Shown: positions 1 to 48,106 of the stretch, piece by piece
How positions within the stretch are numbered: position 1 is the stretch's first letter
Layout of the letters: each line of letters starts with the position of its first letter
Assembly (NCBI GenBank): GCA_022843805.1
Contig: JALHMY010000078.1
Span: forward strand, 1 to 48,106
Length of the DNA: 48,106 bases
Source: Fuerstiella sp.
GTDB taxonomy: Bacteria; Planctomycetota; Planctomycetia; Planctomycetales; Planctomycetaceae
Direction of reading: 5' to 3'
Notes under the pieces: generated by a model
Databases searched by the model: none
The model's input: only the letters and a program-made list of their open reading frames with translations
Told to the model about the DNA's origin: nothing
Made by a program: the position numbers and the translations under genes

Positions 1-479
1 GAGATGAGACAGCTGCGTTCACCCCTTCTTTTCCTCGAACCATTTTTTTCAAACCGCCAAATCGGTTGCGCTACCACTGCGCGCTGTTGATAAAATCATC
101 GCCCCCATATAGCAGCTTTCCTCTTCCTTTCCACTTCTCGCCCGATGACTACTCGTCAGCGGTGCTGACGGCCATCAACACCGACGGCGATTCGGATTCC
201 ATCGGCGCGATCACAGGATCTGTGATGGGAGCGAGATTAGGAATCAACGCCATTCCTCCGAGTTGGCGAGACCGCGTGGGGGATTCTGATTATCTGCATG
301 CTCTCGGGAAACGGCTGTGGCAGAACGCGGTATCTGATTTCCCTGACCACGAAGAATCATCGATGCGTAAGCGTCTCGACCAATTCCGGATTCAGCCTCA
401 GCTTCAAAGTTCTCCAATCAATATTCAGTCGTTTGGAAGCTCGACCGTAGTGACACTCTTCGGCGGCGTAGACCATTGA
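1..479 (+). CDS. ADP-ribosylglycohydrolase-like protein, C-terminal part (partial, possibly broken)
   Basis: The frame is open to the left edge of the window, so the beginning of the gene is missing. Around positions 160-300 the translation carries the ADP-ribosylglycohydrolase C-terminal signature NTDGDSDSIGAITG followed by GARLG and IPPSW. In this family the D-x-D pair binds the metals of a hydrolase that removes ADP-ribose or dinitrogenase-reductase-type modifications. Upstream of about position 120 the translation no longer resembles the family, and a family-like stretch (IAAFLF) appears in another frame, so a frameshift is possible. The frame runs about 120 bp into the convergent sigma-54 regulator gene, which is unusual and suggests the natural stop may have been lost. 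The family call is good; intactness is doubtful. Confidence 0.55.
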   Translation, partial: DETAAFTPSFPRTIFFKPPNRLRYHCALLIKSSPPYSSFPLPFHFSPDDYSSAVLTAINTDGDSDSIGAITGSVMGARLGINAIPPSWRDRVGDSDYLHALGKRLWQNAVSDFPDHEESSMRKRLDQFRIQPQLQSSPINIQSFGSSTVVTLFGGVDH

Positions 480-1925
480 AACGTATCTTTCAATGAGCTC
501 TTCCAGCGTAAACCGCCCGGCAGCAATATCACGAGCAAAGCAATCGTGGACCGATCCGCCGACGGCCATCGAACTTTGCCGGACTGGCGTATACGACTTC
601 CGGATCATCACGTTGCGAACACATTGTTCCAGTTCACGGATGTTGCCTGGCCAGGCATAGTTCGGCGCCATCTGGACGGCGATCCAGTCGACTGCTTCCT
701 TCGCCAGTGCTTTCGCCTCTTCCGGCAGGTCAGTCAGAACTCGGCGAGCGATGAATTCTGCAAGACAGTGCAAATCGTCAGGACAATCCGCAATCTGTTC
801 GCGCAGCGAGGGAGTTTGAATCATGTCGGCACAAAGTCGGTAGTACAGGTCTTCGCGGAATCTGCCAGCCGCCATCTCTTGTGAAAGATCGCGATTGGTG
901 GCGACGACGAACTTGCCTGCAAACTTGCGTTCTACCGTGTCACCGACCCGTGCGTAGGTGCCGGACTGCAGAACTCGAAGCAACTTCACCTGAATGGAAA
1001 GATCCAGCTCACCGATCTCATCCAGAAACACGGTCCCCTGTTTGCCCGCCACTTCCAGCCATCCCTGACGATCGGTAACGGCCCCGCTGAAGGCTCCCTT
1101 CCTGTGGCCGAACAACTCCGACTCAATCAATGTGGGCGAGAGTGCCGAGAGGTTGACGGAATACATCGACGAATTCGCATCGAACTTAAACCGCAGCAAA
1201 GTCTCATCAAATTCAATGTATCTCGACATCCCAATCGCCCGAGCGACCAGTTCCTTCCCGGTTCCGGAACTCCCGGTGATCAGTGTCGGAATGCTTCCCA
1301 TCGACTTGTAGATGGCGCGCGCGTATCGCCCCATGTTATGAGTGAAAATTGATTCCCAGACAGCGGCGCGCAGACGGGCAATTGGCATCGAGCGTCCGAT
1401 GATGCATGCAAAGATCTGATTGAAGGCACGCTGGATCTGAAAGAACACGGCAAAGCTGTGGCTAGCTTCAAAATGTTTAGGCAGCGGAAGGCCGGGAAGT
1501 TGCAGATACGCTGCGAAGTCCCTCTGAAAGTCCTTCCATGCCGCAGAACTCTGTGCGCTCTTCGCGCCTTCTGCAGGCGTCGCTGCGACGGTGTCCAGAT
1601 ATGACATGTGGCGGTTGTAGAGCAGATACATGGCCAGGTTCTGATAGATGCAAAGTTCCCGCTCTGTAGGAGTCGTGCTACTCAGCAATTTTCTGCGCAT
1701 CGTCTCCGACAAAACCTGCGCGCGTTCTCGCAGCGCCACGAAGTTCGGAAAGATTGTCTGGAGGTCGGCATTGGGCGGAAAATTGATCACCGGATCAGCA
1801 CAGCAAAAATCCCTGCCCAGAGCCGAGCGTTCCAGTTCCAATCGCTGGGGCAGAAACGGATTGCAGTACCCAATCTGACCGATCGCTTCCGCGACCTGCA
1901 GATCCCGACTTGAAAGAATCGCCAT
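357..1925 (-). CDS. Sigma-54-dependent transcriptional activator (AAA+ and Fis-type HTH)
   Basis: The protein (about 522 aa) has an N-terminal region of about 200 aa with no recognisable receiver domain. It is followed by a sigma-54 interaction AAA+ ATPase domain with Walker A GSSGTGKE, the loop ESELFGHRKGAFSGA, Walker B VFLDEIGEL and the sensor/arginine region FREDLYYRL. The C-terminus (LIERYVSMVYAAEECHYG...) looks like a Fis-type helix-turn-helix. Such proteins hydrolyse ATP to open promoters bound by sigma-54 RNA polymerase. The frame extends to a TTG at 2003, but the extra 26 residues are Cys-rich and unlike the family, so the ATG at 1925 is preferred. The sigma-54-contacting loop reads GAFSGA instead of the usual GAFTGA. 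The input signal and target genes cannot be told from the sequence. Confidence 0.85.
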   Translation of the reverse strand: MAILSSRDLQVAEAIGQIGYCNPFLPQRLELERSALGRDFCCADPVINFPPNADLQTIFPNFVALRERAQVLSETMRRKLLSSTTPTERELCIYQNLAMYLLYNRHMSYLDTVAATPAEGAKSAQSSAAWKDFQRDFAAYLQLPGLPLPKHFEASHSFAVFFQIQRAFNQIFACIIGRSMPIARLRAAVWESIFTHNMGRYARAIYKSMGSIPTLITGSSGTGKELVARAIGMSRYIEFDETLLRFKFDANSSMYSVNLSALSPTLIESELFGHRKGAFSGAVTDRQGWLEVAGKQGTVFLDEIGELDLSIQVKLLRVLQSGTYARVGDTVERKFAGKFVVATNRDLSQEMAAGRFREDLYYRLCADMIQTPSLREQIADCPDDLHCLAEFIARRVLTDLPEEAKALAKEAVDWIAVQMAPNYAWPGNIRELEQCVRNVMIRKSYTPVRQSSMAVGGSVHDCFARDIAAGRFTLEELIERYVSMVYAAEECHYGRASKRLNIDWRTLKLRLNPELVETLTHR

Positions 1926-2439
1926 AAGCTGTCTCGATTTCACCGAGGAATCGCACCTACATGAATTGCACATGATCCTACAGATTCTGCATGACTGGCT
2001 CAACTGGCTGATGCGAGATATCCTGCAATAAAGTGGACGTATCTCCTTTTATGATTTGTATTTACGACTATTCTGACGACTTTGGAACGCCGATAGCTAC
2101 ACTGTCGGAGTCAGTGTTCATCAATTCCAAAAAGGAGATCTGAAATGCTATGCAACATGAATACCCCGCCGGTGCCGTGCTCGACACTCGATTGTGCGAC
2201 ACCCAATCTCGCCCATCGCCAAGTGTGGCGTGGACTCGACAAGAATTCCTTTGAACGAGTGCATGCAAACGACAACAGCGGCGGCCATCTGTAGACGGCC
2301 GGTGTGCGGTGCGATACGGAAACGTTTCCATAAATCTCCTCCCCCTCCATTCTCTCGAAAGTCATCTCCCGTGGATAACGTGCCACATGCACCGGCCAGA
2401 GGCTGGCAGAAAACAATCAAAACTCTGGGAATACGCACC
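1926..2439. other. Divergent intergenic region between the sigma-54 activator and the M20 peptidase
   Basis: This stretch lies between two divergently transcribed genes and must contain both promoters. No convincing -24/-12 sigma-54 element, operator or terminator was found. An open frame from 2194 runs into the peptidase gene, but its N-terminal 80 residues look like translated non-coding sequence. Confidence 0.4.
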
Positions 2440-3888
2440 ATGCTTTTCTGCGTCCTGTTGATCGTGCTGCTGATCCTTTTGATGGTGACGAGGGCTTGCA
2501 GGATTGAGTCGCAGCAAATACTTGTCGCCGCAATTCAGCTCCCGGAAGTGAATGAGGAGAAGGCGGTTAACGGAGTTTCCGGGGCATTAAAAATTCCGAC
2601 CCCATCTGCGAAAGGGGCATTTCGACCAGAGATGTTTCTGAATCTGCATCGGTATCTCGAAGAACAGTTTCCGCTGGTTCACTCGAAATTGCAGCGAGAA
2701 GTTGTCGGCGGTTTCAGTCTGCTTTACCGCTGGCCTGGAAGTGACCCCGCCGCGCAGCCGATCCTGCTGATGTCGCATCTTGATGTCGTTGCTGTGCCCC
2801 ATGATGAAAAAAGTCGATGGACTCATTCGCCCTGGAGCGGAGAAGTTGCCGACGGATACATCTGGGGCCGCGGCGCCATCGACGTAAAATGCGGAGTCCT
2901 TAGCCAATTGGAGGCAGTGGAGCATTTACTCGGTCAGGAATACGTTCCCAAACAGGACATCTATCTGGCTTTTGGGCACGACGAAGAGGTCGGTGGTGAT
3001 GATGGGAACCTGCAGATTGCCCTAAAGATGCGAGAACGCGGCGTACGATTCCGCTTTGTACTTGATGAGGGAGGAGTGATTGTGAACGGGGCGCTGCCAG
3101 GGCTGAATGTGCCGCTCGCACTGGTAGCCGTGGCGGAGAAAGGCTATGCCACCATTCGATTGTCGGTCGATGTCGAGCCCGGACACTCATCAATGCCTCC
3201 GGCCCAAACAGCTGTCGGGATACTGTCAGCAGCCGTGGCCCGACTGGAGCAACATCCTCTGCCCGCAAGCCTGACTGGAGCATTCGGACTGATGCTGGAT
3301 GCGGTCGCACCAGAAATGGACTTCATGCCGCGACTCATGCTCGCCAATCGAGATCTTCTTGCACCTGCTCTGCTGAAAAGGTTTTCGCAGACTCCGACAC
3401 TGAACGCCCTCGCTCGCACCACAGCGGCAGTCACAGTAATTCATGGTGGCCAGCATGAAGGCTCGCTTCCGGGGCATGCGGAAGCCTTCGTGAATTTCCG
3501 CCTGCTGCCTGGCGATTCGCCAGAGTTCGTTTTGGACCAAACAAGGAAGGCTGTTAACGACGTAAGAGTGAAATGCGAGTTTCGCAGGGGTGCTCCTCCG
3601 ATACCATCGTCGTTCATCTCGGATCATCGCTCACCCGATTTTCTGACGCTGCATCGGGTCATCCGACAGGTTTTTCCCGGCGTGGTCGTAGCCCCCGGCC
3701 TGGCGGTTGTTGCGACCGACTCTCGACACTACGAGGCAGTTGCTGACAACATCTACCGTTTCCTGCCTGTTCAACTTCAGGTTGAGGACTTGCAGCGAAT
3801 TCACGGCATCAATGAAAGGATCAGCGTGCAGAATTACTACCAGATGGTCCAATTCATGATCTTGCTGATCCAACAGCTGAGCGAGTAA
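2440..3888 (+). CDS. M20-family metallopeptidase, PM20D1/carboxypeptidase S-like, membrane-anchored
   Basis: A 482-aa protein with an N-terminal hydrophobic anchor (about residues 2-20, CVLLIVLLILLMV), so the catalytic part is probably outside the cytoplasm. All M20 di-zinc motifs are visible: MSHLDVV (His ligand and catalytic Asp), GRGAIDVKCG (bridging Asp), GHDEEVGG (general base and ligand Glu), DEGG, and a C-terminal DSRHYE His. M20 enzymes hydrolyse peptides or N-acyl amino acids. Length and motif spacing resemble the PM20D1 / carboxypeptidase S branch. A GTG at 2371 is in frame and would add a positively charged lead (KTIKTLGIRT) that suits a signal anchor, so the start may lie there. 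The gene appears to stand alone. The substrate is unknown. Confidence 0.85.
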   Translation: MLFCVLLIVLLILLMVTRACRIESQQILVAAIQLPEVNEEKAVNGVSGALKIPTPSAKGAFRPEMFLNLHRYLEEQFPLVHSKLQREVVGGFSLLYRWPGSDPAAQPILLMSHLDVVAVPHDEKSRWTHSPWSGEVADGYIWGRGAIDVKCGVLSQLEAVEHLLGQEYVPKQDIYLAFGHDEEVGGDDGNLQIALKMRERGVRFRFVLDEGGVIVNGALPGLNVPLALVAVAEKGYATIRLSVDVEPGHSSMPPAQTAVGILSAAVARLEQHPLPASLTGAFGLMLDAVAPEMDFMPRLMLANRDLLAPALLKRFSQTPTLNALARTTAAVTVIHGGQHEGSLPGHAEAFVNFRLLPGDSPEFVLDQTRKAVNDVRVKCEFRRGAPPIPSSFISDHRSPDFLTLHRVIRQVFPGVVVAPGLAVVATDSRHYEAVADNIYRFLPVQLQVEDLQRIHGINERISVQNYYQMVQFMILLIQQLSE

Positions 3889-3910
3889 AGAGCCGTCTGG
3901 TCTCAGTGAT

Positions 3911-4032
3911 TAGCCGTGGCAGCAGAAAACACAATGCGATGCCCCCTGCCGTCAGCCCACTTCCCAATCGGAAAATCAGCGGAGAACGGTGGCTCTGCTG
4001 AGTGCCACTCCATTCATGAAACCACGGAATAT
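3911..4032 (-). pseudogene. Fragment of a paralogue of the membrane protein at 7092-7814
   Basis: About 120 bp match 7618-7737 almost base for base. Read on the minus strand both give IPWFHEWSGTQQSHRSP, then IFRLG-GLTAGGIALCFLL. The similarity stops abruptly on both sides and the rest of the gene is absent. It is a relic of a duplication rather than a functional gene. Confidence 0.8.
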
Positions 4033-4214
4033 CCGCCATGCAATCCGATAGACGCCCGGCCCCTGCTGAGAAACGATGGCTTTCCAGTTGTCGCTCACGC
4101 AGATGTCTCGCTGGCTGATGCACCACTAACACCTTTGTCGCACGACGGTGGTGAAAATGACCAGAAAATCAGTGGATAGGACCGTTGATACGGCGGTTTC
4201 GCAAAAGGCCGACT

Positions 4215-4305
4215 ACTCGCCGTGCGGACGCGTCGGTCGATGTCACCGACGCAGTTTGGGACGATCGACATTATCGCTCCGGATGGTCTCACCGGAGCGG
4301 CTTCG
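4215..4305. repeat. Two-hairpin dispersed repeat, copy A
   Basis: This segment is similar to 8290-8385. It holds a perfect 8-bp stem (GCGTCGGT at 4230-4237 with ACCGACGC at 4245-4252) and a 7-bp stem (GCTCCGG at 4276-4282 with CCGGAGC at 4292-4298). The stems are kept in the other copy although the bases differ. The function is unknown; it could be a REP-like element or a structured RNA. Confidence 0.6.
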
Positions 4306-4544
4306 AATAGAGCGTCGCTGTGTTCCCCCTGCCTGAGCAAACCATCGACCGTTCCTGCAAATATGACTCAGGTCACGCCCTCATGAGTGACTTTCTCGGG
4401 AGCCGTGGCCGTGGCAGGCTCGGGTTGCCAGACGGCCAAATCTTCGGCCACACCACACGACGCGATCAGAAACCACATTGTTACCATGCAAAACGTTTCA
4501 GGATCCTTGCAGATTCGAAACACAATCCACGCCACGAACTGATT

Positions 4545-6005
4545 TCACGCGAACAGTTCGGAAATCGGGCTGCCGCCGTCAGTGAACTCAACGGGACGAC
4601 CGTCGGGCAACGTTAGGCGCCGATCGGTGTCGATTCCCAGCTTGCGATAAATGGTTTCAGCATAATCGTAGGGCGTATACGGCTGGCTGATGACATCAGC
4701 GGCCTCGCGGTCGGTTTCCCCAATGACCTGTCCGCCGGGAACACCAGCGCCAGCAAAGGCGACCGACATGGCTCGCGCCCAGTGATCACGGCCCTGCCAT
4801 TTGTTAAGTCGCGGAGTCCGTCCCATCTCCGTGATGAAGCAAACCAGCGTTTCTGCGAGCAGTCCGCGCTGGTCCATGTCTTCCAGAAGGGCGCTCAGTG
4901 AGCGGTCGAGACTGGGCATCATAACCGGATGGGGCAGGCCGTAACGTTCACCATTGACCATTGACTGCGGGCCGCCACACGGACCATTACGGTAGATTCC
5001 TTCGTGATGGTCCCAGTTAAGGAAAGCCCCATTCGGTTCGCCATTGTTGCGGCGCCCCACGAGTTCGGACGGCTGAATGACAGTGACCGTCACGAAGCGG
5101 ACATCCGCTTCAATGAGTTTGCGGCCGAGCAGGTAGCACATGCCTCGATGGTCACGACCGTAACGGTCCAGCGTCTCCGGCTTTTCTGAATCGAACGAGA
5201 AAGCCTGCTGGACCTGAGGACTCGTCAACAAATCAAAGGCACGTTCGTAGTTGTGGCGGAGGGCTGCGACGATGGCCGTCCGGCCCGACTCTCCGGCGTC
5301 CAGTCCGCTCAGCAGCGATTCGCGCTGCCTGAGCCGCTCGCTATGCAGACCAGGCAATGGATCCAGCGATTTGACCCGCCAGCCAGGTGCCGCGACATCT
5401 TCGCCGAGACTCCTGGTTCCGAGCTTCCAGGGCGCACAACTCTTTGGAAGAAACCCGGAGTTTCCGACATGATTTGGCAGGTTGGCGCCTGGACACAGAA
5501 TGTACCCCGGTAACTCGACACGCTCGCTGCCGAGCTGATCGGTGACAACCGAGCCGATATCCGGAAAGCGATGGGAGCGAAGTTCACTTCCCTGGAACAA
5601 CGGCGCATCAAACCGGTAACCCTTCATGAATTCGAGACAGCCTTCGATGTGTCCGGCGACTCGGGTACTGGTCATTGATCGCACGACGGAAAGTCGATGA
5701 GCGTGCTGCGCAAGCTGTGGCATCAATGCACTGAAGAAAGTACCGGGAACCGTCGTCGGAATGGGGGCAAAGGGACTCCGGTGATCCACCGGTGCATCCG
5801 GTTTTGGATCCCACGAATCCATCTGACTGATGCCGCCCTCTTCATAGATCACCAGGACGTTGCGAGCCTCACAACGCCGTGTCGCGTCAGCGGCCGCCAA
5901 CTGCTGTCGCGCCAGCAAATCCCCCAGACCATGGTTGAACAGCCCGGCCGAAAGCGACCTCAACAGTCGTCGTCGCACAGGATTGAAGACATTGTGCAGC
6001 ATCAT
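4545..6005 (-). CDS. DUF1501 domain-containing protein
   Basis: A 486-aa protein typical of the planctomycete-expanded DUF1501 family, which belongs to the alkaline phosphatase/sulfatase-like superfamily. Diagnostic stretches are NPVRRRLLRSLSAG at the N-terminus, EEGGISQMDSWDPKP, the SMTSTRVAGHIEG region, NWDHHEGI, ETLVCFITEMGRTPR and the C-terminal YTPYDYAETIYRKLGID. The frame extends to a TTG at 6086, but the ATG pair at 6005/6002 gives the usual family start. The N-terminus carries arginines before a weakly hydrophobic segment, compatible with export, although a clear twin-arginine signal is not evident. Such genes usually sit beside DUF1549/DUF1553 genes; no such partner is nearby here. 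The biochemical function of the family is not established. Confidence 0.9.
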   Translation of the reverse strand: MMLHNVFNPVRRRLLRSLSAGLFNHGLGDLLARQQLAAADATRRCEARNVLVIYEEGGISQMDSWDPKPDAPVDHRSPFAPIPTTVPGTFFSALMPQLAQHAHRLSVVRSMTSTRVAGHIEGCLEFMKGYRFDAPLFQGSELRSHRFPDIGSVVTDQLGSERVELPGYILCPGANLPNHVGNSGFLPKSCAPWKLGTRSLGEDVAAPGWRVKSLDPLPGLHSERLRQRESLLSGLDAGESGRTAIVAALRHNYERAFDLLTSPQVQQAFSFDSEKPETLDRYGRDHRGMCYLLGRKLIEADVRFVTVTVIQPSELVGRRNNGEPNGAFLNWDHHEGIYRNGPCGGPQSMVNGERYGLPHPVMMPSLDRSLSALLEDMDQRGLLAETLVCFITEMGRTPRLNKWQGRDHWARAMSVAFAGAGVPGGQVIGETDREAADVISQPYTPYDYAETIYRKLGIDTDRRLTLPDGRPVEFTDGGSPISELFA

Positions 6006-6265
6006 CCAGCCTGTCTGAAACGGTTTGATTTGCCGAATTGAATCAGAGGCCACGGTAAAGTCGCAATCACTCACCCGTCGTATCAATGATATGCGATGCT
6101 ACCGAGGGCTGCAGAATTTCACAAGGCAGGAAGGTTGTGGAAGCCGCGAGACCGAGGAGCGATCTAAAGAGACCCGGGATCAATCAACGAAAACGGCATC
6201 GTTCGACGTGCGAACAACGGCATCGGCTGAAACAGGGGCCGTTCGAAACGGAGGGGGTATGGATA

Positions 6266-6375
6266 TGCTAAGTTGTCGGCGGCCACAGCATTCACAATTC
6301 TGAAGTTGCAAATGATCACAGGCACCGCGTATGAAGAACAACTGGGCATTCGATAATCCTCCGGAAAGAGGAAAA
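6266..6375 (+). pseudogene. 5' fragment of a paralogue of the gene at 22594, cut by an IS element
   Basis: Positions 6266-6375 match 22527-22640, including about 65 bp of upstream DNA and the first dozen codons (MKNNWAFDNPPE here, MKNKWTFDDPPN there, start at 6331). Similarity ends where the IS4-type derivative begins (6376). It is a gene beginning separated from its body by the insertion or an associated deletion. Confidence 0.8.
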
Positions 6376-7060
6376 GGGTCAGGTCCAATAGTGTTCAGCA
6401 CGAAATTTGCGCCGCCTCACGCATGGGAATTACATTTGCTTTGGCACGCTTTTTTCGCATAGCCCTCGCAGTGAATCTCTAACCTGCCAGAGTGACATTA
6501 CGAGCCGAACGTCGTGGCCCCGGACCCGGAACAACCTGATGCCCAACCTGCCAGCACTGCATCGACAGCAGCTTCCGCGGCGAATGCGGTACCGTCGAAT
6601 GACGCACCCGGTCAGGCTCGCCGTGAGCCCAGGGCGAGGCCTGCGATTGAGCCTTCCGATGTTCAGGGGCTGAAGTATTTTGATACGCTCAAACCTCTGC
6701 TGTCCCGACTGCATGATGTCGGCACCGCACGCGATACGGCCGGCAAGCGGGTGTGATCAGCGATCAGATCGTGAAATTCGGATCCTCCAAAGCGGACGCC
6801 TCACCCGATCACACGGTTCGCCTTGTCACTGTTTCCGCTTCGGAACACACGAGTCGCGGGAGTGCAGCCACTGGCACGAGCACAGGCCCATCGTGCGACG
6901 GCAAGCTTCGTCCTGCCACAGATGTGCTGGACATTCGAAATGATCTGCCTTTCTATGTCGGGATGGGCGTCGCTCGAAGAACTGGAACGGCACATCGCAA
7001 AAACAAGATCAGCTGAAGAGTAAGGCACCCGCGCGCTCTGCACGCCGGGCCGTTCGATGC
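6376..7060 (+). mobile_element. IS4-type internal deletion derivative, copy 1
   Basis: The left end (GGGTCAGGTCCAATAGTGTT...GCAC) is the inverted counterpart of the right ends at about 26918 and 41664. The body matches 40220-41510 but lacks about 630 bp, corresponding to 40580-41213 of the longest copy: the sequence passes from ATACGGCCGGCAA straight to GGGTGTGATCAGCGATC. The right end is also missing; similarity stops at 7060, next to the convergent membrane-protein gene. No functional transposase can be made. Confidence 0.85.
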
Positions 7061-7091
7061 AGTCTCGCATGTCGCAGCGCCGAAGCTATGC

Positions 7092-7814
7092 TCATGCCCT
7101 GAACCCCTCGTAGAGGAAGAACGATCCGAACAAAGAAGCCAGCAGCGAATACACGAGGAATACAATCGTACGCTCTGGCCCGGATTGAATCATCCATAGA
7201 CCAAATCTCATTTGAATGGCCGTGAGCAATGCGCCCATCCAAAACCATTCCACAGTTCTTTGATCAATGATTACTCCGATCAACAGTTGTGGGACGAAAG
7301 CTGGCAATCCGATGATCACCGACATTGTGTACAGCATTTGCAGGAGGCTGCGATCAAGAGCCAGCCAAAGATACGGGAGGACCATACAGGAAAACAATGT
7401 GACCAATGCCCAGCGATCTGCCCGATTCTGTCGGATGAGCCATCCGGCGCAGCACAATATCCCAATACAAAGAAAACGACTGGCGGCAACCTCCAGCTGA
7501 CGTGAGCTGCCAACCCAGACTGCAGTGAGGGCGATGAAGACCAATGCCTGACGCATCGTGAACCGAAAACGAATGGTAGGTTGCTTGTCAGTCTCGCTGG
7601 TCTGGCGGGGATGCAGCAGTCGTGGCAGCAGAAAACATAAGGCGATGCCCCCTGCCGTCAGCCCAATGCCCAATCGGAAAATCAGCGGAGAACGGTGGCT
7701 CTGCTGAGTGCCACTCCATTCATGAAACCACGGAATACCCCAGCCTGCTGCTGCACTAACAACTATGAAGCTGAGGAAGACCAGCGTCTGCCGATTTCGT
7801 TTGAATGTTTCCAT
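7092..7814 (-). CDS. Integral membrane protein of unknown function
   Basis: About 240 aa with some six to seven hydrophobic segments (for example TLVFLSFIVVSAAAGWG, LTAGGIALCFLL, ALVFIALTAVWVG, FLCIGILCCAGWL, TLFSCMVLPYLWLAL and IVFLVYSLLASLFGSFFL). The central RFTMRQALVFIALTAVW is reminiscent of a motif common in planctomycete inner-membrane proteins. The ATG at 7814 has a GGAAG-type ribosome-binding site; a TTG at 7847 is also in frame. It lies just downstream of the lipoprotein-like gene tail (7869-8190) on the same strand, possibly once one operon. A 120-bp piece is duplicated at 3911-4032. No family was recognised. Confidence 0.65.
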   Translation of the reverse strand: METFKRNRQTLVFLSFIVVSAAAGWGIPWFHEWSGTQQSHRSPLIFRLGIGLTAGGIALCFLLPRLLHPRQTSETDKQPTIRFRFTMRQALVFIALTAVWVGSSRQLEVAASRFLCIGILCCAGWLIRQNRADRWALVTLFSCMVLPYLWLALDRSLLQMLYTMSVIIGLPAFVPQLLIGVIIDQRTVEWFWMGALLTAIQMRFGLWMIQSGPERTIVFLVYSLLASLFGSFFLYEGFRA

Positions 7815-7868
7815 GCGCTGTGCTTCCGTTGGCACGTTTCGAGCCAATGTGTGTGTGTTGTGTACGAA

Positions 7869-8190
7869 TCAGTCCGGCATCTGCGGCGATTTATGAAACA
7901 GTTCTTCAACAGACATTGGCTTCCTGACATCGAACAGGGCGTCAGGAATTTCCACATCGAACTCAACATAGAAGTCCATAAAGGTATCCCGGATGCAAGG
8001 ATTTGACGAGATCCATCGCAGGCGAGTTGGATACCAATGCCCCATGGGGGATTGGGCGACGGATTCCACGACGTGCGAACTGCCTCCCATATCCCAGCGC
8101 ATCACCAGATATTCGCGAGCCGGATCAATCCAGAACTTCCATCTGCCTGACGGCACACGACGTTTGCCTGCATTGGGATTAGAAGATGGC
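7869..8190 (-). pseudogene. C-terminal remnant of a LolA/outer-membrane-lipoprotein-like planctomycete protein
   Basis: The translation ends with WKFWIDPAREYLVMRWDM, QSPMGHWYPTR and FYVEFDVEIPDALFD. This pattern (a fixed-distance WID-ER-Y strand, WYPT and a final VDF-E-PD-LF) is familiar from the C-terminus of planctomycete LolA-like periplasmic proteins. An in-frame TGA occurs upstream near 8195, no plausible start codon with a ribosome-binding site exists, and the N-terminal three quarters are missing. The upstream DNA instead holds the two-hairpin repeat. Most likely a truncated gene. Confidence 0.55.
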
Positions 8191-8289
8191 GATTCTTCTC
8201 AGGAAAGCACAGCCTCTGACTGTACTTGCGTCATCAAACTGCAGGATTTATCGTTGTGTCGTCCAGAGACGACCCGACCATCAGCCAGC

Positions 8290-8385
8290 CCTACTCGCCG
8301 TCTGCATGCGACGGTCGATGTGACCGGAGCAGTTTGGTGTCCGATACAAAATCGCGTCGTTCGGTTTCACCGAAGCGGCTTTTAA
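8290..8385. repeat. Two-hairpin dispersed repeat, copy B
   Basis: Counterpart of 4215-4305. Stem 1 is CGGTC (8312-8316) with GACCG (8322-8326). Stem 2 is TTCGGT (8360-8365) with ACCGAA (8369-8374). The loops and stem sequences differ from copy A while pairing is kept. Confidence 0.6.
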
Positions 8386-8496
8386 CTGCGTGCGTGATGG
8401 TTTTGACGAGCGATGGACAGTCAAATCCTGGGCTCCCGTGAAGTGCTAACTTGAACTTTGTAGGACGCAGAATTAAGATCTCAGGTGTGATGGAAA

Positions 8497-8612
8497 TTAA
8501 TCGCCGAATCTGTGCCAACAGAGCGGGGGAACCACCCTTTTGGGGCTAACTCAAACTATTGAGCGGGGCATCTTCGGCTCCGAGCCCGTCAGCTAACTTC
8601 GCAGGCGTTCGA
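8497..8612 (+). ncRNA. Cyclic di-AMP riboswitch (ydaO/yuaA class)
   Basis: The conserved core of the ydaO class is present in order: GCCGAATC (8503-8510), GGGGGAACC with TTTTGGGGCTAA (about 8524-8550), a variable stem, then GCCCGTCAGCTAAC (8584-8597), TTCG and CAGGC (8602-8606). The P1 helix closes between AATCGCC upstream and GGCGTT downstream. The family binds cyclic di-AMP and in other bacteria usually switches off potassium importers and cell-wall genes. It sits about 170 bp upstream of an APC-superfamily permease, at the head of a potassium island, matching the known regulon. Confidence 0.92.
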
Positions 8613-8667
8613 GGACTCTCTTGTCGTGAATCAGCCACCGGTCATACGCAGGGCATAGGCGAATTCT

Positions 8668-8688
8668 GTGGATCTTCGTCAGATCCAC
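8668..8688 (+). promoter_or_regulatory. Hairpin in the riboswitch leader, possible expression platform
   Basis: A perfect 7-bp stem (GTGGATC, loop of 7, GATCCAC) lies between the aptamer and the permease start and is followed by the pyrimidine-rich CTCTCTGTC. It could act as a weak terminator or as part of a switching helix. There is no clean U-tract, so its role is an inference. Confidence 0.45.
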
Positions 8689-8781
8689 CTCTCTGTCACA
8701 TCACAAAATCGGGTTGAGAAGTGAGCTAATTCTCACAAAACGCTGCTCCAGACCATCTGGACAGTACGCCTGCGCTCCGGA

Positions 8782-10752
8782 GTGACTCTCTTGTCTGGAA
8801 ATGCATCTCGTGACCATCACTATGCGTGGTGGCTCATCATGTGTCTGTGCGGTGTCGACTATTTCAGTACTCTTGGCTACCAGCCATCCATCGCGTTTGA
8901 AGGAGCTGGTATTCTCTCGCCAATCGCCACTCTGGTGCTCGTGGCGGTGACTTTGTTTGGGGCGCTTCCGATCTATTGCCATGTGGCTGGTGAAACTCCG
9001 GACGGCGTGGGCTCCGTCGGCATGATCGAACGCATCTTTCGAGGCTGGACCTCGAAGATCTTTGTTCTGGTGCTGGTGGGATTTGCCGCGACAGACTTTG
9101 TGATCACCAAGACACTGTCGGCCGCAGACGCAACGGCGCATTTGCTTTCTAATCCGCTGTTCATGGGCTCTACACCCGAATGGATGCACAGCCAAATCGC
9201 ATTGACAATGTTTCTGCTAGTATTGCTGAGCGCCATGTTTATCAAGGGTTACGGAGAAGTCGTAGGGCTGGCGACCCTTCTTGTGGTGACGTACATAGGT
9301 CTGACAGCAATTATTATTGGTGCGGGACTCCTGTACCTGATGTCGCATCCGGAATTGGTGACCCAATGGATTGATCAGATTTCCAGTGGAGACTACCACC
9401 TGCACCACACTCCGATCTCAGGAAAAGGGCCTTGGGTTGCGTTGCTGATTGCCTGTCTGATTTTCCCCAAACTGGCTCTTGGTATGAGCGGTTTCGAAAC
9501 CGGCGTTCTGCATATTCACTTGATTCGTGGCACGGAAGAGGACCCCTCGAATTCTGAGGGACGAATTCGTCGCACGCGACTGCTTTTGATTACAGCGGCA
9601 TTGATAATGTCGGTGATGCTTGTGGGATCATCTCTTGTAACAGGTACCGGTACACTTATTCCGGTCGAAGAATTTCGAATGAGCCCTGATCGAGGAAAAG
9701 CCGTTGACAGAGCATTAGCGTATATCGCTCATGGGGACAGTCCGTTCGCGGTTTGTCCGTTCTTCGGTTCAGTGTTTGGCACAGTCTACGACATCAGCAC
9801 CATTCTTATTCTTTGGTTTGCCGGGGCATCTGCCATGGCCGGTTTGTTGAACATGGTTCCTCGATACCTGCCTCGCTACGGAATGGCTCCGGAATGGGCA
9901 GCCGCATATCGGCCGCTGGTGATCGCGTTTACTGTGATCAACCTGTTGGTCACGTGGTGTTTTAGTGCTGATGTGTCCAGCCAGGGAGGTGCTTATGCCA
10001 CAGGTGTTCTGGTATTGATGACGAGTGCTGCCATTGGGTCGCTAGTTGACTTGAGTCGAAAACCTCGCCCTGCCGAGCCGAGGTTACAGTTGCGGCGGAA
10101 AGGTAAACTTGCCGCGTTCGGATTGATTTCTCTCGTCTTCGTCTACACCACCACTGCCAACGTCATCGAGCGTCCCGATGGAATCATCATTGCATCGATT
10201 TTCATCGCGTGCGTGATGTGTATGTCAATTATCTCCCGGATCTGGAGGAGCCGAGAGTTGCGTCTAAATGAGTTTCGATTCGAAAACGAAGGTGACCGAA
10301 TGCTGTGGACAGACCTTTGTACTGACGGCGGCTTTCGTGTGCTGATTCCCCACAGACCGGGGAGCCGTTCGCTTGCAGACAAGGAGATCGAAGTTCGACG
10401 AAAACATCGTATTCCAGCGGAAGTACCATTGCTGTTTCTGGAGGTTCATTCCGGTGACACCAGTGAATTCCACAACACTCCAGTGATTTCTATACGACAG
10501 GAGTACGGTCGATTCATTCTCGTGGCTCGTGAAGTTGCGTCCGTCTCTCATACCATCGCGCAGATTGCTATCGAACTGGGCAGATCCGGCGCGCCGCTGG
10601 ATATTGTCTTTGGCTGGAGTATCGGTAACTCCCTGCAACTCGCCATTCAATTCGTATTGTTTGGACAGGGAGATGTCCCGAACAGCGTCTTCGATCTTCT
10701 TGAACAGGCAATCCCTGATCCCACCAGGCGACCCACTGTTCTCGTCGGATAG
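8782..10752 (+). CDS. APC-superfamily permease, probable potassium (KimA-like) or amino-acid transporter
   Basis: A 656-aa protein with about 12 transmembrane segments in the first 480 residues and a hydrophilic C-terminal domain of about 165 aa. The beginning (CGVDYFSTLGYQPSIAFEGAG, then LFGALPIYCHVAGETPDG) is typical of a branch of the APC superfamily. Overall architecture, membrane core plus cytoplasmic tail, resembles the KimA/KUP-type potassium importers. The c-di-AMP riboswitch in its leader and the neighbouring antiporter and Kdp genes support potassium as the cargo; from the sequence alone an amino acid cannot be excluded. The given start is a GTG; a TTG at 8791 has a better-placed GGAG and may be the real one. 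Expected to be repressed at high cyclic di-AMP. Confidence 0.8.
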   Translation: MTLLSGNASRDHHYAWWLIMCLCGVDYFSTLGYQPSIAFEGAGILSPIATLVLVAVTLFGALPIYCHVAGETPDGVGSVGMIERIFRGWTSKIFVLVLVGFAATDFVITKTLSAADATAHLLSNPLFMGSTPEWMHSQIALTMFLLVLLSAMFIKGYGEVVGLATLLVVTYIGLTAIIIGAGLLYLMSHPELVTQWIDQISSGDYHLHHTPISGKGPWVALLIACLIFPKLALGMSGFETGVLHIHLIRGTEEDPSNSEGRIRRTRLLLITAALIMSVMLVGSSLVTGTGTLIPVEEFRMSPDRGKAVDRALAYIAHGDSPFAVCPFFGSVFGTVYDISTILILWFAGASAMAGLLNMVPRYLPRYGMAPEWAAAYRPLVIAFTVINLLVTWCFSADVSSQGGAYATGVLVLMTSAAIGSLVDLSRKPRPAEPRLQLRRKGKLAAFGLISLVFVYTTTANVIERPDGIIIASIFIACVMCMSIISRIWRSRELRLNEFRFENEGDRMLWTDLCTDGGFRVLIPHRPGSRSLADKEIEVRRKHRIPAEVPLLFLEVHSGDTSEFHNTPVISIRQEYGRFILVAREVASVSHTIAQIAIELGRSGAPLDIVFGWSIGNSLQLAIQFVLFGQGDVPNSVFDLLEQAIPDPTRRPTVLVG

Positions 10753-11056
10753 TGGCCTCGATTTTTGCGTTCAAATCGTAAGCTGGCGCGGTGGGTAGAT
10801 CTGAGTGAGATGGCAAACCCTCGTGCAGTCCGCTTCAGATCATGAATTGATTTCTGCTTGTTGAACGCCCATTGAGATTCATGCACCTGTAACGCGCTCC
10901 GCAGTGGACGATGTCAGACACATGTTTTAACAACTGTTGTCTGGACAGCGGATGGGGCAGTGATTACTCTGGTGGAGTTTCCTGTCGCCTCTGGAACCAA
11001 AACCATGCCGCCGGAGAACTCAACGTTGAGGTTTGTGACGAATCAGGATTGTTGCT
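10753..11056. other. Intergenic region before the antiporter gene
   Basis: About 300 bp without a convincing gene, riboswitch or terminator. A frame from 10911 is open but has no family resemblance. Confidence 0.4.
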
Positions 11057-12475
11057 GTGGAAATCATCCAGGATGTTTCGGCTCAGGGTAAATCACCCAG
11101 TACTGCGCGCATCAGTCTCGTCTATCTGCTTTTGCTGGTTGTAACGATCGGTTGCTTCTTTGGCATACAGCACCTTGGAGAACAACTGCCGGGACAAGCG
11201 GCCGCAGTGAGTACCACGGCATCGACACCCGCCGCGCCGTCCAGACTTCATCTTCTGCCGCAGGTGTTGTTGGCCCTCATAGCAATCATAGTCACCGGAC
11301 GGCTCTTCGGCGCCGCTTGCCAATATCTGGGACAGCCCCGAGTCATCGGGGAAGTTGTCGCCGGAATCGCGCTGGGGCCATCACTGTTTGGTCGAATCTC
11401 TCCGGATGCAATGACCTTTGTTTTCCCCCAGAATATCTCACCGATTCTGGGAGTACTGGCACAACTCGGAGTGATCCTTTACATGTTTCTGGTCGGTCTG
11501 GAACTGAACTCAGGGCTGCTTCGTGCAAGGGCACATGCAACGGTCGCAATTTCGCATGCAAGCATTGTGACGCCCTTTCTCCTTGGAGCCGTTCTGGCGT
11601 TGTTTGCGTATTCACGATACGCGCCAGCAGGAGTTTCATTTACCAGTTTTGCACTGTTCCTCGGCGTTGCGATGTCCATCACTGCGTTTCCAGTACTTGC
11701 CAGAATCCTGACTGATCTCAAGCTTGATAAGTCAGAACTGGGTGTGATCGCCCTCGGATGTGCCGCTGCCGACGACGTAACCGCCTGGTGCCTGCTCGCC
11801 TTTGTGGTCGGGATCGCCAAGTCAAATCTTCAAGAGTCGGTCCGGACGATACTGCTTGCCGGAGCCTACGTGTTTCTCATGGTGGCGGTCGTGAAACCGC
11901 TGATCAGTTCGTGGTTGTCGAGCCGAAAGAACACTGACTTGTCGAGTCGACTTGCGGCCTGGATTCTGGTCGCGGTGCTCGGATCAGCGATGATCACTGA
12001 GTCGATTGGGATCCACGCAATCTTCGGAGCGTTTCTTTTGGGAGCAATGATTCCTCATGACAGCAATATTGCTGCATCATTCCGGCATCGGCTGGAGGAT
12101 GTCGTTTCGATCCTGTTGCTTCCGACCTTCTTTGCCTACACCGGAACTCGCACACAGATCGGACTGCTTTCCACGACGTCTGACTGGTACTTCTGTTTAC
12201 TGATTATCGGCGTTGCAACTGCGGGTAAATTTGGTGGAACTGTCGTCGCATCCCGTTTCACTGGACTCGACTGGCGAACCTCCGCATCGCTTGGAACATT
12301 GATGAATACTCGCGGACTTATGGAACTCATCGTGCTTAACATCGGACTGGATCTGGGTGTCATTTCTCCCATCCTGTTTGCGATGATGGTTCTAATGGCT
12401 CTGGCGACGACCGTTGCGACAACTCCAATTCTTCAGAGACTGCTCTCGTTGCGCGTTGAGGCTGCGTCGCAATGA
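11057..12475 (+). CDS. Cation/proton antiporter (CPA2, KefB/NapA-like)
   Basis: A 472-aa protein with an N-terminal membrane segment (about 20-38), a short linker rich in Ala, Thr and Pro, then the Na+/H+ exchanger domain of about 12 segments. Family signs are YLGQPRVIGEVVAGIALGPS (inverted-repeat helix 2), LGVILYMFLVGLEL, MSITAFPVLARIL, the CAAADDVTAW motif with the two ion-binding aspartates, and GAFLLGAMIP. CPA2 proteins exchange Na+ or K+ for H+. No C-terminal TrkA-N/RCK domain is attached, so it is not a full KefB/KefC. Position between the riboswitch-linked permease and the kdp operon suggests a role in K+ or Na+ balance. Start is a GTG. Confidence 0.88.
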   Translation: MEIIQDVSAQGKSPSTARISLVYLLLLVVTIGCFFGIQHLGEQLPGQAAAVSTTASTPAAPSRLHLLPQVLLALIAIIVTGRLFGAACQYLGQPRVIGEVVAGIALGPSLFGRISPDAMTFVFPQNISPILGVLAQLGVILYMFLVGLELNSGLLRARAHATVAISHASIVTPFLLGAVLALFAYSRYAPAGVSFTSFALFLGVAMSITAFPVLARILTDLKLDKSELGVIALGCAAADDVTAWCLLAFVVGIAKSNLQESVRTILLAGAYVFLMVAVVKPLISSWLSSRKNTDLSSRLAAWILVAVLGSAMITESIGIHAIFGAFLLGAMIPHDSNIAASFRHRLEDVVSILLLPTFFAYTGTRTQIGLLSTTSDWYFCLLIIGVATAGKFGGTVVASRFTGLDWRTSASLGTLMNTRGLMELIVLNIGLDLGVISPILFAMMVLMALATTVATTPILQRLLSLRVEAASQ

Positions 12476-13211
12476 GAGTGAGATCTTCAGTGCGCGTTCC
12501 CGTTCCGATTGAATCCCTTTGAAACGCCACACCAAACTGCTCAAGTCAAATTGCCGGATACAGAGAACAGATACAGATTGCTGGCATTTATTACGTCAAC
12601 GGAAACAGCATTCTGCCAGTTTTCCAGTGCATGCACTTCGAGACGAACCAAGTCTGGGTTTTTCTGACATCGAACAAACCACAGCGCCGTAAGTTTGTTT
12701 GCTGATAGTCGTTCGCAAGCAGTTCCTCTGGTAAGGTAGCAGGATTGCTGAAGTCTCGTTGGGAACTTTCGATGAAAATAATGCTGCACCGCGCGCAGAT
12801 CTGATTCGGACCTGCTCTGAGTCGCACATCAATGTGCAGACCGCACGGAAGTGGACAGATTCCGCCGAACGCTGACAATTCTGTCATTCGTTGGCAGGTA
12901 GAGTGATCAGTTCACGCAAGCATCTTTCGCCGTGTGAGAGGGACCATTCTGCGCCCTGTTCTTCGAGATGCGGCGCGACAAGTGCCACACAGAAGTCGCT
13001 TGTTTGCTCCTGCATCGGGAACGCAGTTGATGTGAAGCAACCAGTCAAAGACTCGTGCCTGACGAGGAATCATTTGGTCTGAATCTTGATAAAGTCCTGA
13101 TGCGATCAAGCCATGTATTGACACCTAATTGATACGACGACGGCTATCATTGGAGACATGGAACTGAAGGCCCACGGTTTTCTTCGGTAACCGCAAAGTG
13201 GAGTGTTCGAA
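12476..13211. other. Long intergenic region upstream of the kdp operon
   Basis: About 735 bp without a supported gene. It should hold the kdp promoter and the KdpE binding site, but no element could be assigned with confidence. A small hairpin (CGGTT...AACCG, near 13174-13193) precedes the first ribosome-binding site. Confidence 0.4.
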
Positions 13212-13310
13212 ATGAGTGATTTCGTGATGATCGGCATAACTGCCGGTTTGTGTGCTCTAACATGGGGTCTGATCGTGCTCTGCGATCGACTGCAAGGGGG
13301 CGGAAGATGA
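13212..13310 (+). CDS. Small membrane protein preceding KdpF (32 aa)
   Basis: The peptide begins MSDFVMIGITAGLCALTWG and continues LIVLCDRLQGGGR. It has one hydrophobic segment followed by a charged tail. A GGAG box lies 8 nt before the ATG, and its stop codon overlaps the kdpF start in an ATGA arrangement, implying translational coupling into the operon. It is not KdpF itself, which follows. I did not recognise a named family; it could be an accessory subunit of the Kdp complex. Confidence 0.7.
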   Translation: MSDFVMIGITAGLCALTWGLIVLCDRLQGGGR

Positions 13311-13399
13311 ACGGACCTGAACTAATTGGGTTGCTGGCAGCGATTGCGCTGCTGGCGTATCTGACTATTGCCCTCTTAAAGCCGGAGTGGTTCGCATGA
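13307..13399 (+). CDS. kdpF: Potassium-transporting ATPase subunit KdpF
   Basis: A 30-aa peptide, MNGPELIGLLAAIALLAYLT then [10 protein letters not shown], which is the expected size and pattern of KdpF: one transmembrane helix ending in a L-x-P-E-x-F tail. KdpF stabilises the KdpABC complex. Start and stop overlap both neighbours by ATGA. Confidence 0.9.
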   Translation: MNGPELIGLLAAIALLAYLTIALLKPEWFA

Positions 13400-15225
13400 C
13401 CGCTAATCACTGGATTCAGATTTTTTTGTTTGTCGGTGTCCTGCTGGCGACCGTGAAACCCCTGGGATGGTTTATGTCCCGCGTGTTTCAGGGCCAGCCA
13501 TGCGGCCTGGACCGGGTGCTCGGACCGATCGAGCGTTTGTTCTATCGCCTTGCGGGCGTTGATCCTAAAAGCGAAATGAGGTGGAAGAGCTACGCCTTCG
13601 CGGTGATGCTGTTCAGTGTTCTCGGCTTTGCATTCGTGTATTTGATCCTGAGACTCCAGGATCGCTTGCCGCTGAATCCTCAGGGCTTCTCTGCAAACAC
13701 GCCCGACTCCGCGTTCAACACAGCCGTGAGTTTCGCGACCAATACCAACTGGCAGGGCTACGGTGGCGAAACCACAATGAGCTACCTGTCTCAGATGTTG
13801 GCATTGTCTGTGCAGAATTTCGTCTCTGCTGCGACCGGAATCGCAGTGTTGATTGCTGTGATTCGTGGATTCACACGCCGCAGCGTCGAGACGATCGGAA
13901 ACTTCTGGGTTGATCTGACACGCTCGACCGTCTACGTCCTGCTGCCTCTGTCCATTGTCCTGGCACTTGCGCTTGTGTCGCAGGGCGTCGTGCAGAACTT
14001 TCAGCCATATCAATCGGTTGCCCTGGTGCAGCCGATCAGTATGGACGAACCCGTGATCGGTGCGGGCGGCACGCCGTCAGTCGACGCGGAAGGAAATGCG
14101 ATCACTCAGAAGAAAGTGATTTCTGAACAACAGCTGCCGATGGGGCCAGCTGCGTCGCAGATCGCAATCAAGCAGCTCGGCACGAATGGCGGTGGATACT
14201 TCAACGTGAACTCGGCGCATCCGTATGAGAACCCGACGCCGATGTCGAATTTTCTCCAGGTACTGTCCATTCTGCTAATTCCCGGAGCGTTGTGCTGGAC
14301 TTTTGGCGACATGGTCGGCGATCGTCTACAGGGCTGGGCAATCCTGATTGCGATGCTGGTGATCTTTGTTCCGCTGGTGATCGGAGTTGTCGGTGCCGAG
14401 CAATCCGGAGTACCGTCGCAAATCGCCATGGGCGTCGATGAGGTTGCCAGTGACATGCAGTCAGGAGGCAACATGGAAGGCAAGGAGCTTCGCTTCGGGA
14501 TTGTGAATTCAGGTATTTGGGCCGCGGCGACGACTGCAGCATCCAATGGCAGCGTGAATTCGATGCACGATTCCTACACGCCGCTGGGTGGACTGGTGCC
14601 GATGTGGCTCATGCAACTTGGCGAAGTCGTCTTCGGCGGTGTTGGTTCGGGCCTTTATGGCATGCTGATGTTCGCGATCGTGGCGGTATTCGTTGCGGGC
14701 CTGATGGTTGGTCGCACGCCGGAATACCTTGGCAAGAAGATCGAGGCCTATGAAATGAAAATGGCTGCACTTGTGATTCTGATTCCGCCGCTGGTCGTGC
14801 TGATCGGCACGGCCGTGGCGGTTAGCGGGCTGGGACTGGACTATGCCTCCGGCGAAGACGTGAAAGGGAATCTGAATAACCCTGGGGCTCACGGTTACTC
14901 AGAGGTGCTTTATGCGTTTTCTTCGGCGGGTAACAACAACGGGAGTGCATTTGCCGGGCTGACGGCCAACGAGCCGTTTTACAATTCCGCACTGGGCATT
15001 GCGATGTGGATATCACGTTTCTGGCTGATGATTCCGGTGCTGGCCATTGCCGGTTCGCTGGCTCGTAAGAAGTACACACCAGCGGGGGCGGGAACTTTGC
15101 CAACCCACAACACATTGTTCGTTGTGTTGCTGGTGGGTGCCGTGCTGCTTGTCGGGGCACTGACGTTTGTTCCCGCTTTGGCGCTGGGACCAATCGTTGA
15201 GCATCTGCAGATGACGGCAATGTGA
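13396..15225 (+). CDS. kdpA: Potassium-transporting ATPase potassium-binding subunit KdpA
   Basis: A 609-aa polytopic membrane protein of the SKT superfamily, the K+-selective channel-like subunit of the KdpFABC pump. The four selectivity-loop regions are visible: [45 protein letters not shown] with GGVGSGLYG, and [14 protein letters not shown]. The ATG at 13396 is preferred to the GTG at 13387 because a GGAG lies 8 nt before it and the ATG overlaps the kdpF stop. Length is slightly above the usual 560-600 aa owing to an insertion rich in Gly, Val and Ala after the second loop. Confidence 0.97.
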
Positions 15226-15227
15226 AC

Positions 15228-15285
15228 ATTTCAGATCTCAAATTTCAGATCTTGAATTTCAAATTTCAGACTACAAATTCGCATT
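15228..15285. repeat. Short AT-rich direct repeats between kdpA and kdpB
   Basis: The unit AAATTTCAGA and variants (ATTTCAGATCT, AATTTCAAATTTCAGA) recur several times within about 55 bp. The segment interrupts an otherwise tightly packed operon. Its role is unknown. Confidence 0.65.
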
Positions 15286-15334
15286 CATGTGCCGGTGGGT
15301 TTCAAGTACTACGCGCGGCATACGAGGTAATGTC

Positions 15335-17401
15335 ATGACTAGTAAATCTCGATCGCTGTTCGATCCACACATCGTGAAACAGGCGCTGCTCGATTCCATC
15401 AGGAAACTCAATCCGATGCGTCAGCTACGGAATCCGGTGATGTTCATCGTGTTCATCGGGAGTATTCTGACCACAGGGCTTGGCATGCACGCTCTGTCGA
15501 CCGGCAGCAGCGAATCACCTGCGTTTATCTTCGGTGTCTCCGCGTGGTTGTGGTTCACGGTCGTTTTTGCGAACTTCGCTGAAGCCATGGCCGAAGGACG
15601 CGGAAAAGCTCAAGCCGATTCGCTGAGATCTTCTCGACGCGATGTCACTGCCAGGAAGCTGAGCGAGCCTCGACACGGGGCGCAATGGCAGACAATCGGA
15701 GCGTCACAGCTTCGCAGGGAAGACGTCGTGATTGTTGAGGCCGGGGACATGGTGCCGACCGACGGTGAAGTCATCGAAGGCGTCGCGTCGGTCAATGAGA
15801 GTGCCATTACGGGCGAAAGTGCTCCCGTCATCCGCGAGAGCGGCGGCGACCGCAGCAGCGTGACTGGTGGTACTGTCGTGCTTTCCGACTGGCTGATTGT
15901 GCGAGTCACCGCGAATCCCGGTGAGACATTCCTTGACCGCATGATTTCGCTGATCGAAGGTGCCAAACGTCAAAAGACTCCAAACGAAATTGCACTCGAT
16001 ATTCTGCTGGCGGCAATGACGATTATCTTTCTGATCGTCTGCGTCACATTGATGCCGTTCTCTGTTTACAGCGTGGCGGCTGCCGGACAGGGTTCCCCTG
16101 TCACAGTAACGGTGCTCGTTGCACTTCTGGTTTGCCTGATTCCAACTACGATCGGCGGACTGTTGTCTGCCATCGGTATCGCCGGGATGGATCGAATGAT
16201 CCAGGCCAACGTGATCGCGACATCGGGTCGAGCTGTGGAAGCTGCGGGTGACGTGGACGTACTGCTGCTCGACAAAACCGGCACGATCACGCTGGGCAAT
16301 CGACAGGCCGTCGAGTTGATTCCAGCGCCCGGCGTTGACATCTTGGCGCTCGCCGATGCGGCTCAACTGGCTTCGCTGGCGGATGAAACTCCGGAAGGAC
16401 GCAGCATCGTTGTACTTGCCAAAGAAAAGTATGCCCTGCGAGGCCGAAATATCAATGAGTTGCACGCCACATTCATCGCTTTCTCGGCCCAGACGCGGCT
16501 TAGTGGGGTGGATCTGGAGGACCGCCGTGTTCGAAAAGGCGCGACTGATGCGATCGAAAACTTCGTGCGTGAGAGCGGAGGCGGGCTTCCAGCCGAGGTG
16601 CGTCGCACAGTCGAGGACATCTCCAAACGGGGCGGCACACCGCTCGTCGTCGCCGACGGTAAACGCACACTGGGGACAATTTATCTAAAGGACATCGTCA
16701 AGGGCGGAATGAAGGAACGGTTTGGCGAACTGCGACGGATGGGGATTAAGACAATCATGATCACCGGTGACAATCCGCTGACCGCTGCGGCAATTGCTGC
16801 GGAAGCTGGTGTTGACGATTTTCTGGCTCAGGCCACACCCGAAGCGAAATTGAAACTGATTCGCGAACATCAGGCGGGCGGGCGACTTGTGGCGATGACC
16901 GGAGACGGCACGAACGATGCCCCAGCACTGGCTCAGGCTGATGTCGCGGTCGCGATGAACTCGGGCACGCAGGCGGCGAAGGAAGCCGGTAACATGGTTG
17001 ATCTCGATTCAAATCCAACAAAGCTGATCGAAGTCGTTGAGATCGGCAAACAGCTGTTGATGACTCGCGGAGCACTCACGACCTTCAGCCTCGCGAATGA
17101 TGTTGCGAAGTACTTCGCAATCATTCCGGCTGCCTTCGCGTCGACTTATCCCGTTCTCAGCCGTCTGAACGTAATGCACCTGGCGACACCCGCGAGTGCC
17201 ATCCTTTCGGCCGTGATTTTCAATGCGATCATCATCGTGATCCTGATCCCGCTGGCGCTACGAGGCGTCAAGTATCGGGCCGTGGGAGCGGATCGTCTGT
17301 TGCGAGACAACCTGCTGATCTATGGGCTTGGCGGTCTGATTGTACCGTTTCCCGGGATCAAGTTGATCGATCTGTTGCTCGTCAGTATGGGGCTGACGTA
17401 G
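15335..17401 (+). CDS. kdpB: Potassium-transporting P-type ATPase subunit KdpB
   Basis: A 688-aa P-type ATPase, the energy-coupling subunit of KdpFABC. The phosphorylation motif [10 protein letters not shown] is present with the catalytic Asp at about residue 313, along with the actuator motif ITGESAPV, the hinge [12 protein letters not shown] and [19 protein letters not shown] box lies 6 nt before the ATG at 15335; the frame is open further upstream but without family similarity. It follows kdpA after 109 bp and precedes kdpC by 84 bp. Confidence 0.97.
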
Positions 17402-17485
17402 ACCTCGCTTGAGATCGAGCACGAATCGTTCAGTCGCTGTACGGCAAATCATCATTAGAAAAATCCGAAACCACGGAGTCAGATC

Positions 17486-18070
17486 ATGAATGCTCATTTT
17501 CGACCATGTCTTGTCCTCCTTACCCTGTTGACGCTACTGACTGGGGTCGCCTATCCGGCGCTGATCACGGCTGTTGCACAGGCCGTGTTTCATCACCAGG
17601 CCAATGGCAGTGTGATTATGCGGGAGGGCAAGGCTGTCGGCTCAGATTTCATTGGTCAGGCGTTCGACGGTCCTCGCTACTTCTGGAGTCGTCCGTCCGC
17701 AACTGGACCGACAAGTTACAACGGCGCGGCGTCGAGCGGTTCCAATTTGGGGCCGACAAATCCGGCACTACTTGATGCCATCAAGGGGCGAGTCGAAGTG
17801 ATCCGCGCCGCGCATCCAAATGAGACGAAGTCTGTGCCTGTGGACCTCGTGACCGCGTCGGCCAGTGGACTCGATCCGCATATCAGTCCAGCGGCGGCGG
17901 AGTATCAAGTGGGACGAGTCGCCAATGCTCGCGGACTCAGCGAAGAAAGGGTTCGTGAATTAATTGCCGGCAATACAGAAGGCCGCACTTTTGGCGCGCT
18001 GGGCGAACCATGCGTCAACGTACTTCGACTCAATCTGTCGCTTGACACCGAGGGTGGAAATCAGGAGTAG
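17486..18070 (+). CDS. kdpC: Potassium-transporting ATPase subunit KdpC
   Basis: A 194-aa protein with a single N-terminal membrane segment ([20 protein letters not shown]) and the KdpC body: [47 protein letters not shown] and [12 protein letters not shown]. KdpC is a periplasm-facing chaperone-like subunit that raises affinity for K+ or ATP. GGAG lies 6 nt before the ATG. Confidence 0.96.
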
Positions 18071-18145
18071 ACCGGACAGGAGACTGGTCTTCGCGGACCT
18101 TAGTACTGATTCAGACATTCCAATAAACTTGAGTATCCGTGCTCC

Positions 18146-20869
18146 ATGCCTAATCATGATCGTCCTACTCCAGAACAGATGCTGGCACGTGTTAAGTCAG
18201 AAGGCGAACTGCAGTCGTCTGATCGAAAACGAGGACGGTTAAAGGTTTACTTTGGCTATGCCGCAGGGGTCGGCAAAACGTTCGCCATGCTTCAGAATGC
18301 GAGGCGAGAGAAGGCCACAGGCGTGGATATAGTTGTCGGCTATGTGGAATTGCACGGCCGTCCGGAAACCGAGGCCCTGCTGGAAGGCCTGGAACAGCTT
18401 CCCTGTCTGAAGATTCCTTACCGTGGAACCACATTGCGAGAATTCAATCTCGATGCTGCACTTGCCAGAAAGCCAGAACTGATTCTGGTTGACGAGCTGG
18501 CTCATTCCAATGCACCGACTCAGCGACACGTCCGGCGCTGGCAGGATATTGAGGAACTGCTGGACTCCGGAATCGATGTCCACACCACGTGTAATGTTCA
18601 GCATGTTGAATCCCTGAATGATGTCATCGCACAGATCAGCGGTATCATCGTGCGGGAGACTGTTCCGGACGAAGTCTTTAACCACGCCGACGAGCTGGCG
18701 TTGATTGATATTTCAACGGAAGACCTGTTGGAACGGCTGCGGGAAGGAAAGGTTTATATTCCCGATCAGGCTGCTAAAGCTCTGCAGAGTTTTTTCCGCA
18801 GAGAGAACCTGACCGCACTTCGTGAGCTGGCACTTCGCCGCGCTGCGACACGAGTGCATGCCGATGTGGAAACGGCGAGACTCGGCAAAGCGACGCGTGA
18901 TGTGTGGGCCACGCAGGAACGTTTGCTTGTCTGTGTTGGCCCGAGTCCGACATCCGCAAAGGTCATTCGTGCGGCCAAGCGTCTGGCCGATTCGCTGGAT
19001 GCAGACTGGGTCGCCGTCAGCATCGATACACCTCAGACGGGAGGATTGCCTGAAGAAGCGCGCGGCCGACTTATTGCCAATCTGCAACTGGCCGAGCGTC
19101 TTGGAGCCGAAACAACGGCGCTAACCGGCGACGATATCGTCGCTGAAACGATTGCTTATGCGCAGCAGCGTAATGTCACAAAGATTGTCATAGGCAAGTC
19201 GGAGCCTTCCGCATCTCGCTGGTTCTTTCGCCGCCCTTCAGTCGTCGATCGGCTGATCAGCGACAGCGGTGACATTGACGTGTATGTGATCAGAGGAGCA
19301 TCGGAACCGCTCCCGATGTCCAGCCATTCCCCGAAACCGAATTTCCGCTGGCAACCGTGGGTGGGAACACTTGCCGTGATGGCAATCGCCACCGGCCTGA
19401 GCACTCTGTTTGACTCAGTCGGCCTGAGCGAAGCCAATCTGGTGATGGTCTATCTGCTGGGCGTTGTCGTCGTGGCCTTTCGCTGCGGACGGAACCAGGC
19501 TGTTGCAGCATCTATCCTTGCCGTTCTTCTGTTCGATATCCTCTTCGTTCCGCCCTATTATACGGTCGTCATCAATGACATTCAGTATCTCATCACGTTC
19601 GCTGTCATGTTGTTTGTGGGGCTGAGTGTATCGACTCTCGCCGCGCGCGTCCGTCGACAGGCCGAACTGTCACGTCGCAACGAAAGACGAGCGGAGGCTC
19701 TGTATCGTCTGGGCCGAAAACTGTCAGGAATCAATGGCCAGGATTTTATCGCTGCGGAATCGGAACGGGCCATCAACGAAGTGCTGGGAGGCAAGGCGGT
19801 GATCTTTCTGCCTCAGGATGGGCAGGTTCAGCCGATTCTCTCGCAGCATATTCAATTCGCTTCCAATCACTCAGAAATCGGGGCTGCTCATTGGGTTTAC
19901 GATCATGCTCAGATCGCGGGGCGGGGGACCGATACACTGCCGTCCGCACAGTATCTCTATCTGCCGCTGCTTTCCCCCAATGGAACAGTGGGAGTGTTGG
20001 CGGTTCAACATGAGGATGCCGCTCAACTTCACATGCCCGAGTATCGACTGATTCTGGAAAACTATGCGACACAGATTGCGATGGCTCTGGAACGTGACCG
20101 TCTGATGCTGGAATCGCAGAACGCGCGAGTCGAAGTGGCAACCGAACAGTTGCGCAATACTCTTCTCTCGTCCGTTTCCCATGATCTTCGGACACCTCTG
20201 GCCGTCATCTCGGGAGCCTCCAGTAGTATTCTTCGAAATCCTGCAATGACCGCGACCACACAGCGTGAGTTATTGCAGACGGTATTCGACGAATCGGATC
20301 GCCTGTCTCGGCTCGTCGAAAACCTGCTGCGTCTGACTCAGGTCACATCGGCTCAGTTCTTTGTGGCGAAGCAATGGCATCCTGTTGAAGATGTTGTGGG
20401 GTCGTCTTTGCGAAGACTGGAGCATCTGCTGGGACTCCGGCAGGTGAATGTAAAGTTGCCGACCGAAGTGCTATTGGGACAGTTTGACGCGGTGTTGATC
20501 GAACAGGTTCTGGTGAATCTGCTGGAAAATGCCTGCCGTTATACTCCGGCAGACACTCCGATCAACATCGCCGGATGGACCGACGGGGCGAGTACCGTGA
20601 TTGAAGTTTCGGACTATGGTCCAGGATTGGCGGCCGGCGATGAACTAAAAGTTTTTGAAAAGTTTCAGCGGGGGGCCAACGCAAAGCCGGATTCTCGAGG
20701 TGCGGGACTCGGACTTGCGATCTGCAGAGCAATTGTTCGCGCCCATGGCGGCGAGATCACGGCACAGAATCGTACAGAGAAGACAGGAGTTATCTTCCGT
20801 GTCCGCCTGCCGGTTCAGGGTGTTCCTCCTCATCTGAATATCGAAGACCATTTGGGAAAAGCTGATTGA
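18146..20869 (+). CDS. kdpD: Osmosensitive K+ channel histidine kinase KdpD
   Basis: A 907-aa sensor kinase with full KdpD architecture. The N-terminal KdpD domain has a Walker A motif GYAAGVGKT (37-45) and the VDELAHSN Walker B-type stretch. A universal-stress-protein-like domain follows (about 250-370), then four membrane helices (about 400-500, DUF4118), a GAF-like region (about 520-650), the HisKA H-box SSVSHDLRTPL (His about 679) and an HATPase domain with NLLENACRYTP, DYGPGL and GAGLGLAICRAI. In other bacteria KdpD phosphorylates KdpE on K+ limitation. The stop is 4 nt before the kdpE start. Confidence 0.97.
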   Translation: MPNHDRPTPEQMLARVKSEGELQSSDRKRGRLKVYFGYAAGVGKTFAMLQNARREKATGVDIVVGYVELHGRPETEALLEGLEQLPCLKIPYRGTTLREFNLDAALARKPELILVDELAHSNAPTQRHVRRWQDIEELLDSGIDVHTTCNVQHVESLNDVIAQISGIIVRETVPDEVFNHADELALIDISTEDLLERLREGKVYIPDQAAKALQSFFRRENLTALRELALRRAATRVHADVETARLGKATRDVWATQERLLVCVGPSPTSAKVIRAAKRLADSLDADWVAVSIDTPQTGGLPEEARGRLIANLQLAERLGAETTALTGDDIVAETIAYAQQRNVTKIVIGKSEPSASRWFFRRPSVVDRLISDSGDIDVYVIRGASEPLPMSSHSPKPNFRWQPWVGTLAVMAIATGLSTLFDSVGLSEANLVMVYLLGVVVVAFRCGRNQAVAASILAVLLFDILFVPPYYTVVINDIQYLITFAVMLFVGLSVSTLAARVRRQAELSRRNERRAEALYRLGRKLSGINGQDFIAAESERAINEVLGGKAVIFLPQDGQVQPILSQHIQFASNHSEIGAAHWVYDHAQIAGRGTDTLPSAQYLYLPLLSPNGTVGVLAVQHEDAAQLHMPEYRLILENYATQIAMALERDRLMLESQNARVEVATEQLRNTLLSSVSHDLRTPLAVISGASSSILRNPAMTATTQRELLQTVFDESDRLSRLVENLLRLTQVTSAQFFVAKQWHPVEDVVGSSLRRLEHLLGLRQVNVKLPTEVLLGQFDAVLIEQVLVNLLENACRYTPADTPINIAGWTDGASTVIEVSDYGPGLAAGDELKVFEKFQRGANAKPDSRGAGLGLAICRAIVRAHGGEITAQNRTEKTGVIFRVRLPVQGVPPHLNIEDHLGKAD

Positions 20870-20873
20870 AAGA

Positions 20874-21572
20874 ATGACTGTGAAAAGTTCAATTCTGATC
20901 ATTGAAGACGAATTCACTGTTCGCAAGTTCGTTCACACGGCACTGGTTGAGGCTGGGTACGCGGTGCTCGAGTCAGAAACAGCCACAGAGGGACTTCGGC
21001 TGGCAGGAGAGCACAGTCCTGCGCTCCTGCTTCTCGATCTGGGACTGCCGGACCTTGATGGAGTGGAAGTGATTCGACGCCTGCGTCAGTACTCTCGAAT
21101 TCCGATTATTGTGCTGTCAGCACGAACGCAGGAAAGCGATAAAATTGCAGCCTTTGAAGCCGGTGCAGATGATTACGTCATCAAGCCTATTGGGACTGGG
21201 GAACTGCTGGCCAGAATCCGAGTCGCACTGCGGCATGCAACGCAGGCCGCAGATGACACACCGGCAAGTTTGCACGTTCATACCGGAGAACTGGAAGTGA
21301 ACCTGGCCGACAGAGTTGTCTGGCGAGGCAAAGACATTGTCACGCTGACGACTTCTGAATACGACCTGCTGGCACTCCTCGTAAGGAATGCGAATCGATT
21401 GCTGACAGATCGGTTTCTGACAACCCAGGTCTGGGGTGATAATTCCGGCCGCAGTCTGACACAGCTGCGACTAACAATTGCGGTGTTGCGCCGTAAGCTT
21501 GAAGAGAATCCAACGATGCCGCGTCATCTTCTGACCGAACAAGGCGTAGGATACCGATTCTCGGACCAATAA
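20874..21572 (+). CDS. kdpE: Response regulator KdpE
   Basis: A 232-aa OmpR/PhoB-type regulator. The receiver has IIEDE near the N-terminus, the phospho-acceptor in LLLLDLGLPD (Asp 55), IIVLSA and a KPIGTGELLARIRVALR segment. The C-terminal winged helix (residues about 130-230) includes LTTSEYDLLALL, TQVWGDNSGRSLTQLRLTIA and the end LLTEQGVGYRF. Adjacent to kdpD with a GAAAG box before the ATG. It should activate the kdp promoter. Confidence 0.96.
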   Translation: MTVKSSILIIEDEFTVRKFVHTALVEAGYAVLESETATEGLRLAGEHSPALLLLDLGLPDLDGVEVIRRLRQYSRIPIIVLSARTQESDKIAAFEAGADDYVIKPIGTGELLARIRVALRHATQAADDTPASLHVHTGELEVNLADRVVWRGKDIVTLTTSEYDLLALLVRNANRLLTDRFLTTQVWGDNSGRSLTQLRLTIAVLRRKLEENPTMPRHLLTEQGVGYRFSDQ

Positions 21573-21786
21573 TCTTCGTTTTCATCACGTGTGCCGTCAG
21601 GGATATCCTGAGGAGTTCATTCCAGATTTATCGACAATCGTTATATTGGATTCGGCATTGCTCACTGGAGGGATGGAAAGATCAAGAGTATCCGGGCCAT
21701 TTCGTATAGTCGAAAGCTCCCTGCGGCAGTGCGAAGAATTCATCGGGCTCGGTCAGGTCGATTGCGGAATTCCCAGGGATGCGTGT

Positions 21787-22317
21787 GTGACCACTGTGGA
21801 ACTCAATGCTCCTCTGATCGTTGTGATTGAAGACGAGATCGCCATACTCCGGTTCCTGAACGCATCACTCAGCATTGAAGGCTATCGAGTTAAAGAGGCC
21901 GAGAACGCTCGTGACGGTCTGCTTTTGCTCCTGCAGGAATCGCCCGCTGCAGTGTTGCTGGATCTGGGACTTCCAGATCGTGAAGGGCGCGAATTAATCA
22001 CCGAACTTCGTGGCTGGTCTCGTGTGCCGATCATTGTGTTGTCTGCACGCGATCAGGAACGCGAAAAGGTGGCCGCCCTGGATGCGGGAGCAGACGAATT
22101 TCTCTCCAAACCCTTCCATGTCGGAGAATTGTTGGCGCGTCTGCGAGCGATCCTGAGACGGTCAGATGGGATTGGAGCAGGCGGCGAGTCACACGCGCAG
22201 GCGAGGTGCCGACGCACCAGTATTTGCTGAAGACGATCTGGGGACCGTTGAACGTTGAATAAACTTACAACCTGCGTGTCTTCGTCGCAACTCTTCGAAA
22301 GAAGATTGAAGAGAATC
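21787..22317 (+). pseudogene. Second kdpE-like response regulator, DNA-binding domain destroyed
   Basis: The receiver is intact (VVIEDE, LLDLGLPDREGRE with the acceptor Asp, IIVLSA, KPFHVGELLARLRAILRR) and resembles KdpE next door. After it the frame ends at 22230. The end of the winged helix is still readable in another frame (THQYLLKTIWGP, a stop, then LRVFVATLRKKIEENPSR), so about 45 codons of the domain are missing and the reading frame is broken. At 22318 the sequence switches to a RAYT C-terminal remnant. A GTG at 21787 is the likely original start. As it stands it could at most yield a receiver-only protein. Confidence 0.85.
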
Positions 22318-22486
22318 CCTCGCGGGTGAATAAGATGGAGACAGAAGGTGAACTCACATCGCTGCGGCACAGCATCCGCCGTGGCTTGCCGTTCGGTGAT
22401 GATTAACGGACCAGAAACAGCGCTGTTCGTCATGGTCTCGAAACGACCACTCGACCAGGGGGACGGCCGATAAAAAAGACCTGACC
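22318..22486 (+). pseudogene. RAYT transposase C-terminal remnant, copy 4
   Basis: Translation in frame gives GELTSLRHSIRRGLPFGDD, a stop, then LETTTRPGGRP, the characteristic C-terminal end of REP-associated tyrosine transposases. It matches 40060-40215. It ends with GACCTGACCCC, the same terminal sequence seen at the ends of the IS4-type copies. The N-terminal part of the element is absent. Confidence 0.8.
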
Positions 22487-22593
22487 CCTTCCCCTGCATT
22501 GGGCATTTGTAAACATCTCCTGAAAAATGCTAAGCTATCGGTGACCGACAGCATTCAACATTCTGACGTTGGAAATGATCACAGGCACCGCGC

Positions 22594-23199
22594 ATGAAGA
22601 ACAAATGGACATTCGATGATCCTCCAAATACTGCGTGCTTCACAACGACTTTCGTACTGGAAGGATCGCCGATTCTGCGAGTTTACCGCGACTACGATGG
22701 AGACTGGCAGTTTCATGGTTCGAAAGATCACCCTGCCACCGAATCCGTGTGCAAATTGGTTTGCCTTGGCGAAATGATTAAGCTCGATGCGACTCTTATG
22801 GAGCTGCATGATTTGCCTTATGGCTGGCGGGCCGAACGACAGAGTAAAGCCAAACGCTGGCAACGGAGCAAGAACAATCCGTTCCCGTCGTATGCGGAGA
22901 ATGGATACTATCTCGAAGATGCCCAGTGGCTGTCGCAGTATTTGCCCGACATTCACCCTCCCGACGAAGAGACTCGTCAGAATGTCGGACTGGGTGAATA
23001 TGTCAAACTGGTGTTTCGTTTCGCTGACGAAGACGCCGATCGCGCTGACAACGAATGTGAACGCATGTGGGTGCTTGTTCAGGAAATGGACGAGGACGGC
23101 AACTACGTCGGAGTGCTCAGCAATGACCCGCACCATGATGCCGCAAAGAACGGTGACGTCATTCACTTTCACCCATTGCACATCGCTGCTATGGGCTAG
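22594..23199 (+). CDS. Hypothetical protein with DUF2185/DUF2314-like C-terminal part
   Basis: A 201-aa acidic soluble protein. The first half has ILRVYRDYDGDWQFHG and LMELHDLPYGWRAER, a pattern shared with uncharacterised proteins that accompany immunity-type genes. The second half (ERMWVLVQEMDEDGNYVGVL, SNDP, GDVIHFHPLHI) resembles DUF2314/DUF2185-type domains. The start MKNKWTFDDPPN and 65 bp of leader are duplicated at 6266-6375. The gene begins a run of small orphan genes. Function unknown. Confidence 0.6.
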   Translation: MKNKWTFDDPPNTACFTTTFVLEGSPILRVYRDYDGDWQFHGSKDHPATESVCKLVCLGEMIKLDATLMELHDLPYGWRAERQSKAKRWQRSKNNPFPSYAENGYYLEDAQWLSQYLPDIHPPDEETRQNVGLGEYVKLVFRFADEDADRADNECERMWVLVQEMDEDGNYVGVLSNDPHHDAAKNGDVIHFHPLHIAAMG

Positions 23200-23329
23200 C
23201 TGCATAATACACGGTGGTAAAGCATGGCACCAGCAACAAGCCCCGGTCGCGGCGACGTTAGCCGTCGACTCGCAAGGTCGCTCCGAATCAGGCGATGCTG
23301 AGCTGGAGCGTTTGGTCAGGGAGAAAACA

Positions 23330-23788
23330 TTGGACGAACAATCTCTCGTTTGCCTGTATTCGGAAGTCAGCCACCGTCATGCGATCCTTGTTGACGATGG
23401 CATCACGGGGATACTTTACCTGCACGAGCCGAGTGCCGATGCGGAAAAGACTGGGGATGTTGAGGCGACCTGCTTCGCATACAACCGAGTCGATCCGATC
23501 GACCCCAAAGAAGTTAAACGCTATCGACCAGGCCCGCCGCCTATCGCCAGAGGATACGCATCGAAGGATGCCGTGTGCCGAACGCCCGAGTCGCACAATT
23601 GGAACTTGAGGTTCTCTTCGGATGGTACGGCAGTTCTTCTCATCAGAGATGGCAATCCGTGGGCCATGGTGTCGCTGGATGAACCACGTGGATTCAGCAA
23701 AGCCATCGAATCGCCGGGGCCGTGGGGCAATCCCTGGTCGATTGAAGTCTACAGGTCGACTGAGTGGGAAGGTCGAACGAGGCCATGA
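23330..23788 (+). CDS. Uncharacterised small protein
   Basis: A 152-aa soluble protein with EVSHRHAILVDDGITGILYL, AYNRVDPIDPKEV, YRPGPPPIARGYAS, WNLRFSSDGTAVLLIRDG and GPWGNPWSIEVYRSTEW. The pattern is that of a short hypothetical family I have seen in other bacteria but cannot name. The start is inferred as the TTG at 23330, preceded by a GGGAG box; the frame itself opens much earlier, overlapping the preceding gene in another frame. It follows the 22594 gene by 130 bp on the same strand. Confidence 0.55.
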   Translation: MDEQSLVCLYSEVSHRHAILVDDGITGILYLHEPSADAEKTGDVEATCFAYNRVDPIDPKEVKRYRPGPPPIARGYASKDAVCRTPESHNWNLRFSSDGTAVLLIRDGNPWAMVSLDEPRGFSKAIESPGPWGNPWSIEVYRSTEWEGRTRP

Positions 23789-24134
23789 ACCGCAGCCATC
23801 TGTGACGCGGCGCTTAATATGACAATCCCTTGATGTCTGCTTGAAGTTGTAAGTAGACTTTATCGCTGAGGAACTCCCTGACAATTCCTTTCCGGAGGCT
23901 GCACAAATGGATGATGACGAAAGCTACCCTCGACTTAGCACGTTCAGGACACATGGGAGAACTACGATTTGATTAAGAACCCCTAACAAAACCTGCGTGA
24001 GCCGCGACGTTTGTGGTTGCGTTTCAGGCAAGGAGTGAGGAAGAGACGGGATAGCCTAAGCGGACGGAGGTTGTCGAGTGTCTGCAAAACGCGGCATCGT
24101 CCTCATGAAGTTGCAGGCGGCAGGAGATGAGAGG
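23789..24134. other. Intergenic region with a possible micro-ORF
   Basis: Contains an ATG at 23907 with a strong CCGGAGG box that opens a 21-codon frame (MDDDESYPRL...) ending at 23972, perhaps the start of a lost gene. CCCCTAACAAAACC at about 23989 resembles the left end of an integron-type site, but no matching right arm was found. Base composition turns GC-rich just after this stretch. Confidence 0.35.
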
Positions 24135-24578
24135 ATGGCGGGACAGCGGCGTGTGATCGGCGGTGTATTGAAGGTTCCACTCGGCGATGGGTGGCACGCC
24201 TATGCTTGGACGCTCCCGGAGGTGGACTTCGCCTTATTCGATCTGCGGACTGATGCCGAGATGTCAGCGACCGAGGTGGTCACCCACCCGGTTGCCTTCC
24301 GGGTCATGGTCAATGGGTCGGCCTGCCTGGACGGCCTGTGGCCGCGGATCGGCAAGGTGGCCCCGCCGCCGGAAGTGTTGGCCCCTGTGCCTGCGTACAC
24401 TCAGGACCAGTTCACCGGCCAGTTCTCAATTTACCTGGCGGGAGACATTCGCCCTGCCACCCGTGCCGAGTGCATCGGTCTGGAGTGTTGAGCGTTGTGG
24501 GCACCGGAACACGTCGAAGATCGGCTCCGCGATCACTTCGCAGGTCGCCCGTGCAAGTGGATCAAGCCGCTGGTGTAG
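24135..24578 (+). pseudogene. Imm26-like immunity protein gene with an in-frame stop
   Basis: The translation begins MAGQRRVIGGVLKVPLGDG and shows the Imm26 pattern: PEVDFALFDLR, WPRIGKVA, FSIYLAGDIRPATRAECIGLE. A TGA at 24489-24491 interrupts it, yet the same frame continues with ALWAPEHVEDRLRDHFAGRP and KWIKPL to a TAG at 24576, which is the expected family C-terminus (usually GLERAAVW...HVEDRLRDH). The ATG at 24135 has AGGAGATGAGAGG just before it; earlier in-frame starts exist at 24078 and 24105. Imm26-type proteins neutralise polymorphic toxins; no toxin gene is nearby. Base composition is clearly higher in GC than the kdp region, suggesting transfer. Confidence 0.75.
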
Positions 24579-24587
24579 GCCCCGGAC

Positions 24588-24684
24588 GCAGAACCAGGCG
24601 CTGCAGCAGACGGCGGGGGCATGTAGGCTTTCTGGGATTCGTCGCTCACTCGGCCCCCGCCGTTGATGAGCCTGGTCGTTCGGC
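24588..24684. other. attC-like recombination site A (complete imperfect palindrome)
   Basis: The left arm (GCAGAACCAGG...CAGACGGCGGGGGC, 24588-24620) and right arm (GGCCCCCGCCGTTGATGAGC...GTTCGGC, 24652-24684) are inverted repeats with unpaired bases, separated by a loop of about 31 nt. Such an imperfect palindrome ending in a GTT-containing 7-mer, lying directly between a gene end and the next gene start (15 bp before the ATG at 24700), is the layout of integron attC sites. The 7-mer GTTCGGC departs from the GTTRRRY consensus by one base. No integrase gene is in the window. Confidence 0.5.
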
Positions 24685-24699
24685 TGGAGGATAACGGTA

Positions 24700-25419
24700 A
24701 TGGCTACAATCGAAGAAATTGCTCAGGCTGAAAAACAATACGTCGATGTAACGGCACGCTCAGAGTGTGTTGAGTTCATCGACAAATCTCTGCACATTTG
24801 CTGTAACGCAATTGCGATACTCGAGGAGCGACTCAATGAGATGGGCTACCCCGTTTCCTCACTGGTAACGCCTCCGAAAAAGGGCTTGTCTCAGCGGATT
24901 GCGCGGATCGAATCGCATACGGGACTTGAAATTCCCGCATTGCTGAAACGAGTTTGGACAGTCGTTGGCGGCATCTCATTTGTAGACCTTGAAAATTATG
25001 CACACGTCGATTTCTGGAAGGATATGAAAATCCTGGGCAGGAAGGGTTACTGCGACGGTGTACATATTGATTCATGCACAAAGGACTGGCTTGATTTCAC
25101 CGTAGAGGACTTCGATAGTCTGAGGGAAGATGAGACGGAAGACGATTTTTTCTATTCCATTTCGCCTGACGGCTACCACAAGGATGACATTTCCGGAGGT
25201 GACTCGTACGGTGTCAAAGACGGTCAGTGGATGCCGCCACTAATGAACTTCGAATGGCCACGTAAGTTCCGACCATTGAGCGCAACAGGCAGCACGGTTG
25301 ACTTGATGGCCTATCTGCGAACATCGATCCTCGAGTGTGCCGGATTCCCGGGGTTGCTCGGAAACAAGGCGTTTGAACCAATTCGAGTTCGTTTGATCGA
25401 ATCGCTTCCGGTATTCTAA
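24700..25419 (+). CDS. SUKH (SMI1/KNR4)-like protein
   Basis: A 239-aa soluble acidic protein. IPALLKRVWTVVGGISFVD is the hallmark N-terminal motif of SMI1/KNR4-type domains, followed by SISPDGYHKDDISGGDSYG and a C-terminal DLMAYLRTSILECAGFPG that recurs in bacterial SUKH-like proteins. SUKH proteins are frequently immunity factors against contact-dependent or polymorphic toxins; here no toxin partner is seen. GGAGG lies 9 nt before the ATG. It is flanked by attC-like sites A and B. Its composition is closer to that of the host than its two GC-rich neighbours. Confidence 0.7.
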   Translation: MATIEEIAQAEKQYVDVTARSECVEFIDKSLHICCNAIAILEERLNEMGYPVSSLVTPPKKGLSQRIARIESHTGLEIPALLKRVWTVVGGISFVDLENYAHVDFWKDMKILGRKGYCDGVHIDSCTKDWLDFTVEDFDSLREDETEDDFFYSISPDGYHKDDISGGDSYGVKDGQWMPPLMNFEWPRKFRPLSATGSTVDLMAYLRTSILECAGFPGLLGNKAFEPIRVRLIESLPVF

Positions 25420-25436
25420 TGGATCGTCTCACCAGC

Positions 25437-25456
25437 GAGTGAGCTTGTCGTTTGGT
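25437..25456. other. attC-like site B (right half)
   Basis: GAGTGAGCTTGTCGTTTGGT aligns with the right arm of site A (TGATGAGCCTGGTCGTTCGGC), sharing TGAGC, TGGTC/TTGTC and GTTYGGY. It lies 20 bp before the next gene start. A matching left arm after the 25419 stop is not evident, so the site may be truncated. Confidence 0.4.
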
Positions 25457-25476
25457 GCGAAAAGGGGGAGACCGCA

Positions 25477-26082
25477 GTGCAACTGGAACAGGTGACGTTC
25501 ACAGGCCCGCCGCTCACCGACGGCGACTTACTCGTCCGCCTTCCGGCCAACCTCGCCGGGCTGCTGCGGCAGATTAACGGGTTCATTCAGTTCCACGGCG
25601 GTCTGCACGTGCGCGGGGCGTGCCATGAGCCGGACTGGCACTCGCTGCGGGATGCGTGGGACGGCGAGGCCGCGTTCTGGCGGCTGTATCCCGAGGTCAA
25701 CCAGGCCGACGTGCCGTTCGCTGAGGATTGCATGGGAGACCAGTTCCTGCTGCGGGATGGAGTGACTCACAAACTGGCCGCAGAGACAGGCGAGGTCGAG
25801 TCGCTGGGCGTCGGCCTGCGGGAGTTTTTCGAGGCGGTGGCGGCCGACCCGGTTGAGTTTCTCTCGCTTCACCCTCTCTTACAGCACCAGGAGGACGGCG
25901 GCCAGCTGGAACCGGGCCAGCTGCTCGCCGCGTACCCGCCGTTCTGCACCACGGAGTCGGCGGACGGCGTGAATCTGGCCCCAATCTCCGCGGGTGAGCG
26001 GCGGCGGTTCCTCGCGGACATGGCCGCCCAACTCCGGGACGTGCCTGATGGCGACACGATCGAATTCCGGGGCGTCGACTAA
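25477..26082 (+). CDS. SUKH (SMI1/KNR4)-like protein, GC-rich
   Basis: A 201-aa soluble protein, read from a GTG with GGGGGAG 6 nt upstream. LPANLAGLLRQINGFIQFHGG is the SMI1/KNR4-type N-terminus, followed by DVPFAEDCMGDQFLLRDG, a motif of this family in bacteria, then VEFLSLHPL, GQLLAAYPPFC and a C-terminal LRDVPDGDTIEF. Probable role: orphan immunity protein or protein-interaction module. Codon use is strongly GC-biased compared with the kdp genes, as in the Imm26-like gene. Confidence 0.75.
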   Translation: MQLEQVTFTGPPLTDGDLLVRLPANLAGLLRQINGFIQFHGGLHVRGACHEPDWHSLRDAWDGEAAFWRLYPEVNQADVPFAEDCMGDQFLLRDGVTHKLAAETGEVESLGVGLREFFEAVAADPVEFLSLHPLLQHQEDGGQLEPGQLLAAYPPFCTTESADGVNLAPISAGERRRFLADMAAQLRDVPDGDTIEFRGVD

Positions 26083-26086
26083 AGGC

Positions 26087-26125
26087 GCACCGAACAATCC
26101 CTTGCAGCAGTCCGCGGGGCATGAT
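26087..26125. other. attC-like site C (left half), interrupted
   Basis: GCACCGAACAATCC...GCAGCAG...CCGCGGGGCATG directly follows the stop at 26082. GCACCGAAC is the reverse complement type of the right ends of sites A and B (GTTCGGC, GTTTGGTGC), and GCAGCAG-(A/T)C-CGGGG matches the left arm of site A. The right arm is missing; a MITE and IS derivative occupy the following DNA. Confidence 0.45.
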
Positions 26126-26166
26126 TCGTTTTTCGTAAACACAGCTCACGCAGCCCATGCCGCGGG

Positions 26167-26392
26167 TTTTGAAGTTGGGCACTTTCTAACCGCGAAGCGG
26201 TGGCAGCATGTAGCCCATGGCGTAAGCCGTGGGAAAACGAAGCCAGCCCAACCGAAAGCCACGAAGTGGCGACAGCAATCTCTGCTGTCGCCACTTCGTG
26301 GCTTTCGGTTCAAAAGACACCAAAAACCGCGGGTTCACACCCGCGGCTACATGCTGTCGCTCCTTCGGAGCTGAAAGTGTGCAACTTCAAAA
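26167..26392 (-). mobile_element. 226-bp palindromic MITE, copy 1
   Basis: Bounded by inverted repeats (TTTTGAAGTTGGGCACTTTC left, GAAAGTGTGCAACTTCAAAA right; two mismatches). It has the same internal order of hairpins as 39761-39986 but in reverse orientation, including a central palindrome of about 20-nt arms (CCACGAAGTGGCGACAGCA and its complement). It lies at the edge of an IS4-type derivative; no target duplication is visible here (CCGCGGG against CCGTAAGC). Confidence 0.85.
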
Positions 26393-26918
26393 CCGTAAGC
26401 CCAGGGCGAGGCCTGCGATTGAGCCTTCCGATGTTCAGGGGCTGAAGTATTTTGATACGCTCAAACCGGTGTGATCAGTGATCAGATCGTGAAATTCGGA
26501 TCCTCCAAAGCGGACGCCTCACCCGATCACACGGTTCGCCTTGTCACTGTTTCCGCTTCGGAACACACGAGTCGCGGGAGTGCAGCCACTGGCACGAGAA
26601 CAGGCACATCGTGCGACGGCAAGCTTCGTCTTGCCACAGATGTGCTGGACATTCGAAATGAAATGCCTCTCTATGTCGGGATGGGCGTCGCTCGAAGAAC
26701 TGGAACGCAACATCGCAAAAATAAGATCTGCCGAAGAGTAAGGCACCCGCGCGCTCTGCACGCCGGGCCGTTCGATCCTGCGCGGTGCCTTAAGCCGCCT
26801 CTGCCCGATGTGGCTGGATCCTTGTAAGCGGTTTGCCAAATGCTGCCGACCCTTTCATAACTCACGCTGCTGTCAATCAACCGCAGTCGCAGTGCCGAAC
26901 ACTATTGGACCTGACCCC
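26393..26918 (+). mobile_element. IS4-type internal deletion derivative, copy 2
   Basis: Matches the longest copy from the AGCCCAGGGCGAGGCC segment (40466 onward) but jumps from GATACGCTCAAACC to GGTGTGATCAG, removing about 685 bp. The right end with GTGCCGAACACTATTGGACCTGACCCC-type terminus is intact. The left end is missing and replaced by the MITE. It abuts the end of an ECF sigma factor gene and is followed by a pyrimidine-rich run. Confidence 0.85.
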
Positions 26919-26939
26919 TTTTCCTTCTCCTTTTCCTTC

Positions 26940-27509
26940 TCAATGCGATAGAGTCTGCTTAATCTCGACAGAAAGCCACGCACGGGCGTAGGACCAGAGG
27001 TTGTCGGTGCTGCGGGGCGGGATGCTGAGGATCTCGGAGATTTCTCGGAGTGTGAATCCGGCGAAGTAGCGGAGTTTGACGAGTTCTGCGGCCTGAGCAT
27101 TCACTTCGGACAATCGTTCGAGAGCATCGCTGATGGAAAGAATTTCCTCGGGCGGCTGTCGGAGAGGTAAGTCTTCATCGGGAAGTGCCTGCAGCGTGAT
27201 GCCTCCGCCATGCTTCTGACTCTGACGGCGGCGAGCGGCATCCACAAGGATTCGCCGCATGGCTTCGGCGGCCGCAGCGAAGAAGTGAGAGCGACCATCC
27301 CACTGTTGCTCGGTTGAAGACGTTCCGACCAGGCGAAGGTACGCTTCGTGAACGAGTCCCGTGGCATTCAGCGACAGCGGAGCAGACTCCCTGGCCAGTC
27401 GATTCGCAGCCAGCTTGCGAAGCTCATCGTACACCAGCGGCAGCAACTGCGAAGCGGCGGCTTTGTCGCCGTTTTGAGCTGCCGTCAGGATTCTCGAAAC
27501 ATCGGACAC
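26940..27509 (-). CDS. ECF-type RNA polymerase sigma factor (planctomycete kinase-linked type)
   Basis: About 189 aa with sigma-70 region 2 (LLPLVYDELRKLAANRLARE, LNATGLVHEAYLRLVG, HFFAAAAEAMRRILVDAARRR) and region 4 (LSEVNAQAAELVKLRYFAGFTLREISEILSI). These are hallmarks of the ECF group found next to Ser/Thr-kinase genes in planctomycetes. The GTG at 27509 has AAAGG 6 nt before it; a GTG at 27527 is also in frame. Upstream on the same strand lies a remnant of a kinase/WD40 gene (27763-28356), so this sigma factor seems to have lost its kinase partner. It directs RNA polymerase to an unknown regulon. Confidence 0.92.
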   Translation of the reverse strand: MSDVSRILTAAQNGDKAAASQLLPLVYDELRKLAANRLARESAPLSLNATGLVHEAYLRLVGTSSTEQQWDGRSHFFAAAAEAMRRILVDAARRRQSQKHGGGITLQALPDEDLPLRQPPEEILSISDALERLSEVNAQAAELVKLRYFAGFTLREISEILSIPPRSTDNLWSYARAWLSVEIKQTLSH

Positions 27510-27762
27510 GGACAACCTTTCTGGCACCAGACTTCGCCGATTTCAATTATGGAAGCTGCATTCGCTGCTGTCAAAGAAGGAACACATTTCACAAATACGG
27601 CAGCAGAAGGGTTCGAAGAAAACTCAACAACGGAGCGGTCGACCTCGAGTTTGTGATATGTAAGTGTCCGGGCGCATAGAAGAGCTTCGTGCTCAGAGGC
27701 ACCAGCTCAGATCCCTCGTCTGCGGCGAAACGAGGCGAATCCGGCTGGTCGTCTGATTTTGG

Positions 27763-28356
27763 TCAACGCGAGTTGTGTAGAAATCGATAGGAAAAAACTG
27801 GACCGTAGACGCGGGCAGGGGCACCTGATTCCACTGTTGCAACAAGCAGCAAAGTCGAACGTTCAATATGATGCTGCCATTCTTTCATTGTCGTTGCCTT
27901 CTTTAAGTCGTCTTGACGATCCTGAAGAATCTCAATGGCCTTTTCGAAGTGACCACACCGCACATTTGCGGCCCCGAGCAGAACTCGTGTTCGAAGAGAA
28001 TCGGGCTCCAGTTGGCGAAGAGCTTCAGCCCACCGCAAAGCCCGCCGAAACTCCAGTGGATCACCATAACGATTCACAAGGACCTTGCGACACTGTTCAG
28101 CAATTCTGCCGGCGTTCAATCCCTGCTGCTGAATCTGCTCAAGACCCAGTTTTCGAACCAGAGGCTTGAGGCCAGGTCGGGCGTCGATGGCAGCGATGTT
28201 ATCCGCTGGCAATGGGGATTGATTCAGAAGATCGCCCAGCATTGTGGCCGCAATCAATTCCGCATCGGCGTTCTCTGCCAAAGGTGTGGCGTCAAACACA
28301 GCGGAGTTTCCTCCCCCTCCAGTACCACCCCATCTGCCGAGCAGTACGCTTGTCAA
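27763..28356 (-). pseudogene. C-terminal remnant of a giant Ser/Thr-kinase/WD40 gene
   Basis: The translation contains GGNSAVFDATPLAENADAEL, LVNRYGDPLEFRRALRWAEAL and LEPDSLRTRVLLGAANVRCG. These align with the large protein at 29104-35346 (FDATRLSPEADAML, MYQRALSWVQALQDSEPDSLR, AALFRLGRTEQS). There is no kinase domain, membrane segment or propeller upstream; only about 200 bp separate it from the next gene. A paralogous kinase has lost all but part of its C-terminal helical region. Confidence 0.8.
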
Positions 28357-28562
28357 TTTGTGCCCAGTCGAGTCGAAATCCAGACTCCACTTATAGAGAT
28401 TGGCATCAGCACGGCGTCGTTCCAGTAATCAGGGCAATGAAGGAGATGATCTCGCAGACAACATTGACTTGCGGGCCACTATTCTTCAATGCGAAAAGCC
28501 GCCTGACAACGCGCAGGGATTCCGGAAGCATTGCCTGGATTTGCTGTTCAGTATTCTGTTCA

Positions 28563-29111
28563 TCATTCTTCAATGGCAACCTGCAGCCACGCTCGGGCAT
28601 AGGCCCATTTTGTGCGAACGTCATGGAGAGACAGGCTCATCATTTCGGCAATCGCTTCGCGACTGAGGCCGGCGAAGAACTTCAGATTGACAACTTCGGC
28701 CGCGACCGGGTCTTCTTCAGAAAGTCGTTTCAAGGCCTCATCAAGTGCTAATAACTCGCGGTCGTCGGGCATGGTGCTGACATCGAACAGTTCCACCCGG
28801 GAGTATTCTCCGCCGTGTTTCGTGCGTCCCTTCCTGCGAGCGCGATCCACAAGGATTCGTCGCATGGCTTCCCCGGCGGCTCCAAAAAAGTAGCGACGGT
28901 TCCTGAAGCTGGTGCTGGCGTCTCCATCCACAAGCCTCAGGTAAGCTTCGTGCACAAGGGCCGTCGCCTGAAGTGAGTCCACAGCTCTCTCCATCGCCAG
29001 CTTTGCCTGCGCCATTTTGCGGAGTTCATCGTACACAATGGGAAACAACTTCTCCGCTGCGCAGGAATCACCGTTCTCAAGAGCTGACAGGATTTTTGAG
29101 ACTTCACTCAT
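28563..29111 (-). CDS. ECF-type RNA polymerase sigma factor (kinase-linked)
   Basis: About 182 aa starting MSEVSKILSALENGD, with region 2 (LFPIVYDELRKMAQAKLAME, LQATALVHEAYLRLVD, YFFGAAGEAMRRILVDRARRK) and region 4 (LSEEDPVAAEVVNLKFFAGLSREAIAEMM). It is clearly paralogous to 26940-27509. Its start lies inside the end of the giant kinase gene (kinase stop at 29104-29106), so the two are translationally coupled with the kinase first. That order suggests that the kinase and the sigma factor form one signalling unit. Confidence 0.93.
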   Translation of the reverse strand: MSEVSKILSALENGDSCAAEKLFPIVYDELRKMAQAKLAMERAVDSLQATALVHEAYLRLVDGDASTSFRNRRYFFGAAGEAMRRILVDRARRKGRTKHGGEYSRVELFDVSTMPDDRELLALDEALKRLSEEDPVAAEVVNLKFFAGLSREAIAEMMSLSLHDVRTKWAYARAWLQVAIEE

Positions 29112-32100
29112 GCACAAATGCATCTTTCAGGGTAGAGACATCGACCAGAAGAATCTCGTTGGAAGAAAGCAGTCCCAGTGCCAGAGTTTTGCCATCGGGT
29201 GACCAGTGTGGTATCGCGGCAATATCAGCCAGAAGACGGGTTTTCCCAGTTTTCGCTTCCGCCACCCAGACGGCACGCTTCCGCTCGATGGCGACATCGT
29301 ATGCAATCAACTTCCCGTCGGATGACCAGTGGCTCCGTCCTCGATCCAGTTCATTTGGCACTCGCTGTGGAAGCGGGGCGGTTTCCTGAAGATTGAAGAT
29401 ATTCCATTTCCCAAAGCTGCTCCAGGCGATTTGGGTCCCGTCAGCAGATACCGCAAGGTTGGAGTCCTGACTGAATCCTGCAGGGCGAGACCAGAGGAAT
29501 TCATTCGGCCGATCGATGGAGACGCAGACAATCTGAGGATTGTCGCCGCTCGGCGGGTAATAGCAGAGTTTTCCATCCTGGGTCCAGTTTGGCAGATATC
29601 CATCGGCCAGTTTGCGTTCGTTGCCACCATCCGCGTCGGCCAGCCAGAGTTCAGTGCCAATCTGCGACGTTCGCTCAAAAGCGAGCGTGCCATCGATTGG
29701 AGAACAACTCGGGCGCTTTCCTCCACGGCATAGGATCTTTGTTTCTCCGGTGGCCAGATCCAGAGATTCGAAATAGCTAACCTCTGGAGCGAATGCTGTG
29801 AGAGAGTAAATCAGTCGTTTGCCATCACTGCTCCAGCAGGGCTCGCCGCCAGCCACGCGAGGCGAATCTTTGAGTTGTGCGGCAGAAATCAGAGGCTTTG
29901 CCTCGCTGGCTGCATCTGTGCGGGCCGCTGTTGGGCTGGAAGCAATCTCACGATAAGGTTTTTTTTGTCGGAAGAGTTCCAAACGCTGCTTCATGTGCTG
30001 CGTCGCTGAATTCAGATCTCCGACCATAGAGCAGGCTTTTTCGGAGTACTCGACAGCTTTCCCAAAATCACCTTGCTCTGCATAAGCCGCTGCCAGCGTG
30101 TCAAGACAATACGGAAGGCGATACTCACAAACCTCGCACGCCCTGATAGCGTCCTTTACGGCCTGATCGCCGTTTCGCAAACTGTCTTCTGGAGTTGTTG
30201 CGAGCATCCACGCACGAGTATCCAGAAAATTCATCTCATCGGGACGCTCTTCGAGAGCAAGATTGAGAGTCAGCAATTGCGTCTGCGGCGTGAGCGTTCC
30301 CGCTATAAGTTGAAAATGAAGCTCCCGCACAAAGAGATTGCTGCCCTCGAATTTGGAGTACTCGTCGATACTCAATTCGTCATTCTTGTCCAGGTCCCAT
30401 TTGCCGAAGGTCTGCCAGCGCGCGCCCGTTTCGTTCGGAGTAACGCGGCCATCCCTGTTCTTGTCAATACTGGCAAACTCAGACGGATTTGAGCCAGTAA
30501 TCCGGCTTCTATCCGCTGCAGAGAACGCCGTCTGGAAAACTCTGGCCGCCGTCCATTCTATGAGTGAAAGCCCGAAAACACCGTCCCGATCGAAGTGGCG
30601 GTACTTGTCCCAGAACTTCGCGCCAACTTCATTTTCGAGGAGCACGTTGTCGCGATTTGCATCGTAAGCGGTGAAATCTTCTTTCATTCTGTCGGCTGAG
30701 GCGCCCAGGGTTTTCTGACGACCAACTCCCGGACCAGCATCACCCAGCGGTGCTCTGTATCGAGCGGTCAATTGCTGACTTCGAAAAGCGACGCCCTGCG
30801 TCCCCAGCGCCAGTCGTTCAAGATTTAGCCATTCAATCGCCGTGTTCGCTGGATGTTGATCGTGGACAAGGTCTGAAAGCTGGATCGCCCTGCGATGCAC
30901 CGTTATAGGATCAGTTTCACGCTGATCCAGACAGAGGATCTCGACCGCGCGGCGCATTCTTTCCCATCTGAAACCTGCCAGATCACCTTTCTGAAACCTA
31001 CCATCGATGGATTCGATCGTTTTGAGCGATTGCTCGGTTCTCCCAAGCCGAAACAGTGCAGCACTGATCAGGGCTGCAGCCCGAAGCGAATCCGGCTCCG
31101 AGTCCTGCAAAGCCTGAACCCAGGAAAGGGCGCGTTGATACATCTCAGCGTCTTGATCTCCCCGCTCGACCACTTCAAGGCATCGCGACGAGATCTTCTC
31201 TTCGTCGAACGGTATCCGCTGAGCCAGAGAAAGAGCCGTTTCGCGAACCAGCGGAACCGCGCCATCATTGGATTTGATTATGTTGACGACCTGCTGAGGA
31301 ACAGGCGTTAAGACTTCAAGCGTCTTCACCCAGTTCGAAGCCACCAACATGGCATCTGCCTCGGGCGACAGTCGAGTCGCATCAAAAAGCAAGGATCTGC
31401 CGCCAGTCGTATTTCCGCGAAGTCGCGAGAGCACGGCTCCGGTAAGCATATTGCCATCGGGACTCATGTCGAGATCCCAATGGAATTGACAGTCCGGCGA
31501 AATCGGAAGATCGAGGATCTCTCGTCCAGAGTTACTGTCCCACAGTCGAGCATAAGCAGGTCGACTTCGGTCTGCGTCTGGTCGCTGGCCGTGAAGCGAC
31601 AACAGTCGGCTTCCGTCGGAACTTATCCGCAAATCATCAGCAGGATCGCCGGAAAAGGATAACTCCGACATCCGTCGTCCGTTCTCCAATGCTACAAATT
31701 GCAGACTTTCGATCGGGTGGCGACGCTTTTGACTGATCGACGATACGGGACTTGTTTCGCCAGCGGCGTGAGTCATGACAATGAGCGAAGCACCATCTGG
31801 ACAGAAGAGGAAATCATCTCCACTCAACCTGAACTGCATTTGTTGCCTGGGCATGTCCCAGACTTCGACGAGACCTTTCCTGGCGCGGACGATGCGTTTG
31901 CCATTGTCTCCTGCCGCGAGCGCATTTGTGGGTATTCTTCCTTCCATTGCGCCCTGGACTCGGGTGTCCTGCACAACGTAAAGTTGTTTGCCAGACAGAG
32001 TATCCCGAATCTCCATCGACAACTTCGGACCCGTGGCATCCGCGAGCGATTTATTCAGAGCATAGCCCGCAGCCAACACGGTTGAACCGTCCTTCGCTGG

Positions 32101-35100
32101 GAGGAGGTCGAGCGTCAGAAATGGACCTTGATCCGGATTTCGTGGAAGCTCCGTGGACTCACCCGCCTCAACATCGATTTGCTGAATCCTGGTGTCCGAT
32201 GTGATGACCAGCGTCTTTCCGTCGCCCGTGAAATCCATTCGGACGTTGAAGACATGCGTATCTGCAAACGGCACACTCCAGCGAACCTTCGATTCACGCA
32301 GATCAATCAAATCAATGGCAACGGTGCTCGCAGCTTCTTTTTGTACGGCCACGGCCAGCAGCTCACCGGTTGGGTGAAATTGCAAAAGAGGTGACTCGGC
32401 AACCTGCGACTGGATCCCTTGATCTCTGCGAAAAAGTTCTTTCCCCTCAGCGCTGCGTACGGATAGAAATGCCCCGCGGATGCCGTAGGCAAGTCGATCC
32501 TGTTCAGGCGAAAACGCCCAGCGTACAAACTCCTCGCTCGGGGCGCTTGGCAGTGGCTGGCTGCGAAGTGCAAAACGATCATCATCGGACGCCACAGACC
32601 ACTCAACAACATCCCCCGAAGCGCAGAACGCGATGAGCTTCGTTGAGTCCTCGCTGAAGTTCATGGACTCAATGTTCGAGGCTTCGTTGTGAAGAGTTCG
32701 AACAAGCGATCCTGTGCTGGAATCAATCAGGCGAATACTCGACGTGTTTGGACTGCTGACAGCCAGCATCCGTCCATCGGGACTTGTCACGACAACGGCA
32801 TACTTAGGCATGAGTTCGGTGGACAGCAGACGTGGCTGCTCTGACGCCATATCCCAGGAAAGCAGTTCCTTTTGAAGATGGCCGCTGAAACCGAGTGTGG
32901 TGAGGATCAGTCTCTGATTGTCAGGAAGCCAGTTCGCTGTGTCGATGTCGTCATTGTGTCTGGCGACACCCAGAACTTTGCCACTGGCTACCTCCAATGC
33001 AACCACAACATCGCGAAAGTCGTTGGAATAGGACAATGGGCCGTGGCAACAGAAGGCCGCCAGTCGCGAACCATCCTGATTGAATGCGAAGCGATTGAGT
33101 CGACGGTTCTCAAGATGGTCGAGAATCAGTTCCTGTGTCTCAAAGTTCCAGACTCGCAGCCGACAGGCCGGTTCATCGTGGGTATGCGTGACATCGTTGC
33201 CGAGCACTCCCACAAATCGGCCATCTTCGCTGATGTCCAGATAGCTGATGTGGGAGAAAGTGTCATCGGGGTATTGCCATTTTCGTGGCGCACTCGCTGG
33301 ATCGTAAACCACGAAACCTTCTGGACGAAGGGAACCCTGAAAAGGAACAGCCCCCGTTTCAATCAATTGCACCGAGCCGCCAAAGGCGGACATTGACCAG
33401 GTTGCACCGAATACCGAGCGACCGCCTGCCGCAAATCGTGCACGGTCAATCAGCGTGCCGACCTCCAGTGGAACGGTTTGCAGCACGTCTCCATCCGCCA
33501 GATCCACAAGTGTTGTCGTTGTCCCTTTCGGGACTGCCGCGACCTTTGCGCCAGGCAACATGACTGGCTGTGATGAGTCCTTCTCCCCGCGGAAATTATC
33601 GAAGTGTCGGAGTACTTTCGCCTGAGTCAGATAGCGATACCAGTAGTACCATTCGAAGCCGCGAAGATCGGGGCGATCGATGGGAAGCTGTGCATAAAGA
33701 ATCTCTCGCATCCGGGGCAAATTGCCTCGCAGGGCTTCGAGGCGAACAAGATTCATATCCGAGGCATAGATCGCCCGACGTTGTTCTTCAGAGAGTTGCT
33801 CCAGCTCCGCACTTCGAGCCACGGCTTCATGCTGCAGTCGCTGCGCTTCATCTCGCTGTTTTTCTGCTTCCGCCTTCTGACTTTCAGCCAGGCTGCGCTG
33901 CTGTGATTCCGCGGCTCGAGCCTGTTCTTCTGCAATACGAGCCGTAGATTCTGCCGTCCTGGCGGCCAGTGCCTGTCTTTCGTTCTCAAGAGCCTTGTCA
34001 CGTTGTTCTCGTGCCGCAGCTTCGGCTTTCAGCGCAGCTTTTTCAGCCGTCGTGGCACGATACGCCTGCCATGTGCTGATGACCGCGCCAGCGCATATCA
34101 AAAGCAAAAACGCAGCTGCCGTGGAAATGGCCGCTCGGTGTTTTTGAAACTGCTTTTTCAGACGGTACGAGGTACTCGGAGGACAAGCCTCAACCGCTTC
34201 ATGACTCAGGAATCGTTCGATATCACGTGCCAGCCCATTGGCCGTTTCGTAACGCCGGTCACGTTCTTTATCCAGAGCCTTCATGATGATCCAGTCCAGA
34301 TCACCGCGAATGCTGCGACCGAGCTGTTCCGGATCGAGACTTCGCTGTGCTGCGATACTGGCTCGTTGTGCGTTGGTACTGATACGAGTGCTGGGTTTTG
34401 GCGGCTCAACCTCTTTGATCAGTCGGAGAATTTCACCAAAGGCCGCTTCTTTGAACTGAGCTTTCTCCAAAGGAGTAGTTCCTGTCAGCAGCTCGTACAG
34501 CATGACTCCCAGCGAATACACATCCGTTCGCGTGTCGACATCCAGATTGTTGTGCTCTGCCTGCTCGGGGCTCATGTAGAGCGGAGTCCCCAGCATCAGG
34601 CCGTGGCCCGTATGCAGTGTTTGCTCCGTCAGAGGCTGATGCATGGCCTTCGCAAGTCCGAAGTCGATCACTTTCGGAACTGGCTTACCATCGTAAAGGC
34701 AGATTAGCACATTGGATGGTTTGAGGTCGCGATGAATGATTCCCTTTTGATGGGCATGCTGCACGGCCTGACAAATGGGAACGAAAAGCCTGAGTCGCTC
34801 CTCCAGTGACAATCGAACCTGATCACAGTACTCCGTCAGAGGCATGCCCTTCACATATTCCATCGCAAAGAATGGTCGTCCCTGATCGGTGACTCCACCG
34901 TCAAAGACTTTTGCAATGTTGGGGTGATCCATCAGAGCCAGTGCCTGACGTTCGGCATCAAACCGGGCAAGGACTTGTCGTGAATCCATTCCTGGCTTCA
35001 CGAGCTTCAGGGCCACTTTACGACGCACGGGTTTCGTCTGCTCGGCGACCCAGACCGTCCCCATGCCTCCTTCGCCAATGGCCTCAAGGAGCTTGTATTT

Positions 35101-35346
35101 GCCCGCGACGATACTTCCCGGATGCTGTCCACCGGAATCAGAATCCTCCAGCTTCGCAGGCACCAGCGTCGGCTGGTCCAGAAATCGCTTCGGCTGATCG
35201 AAGGCCGCCAGTAGCTCCAAAACTCGACGCATGAGTTCTGAATTGCCTGCGCATTCCGCTGCCAGAAACTCATGACGTTTTTTTAGATCCGCGATTTCGA
35301 CCGCAGTCGTGAAGATTTTCTGAACCTGCTGAGGATCGGCACTCAT
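29104..35346 (-). CDS. Giant Ser/Thr protein kinase with WD40-like propeller, EF-hand-like motifs and TolB-like propeller
   Basis: A 2080-aa protein; the ATG at 35346 has AAAGGAG 8 nt upstream. Kinase domain at about residues 84-380: glycine loop IGEGGMGTVW, catalytic Lys in VALKLVK (114), HRDLKPSN (205-212), DFGLAK (228) and GTPLYMSPEQ. One transmembrane helix at about 405-426 is followed by a coiled coil rich in Ala, Glu, Arg and Gln (430-525). A beta-propeller/WD40-like region spans about 550-1310, then helical repeats. EF-hand-like loops DANRDNVLLENE, DKNRDGRVTPNE and DLDKNDELSIDE lie at about 1560-1660, more helical repeats follow, and a TolB/PD40-like propeller (CWSSDGKRLIY, HWSSDGKLIAY, HWSPDGKTLAL) covers about 1820-2070. 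The C-terminal 1650 residues are probably outside the cytoplasm. It likely senses something there and signals to the coupled sigma factor. Confidence 0.93.
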   Translation of the reverse strand: MSADPQQVQKIFTTAVEIADLKKRHEFLAAECAGNSELMRRVLELLAAFDQPKRFLDQPTLVPAKLEDSDSGGQHPGSIVAGKYKLLEAIGEGGMGTVWVAEQTKPVRRKVALKLVKPGMDSRQVLARFDAERQALALMDHPNIAKVFDGGVTDQGRPFFAMEYVKGMPLTEYCDQVRLSLEERLRLFVPICQAVQHAHQKGIIHRDLKPSNVLICLYDGKPVPKVIDFGLAKAMHQPLTEQTLHTGHGLMLGTPLYMSPEQAEHNNLDVDTRTDVYSLGVMLYELLTGTTPLEKAQFKEAAFGEILRLIKEVEPPKPSTRISTNAQRASIAAQRSLDPEQLGRSIRGDLDWIIMKALDKERDRRYETANGLARDIERFLSHEAVEACPPSTSYRLKKQFQKHRAAISTAAAFLLLICAGAVISTWQAYRATTAEKAALKAEAAAREQRDKALENERQALAARTAESTARIAEEQARAAESQQRSLAESQKAEAEKQRDEAQRLQHEAVARSAELEQLSEEQRRAIYASDMNLVRLEALRGNLPRMREILYAQLPIDRPDLRGFEWYYWYRYLTQAKVLRHFDNFRGEKDSSQPVMLPGAKVAAVPKGTTTTLVDLADGDVLQTVPLEVGTLIDRARFAAGGRSVFGATWSMSAFGGSVQLIETGAVPFQGSLRPEGFVVYDPASAPRKWQYPDDTFSHISYLDISEDGRFVGVLGNDVTHTHDEPACRLRVWNFETQELILDHLENRRLNRFAFNQDGSRLAAFCCHGPLSYSNDFRDVVVALEVASGKVLGVARHNDDIDTANWLPDNQRLILTTLGFSGHLQKELLSWDMASEQPRLLSTELMPKYAVVVTSPDGRMLAVSSPNTSSIRLIDSSTGSLVRTLHNEASNIESMNFSEDSTKLIAFCASGDVVEWSVASDDDRFALRSQPLPSAPSEEFVRWAFSPEQDRLAYGIRGAFLSVRSAEGKELFRRDQGIQSQVAESPLLQFHPTGELLAVAVQKEAASTVAIDLIDLRESKVRWSVPFADTHVFNVRMDFTGDGKTLVITSDTRIQQIDVEAGESTELPRNPDQGPFLTLDLLPAKDGSTVLAAGYALNKSLADATGPKLSMEIRDTLSGKQLYVVQDTRVQGAMEGRIPTNALAAGDNGKRIVRARKGLVEVWDMPRQQMQFRLSGDDFLFCPDGASLIVMTHAAGETSPVSSISQKRRHPIESLQFVALENGRRMSELSFSGDPADDLRISSDGSRLLSLHGQRPDADRSRPAYARLWDSNSGREILDLPISPDCQFHWDLDMSPDGNMLTGAVLSRLRGNTTGGRSLLFDATRLSPEADAMLVASNWVKTLEVLTPVPQQVVNIIKSNDGAVPLVRETALSLAQRIPFDEEKISSRCLEVVERGDQDAEMYQRALSWVQALQDSEPDSLRAAALISAALFRLGRTEQSLKTIESIDGRFQKGDLAGFRWERMRRAVEILCLDQRETDPITVHRRAIQLSDLVHDQHPANTAIEWLNLERLALGTQGVAFRSQQLTARYRAPLGDAGPGVGRQKTLGASADRMKEDFTAYDANRDNVLLENEVGAKFWDKYRHFDRDGVFGLSLIEWTAARVFQTAFSAADRSRITGSNPSEFASIDKNRDGRVTPNETGARWQTFGKWDLDKNDELSIDEYSKFEGSNLFVRELHFQLIAGTLTPQTQLLTLNLALEERPDEMNFLDTRAWMLATTPEDSLRNGDQAVKDAIRACEVCEYRLPYCLDTLAAAYAEQGDFGKAVEYSEKACSMVGDLNSATQHMKQRLELFRQKKPYREIASSPTAARTDAASEAKPLISAAQLKDSPRVAGGEPCWSSDGKRLIYSLTAFAPEVSYFESLDLATGETKILCRGGKRPSCSPIDGTLAFERTSQIGTELWLADADGGNERKLADGYLPNWTQDGKLCYYPPSGDNPQIVCVSIDRPNEFLWSRPAGFSQDSNLAVSADGTQIAWSSFGKWNIFNLQETAPLPQRVPNELDRGRSHWSSDGKLIAYDVAIERKRAVWVAEAKTGKTRLLADIAAIPHWSPDGKTLALGLLSSNEILLVDVSTLKDAFVHE

Positions 35347-36000
35347 GGACTTGCTCCTTTTAGATATTGGTCCATGCGTTACGGCCAAACATTCCGGCGC
35401 TGGAAATCCGGATTTTCTGAAGGATTGAAATTTATACTCGCGCGAAAGGACGACAGCGAGGAAAGGAGGTGATCTCCTGGCCAGTGCTTCCCTGGAAACA
35501 GGGCCGTTTTCCTGACAAGAAGCCTGAAGGTCAAGGGCGGTTTTTCGCTGCTTGTACAGCGATTGATCCTTAAGCAAAGGCGAGCGATCGCTTTCTGACT
35601 TGAAGATCGCCCGATTACTGTTTGATGCTGCAAGATCTCACTTTGAGTCCAGCACTCAATCCTCCATCTTATTCGATCACATCATTAGGCATGTCGGACT
35701 CGGTGACTGACACAAAGTGGCATGACAACAAAAGGAAAAATCTCCCGCACAATCAGTCTTTGATCCGATCATCCCTCTCAAGTCGAGAATTTTGGCCAAA
35801 TTGTCCAGAGCAAGATCGTAAAGGAGGGCGGGGGAACCCACGAAACTTCGATGGTCGGATTGTGGCGTACGCACCTTGATAATCATTGGCGCTGTACCGA
35901 ATCCTGAGCCAGCTCCGGTCACATCGGCCGGACTCGTGGACGAGTCTTCTATTGCACGCACCGGTGGTCACGACCGAGGTGGGGAACCGGAGTTCGCTTC
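35347..36000. other. Intergenic region upstream of the giant kinase
   Basis: About 650 bp holding the promoter of the kinase-sigma operon on the minus strand. The kinase frame is open up to 35577 but without family-like residues. No gene, repeat or terminator was identified in the remainder. Confidence 0.4.
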
Positions 36001-36440
36001 GCTGCGCCGGTCCAACACACCGGTGCATCTCAGATGCAGCAGAGGCAACGAGAGGTGCTGCAGGTTTCACGGACAGTCAAATCTCTTATTCTTCGCCCAT
36101 TGAAGGGAGATCAGAATGAAGAGGAAAAGGATCCGTTATCTTTTAGTTTGTGTCGCCGATTTTAGACTTCGGTGATGGCACGTACCAAACGCAATTGTCC
36201 GGCAGGAGAAGTGTTCCACATTCTGAATCGAGCGGTGGCTCGACTGACGAGTTTTGAAAAACCAGAAGACGATGCGGCGTTCATGCGTGTGGTCGCAGAG
36301 ACATGGGAAACTGTGCGCCTGCCAGTTTATCCCATGGTGGCCATGCCGAATCACTGGCATTGGAGTTCCACTCATGCTCGCCACCAGCCTGGCGATGAAC
36401 GACTCTGGCTGGAGATTCCTGATGATCCGTCGCTGCAACG
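36001..36440 (+). mobile_element. RAYT-derived non-autonomous element, copy 1 (no MITE insertion)
   Basis: The left part has hairpins (CCGGT...ACCGG, GCATCTCAGATGC) and is shared with 43345 onward. A conserved leader micro-ORF and the RAYT N-terminus follow (start 36175: RTKRNCPAGEVFHILNRAVA, then FEKPEDDAAFMRVVAE and VAMPNHWHW with the HUH-type H-x-H). After HWHW the reading passes directly to SSTHARHQPGDERLWL, a C-terminal region of RAYT, so the central part with the catalytic Tyr is absent. The rest is cut at CGAAACTG (about 36440), where a PQQ-propeller gene fragment begins. Confidence 0.85.
36116..36175 (+). CDS. Conserved 19-aa leader peptide of the RAYT element, copy 1
   Basis: MKRKRIRYLLVCVADFRLR, preceded by AGGGAGATCAGA. 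Its stop overlaps the transposase start as TGATG. The same peptide with one to two changes occurs in all three copies. Confidence 0.5.
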   Translation: MKRKRIRYLLVCVADFRLR

Positions 36441-36605
36441 AAACTGTATCTGGTCAGCTGCAACGGAATCACCACGTGCCTTGATACGGTCACCGGAGAG
36501 CAGCACTGGCAGGAACGTCTCGGCGGCAACTTCTCCGCGTCACCAGCATTCGTGGAAGGATACAGCACACTATTTTCATGGACGGAGTCTCCAATGAGTG
36601 TCGCC
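36440..36605 (+). pseudogene. Fragment of a PQQ-like beta-propeller protein gene
   Basis: In frame from about 36441: LYLVSCNGITTCLDTVTGE then HWQERLGGNFSASPAFVEG. This is the blade pattern of PQQ-binding-like propeller proteins that are common in planctomycetes. After GYS the frame breaks: the expected continuation (YF, DGVSNE) is readable only after a shift. Both ends are missing. It begins exactly where RAYT copy 1 ends. Confidence 0.75.
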
Positions 36606-36971
36606 CACACTCTTTATCAATGGTACGTCGCATATTTCAAACGATCCGATCACGAAACAGCATCATCCGGAATTCGCGAACGACTTGGATATGACAACAC
36701 CGCACTCGTTCCGCAGCACATGACGTTCGAGGGACTTCTTGACGGGCTTCGAAACCCGTGGCGAACACTGAGTGCCAAGCAGTCCTGGATGAATCGTTTC
36801 CTGACAGGACATGAGCAGGAAACAAATCGATTTTCAAACAACGTTCAAGCGTTCCTAAGAGATTGCAGCCAGCCGATGCCTCAGGAGTTGAACGAGAATT
36901 CGGGCATCAGTCTAAAGCCCCCTCATTTCAGCCGCTCTGTTCAGCTTCGTGAATCTGCAGAACTTGAATGA
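36594..36971 (+). other. Doubtful open frame of unknown nature
   Basis: A 125-codon frame (MSVAHTLYQWYVAYFKRSD..., later FEGLLDGLRNPWRTL and KQSWMNRFLTGHE) with acceptable composition but no recognised family and no clear ribosome-binding site. It could be a remnant lying among mobile-element debris. Confidence 0.2.
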
Positions 36972-37209
36972 CGTCATTCGCACCTTTGAGGATTGCCTCA
37001 TATAGGTCGGACTCGTACCTACCATTGATATCAGCCGTTGGCGAGCTGTTGTCGCCATCCAGAATATCTCTCAAGACTTTCAGTATCAGGCGATGTAGTG
37101 ATTTTCCTGGCGAGATGAATTGACCGAGCAATGCTGCTGTAATGCCTGCAGCATAGCCACAGTCGCGCGCTATTGCCAAACTCCTACAAATTGCACACTC
37201 GATGACCAA
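36928..37209 (-). CDS. Short uncharacterised protein (doubtful)
   Basis: A 93-codon frame with SPGKSLHRLILKVLRDILDG and SDLYEAILKGANDVIQVLQI, which reads like a helical protein. It overlaps the end of the transposase remnant upstream. No family recognised; it could be a fragment or a small real gene. Confidence 0.25.
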   Translation of the reverse strand: MVIECAICRSLAIARDCGYAAGITAALLGQFISPGKSLHRLILKVLRDILDGDNSSPTADINGRYESDLYEAILKGANDVIQVLQIHEAEQSG

Positions 37210-37730
37210 GAGTCGTTCAAGCGACTCTGGTTTTCGTAGGGGCTGATGGTGCTTGATCGCGCCATGCCGGCTTGAAGCGTTTGTGGCTTTTTTTGTCTTC
37301 CGCGATGTTTTTCTCTGAAGTGAACTTGACCGCCGTCCGTGGCGACCACCATGCGTCTTCCGGCCGCATTTCCTGAGAATTTCAAAGATCCCAGTTTCGT
37401 CAGCCGCGTCAGCATTTCCCCAATGTTCAATGTCACCGTGACACCTCCAGTCAATTGCACAGTCTTCGGGTGTGCTCCGTGAGAATGAAACGTCTTTGGC
37501 TGCGATTTTTTTATCTTTGCAGACTGCTCCTGAATTTTGCGGGAGCCTGCCATTTTCAACATCGCCATTCCAGGTCGAAGCCAGGTAAGTTTTCGATTCA
37601 GCCGTGCCAGATCGGCTTCAATATTCCGGAATTCTGCGGCCGCAATCTGCCCACAGGAATTCACAAGAGCATCGATTTGCTGCTGAACTTCACTCGCCTC
37701 CGCTTCCAGCCGGTGATATTCTGTATTCAT
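37170..37730 (-). pseudogene. Transposase remnant (ISKra4-like)
   Basis: Starting MNTEYHRLEAEASEVQQQID, it contains RKIQEQSAKIKKSQPKTF, SHGAHPKTVQLTGGVTVTLN and, near the end, MVVATDGGQVHFREKHRGR. The combination of a coiled N-terminus, a SQPK-x(3)-HG-motif and a V-x-x-DGG-x-(2)-R-E-K motif resembles transposases of the ISKra4/ISNCY type. The zinc-binding and central parts are missing and the frame ends shortly after the putative first catalytic Asp. A hairpin (AGAGTCG with CGACTCT, 37209-37228) lies at its downstream end. Confidence 0.5.
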
Positions 37731-37867
37731 CCGAAATCGTTCCCTGAAAGGCATCGTTGCTAACGCCTTTTGCAGGGATTCTTGTGTATACGAATTGCTT
37801 CCCACCCAAGAACCGACAACCCGTGAATCCGCCCCGATACCGTAGCAAATGAATGGAGTCTGTTTCC

Positions 37868-38674
37868 ATGAACCTGATTGATCTCTTTCGACGCAGCCAT
37901 GATGCGTTACCCGTCGCAAACCGTGATGACATTATTTCGCTCTACCAACGATTGCGGACCGTCAGTCAGGACCTCAGCACCAGATTAGTTAACCGGCTTT
38001 CCAGGGATACTCTGCACGAGGGAGGGAGAAGGCTCGGAATCCTTAGAGGCGGCACCCTGGTCTTCGATACCGAGAATGAAACCTCAGTGTTGATGGATTA
38101 CTGCCTTTACGATGTACGGCGAAAAGGACGCAGTGCCATCGAGCAGTACCTGATTGATTCCCCACCCGATCCAGAATCGGATGAGATGACTTGTCTTCGA
38201 GCCATGCAACACGCGATCTACTCGCTGTTCGTAGTGGAATCGGTGGAACGTGGTCTTGGCGTGATCGTGCGGGATTTGCTGTCGCAGGAAGTCTTGCTTG
38301 TCGTGGATATGGGATTTGGCAGTACCGCTCAACCGGGATTGGTCTTCGCATCACGGTTGTTGCACCACGACGGGTTCTCTATGACAGGAGGAGCGGCACT
38401 GCCTGTTGCCGTGCTTCCGGCAGATCAACGAGGCGCCTTGATGAAGAAATTGTCCGTGGCGACGACACCTGACGATGACGGCTACTTTGATCCTGCTCCG
38501 CTAATTCATGCGTGCCTGAGCCGGGGATGTTCATCGCGTGTTCAATACCAGGACCCGTCGGGACAAGCAAAGCGAATTCCGAACGACATTCGGTCCACCT
38601 CAATTGGGCGAAACTCACCGTGCCCGTGTGGCAGCGGCAGGAAGTTTAAACAGTGCTGCATGAAACATCGTTGA
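37868..38674 (+). CDS. SEC-C motif protein of unknown function
   Basis: A 268-aa soluble protein. The C-terminus IGRNSPCPCGSGRKFKQCC is a complete SEC-C zinc-binding motif (CxC...CC), as at the tail of SecA and many uncharacterised proteins, where it binds zinc and can mediate ribosome or SecB contacts. The main body (MNLIDLFRRSHDALPV..., LRAMQHAIYSLFVVESVERG) is not recognised. The ATG at 37868 has GGAG 8 nt upstream and is preferred to the ATG at 37853. The gene is surrounded by transposase debris. Confidence 0.75.
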   Translation: MNLIDLFRRSHDALPVANRDDIISLYQRLRTVSQDLSTRLVNRLSRDTLHEGGRRLGILRGGTLVFDTENETSVLMDYCLYDVRRKGRSAIEQYLIDSPPDPESDEMTCLRAMQHAIYSLFVVESVERGLGVIVRDLLSQEVLLVVDMGFGSTAQPGLVFASRLLHHDGFSMTGGAALPVAVLPADQRGALMKKLSVATTPDDDGYFDPAPLIHACLSRGCSSRVQYQDPSGQAKRIPNDIRSTSIGRNSPCPCGSGRKFKQCCMKHR

Positions 38675-38730
38675 TGTTTCGTTGCCGGCTCGACAAATGC
38701 TACGGCGGCAGTCATCTTCAAACGCTGAGC

Positions 38731-38755
38731 TTGTGCCGATGGCCGGTCGGCACAA
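38731..38755. repeat. Strong hairpin downstream of the SEC-C gene
   Basis: TTGTGCCGA (38731-38739) pairs with TCGGCACAA (38747-38755), a 9-bp stem with a 7-nt loop, lying 57 bp after the stop. There is no T-run, so it is not a classical terminator. The surrounding 38675-39050 stretch holds no supported gene; a long plus-strand frame there looks like an antisense shadow of IS debris. Confidence 0.5.
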
Positions 38756-39049
38756 TGCCCGCCGCTGAATTACCGGCAGCCGACCGGGATGATTGTCCTT
38801 CCCGATCAAATCTCCATCGATGACCGGCGGAAGTCGGACCCCAACTACGCATCAAAACCAATTTTGCATATGCGCATCGTTCCGTGGCAGCACGCACAAA
38901 ATGCCGTGGCGGGCAGCGGACGAAAAGTCGGCTGCGAATTGCGGATCAGTTTCGTGGCCGATACGACAGTGCGATTAAAAAGGAGCAACAAACGGTACGT
39001 CAATGACGTCAACCTTGGCCATGCAAGGCGGATCGTCGAAGCCCTGTCG

Positions 39050-39424
39050 CGCGACGGCGACAGCTGTGAGGGCAAAGTTTGCGAAATTCTGGGACAGAAG
39101 GTTCAGGACTACCACCATAACCCGATGAAGTGGTTGTCCCCCAGTCATCGCGTTGTAAGCAATGTTGAGCACATGATCGGATTCATGATACGGAAAGTCA
39201 AATTTCAACAGTTGCACATTGCGATCGATCGCATCAACGAGTCCACTCTGCTGAGCCAGCGAATGAATCAGTCCGATGCCGCCATAACCGATCGCCTGGA
39301 TTCGGTCCGACACTTCGTACTGAATGTTGCGTGCTCGAAACATCGGGGCGTTCGTTTTCGCGGTGATTGTTTCAGCCCTGTGCCTGATGCGAGCCTGAAC
39401 TCGTTTTTGCTTCGCTTCGTTCTG
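39050..39424 (-). pseudogene. IS1380-family transposase, N-terminal remnant
   Basis: The minus-strand translation includes ARNIQYEVSDRIQAIGYGGIG, LVDAIDRNVQLLKFDFPYHE and SDHVLNIAYNAMTGG, which is the characteristic N-terminus of IS1380-type DDE transposases. Similarity stops after GGQPL (about 39140). The 5' end is cut at 39425 by RAYT copy 2. No catalytic domain remains. Confidence 0.75.
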
Positions 39425-39487
39425 AGGTGCTGCAGGTTTCACGGACAGTCGAATCTCTTATTCTTCGCCCATTGAAGGGAGATCAGA

Positions 39488-39547
39488 ATGAAGAGGAAAA
39501 GGATCAGGTATCTTTTAGTTTGTGTCGCCGTTTTTAGACTTCGGTGA
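39488..39547 (+). CDS. Conserved 19-aa leader peptide of the RAYT element, copy 2
   Basis: MKRKRIRYLLVCVAVFRLR, with AGGGAGATCAGA just upstream and the TGATG overlap with the transposase start. Confidence 0.5.
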   Translation: MKRKRIRYLLVCVAVFRLR

Positions 39548-39760
39548 TGGCATGCACCAAACGCAATTGTCCGGCAGGAGAAGTGTTCCACGTTATCACT
39601 CGAGCGATGGCTCGGGTGACGAGTTTTGAAAAACCAGAAGACAATGCGGCGTTCATGCGTGTGGTCGCAGAGACATGGGAAATTGTGCGCCTGCCAATTC
39701 TTGCCATGGTGGCCATGCCGAATCACTGGCATTGGAGTTCTGCTTATGCTCGCCGCCAGC

Positions 39761-39986
39761 TTTTGAAGTTGCACACTTTCAGCTCCGAAGGAGCGACAGC
39801 ATGTGCCCGCGGTTGTCAACCCGCGGTTTTTGGTGTCGTCTGAACCACCAGTCACGAAGTGGCGACAGCAAAGTTTGCTGTCGCCACTTCGTGGCTTTCG
39901 GTTGGGATGGCTTCGTTTTCCCACGGCTTACGCCCTGGGCTACATGCTGCCACCGCTTCGCGGTTAGAAAGTGTGCAACTTCAAAA
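39761..39986 (+). mobile_element. 226-bp palindromic MITE, copy 2, with 8-bp target duplication
   Basis: Perfect 20-bp terminal inverted repeats (TTTTGAAGTTGCACACTTTC and its complement). CCGCCAGC is present on both sides (39753-39760 and 39987-39994), while the empty site in RAYT copy 1 has a single CCACCAGC. Internally there are hairpins GCTCC-gaa-GGAGC, a CCGCGG pair, a long central palindrome (about 39853-39893) and ACCGC-ttc-GCGGT. It has no coding capacity. Confidence 0.93.
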
Positions 39987-40219
39987 CCGCCAGCCTGGCG
40001 ATGAACGACTCTGGCTCGCGATTCCTGATAATCCGCCTATGCCACGAAACTGGCGTTCGCGGGTGAATAAGCTGGAGACAGTTGGTGAACTCACAACACT
40101 GCGGCACAGCGCCCGTCGTGGCTTGCCCTTTGATGATGATCAAAGGACCAGAAGCAGCGTCGTTCGGCCTGGTCTCGAAACGACCACTCGATCAGGGGGA
40201 CGGCCGAGAAAAGAGACCT

Positions 40220-41664
40220 GTCCCAATAGTGTTTGGCACGAAATTTGCGCCGCCTCACGCATGAGAATCACATTTGTTTTGGCACGCTTTTTGCGCATCG
40301 CCCTGGCAGTGAATCTCTAACCTGCCAGAGTGACATTATGAGCCGAACGTCGTGGACCCGGACCCGGAACAACCTGATGCCCAACCTGCCAGCACTGCAT
40401 CGTCAGCAGCATCCGCGGCGAATGCGGTACCGTCGAATGACGCACCCGGTCAGACTCGCCGTGAGCCCAGGGCAAGGCCTGCGATTGAGCCTTCCGATGT
40501 TCAGGGGCTGAAGTATTTTGATACGCTGAAACCTCTGCTGTCCCGACTGCATGATGTCGGCACCGCACGCGATACGGCCGGCAACCGCAACCTGCATATG
40601 GATCAGTACTGCGTGCTGTTGCTGCTGTGGATGTTCAGTCCGATTCTGACCTCGCTTCGAGCGCTGCAACAGGCATCAGAACTCGATAAAGTCCGGAAGA
40701 AACTGGGAGTGGGTCGCGCGTCGCTGGGGTCGCTCTCAGAATCCGTCCGAATCTTTGACCCTGAACCACTCAGGCAGATTGCTGCGGAACTCGCCGACCA
40801 GTTGCCACAACCGAGTCAGGGATCATTTGATCAGATCGGCAAGACGCGCACCGCAGTCGACGGTTCGGTCATCGAAACCATTGTGCGAGTGGCCCGTCTG
40901 GCATGGTTGCCGAAAGCTGGCGGAAAAATGAACTGTGGCTACCGACTCCATACGCAGTTCGAGGTCTTTCGGGGCACGGTCAGTCGCGTTGATGTCACCG
41001 GCTCGAAGCCCAAAGGGGAGGCCGACGAACGAGCTGTTCTGGCCAGCACTGTGGAGTCTGACCGTTGCTATCTGATGGACCGGGGTTATGCAAAGTTCCT
41101 GCTCTGGAACATTATCCACGCAGCGGACAGCAGTTACGTCTGTCGTGTCCGAGACAATTCGGTTTACGAGGTCATGGAAGACAAACACCTGACAGAAGAG
41201 GATCGCAAATCGGGTGTGATCAGCGATCAGATCGTGAAATTCGGATCCTCCAAAGCGGACGCCTCACCCGATCACACGGTTCGCCTTGTCACTGTTTCCG
41301 CTTCGGAACACTCGAGTCGCGGGAGTGCAGCCACTGGCACGAGCACAGGCCCATCGTGCGACGGCAAGCTTCGTCTTGCCACAGATGTGCTGGACATTCG
41401 AAATGATCTGCCTCTCTATGTCGGGATGGGCGTCGCTCGAAGAACTGGAACGGCACATCGCAAAAATAAGATCAGCTGAAGAGTAAGGCACCCGCGCGCT
41501 CTGCACGCCGGGCCGTCCGATGCTGCGCGGTGCCTTAAGCCGCCTCTGCCCGATGTGTCTGGATCCTTGTCAGCGGTTTGCCAAATGCTGCCGATCCTCT
41601 CATAACTCACGCTGCTGTCAATCAACCGCAATCGCAGTGCCGAACACTATTGGACCTGACCCCT
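40220..41664 (+). mobile_element. IS4-type element, longest copy (defective)
   Basis: About 1.44 kb with ends CCAATAGTGTTTGGCAC on the left and the complementary GTGCCGAACACTATTGG on the right, the same ends seen in copies 1 and 2. It carries a transposase gene that lacks the region with the catalytic Glu. It is inserted beside RAYT copy 2; no clear target duplication could be assigned. Confidence 0.85.
40352..41479 (+). pseudogene. IS4-family transposase, internally deleted
   Basis: A 375-codon frame. HMDQYCVLLLLWMFSPILTS and LRALQQASELDKVRKKLGVG are typical of planctomycete IS4-type transposases. The first catalytic Asp is in TAVDGSVIET and the second in YLMDRGYAKF. After KLRLATDVLDIRNDLPLYV the expected Y-R-E block is absent; instead the C-terminal tail (GWASLEELERHIAKIRSAEE) is readable in a different frame at about 41426-41486. 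A deletion of roughly 100 codons with a frameshift has therefore removed the catalytic Glu. All three copies in the window share this junction. Confidence 0.85.
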
Positions 41665-41715
41665 TTTCCTTCCGACCCTTTTCCTTCGATTTTCAGATTT
41701 CTGTCTAACCTGAAA

Positions 41716-43053
41716 CTATTCGTGATACGCCTCGCGATCAAACCTGAATCGATCACGTCGTGGTGCAGGTGCCGGAAGCAGGATTGCTTTCATCGCCAGC
41801 TCTGCAGCTTTGCGAATCGTGTCATCCTGATCGCTAAGGCGTTCTCGGACAAACGGCTCCAGATGCCTGGCACGACTTCGAAAATGTCGAACACAACGCA
41901 ATGCGTGCAGTCTTGTTGATTTCAACTCAATGATGCCTTTAGATTCTTCGCGTTCATCGTGGATAAGCACTTCAATTAAGGCCAGCATGTCGTCGGGAAA
42001 ATTACTATCGATCATTTCTTCAAAATCTGCGATGAATTCCTGGCGATCAGCACCCGCCAGGCCAGCTATATCCGCGAGTCCTGACAGTTCGCTTTCATCG
42101 AGCGCAAGTGCTGCGACGACCCTTGCCGAAAGGTCACGAATCAAGTGAGAATCATCGTTGAGAAGCTTGCGGATATCTGGTAACGCAGATTCAGCAAAGA
42201 AGCTGCACTCTCCAAGACACGCCAATGAAGCGCATCGGATCAACTGAGGATATTCTGGCTTCAGACATTCAGCGAAGATCGGCATCTCTTCGAAGATTCG
42301 ATTTCGATGTGACATCCCCGCCATCAACACCATTGGAGCAAACCCAAGACCAAATTCTGTCAACGGCTTTTCAGAACGTGGCTTGTCCTTCACTCGATCC
42401 CATTCTGCACGGAGCCATGTTTTGGTTTCTTCGCTCAGCTTCTGAGTTTCCGGAATTACGATTGTGTGCAGCGTCTTGTCAGCAGGAAGTGTGAGTGCGG
42501 TGTATTTGAACAATAAAACGATCAGTTCATCGGCTTCCATGCACGGAGGGAGTTCCCTTCGTGCCTGTACCAGGCCTGAGCCATCCGGAAATGCAACGGT
42601 GATACAAGTCGCAAGAGTTTCGACGGCTTCAGCATGAGATTCTGAATCCTCTGTGGATATCAGTTGACACAATTGGCGGATCATTGCCGGCAACGACTCC
42701 CGCAATTCCTTCCGGAACTGGTTCGCGAGTGCAATTCGCCGTGCCGAACCTGGAATATCGTCTGCGGTAAACTTCTCTTCAGCCGAGATACGCTCTGAAT
42801 CTGCGATCAACTCGTAGTCGGCGAAGCTAACAAGGCCTGCGACCTCCTCAAGCACGGCGATCGACTGTTTCTTTCGATCCTCGTCCACAGACGCCAGTTC
42901 GCTAAGCCAGTGAGTCAGCGGTTTCCCAAGCTGTTTGTCGAGTTCGATTCGTTCGGCGCGATACGTCGAGTCGTCATTCGCAGCATGTGCCCATGCTCCG
43001 CGAACGGCGATACCCCATCCGCTGCTGATGATGATGATCAAAAACAATCGCAT
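41716..43053 (-). CDS. Secreted protein with HEAT-like helical repeats, function unknown
   Basis: A 445-aa protein beginning MRLFLIIIISSGWGIAVRG with a likely signal peptide cleaved near AWAHA. The rest is helical, with HEAT-like repeats such as PQLIRCASLACLGECSFFAE, LPDIRKLLNDDSHLIRDLSA, HLEPFVRERLSDQDDTIRKA. The ATG at 43053 has an AGGGATG box; an in-frame TTG at 43086 is less likely. No catalytic motif is visible. The gene stands alone between IS4 and RAYT elements. Confidence 0.7.
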   Translation of the reverse strand: MRLFLIIIISSGWGIAVRGAWAHAANDDSTYRAERIELDKQLGKPLTHWLSELASVDEDRKKQSIAVLEEVAGLVSFADYELIADSERISAEEKFTADDIPGSARRIALANQFRKELRESLPAMIRQLCQLISTEDSESHAEAVETLATCITVAFPDGSGLVQARRELPPCMEADELIVLLFKYTALTLPADKTLHTIVIPETQKLSEETKTWLRAEWDRVKDKPRSEKPLTEFGLGFAPMVLMAGMSHRNRIFEEMPIFAECLKPEYPQLIRCASLACLGECSFFAESALPDIRKLLNDDSHLIRDLSARVVAALALDESELSGLADIAGLAGADRQEFIADFEEMIDSNFPDDMLALIEVLIHDEREESKGIIELKSTRLHALRCVRHFRSRARHLEPFVRERLSDQDDTIRKAAELAMKAILLPAPAPRRDRFRFDREAYHE

Positions 43054-43459
43054 GATCACATCCCTGCGAAGACAATTGAGGATCAACGGATTCGCGATTC
43101 AAGCTTTCTGTAAGGCTACCACACGCGAGACGCATGAAACAAGATCATTCATTGCGATGAGGAAAAACGTGCACAATTGGACAAGCCTGTTGCTGAAGTG
43201 GAATTTGGGCCTAAAAGAGGGCGCAACATTCGTATCGAGCCTTGCTGCCATTAGCCCAATTTACATTTTGCTCCGACGACATCTGGTGCCTACGTTCGTC
43301 ACGAAATCATGAAATTGCGGGAATAGGCACAGCTCCAGCCTTGCCTGCGCAGGTCCGACACGCCCGGTGCATCTCAGATGCCGTAGAGGCAACGTGAGGT
43401 GCTGCAGGTTTCACGGACAGTCGAATCTCTTATTCTTCGCCCATTGAAGGGAGATCAGA

Positions 43460-43519
43460 ATGAAGAGGAAAAGGATGAGGTATCTTTTAGTTTGTGTCGC
43501 CGTTTTTAGACTTCGGTGA
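43460..43519 (+). CDS. Conserved 19-aa leader peptide of the RAYT element, copy 3
   Basis: MKRKRMRYLLVCVAVFRLR, with the same upstream AGGGAGATCAGA and TGATG overlap. Confidence 0.5.
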   Translation: MKRKRMRYLLVCVAVFRLR

Positions 43520-43732
43520 TGGCACGCACCAACCCTAATTGTCCGGCAGGAGAAGTGTTCCACGTCATCAATCGAGCGATGGCTCGGGTGACGAGTTTTG
43601 AAAAACCAGAAGACGATGCCGCGTTCATTCGTGTGGTCGCAGAGACATGGGAGATTGTGCGTCTGCCAGTTTATACCATGGTGGCCATGCCGAATCACTC
43701 GCATTGGAGTTCCGCTCATGCTCGCCGCCAGC

Positions 43733-43958
43733 TTTGGAAGTTGCACACTTTCAGCTCCGAAGGAGCGACAGCATGTGCCCGCGGGTGTCAACCCGCAGTT
43801 TTTGGTGTCATCTGAACCACCAGCCACGAAGTGGCGACAGCAAAGTTTGCTGTCGCCACTTCGTGGCTGGTGGTTGGGATGGCTTCGTTTTCCCACGGCT
43901 TACGCCCTGGGCTACATGCTGCCACCGCTTCGCGGTTAGAAAGTGTGCAACTTCAAAA
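43733..43958 (+). mobile_element. 226-bp palindromic MITE, copy 3, with 8-bp target duplication
   Basis: Nearly identical to copy 2 and at the same site and orientation in the RAYT element, flanked by CCGCCAGC on both sides (43725-43732 and 43959-43966). The left terminal repeat starts TTTGGAAG, a single change. Copies 2 and 3 therefore descend from one insertion. Confidence 0.93.
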
Positions 43959-44239
43959 CCGCCAGCCTGGCGATGAACGACTTTGGCTGGCGATTCCTGT
44001 TGATCAACGGACCAGAAGCAGTGCCGTTCGACGTGGAATCGAAACGACCACTCGACCAGGGGGACGGCCGAGAAAAGAGACCTGAACAACTTTCCTCATT
44101 CCCTTTCCTCAACGGGTTTGCGGACCGAAGCGTGATCGGATCGAGCAGTTCGAGTTCTCCGTCGTCAGCCAGGAACAACGTGGACTGGCGCTTCGTCTTC
44201 GTTTTCCAGTGCTTTGTCAGGCTTTGAATTTCGGGTCGT

Positions 44240-44285
44240 GGATCCTGCTAAACTTCCTGCAGCCAGGGGATCTTTAGCAAGATCC
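44240..44285. repeat. Inverted repeat upstream of the ECF sigma factor gene
   Basis: GGATCCTGCTAAA (44240-44252) pairs with TTTAGCAAGATCC (44273-44285) with a single mismatch around a 20-nt loop. It could be an operator or the end of a lost element. The rest of 44091-44512 shows no supported gene; a minus-strand frame there is not convincing. Confidence 0.5.
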
Positions 44286-44512
44286 ACTACCTCGCATAAA
44301 CAGCAGGCAGAAATAATGGCGTTCGTTGTCGGAACGCAGAGCATTTTGGAGATTCGGTTTTCGCCAAAATCCCACGAAAGCCTGACGGGCCGCAACGCAG
44401 TGAACACGAATGCGGCGAAATTGAGGAAATCGTCCATTTTCATGTCGCAAGTTGCAGTCCGGCGGACTCTATGCTCTCAAGAATCCACAAGTCTTCCCAA
44501 CAAGAATGAATG

Positions 44513-45037
44513 ATGCGACCCACGGCGGAACTGGTGAGAGAAGCACAGTCTGATGACAGGGCGGCATTTGCTGAACTGGTTCAACGCTACCAACGCGCTG
44601 TTCTATCAACCGCATGGTCCGTGCTGCACGATTATCACTCTGCTCAGGATGTTGCTCAGGAAAGTTTTTTCCAGGCATATTGCAATCTTGGAAGTCTGCG
44701 GGACGTCAGAGCATTTAGTTCGTGGCTCCTGACCCTGACAAGGCGAGAAGCAATCAAGCGATCCCGGAAAATTCGCGTGACAGTAGCGATCGAGTCCGTC
44801 CCGGAAAATGCGATTTCCACGGTCCTTTCAACCTGGAATGAACCGTTCGAAGATCTTGTAAAGAGTGTTGGGAGACTTCCGGAACACGAACTGGAGGTTG
44901 TGGTATTTCACTACATTGATGCTTACTCAGTCGCAGAAGTGGCTGAACTGACCGGACGTCCAGTCGGCACGGTCACCAAACAGCTTTCCAGGGCAATCAG
45001 TCGATTGCGGGAGTGGCTCGCAGAGGTGCACAAATGA
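44513..45037 (+). CDS. ECF-type RNA polymerase sigma factor
   Basis: A 174-aa sigma-70 family protein with region 2 (AAFAELVQRYQRAVLSTAWS, HSAQDVAQESFFQAYCNL, FSSWLLTLTRREAIKRSRK) and region 4 (LPEHELEVVVFHYIDAYSVA, EVAELTGRPVGTVTKQLSRA). It is of a different group from the kinase-linked ones. Two ATGs lie in tandem (44510, 44513). The stop codon overlaps the start of the next gene (ATGA at 45034), so the pair is co-translated, which is typical of a sigma factor and its membrane regulator. Confidence 0.92.
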   Translation: MRPTAELVREAQSDDRAAFAELVQRYQRAVLSTAWSVLHDYHSAQDVAQESFFQAYCNLGSLRDVRAFSSWLLTLTRREAIKRSRKIRVTVAIESVPENAISTVLSTWNEPFEDLVKSVGRLPEHELEVVVFHYIDAYSVAEVAELTGRPVGTVTKQLSRAISRLREWLAEVHK

Positions 45038-47835
45038 CGAACGACAGTATTGAACAACAACTCAGACAACTCGGGGAAGAGTGGCCGGCCGATGATTCCT
45101 TCGTCGAACGTGTGATTTCGCGAATCGACAGCGAGACCCTTCGCCCAGGCGTCTCACAGTCTGCAGGAAAGCTCGTTATGCGAACCAGCTATCTGACGAT
45201 CGGCGCGATCATTGCATGCCTCGGTCTATGGTGGGCTCTCGGATGGCAAAGCTCTGGAAGTGTTCTCTACGCTCAGGTGAAAGATGCGCTCAGGCAGGTG
45301 CAGACGATTCATGAGATGGCTCAGGCGCACACCGATGACGGCAGGACACATCAGTTTGCAGAAACCTGGTTCGCTCGGGGAAGGGGATTTCGTCTGGTCC
45401 GTGATGATCAGGTCCGCATCGACAACGGGACCTGGTTCTGGGACCACAAAAAGGGATCAGATACAGCATGGCGAACAAAGAGCCTGGGCACTGACGAACT
45501 GCTTGACCAGGCACTCAACCTTCGTGAACAGCTGGAACGTGACTGCGAACGTTATCCGGAGGGTGATCGCAGCATCGACGGCGTGCCTCAAAAATGCTAC
45601 CGGCTGACATTTCATGGAGCCGTCAAACCGGCAGATCCATCAGTCATGGATTTTGACAAGCGACGGACGCTCATCTTTATCAGTCCAAAGTCGTTGCCCA
45701 CACGTGCCGAAATGCTGGAGAAAATCGACGGCGACTGGAAAACGCGTTTCGTTCGCACCTGGGAATACGATGTGCCCGTTGAACAAAGTGTCTTTGAGCC
45801 GCAGTTCGCCGAAGGTGTGCGGGTGATCGATATCGACGAAGCGTTTGAACGGCTGACTGAAGTCGAGAACGCTGTCCATACAGAAGAGCGCGAAGGGCTG
45901 ATCTATACGATCCATCAGGCGAAGCGATTCGAAAATGGCGGGGTGATGCTTGTGTCGTCCGTGCGGGGCACAGCAGAGACGCTGAAGAAATTCCCGCTGA
46001 CACGCCGCATGCTGCAACCTGGCCGCTACTTTCTCGACGGCCCCGCAACCAACTACGAGGCCTCGCCGCAGGGGTCGGAGTCTTTCCGCCTGAGCCTCGC
46101 CAAAGCGAACCATCAGGGAATCGACATCGAGTGGTGGATGATGGTGCCGCGAGGACGACTGCCGAATTGGTTTGAAGACAAGGATGGTAAAGTCATACTG
46201 GAGGTCGGAATCACGCCGAAGGGCGAATACGCGAAGGCCAGTCACGCTGACGAACGTGGAGTTATCCATCACATCACCTGGGAGCTTCCTCTCGATATTC
46301 CGAAACCCGATCAGCTGCCGTCACTGAACGATATCGCCGCAAGCGTGCATTCTGATCTGAGTATGCTCAAGGCATTGATCTTCCCTGGGCAGCTCAATAT
46401 GGGCGTGAAGGATATCAATGGGACTCCGACGAGCCAGTTTGGATCACCGGACGACGTATCGCCGGAAGAATTCGCGAAGGCGGTGCGGGAGCATTGGCAG
46501 TGGTGGGAACGTGGCGACGTTGATTTCCAAATCAGGAGCGGCGGAACGAGCTACGGGAACGAAATCGGCGGCGGATTGAAACCGGCCGTGATGGTTGACT
46601 ACATCTCAGTCGTCGATGACACCACGCTTGCCCGAGCAGCTGAACGCAGCAACCTGATTGTCATCTCAGCCCGTGGGACAAAAATCACCGACGCCGGACT
46701 CGGGCACCTGAAGTCTCTCAGGAGGCTCCGAAAGCTGGACGTCGCAAACACCTCAGTGACAGATGATGGCCTGCTGCATCTGAAAACGATGACGTCGCTG
46801 GAATCCCTGAACGTGACCGAAACTGCCGTGACGCAGGCGGGTATCGAGCTATTGCGAAAATCTCTGCCTGACATTGTAATCGTGACTAATGACGACGATT
46901 CCAGCACGCAGCCAGCGGAGAACGTCATAACGTCCGGCAACGTCCCCCATCCGCTGCCGGCGACGGTAACTGGCACCGTCATTGATCTGGAAGATCGGCC
47001 GGTGGCCGATGCGCGGGTGACGGTGCTGATCCGGACGTTCTCAAACGCAATGCACGAGGAGTTGAAGGGACCGCTGGTGTGGACCGCAATGACCGACGAC
47101 GAGGGTCGCTATTCCTTTGCTCCCACCGGGACGGTTCACCCCAACAACGAAGTACGGATTAAGGTAGTGGCAGAAGGTTTCGCGGACCTGTCCGATCGAG
47201 ATTACGAAAAGAAGATCCTGGATGGCGTCATGCCTGCCGTGCGAATGTTCCCTGGACGACGAATCACAGGGCGATTGGTTGGTGAAGATGGCGTGGGAGT
47301 TACCGAGGCGATTGTTCGATTTCAATCCTGCAATGCGGATCTGAGCGTGATGTGGGATTCAGGCCCATTCCCTGTCGATCCGGATGGCCGGTTTTCATTG
47401 TCCATCCCCACGGACGGAACGGCCGCTGCTGCCATCTATCCCTCAGGCTTTGCTCCACGATTTGTTGATGTGACGAAAGAAGCTGATCAGGGCAACGTTG
47501 TGCTTGAGAAAGGCGTCGCGCCGAAAGGTCGAGTCGTCGACAAAAACGGTCAGGGCGTTGCCAATATCATTGTGGGCATCCGCAAAACCGAACATCGCAC
47601 CATGCACGCATCTATGGCTGTCATCGGGACTGCGGTCAGGACCAACGAGACGGGATACTTCCAGCTTCCTGCGTTAAAAGGTTCTTACACGTTGTCAGTT
47701 GGCCGTTCCATACCGGATTATTCAGGGCAAATGATGCTGGATGGCGAGACACCGCCGTCGATCGAACCGGTGACGATCGAATTTGATGGTTCCCTACCGG
47801 ATGAGGTTATTCTGTTGCAGGAGCAAACTCCATAG
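45034..47835 (+). CDS. Membrane-anchored probable anti-sigma/sensor protein with LolA-like, leucine-rich and carboxypeptidase-regulatory-like domains
   Basis: A 933-aa protein. Residues 1-50 are cytoplasmic (QQLRQLGEEWPADDSFVERV), in the position of an anti-sigma domain but without the zinc motif. A transmembrane helix spans about 51-71. A LolA/lipoprotein-carrier-like fold follows (about 75-270: VKDALRQVQTIHEMAQ, IDNGTWFWDHK, VPQKCYRLTF). A middle region is not recognised. Leucine-rich repeats (ITDAGLGHLKSLRRLRKLDV and VTDDGLLHLKTMTSLESLNV) lie at about 550-616, and three carboxypeptidase-regulatory/beta-sandwich repeats (VTGTVIDLEDRPVADARVTV, ITGRLVGEDGVGVTEAIV, KGRVVDKNGQGVANIIVG) at about 640-930. 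Coupled to the ECF gene, it probably transmits an envelope signal. Confidence 0.85.
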   Translation: MTNDSIEQQLRQLGEEWPADDSFVERVISRIDSETLRPGVSQSAGKLVMRTSYLTIGAIIACLGLWWALGWQSSGSVLYAQVKDALRQVQTIHEMAQAHTDDGRTHQFAETWFARGRGFRLVRDDQVRIDNGTWFWDHKKGSDTAWRTKSLGTDELLDQALNLREQLERDCERYPEGDRSIDGVPQKCYRLTFHGAVKPADPSVMDFDKRRTLIFISPKSLPTRAEMLEKIDGDWKTRFVRTWEYDVPVEQSVFEPQFAEGVRVIDIDEAFERLTEVENAVHTEEREGLIYTIHQAKRFENGGVMLVSSVRGTAETLKKFPLTRRMLQPGRYFLDGPATNYEASPQGSESFRLSLAKANHQGIDIEWWMMVPRGRLPNWFEDKDGKVILEVGITPKGEYAKASHADERGVIHHITWELPLDIPKPDQLPSLNDIAASVHSDLSMLKALIFPGQLNMGVKDINGTPTSQFGSPDDVSPEEFAKAVREHWQWWERGDVDFQIRSGGTSYGNEIGGGLKPAVMVDYISVVDDTTLARAAERSNLIVISARGTKITDAGLGHLKSLRRLRKLDVANTSVTDDGLLHLKTMTSLESLNVTETAVTQAGIELLRKSLPDIVIVTNDDDSSTQPAENVITSGNVPHPLPATVTGTVIDLEDRPVADARVTVLIRTFSNAMHEELKGPLVWTAMTDDEGRYSFAPTGTVHPNNEVRIKVVAEGFADLSDRDYEKKILDGVMPAVRMFPGRRITGRLVGEDGVGVTEAIVRFQSCNADLSVMWDSGPFPVDPDGRFSLSIPTDGTAAAAIYPSGFAPRFVDVTKEADQGNVVLEKGVAPKGRVVDKNGQGVANIIVGIRKTEHRTMHASMAVIGTAVRTNETGYFQLPALKGSYTLSVGRSIPDYSGQMMLDGETPPSIEPVTIEFDGSLPDEVILLQEQTP

Positions 47836-48106
47836 TTTTCAATTGCTGGCTGCGTGCAGCACTAAAGCGGCATCAAACCTGAAACCCCATTGATCAGCAC
47901 GAGGATGAGGTGTGTATTGGTTCAGCGTAACTTCTAAAATCGGTGCACGAGATTAACACAGACGTGTCGTGAGGCGGACAGAGGAGGGATTGGATGTTGG
48001 TTTGGCCATTGCATGGGGGCCAGCTTCCAAACGCCAGGATCAATCCCACAGGCCATTAACGTCTCATGCGTTTCAATGAATGAACCATTGCAACCTGCCC
48101 CAACGG
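47836..48106. other. Right-edge intergenic sequence
   Basis: About 270 bp after the last gene; nothing recognised. Confidence 0.4.

Follow-up and report, generated by a model that had tools for sequence, protein, structure and literature searches.

Probable control of a KimA/KUP-like permease by a standard c-di-AMP riboswitch in a planctomycete

Upstream of a permease gene in a 48,106-nt stretch of planctomycete DNA, in the following called the window, we found an aptamer of the ydaO/yuaA class, and we consider it probable that a standard c-di-AMP riboswitch lowers the expression of a KimA/KUP-like K+ importer at this locus. By computation we observed the aptamer with its core, covariation of its pseudoknot across a set of aptamer copies, candidate cyclase and phosphodiesterase genes in the genome, a predicted fold and site residues of the permease, and a tie between switch and permease that is repeated in other genomes. 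The switch is ordinary and the unnamed permease subfamily is the newer part. The well-understood circuit of c-di-AMP and K+ would hereby be extended to Planctomycetota, and a lead to function would be gained for a permease family without a curated model, of which one collection of named genomes holds 386 related stretches. The locus is also a candidate for a KimA relative that is controlled by the switch alone. In open-licence full texts we found no experimental work on a ydaO switch in Planctomycetota; PMC2864571 names the ydaO riboswitch and planctomycetes, in separate passages. The features referred to below are the following:

8492–8622, plus strand: c-di-AMP riboswitch aptamer, RF00379 (cmscan, 81.5 bits)
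8502–8607, plus strand: P1 closing helix, 8502–8505 with 8604–8607, and the next helix, 8523–8528 with 8597–8602 (Rfam alignment)
8571–8576, plus strand: pseudoknot 5' strand UCUUCG, partner 8610–8615 (energy test over a set of 43 copies)
8610–8615, plus strand: pseudoknot 3' strand CGAGGA directly after P1, complementary to 8571–8576
8608–8790, plus strand: leader from aptamer to gene (terminator scan and folding)
8668–8688, plus strand: conserved leader hairpin, 8668–8675 with 8681–8688, then CTCTCTGT (both-sided changes)
8766–8774, plus strand: candidate anti-P1 strand, complementary to 8600–8608, 5 nt 5' of GGAG 8779–8782 (folding, shuffles)
8782–10752, plus strand: predicted KimA/KUP-like APC-superfamily permease, 656 aa from GTG 8782 (AF2 model; nearest PDB entries KimA)
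10255–10749, plus strand: permease C-terminus, predicted cytosolic domain with weak similarity to USP (AF2 pLDDT 83; Z 7.8 and 7.6)

Aptamer and long-range pseudoknot

The Rfam model of the c-di-AMP riboswitch (RF00379, ydaO/yuaA) matches the window once and over its full length (model positions 1–134 of 134, E 1.6e-17), with a score above the gathering score of 38 bits. The sequence-only reading had recognized ydaO core blocks and a closing P1 helix at 8497–8612, which falls within the match, and had suggested the covariance model and a search for further copies as checks. Its assignment stands: of the refuting conditions that it had named, neither a score under gathering nor a genome lacking a DAC protein came true. 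When the whole genome was searched (9.2 Mb in 172 contigs, completeness 100), the only RF00379 match among the 150 of 194 candidates scored was that at 8492–8622. In an alignment of 26 aptamer copies, 42 columns are invariant in the 22 other planctomycete rows, i.e. those outside the window's clade, and 41 of these are kept by the window.

In the same alignment 97.1% of cells are paired in P1 and 98.1% in the next helix. Over all named pairs 81.5% of cells are paired in comparison to 77.3% in shuffled alignments, and the covariation score is 0.172 for the native and 0.104 for the shuffled alignment; for both measures, which ignore kinship, none of 500 shuffles reached the native value. Two others of the five pairing measures were matched by 6 and 7 of 500 shuffles. 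Helices 4, 6 and 7 of the named structure are poorly paired (71.2%, 36.1% and 60.6%), for helices 6 and 7, as we think, because the register was taken from the window.

The crystal structure of a ydaO aptamer contains a pseudoknot (PMC5393176), and its strands were assigned from the printed sequence of that paper. In the window the corresponding loop and tail are complementary at six positions. Of 51 aptamer copies 43 entered the energy test, eight being not parseable. Loop and tail of the same copy pair with a mean of -15.8 kcal/mol, in contrast to -12.4 kcal/mol for swapped partners, and none of 2000 permutations was as low. The long-range pseudoknot covaries across this set of 43. The window's own pair (-11.6 kcal/mol) is not below the swapped mean, and support for the pseudoknot therefore comes from the set.

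With the ydaO/yuaA class the element shares the full-length match, P1, the core, the pseudoknot strands and the position before a K+-type transporter gene. It differs in its planctomycete host, in the lack of a terminator-like site outside the aptamer according to a simple scan, and in a change confined to the clade, next to the GGG in one arm: the window, L111 and L113 read GAGCGGG and L112 reads GAGAGGG (loci of permease relatives, see below), whereas 15 of the 22 other rows read GCGTAGG. The best reading is an ordinary c-di-AMP riboswitch, new as a member but not as a class, with an aptamer that would bind c-di-AMP.

Permease and its relation to KimA

The permease frame begins 159 nt past the aptamer match on the same strand; an alternative start, TTG 8791, lies 9 nt after GGAG 8779–8782. 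An APC-superfamily permease related to KimA behind the switch, as the sequence-only reading had it, is supported. Its label "KimA-like" held in part: predicted fold and site residues agree with it at 13–14% identity, but none of the family models recognises the protein. Neither Pfam and NCBIfam nor the PDB sequences gave a match for it, and a 58-row family profile found none among the PDB sequences either. This profile goes back to the best 80 of the 386 related stretches, from which 74 loci were tested for frame, 72 were open and 57 were used together with the window. The family is strongly conserved in this alignment, and Pfam matches of its 58 members are scattered and weak; K_trans and AA_permease_2 do not match the window protein and are not among the 22 weak Pfam families of the members.

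The AF2 model of the permease has a pLDDT of 85 and a pTM of 0.82. The first three PDB entries in Foldseek are all KimA (8b70, E 6.4e-14 with TM 0.55 by query; 6s3k, 1.1e-12; 8b71, 1.8e-12), ranks 4–18 are NKCC/NCC/KCC cation-chloride cotransporters, and amino-acid transporters follow from rank 19. Structure comparison to 8b70, 6s3k and 8b71 gave Z 39.0, 36.2 and 38.6 with an rmsd of 13.9–14.8 over both domains (13.9 over 510 residues at Z 39.0) and the 13–14% identity mentioned. A second line runs through sequence profiles: the permease profile matches that of eight planctomycete proteins, KimA-like or from the APC cluster, with probability 98.3 and E 2.3e-14, and their profile in turn matches KimA 6s3k at E 1.2e-86. 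The C-terminal domain alone reaches Z 7.8 and 7.6 at best against USP folds, which is within the background range of the tool, and Foldseek found no match for it at E ≤ 0.001.

Residue roles in KimA were taken from PMC6994465 and equivalences were carried through the two profile alignments, i.e. permease versus the eight planctomycete proteins and these versus 6s3k. KimA D36, Y43, T121, S125, E233 and Y377 correspond to D26, Y33, T109, S113, E239 and Y405, each in 58 of 58 members; T230 corresponds to S236 (58/58) and D117 to D105 (51/58). Judged by these alignments, the K+-site and proton-coupling residues of KimA are kept in the permease family. No clear equivalent emerged for Arg337, by which KimA contacts c-di-AMP (PMC10284832). 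When the alignment is anchored on a nearby Pro, the position is occupied by E371 (58/58); by hhalign it is A374 in the window protein, with Arg in 25 of the 58 members. The two alignments differ, and neither puts an Arg of the window protein at this position; Arg377 lies close by and is found in 49 of 58 members.

In comparison to KimA of Bacillus subtilis (6s3k, 8b70, 8b71) the permease therefore shares the LeuT-fold TM domain and a cytosolic alpha/beta domain, both predicted here, as well as the conserved residues. It differs in its low identity without a common family model, in a C-terminal domain that by itself matches USP only weakly, and in the absence of an Arg aligned with Arg337 from the window protein. 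KUP/Kup proteins (Pfam K_trans) belong to the same superfamily, via KimA, and a Kup gene is a ydaO target in the phylum (L045), but the window permease has no K_trans match. It is likely that this protein belongs distantly to the KimA branch among K+ importers of the proton-coupled KUP type, and K+ would be its substrate.

The switch could also act as described on a permease that carries an amino acid or another osmolyte. The TM domain superposes on the amino-acid transporter ApcT with Z 34.6 at 2.9 Å, and on ApcT, AdiC and CAT-type transporters at about 3–4.5 Å, and ydaO-controlled genes are known to include amino acid transporters (PMC7266159). We nevertheless regard this as unlikely, considering that Foldseek places KimA ahead of the first amino-acid transporter, that the residues of the K+ site do not vary, the proton-coupling Glu among them, and that in two genomes the permease adjoins a switch-controlled KimA-like gene (L247 and L248, see below).

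Recurrence of the tie and genes downstream

We compared the loci of the best 80 of the 386 permease-related stretches. The switch lies upstream of the permease relative in five planctomycete loci (L111, L112, L113, L137 and L142) and in one from Pyrinomonadaceae, Acidobacteriota (L190, permease identity 47%), corresponding to 6 of 75 loci of relatives for which 400 nt or more of upstream sequence was available. These six were found with a model built partly from L111–L113, and Rfam's own RF00379 confirms all of them above gathering. An eighth match of the model, L153, was taken as noise (12.7 bits, E 0.86). L111 and L112 come from one genome, L111 with an internal stop and L112 with a late frame break. 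A search in the phylum of L190 added two of 29 loci (L247, L248) with the order window-type permease, switch, KimA-like gene. From these six loci and L247/L248 we conclude that permease and switch co-occur repeatedly across two phyla, most relatives being without a switch. Within the sample of the window's phylum the permease was matched in 3 of 294 genomes, its own included.

The genome of the window holds a second permease relative in two pieces, apparently broken (G000, contig C8, 46169–47200; L109 and L110). The pieces have 52% and 58% identity over query residues 12–206 and 324–419, and the genome's sole ydaO match lies elsewhere.

The statement that ydaO RNAs are mostly described in Gram-positive bacteria, also part of the sequence-only reading, proved too narrow: they occur in six phyla according to PMC6488665, and in our samples ydaO occurs in 40 of 294 genomes from the window's phylum (strict filters) and in 33 of 199 from that of L190. 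For 44 other planctomycete copies we took the longest ORF on the same strand starting within 700 nt downstream as the target, and clusters were named by Pfam on ten representatives. KimA-like/APC (17) and TrkH (17) clusters dominate, followed by SPFH (3) and Kup (2). Altogether 36 of the 44 copies precede K+-transporter-like clusters (KimA-like, TrkH, Kup); for the remaining eight the target is of another kind or was not readable. The window permease falls into none of the target clusters.

A second ydaO copy in the genome of L113 lies ahead of an SPFH-domain gene (L249, 4104–6705, minus strand), and in L032, L046 and L061 too the switch is followed by genes of the SPFH cluster. Another planctomycete copy (L036, 2634–3187) lies before an ORF that the contig end truncates, and the start of this ORF resembles what we take to be trehalose-6-phosphate synthase.

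Further downstream in the window a CPA2-like antiporter gene (11057–12475) is followed by kdpA from 13387, 2.6 kb past the permease, and by kdpB, kdpC, kdpD and kdpE. The complete kdp system described by the sequence-only reading is hence real, but its link to the switch was not borne out and we rejected kdp as a switch target. None of kdpA–D was found near permease relatives in 83 loci (flanks of at most 4 kb, some shorter). Moreover, the motif (A/G/C)xSxSx2N(Y/F) of c-di-AMP-binding KdpD (PMC8214093) is absent from the window KdpD, which has GPSPTSAKV at the start of its USP domain. According to PMC4686210, S. aureus-like KdpD USP domains are found only in Firmicutes and Proteobacteria. Directly after kdpE lies a second KdpE-like receiver (21589–22230); its residues 77–193 match KdpE at profile positions 4–120 of 225, and the DNA-binding half seems to be absent.

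A related possibility is that the switch mainly serves the antiporter and the kdp operon, with the permease as the first gene of a long transcript. All annotated genes from 8782 to 21572 are on the plus strand, and in Bacillus thuringiensis a c-di-AMP switch controls kdpFABC (PMC6488665). The genes are however separated by gaps of 304 nt (permease to antiporter) and 911 nt (antiporter to kdpA), the kdp cluster has its own KdpDE, and besides the lack of kdpA–D within the flanks of the 83 loci (at most 4 kb), CPA2 matches occur there in only two of them, both upstream on the opposite strand. We consider this arrangement very improbable.

Least probable of all is a relic aptamer or one no longer able to bind c-di-AMP, to which the GAGCGGG change, the lack of a switch in most relatives and the window's modest pseudoknot pairing might point, but against which stand the full-length RF00379 match with 41 of 42 invariant columns and a core that is near-identical across the six leaders while their flanks have diverged.

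Leader, c-di-AMP enzymes and proposed circuit

For the leader we looked for signs of a regulatory mechanism between aptamer and gene. The simple scan of 8300–8900 returned a single terminator-like site, 8597–8614, which overlaps the aptamer (0.4 expected by chance), and none outside it. An intrinsic terminator with U-tract, as in the terminator-type switch of PMC6488665, was rejected on these grounds. The leader hairpin shows both-sided changes in 4 of its 8 pairs among the six leaders. In the free fold, 8766–8774, just ahead of the GGAG, is paired with the 3' strand of P1 (8600–8608). Among 300 shuffles each, 10 were as low as this helix for the window, 2 for L111, none for L112 and 44 for L142, in contrast to 150 for L190, 282 for L137 and 300 for L113. 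The anti-P1 helix thus stands out from shuffles for the window, L111 and L112, to a lesser degree for L142, and for none of the other three. Since it is clear in those three leaders only, we treat it as a lead: perhaps the leader acts by exchange of P1 and anti-P1 near the ribosome-binding site. We do not claim that the formed aptamer goes along with a sequestered ribosome-binding site, for which a single fold is the basis. A 12-nt direct repeat GACTCTCTTGTC (8614–8625 and 8784–8795) was dropped, its first copy not being kept in L111 and L112.

The sequence-only reading had also called for a diadenylate cyclase search. We found one DAC-domain protein in the genome (E 1.5e-23, 301 aa), so that a candidate source of the ligand is present. 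It carries a DGA motif and RHW where CdaA has RHR. Its best NCBIfam model is DacZ (NF041371) with 146.6 bits; because this is below the equivalog cut-off of 430, we call it DacZ-like only. A relative was present in all 21 genomes searched, its own included, and 19 other sequences were aligned (DGA in 18, DGG in one, RHW in 15). DacZ-branch proteins from Planctomycetales have been published before (PMC6741144). DAC matches occur in 271 of 294 genomes of the phylum sample, among them, when the two lists are compared, 38 of the 40 ydaO-bearing genomes. Being near-universal, DAC presence is weak evidence for the switch. A candidate phosphodiesterase was found as a PF07698 match (73.6 bits, 784-aa frame), with HDIGK read by eye; this 7TM-HD family is presumably the PgpH family.

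In the proposed circuit the riboswitch would form part of the 5' leader on the mRNA that encodes the permease. With K+ plentiful, c-di-AMP from the DacZ-like cyclase would rise and bind the aptamer, P1 and the pseudoknot would be stabilised, and permease expression would be lowered. At low K+ the PgpH-like phosphodiesterase would let c-di-AMP fall and the permease would be made. The OFF direction is taken from the riboswitch class by analogy: OFF control of a K+ importer is published, and KimA itself is under a c-di-AMP riboswitch (PMC6488665). It is conceivable, although we hold it to be rather doubtful as a whole, that the permeases form a novel subfamily of KimA/KUP K+ importers across Planctomycetota and Acidobacteriota, in which the direct c-di-AMP brake of KimA may be lost and control placed in the riboswitch, with the signal from an archaeal-type (DacZ-like) cyclase.

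Apart from this locus, the window contains four matches to the Acido-Lenti-1 RNA (RF01687), at 26188–26233 on the minus strand and at 26327–26372, 39920–39965 and 43892–43937 on the plus strand. They are embedded in 238-nt repeats, which are dispersed and occur also as inverted copies, next to a near-perfect palindrome of 61 nt. Genome-wide we counted at least 60 matches at E ≤ 0.001, at least 25 of them over the cut-off, among the 150 of 1453 candidates scored. Several are inverted pairs 139–151 nt apart, and in this genome the "sRNA" acts as multicopy repeats or mobile elements do.
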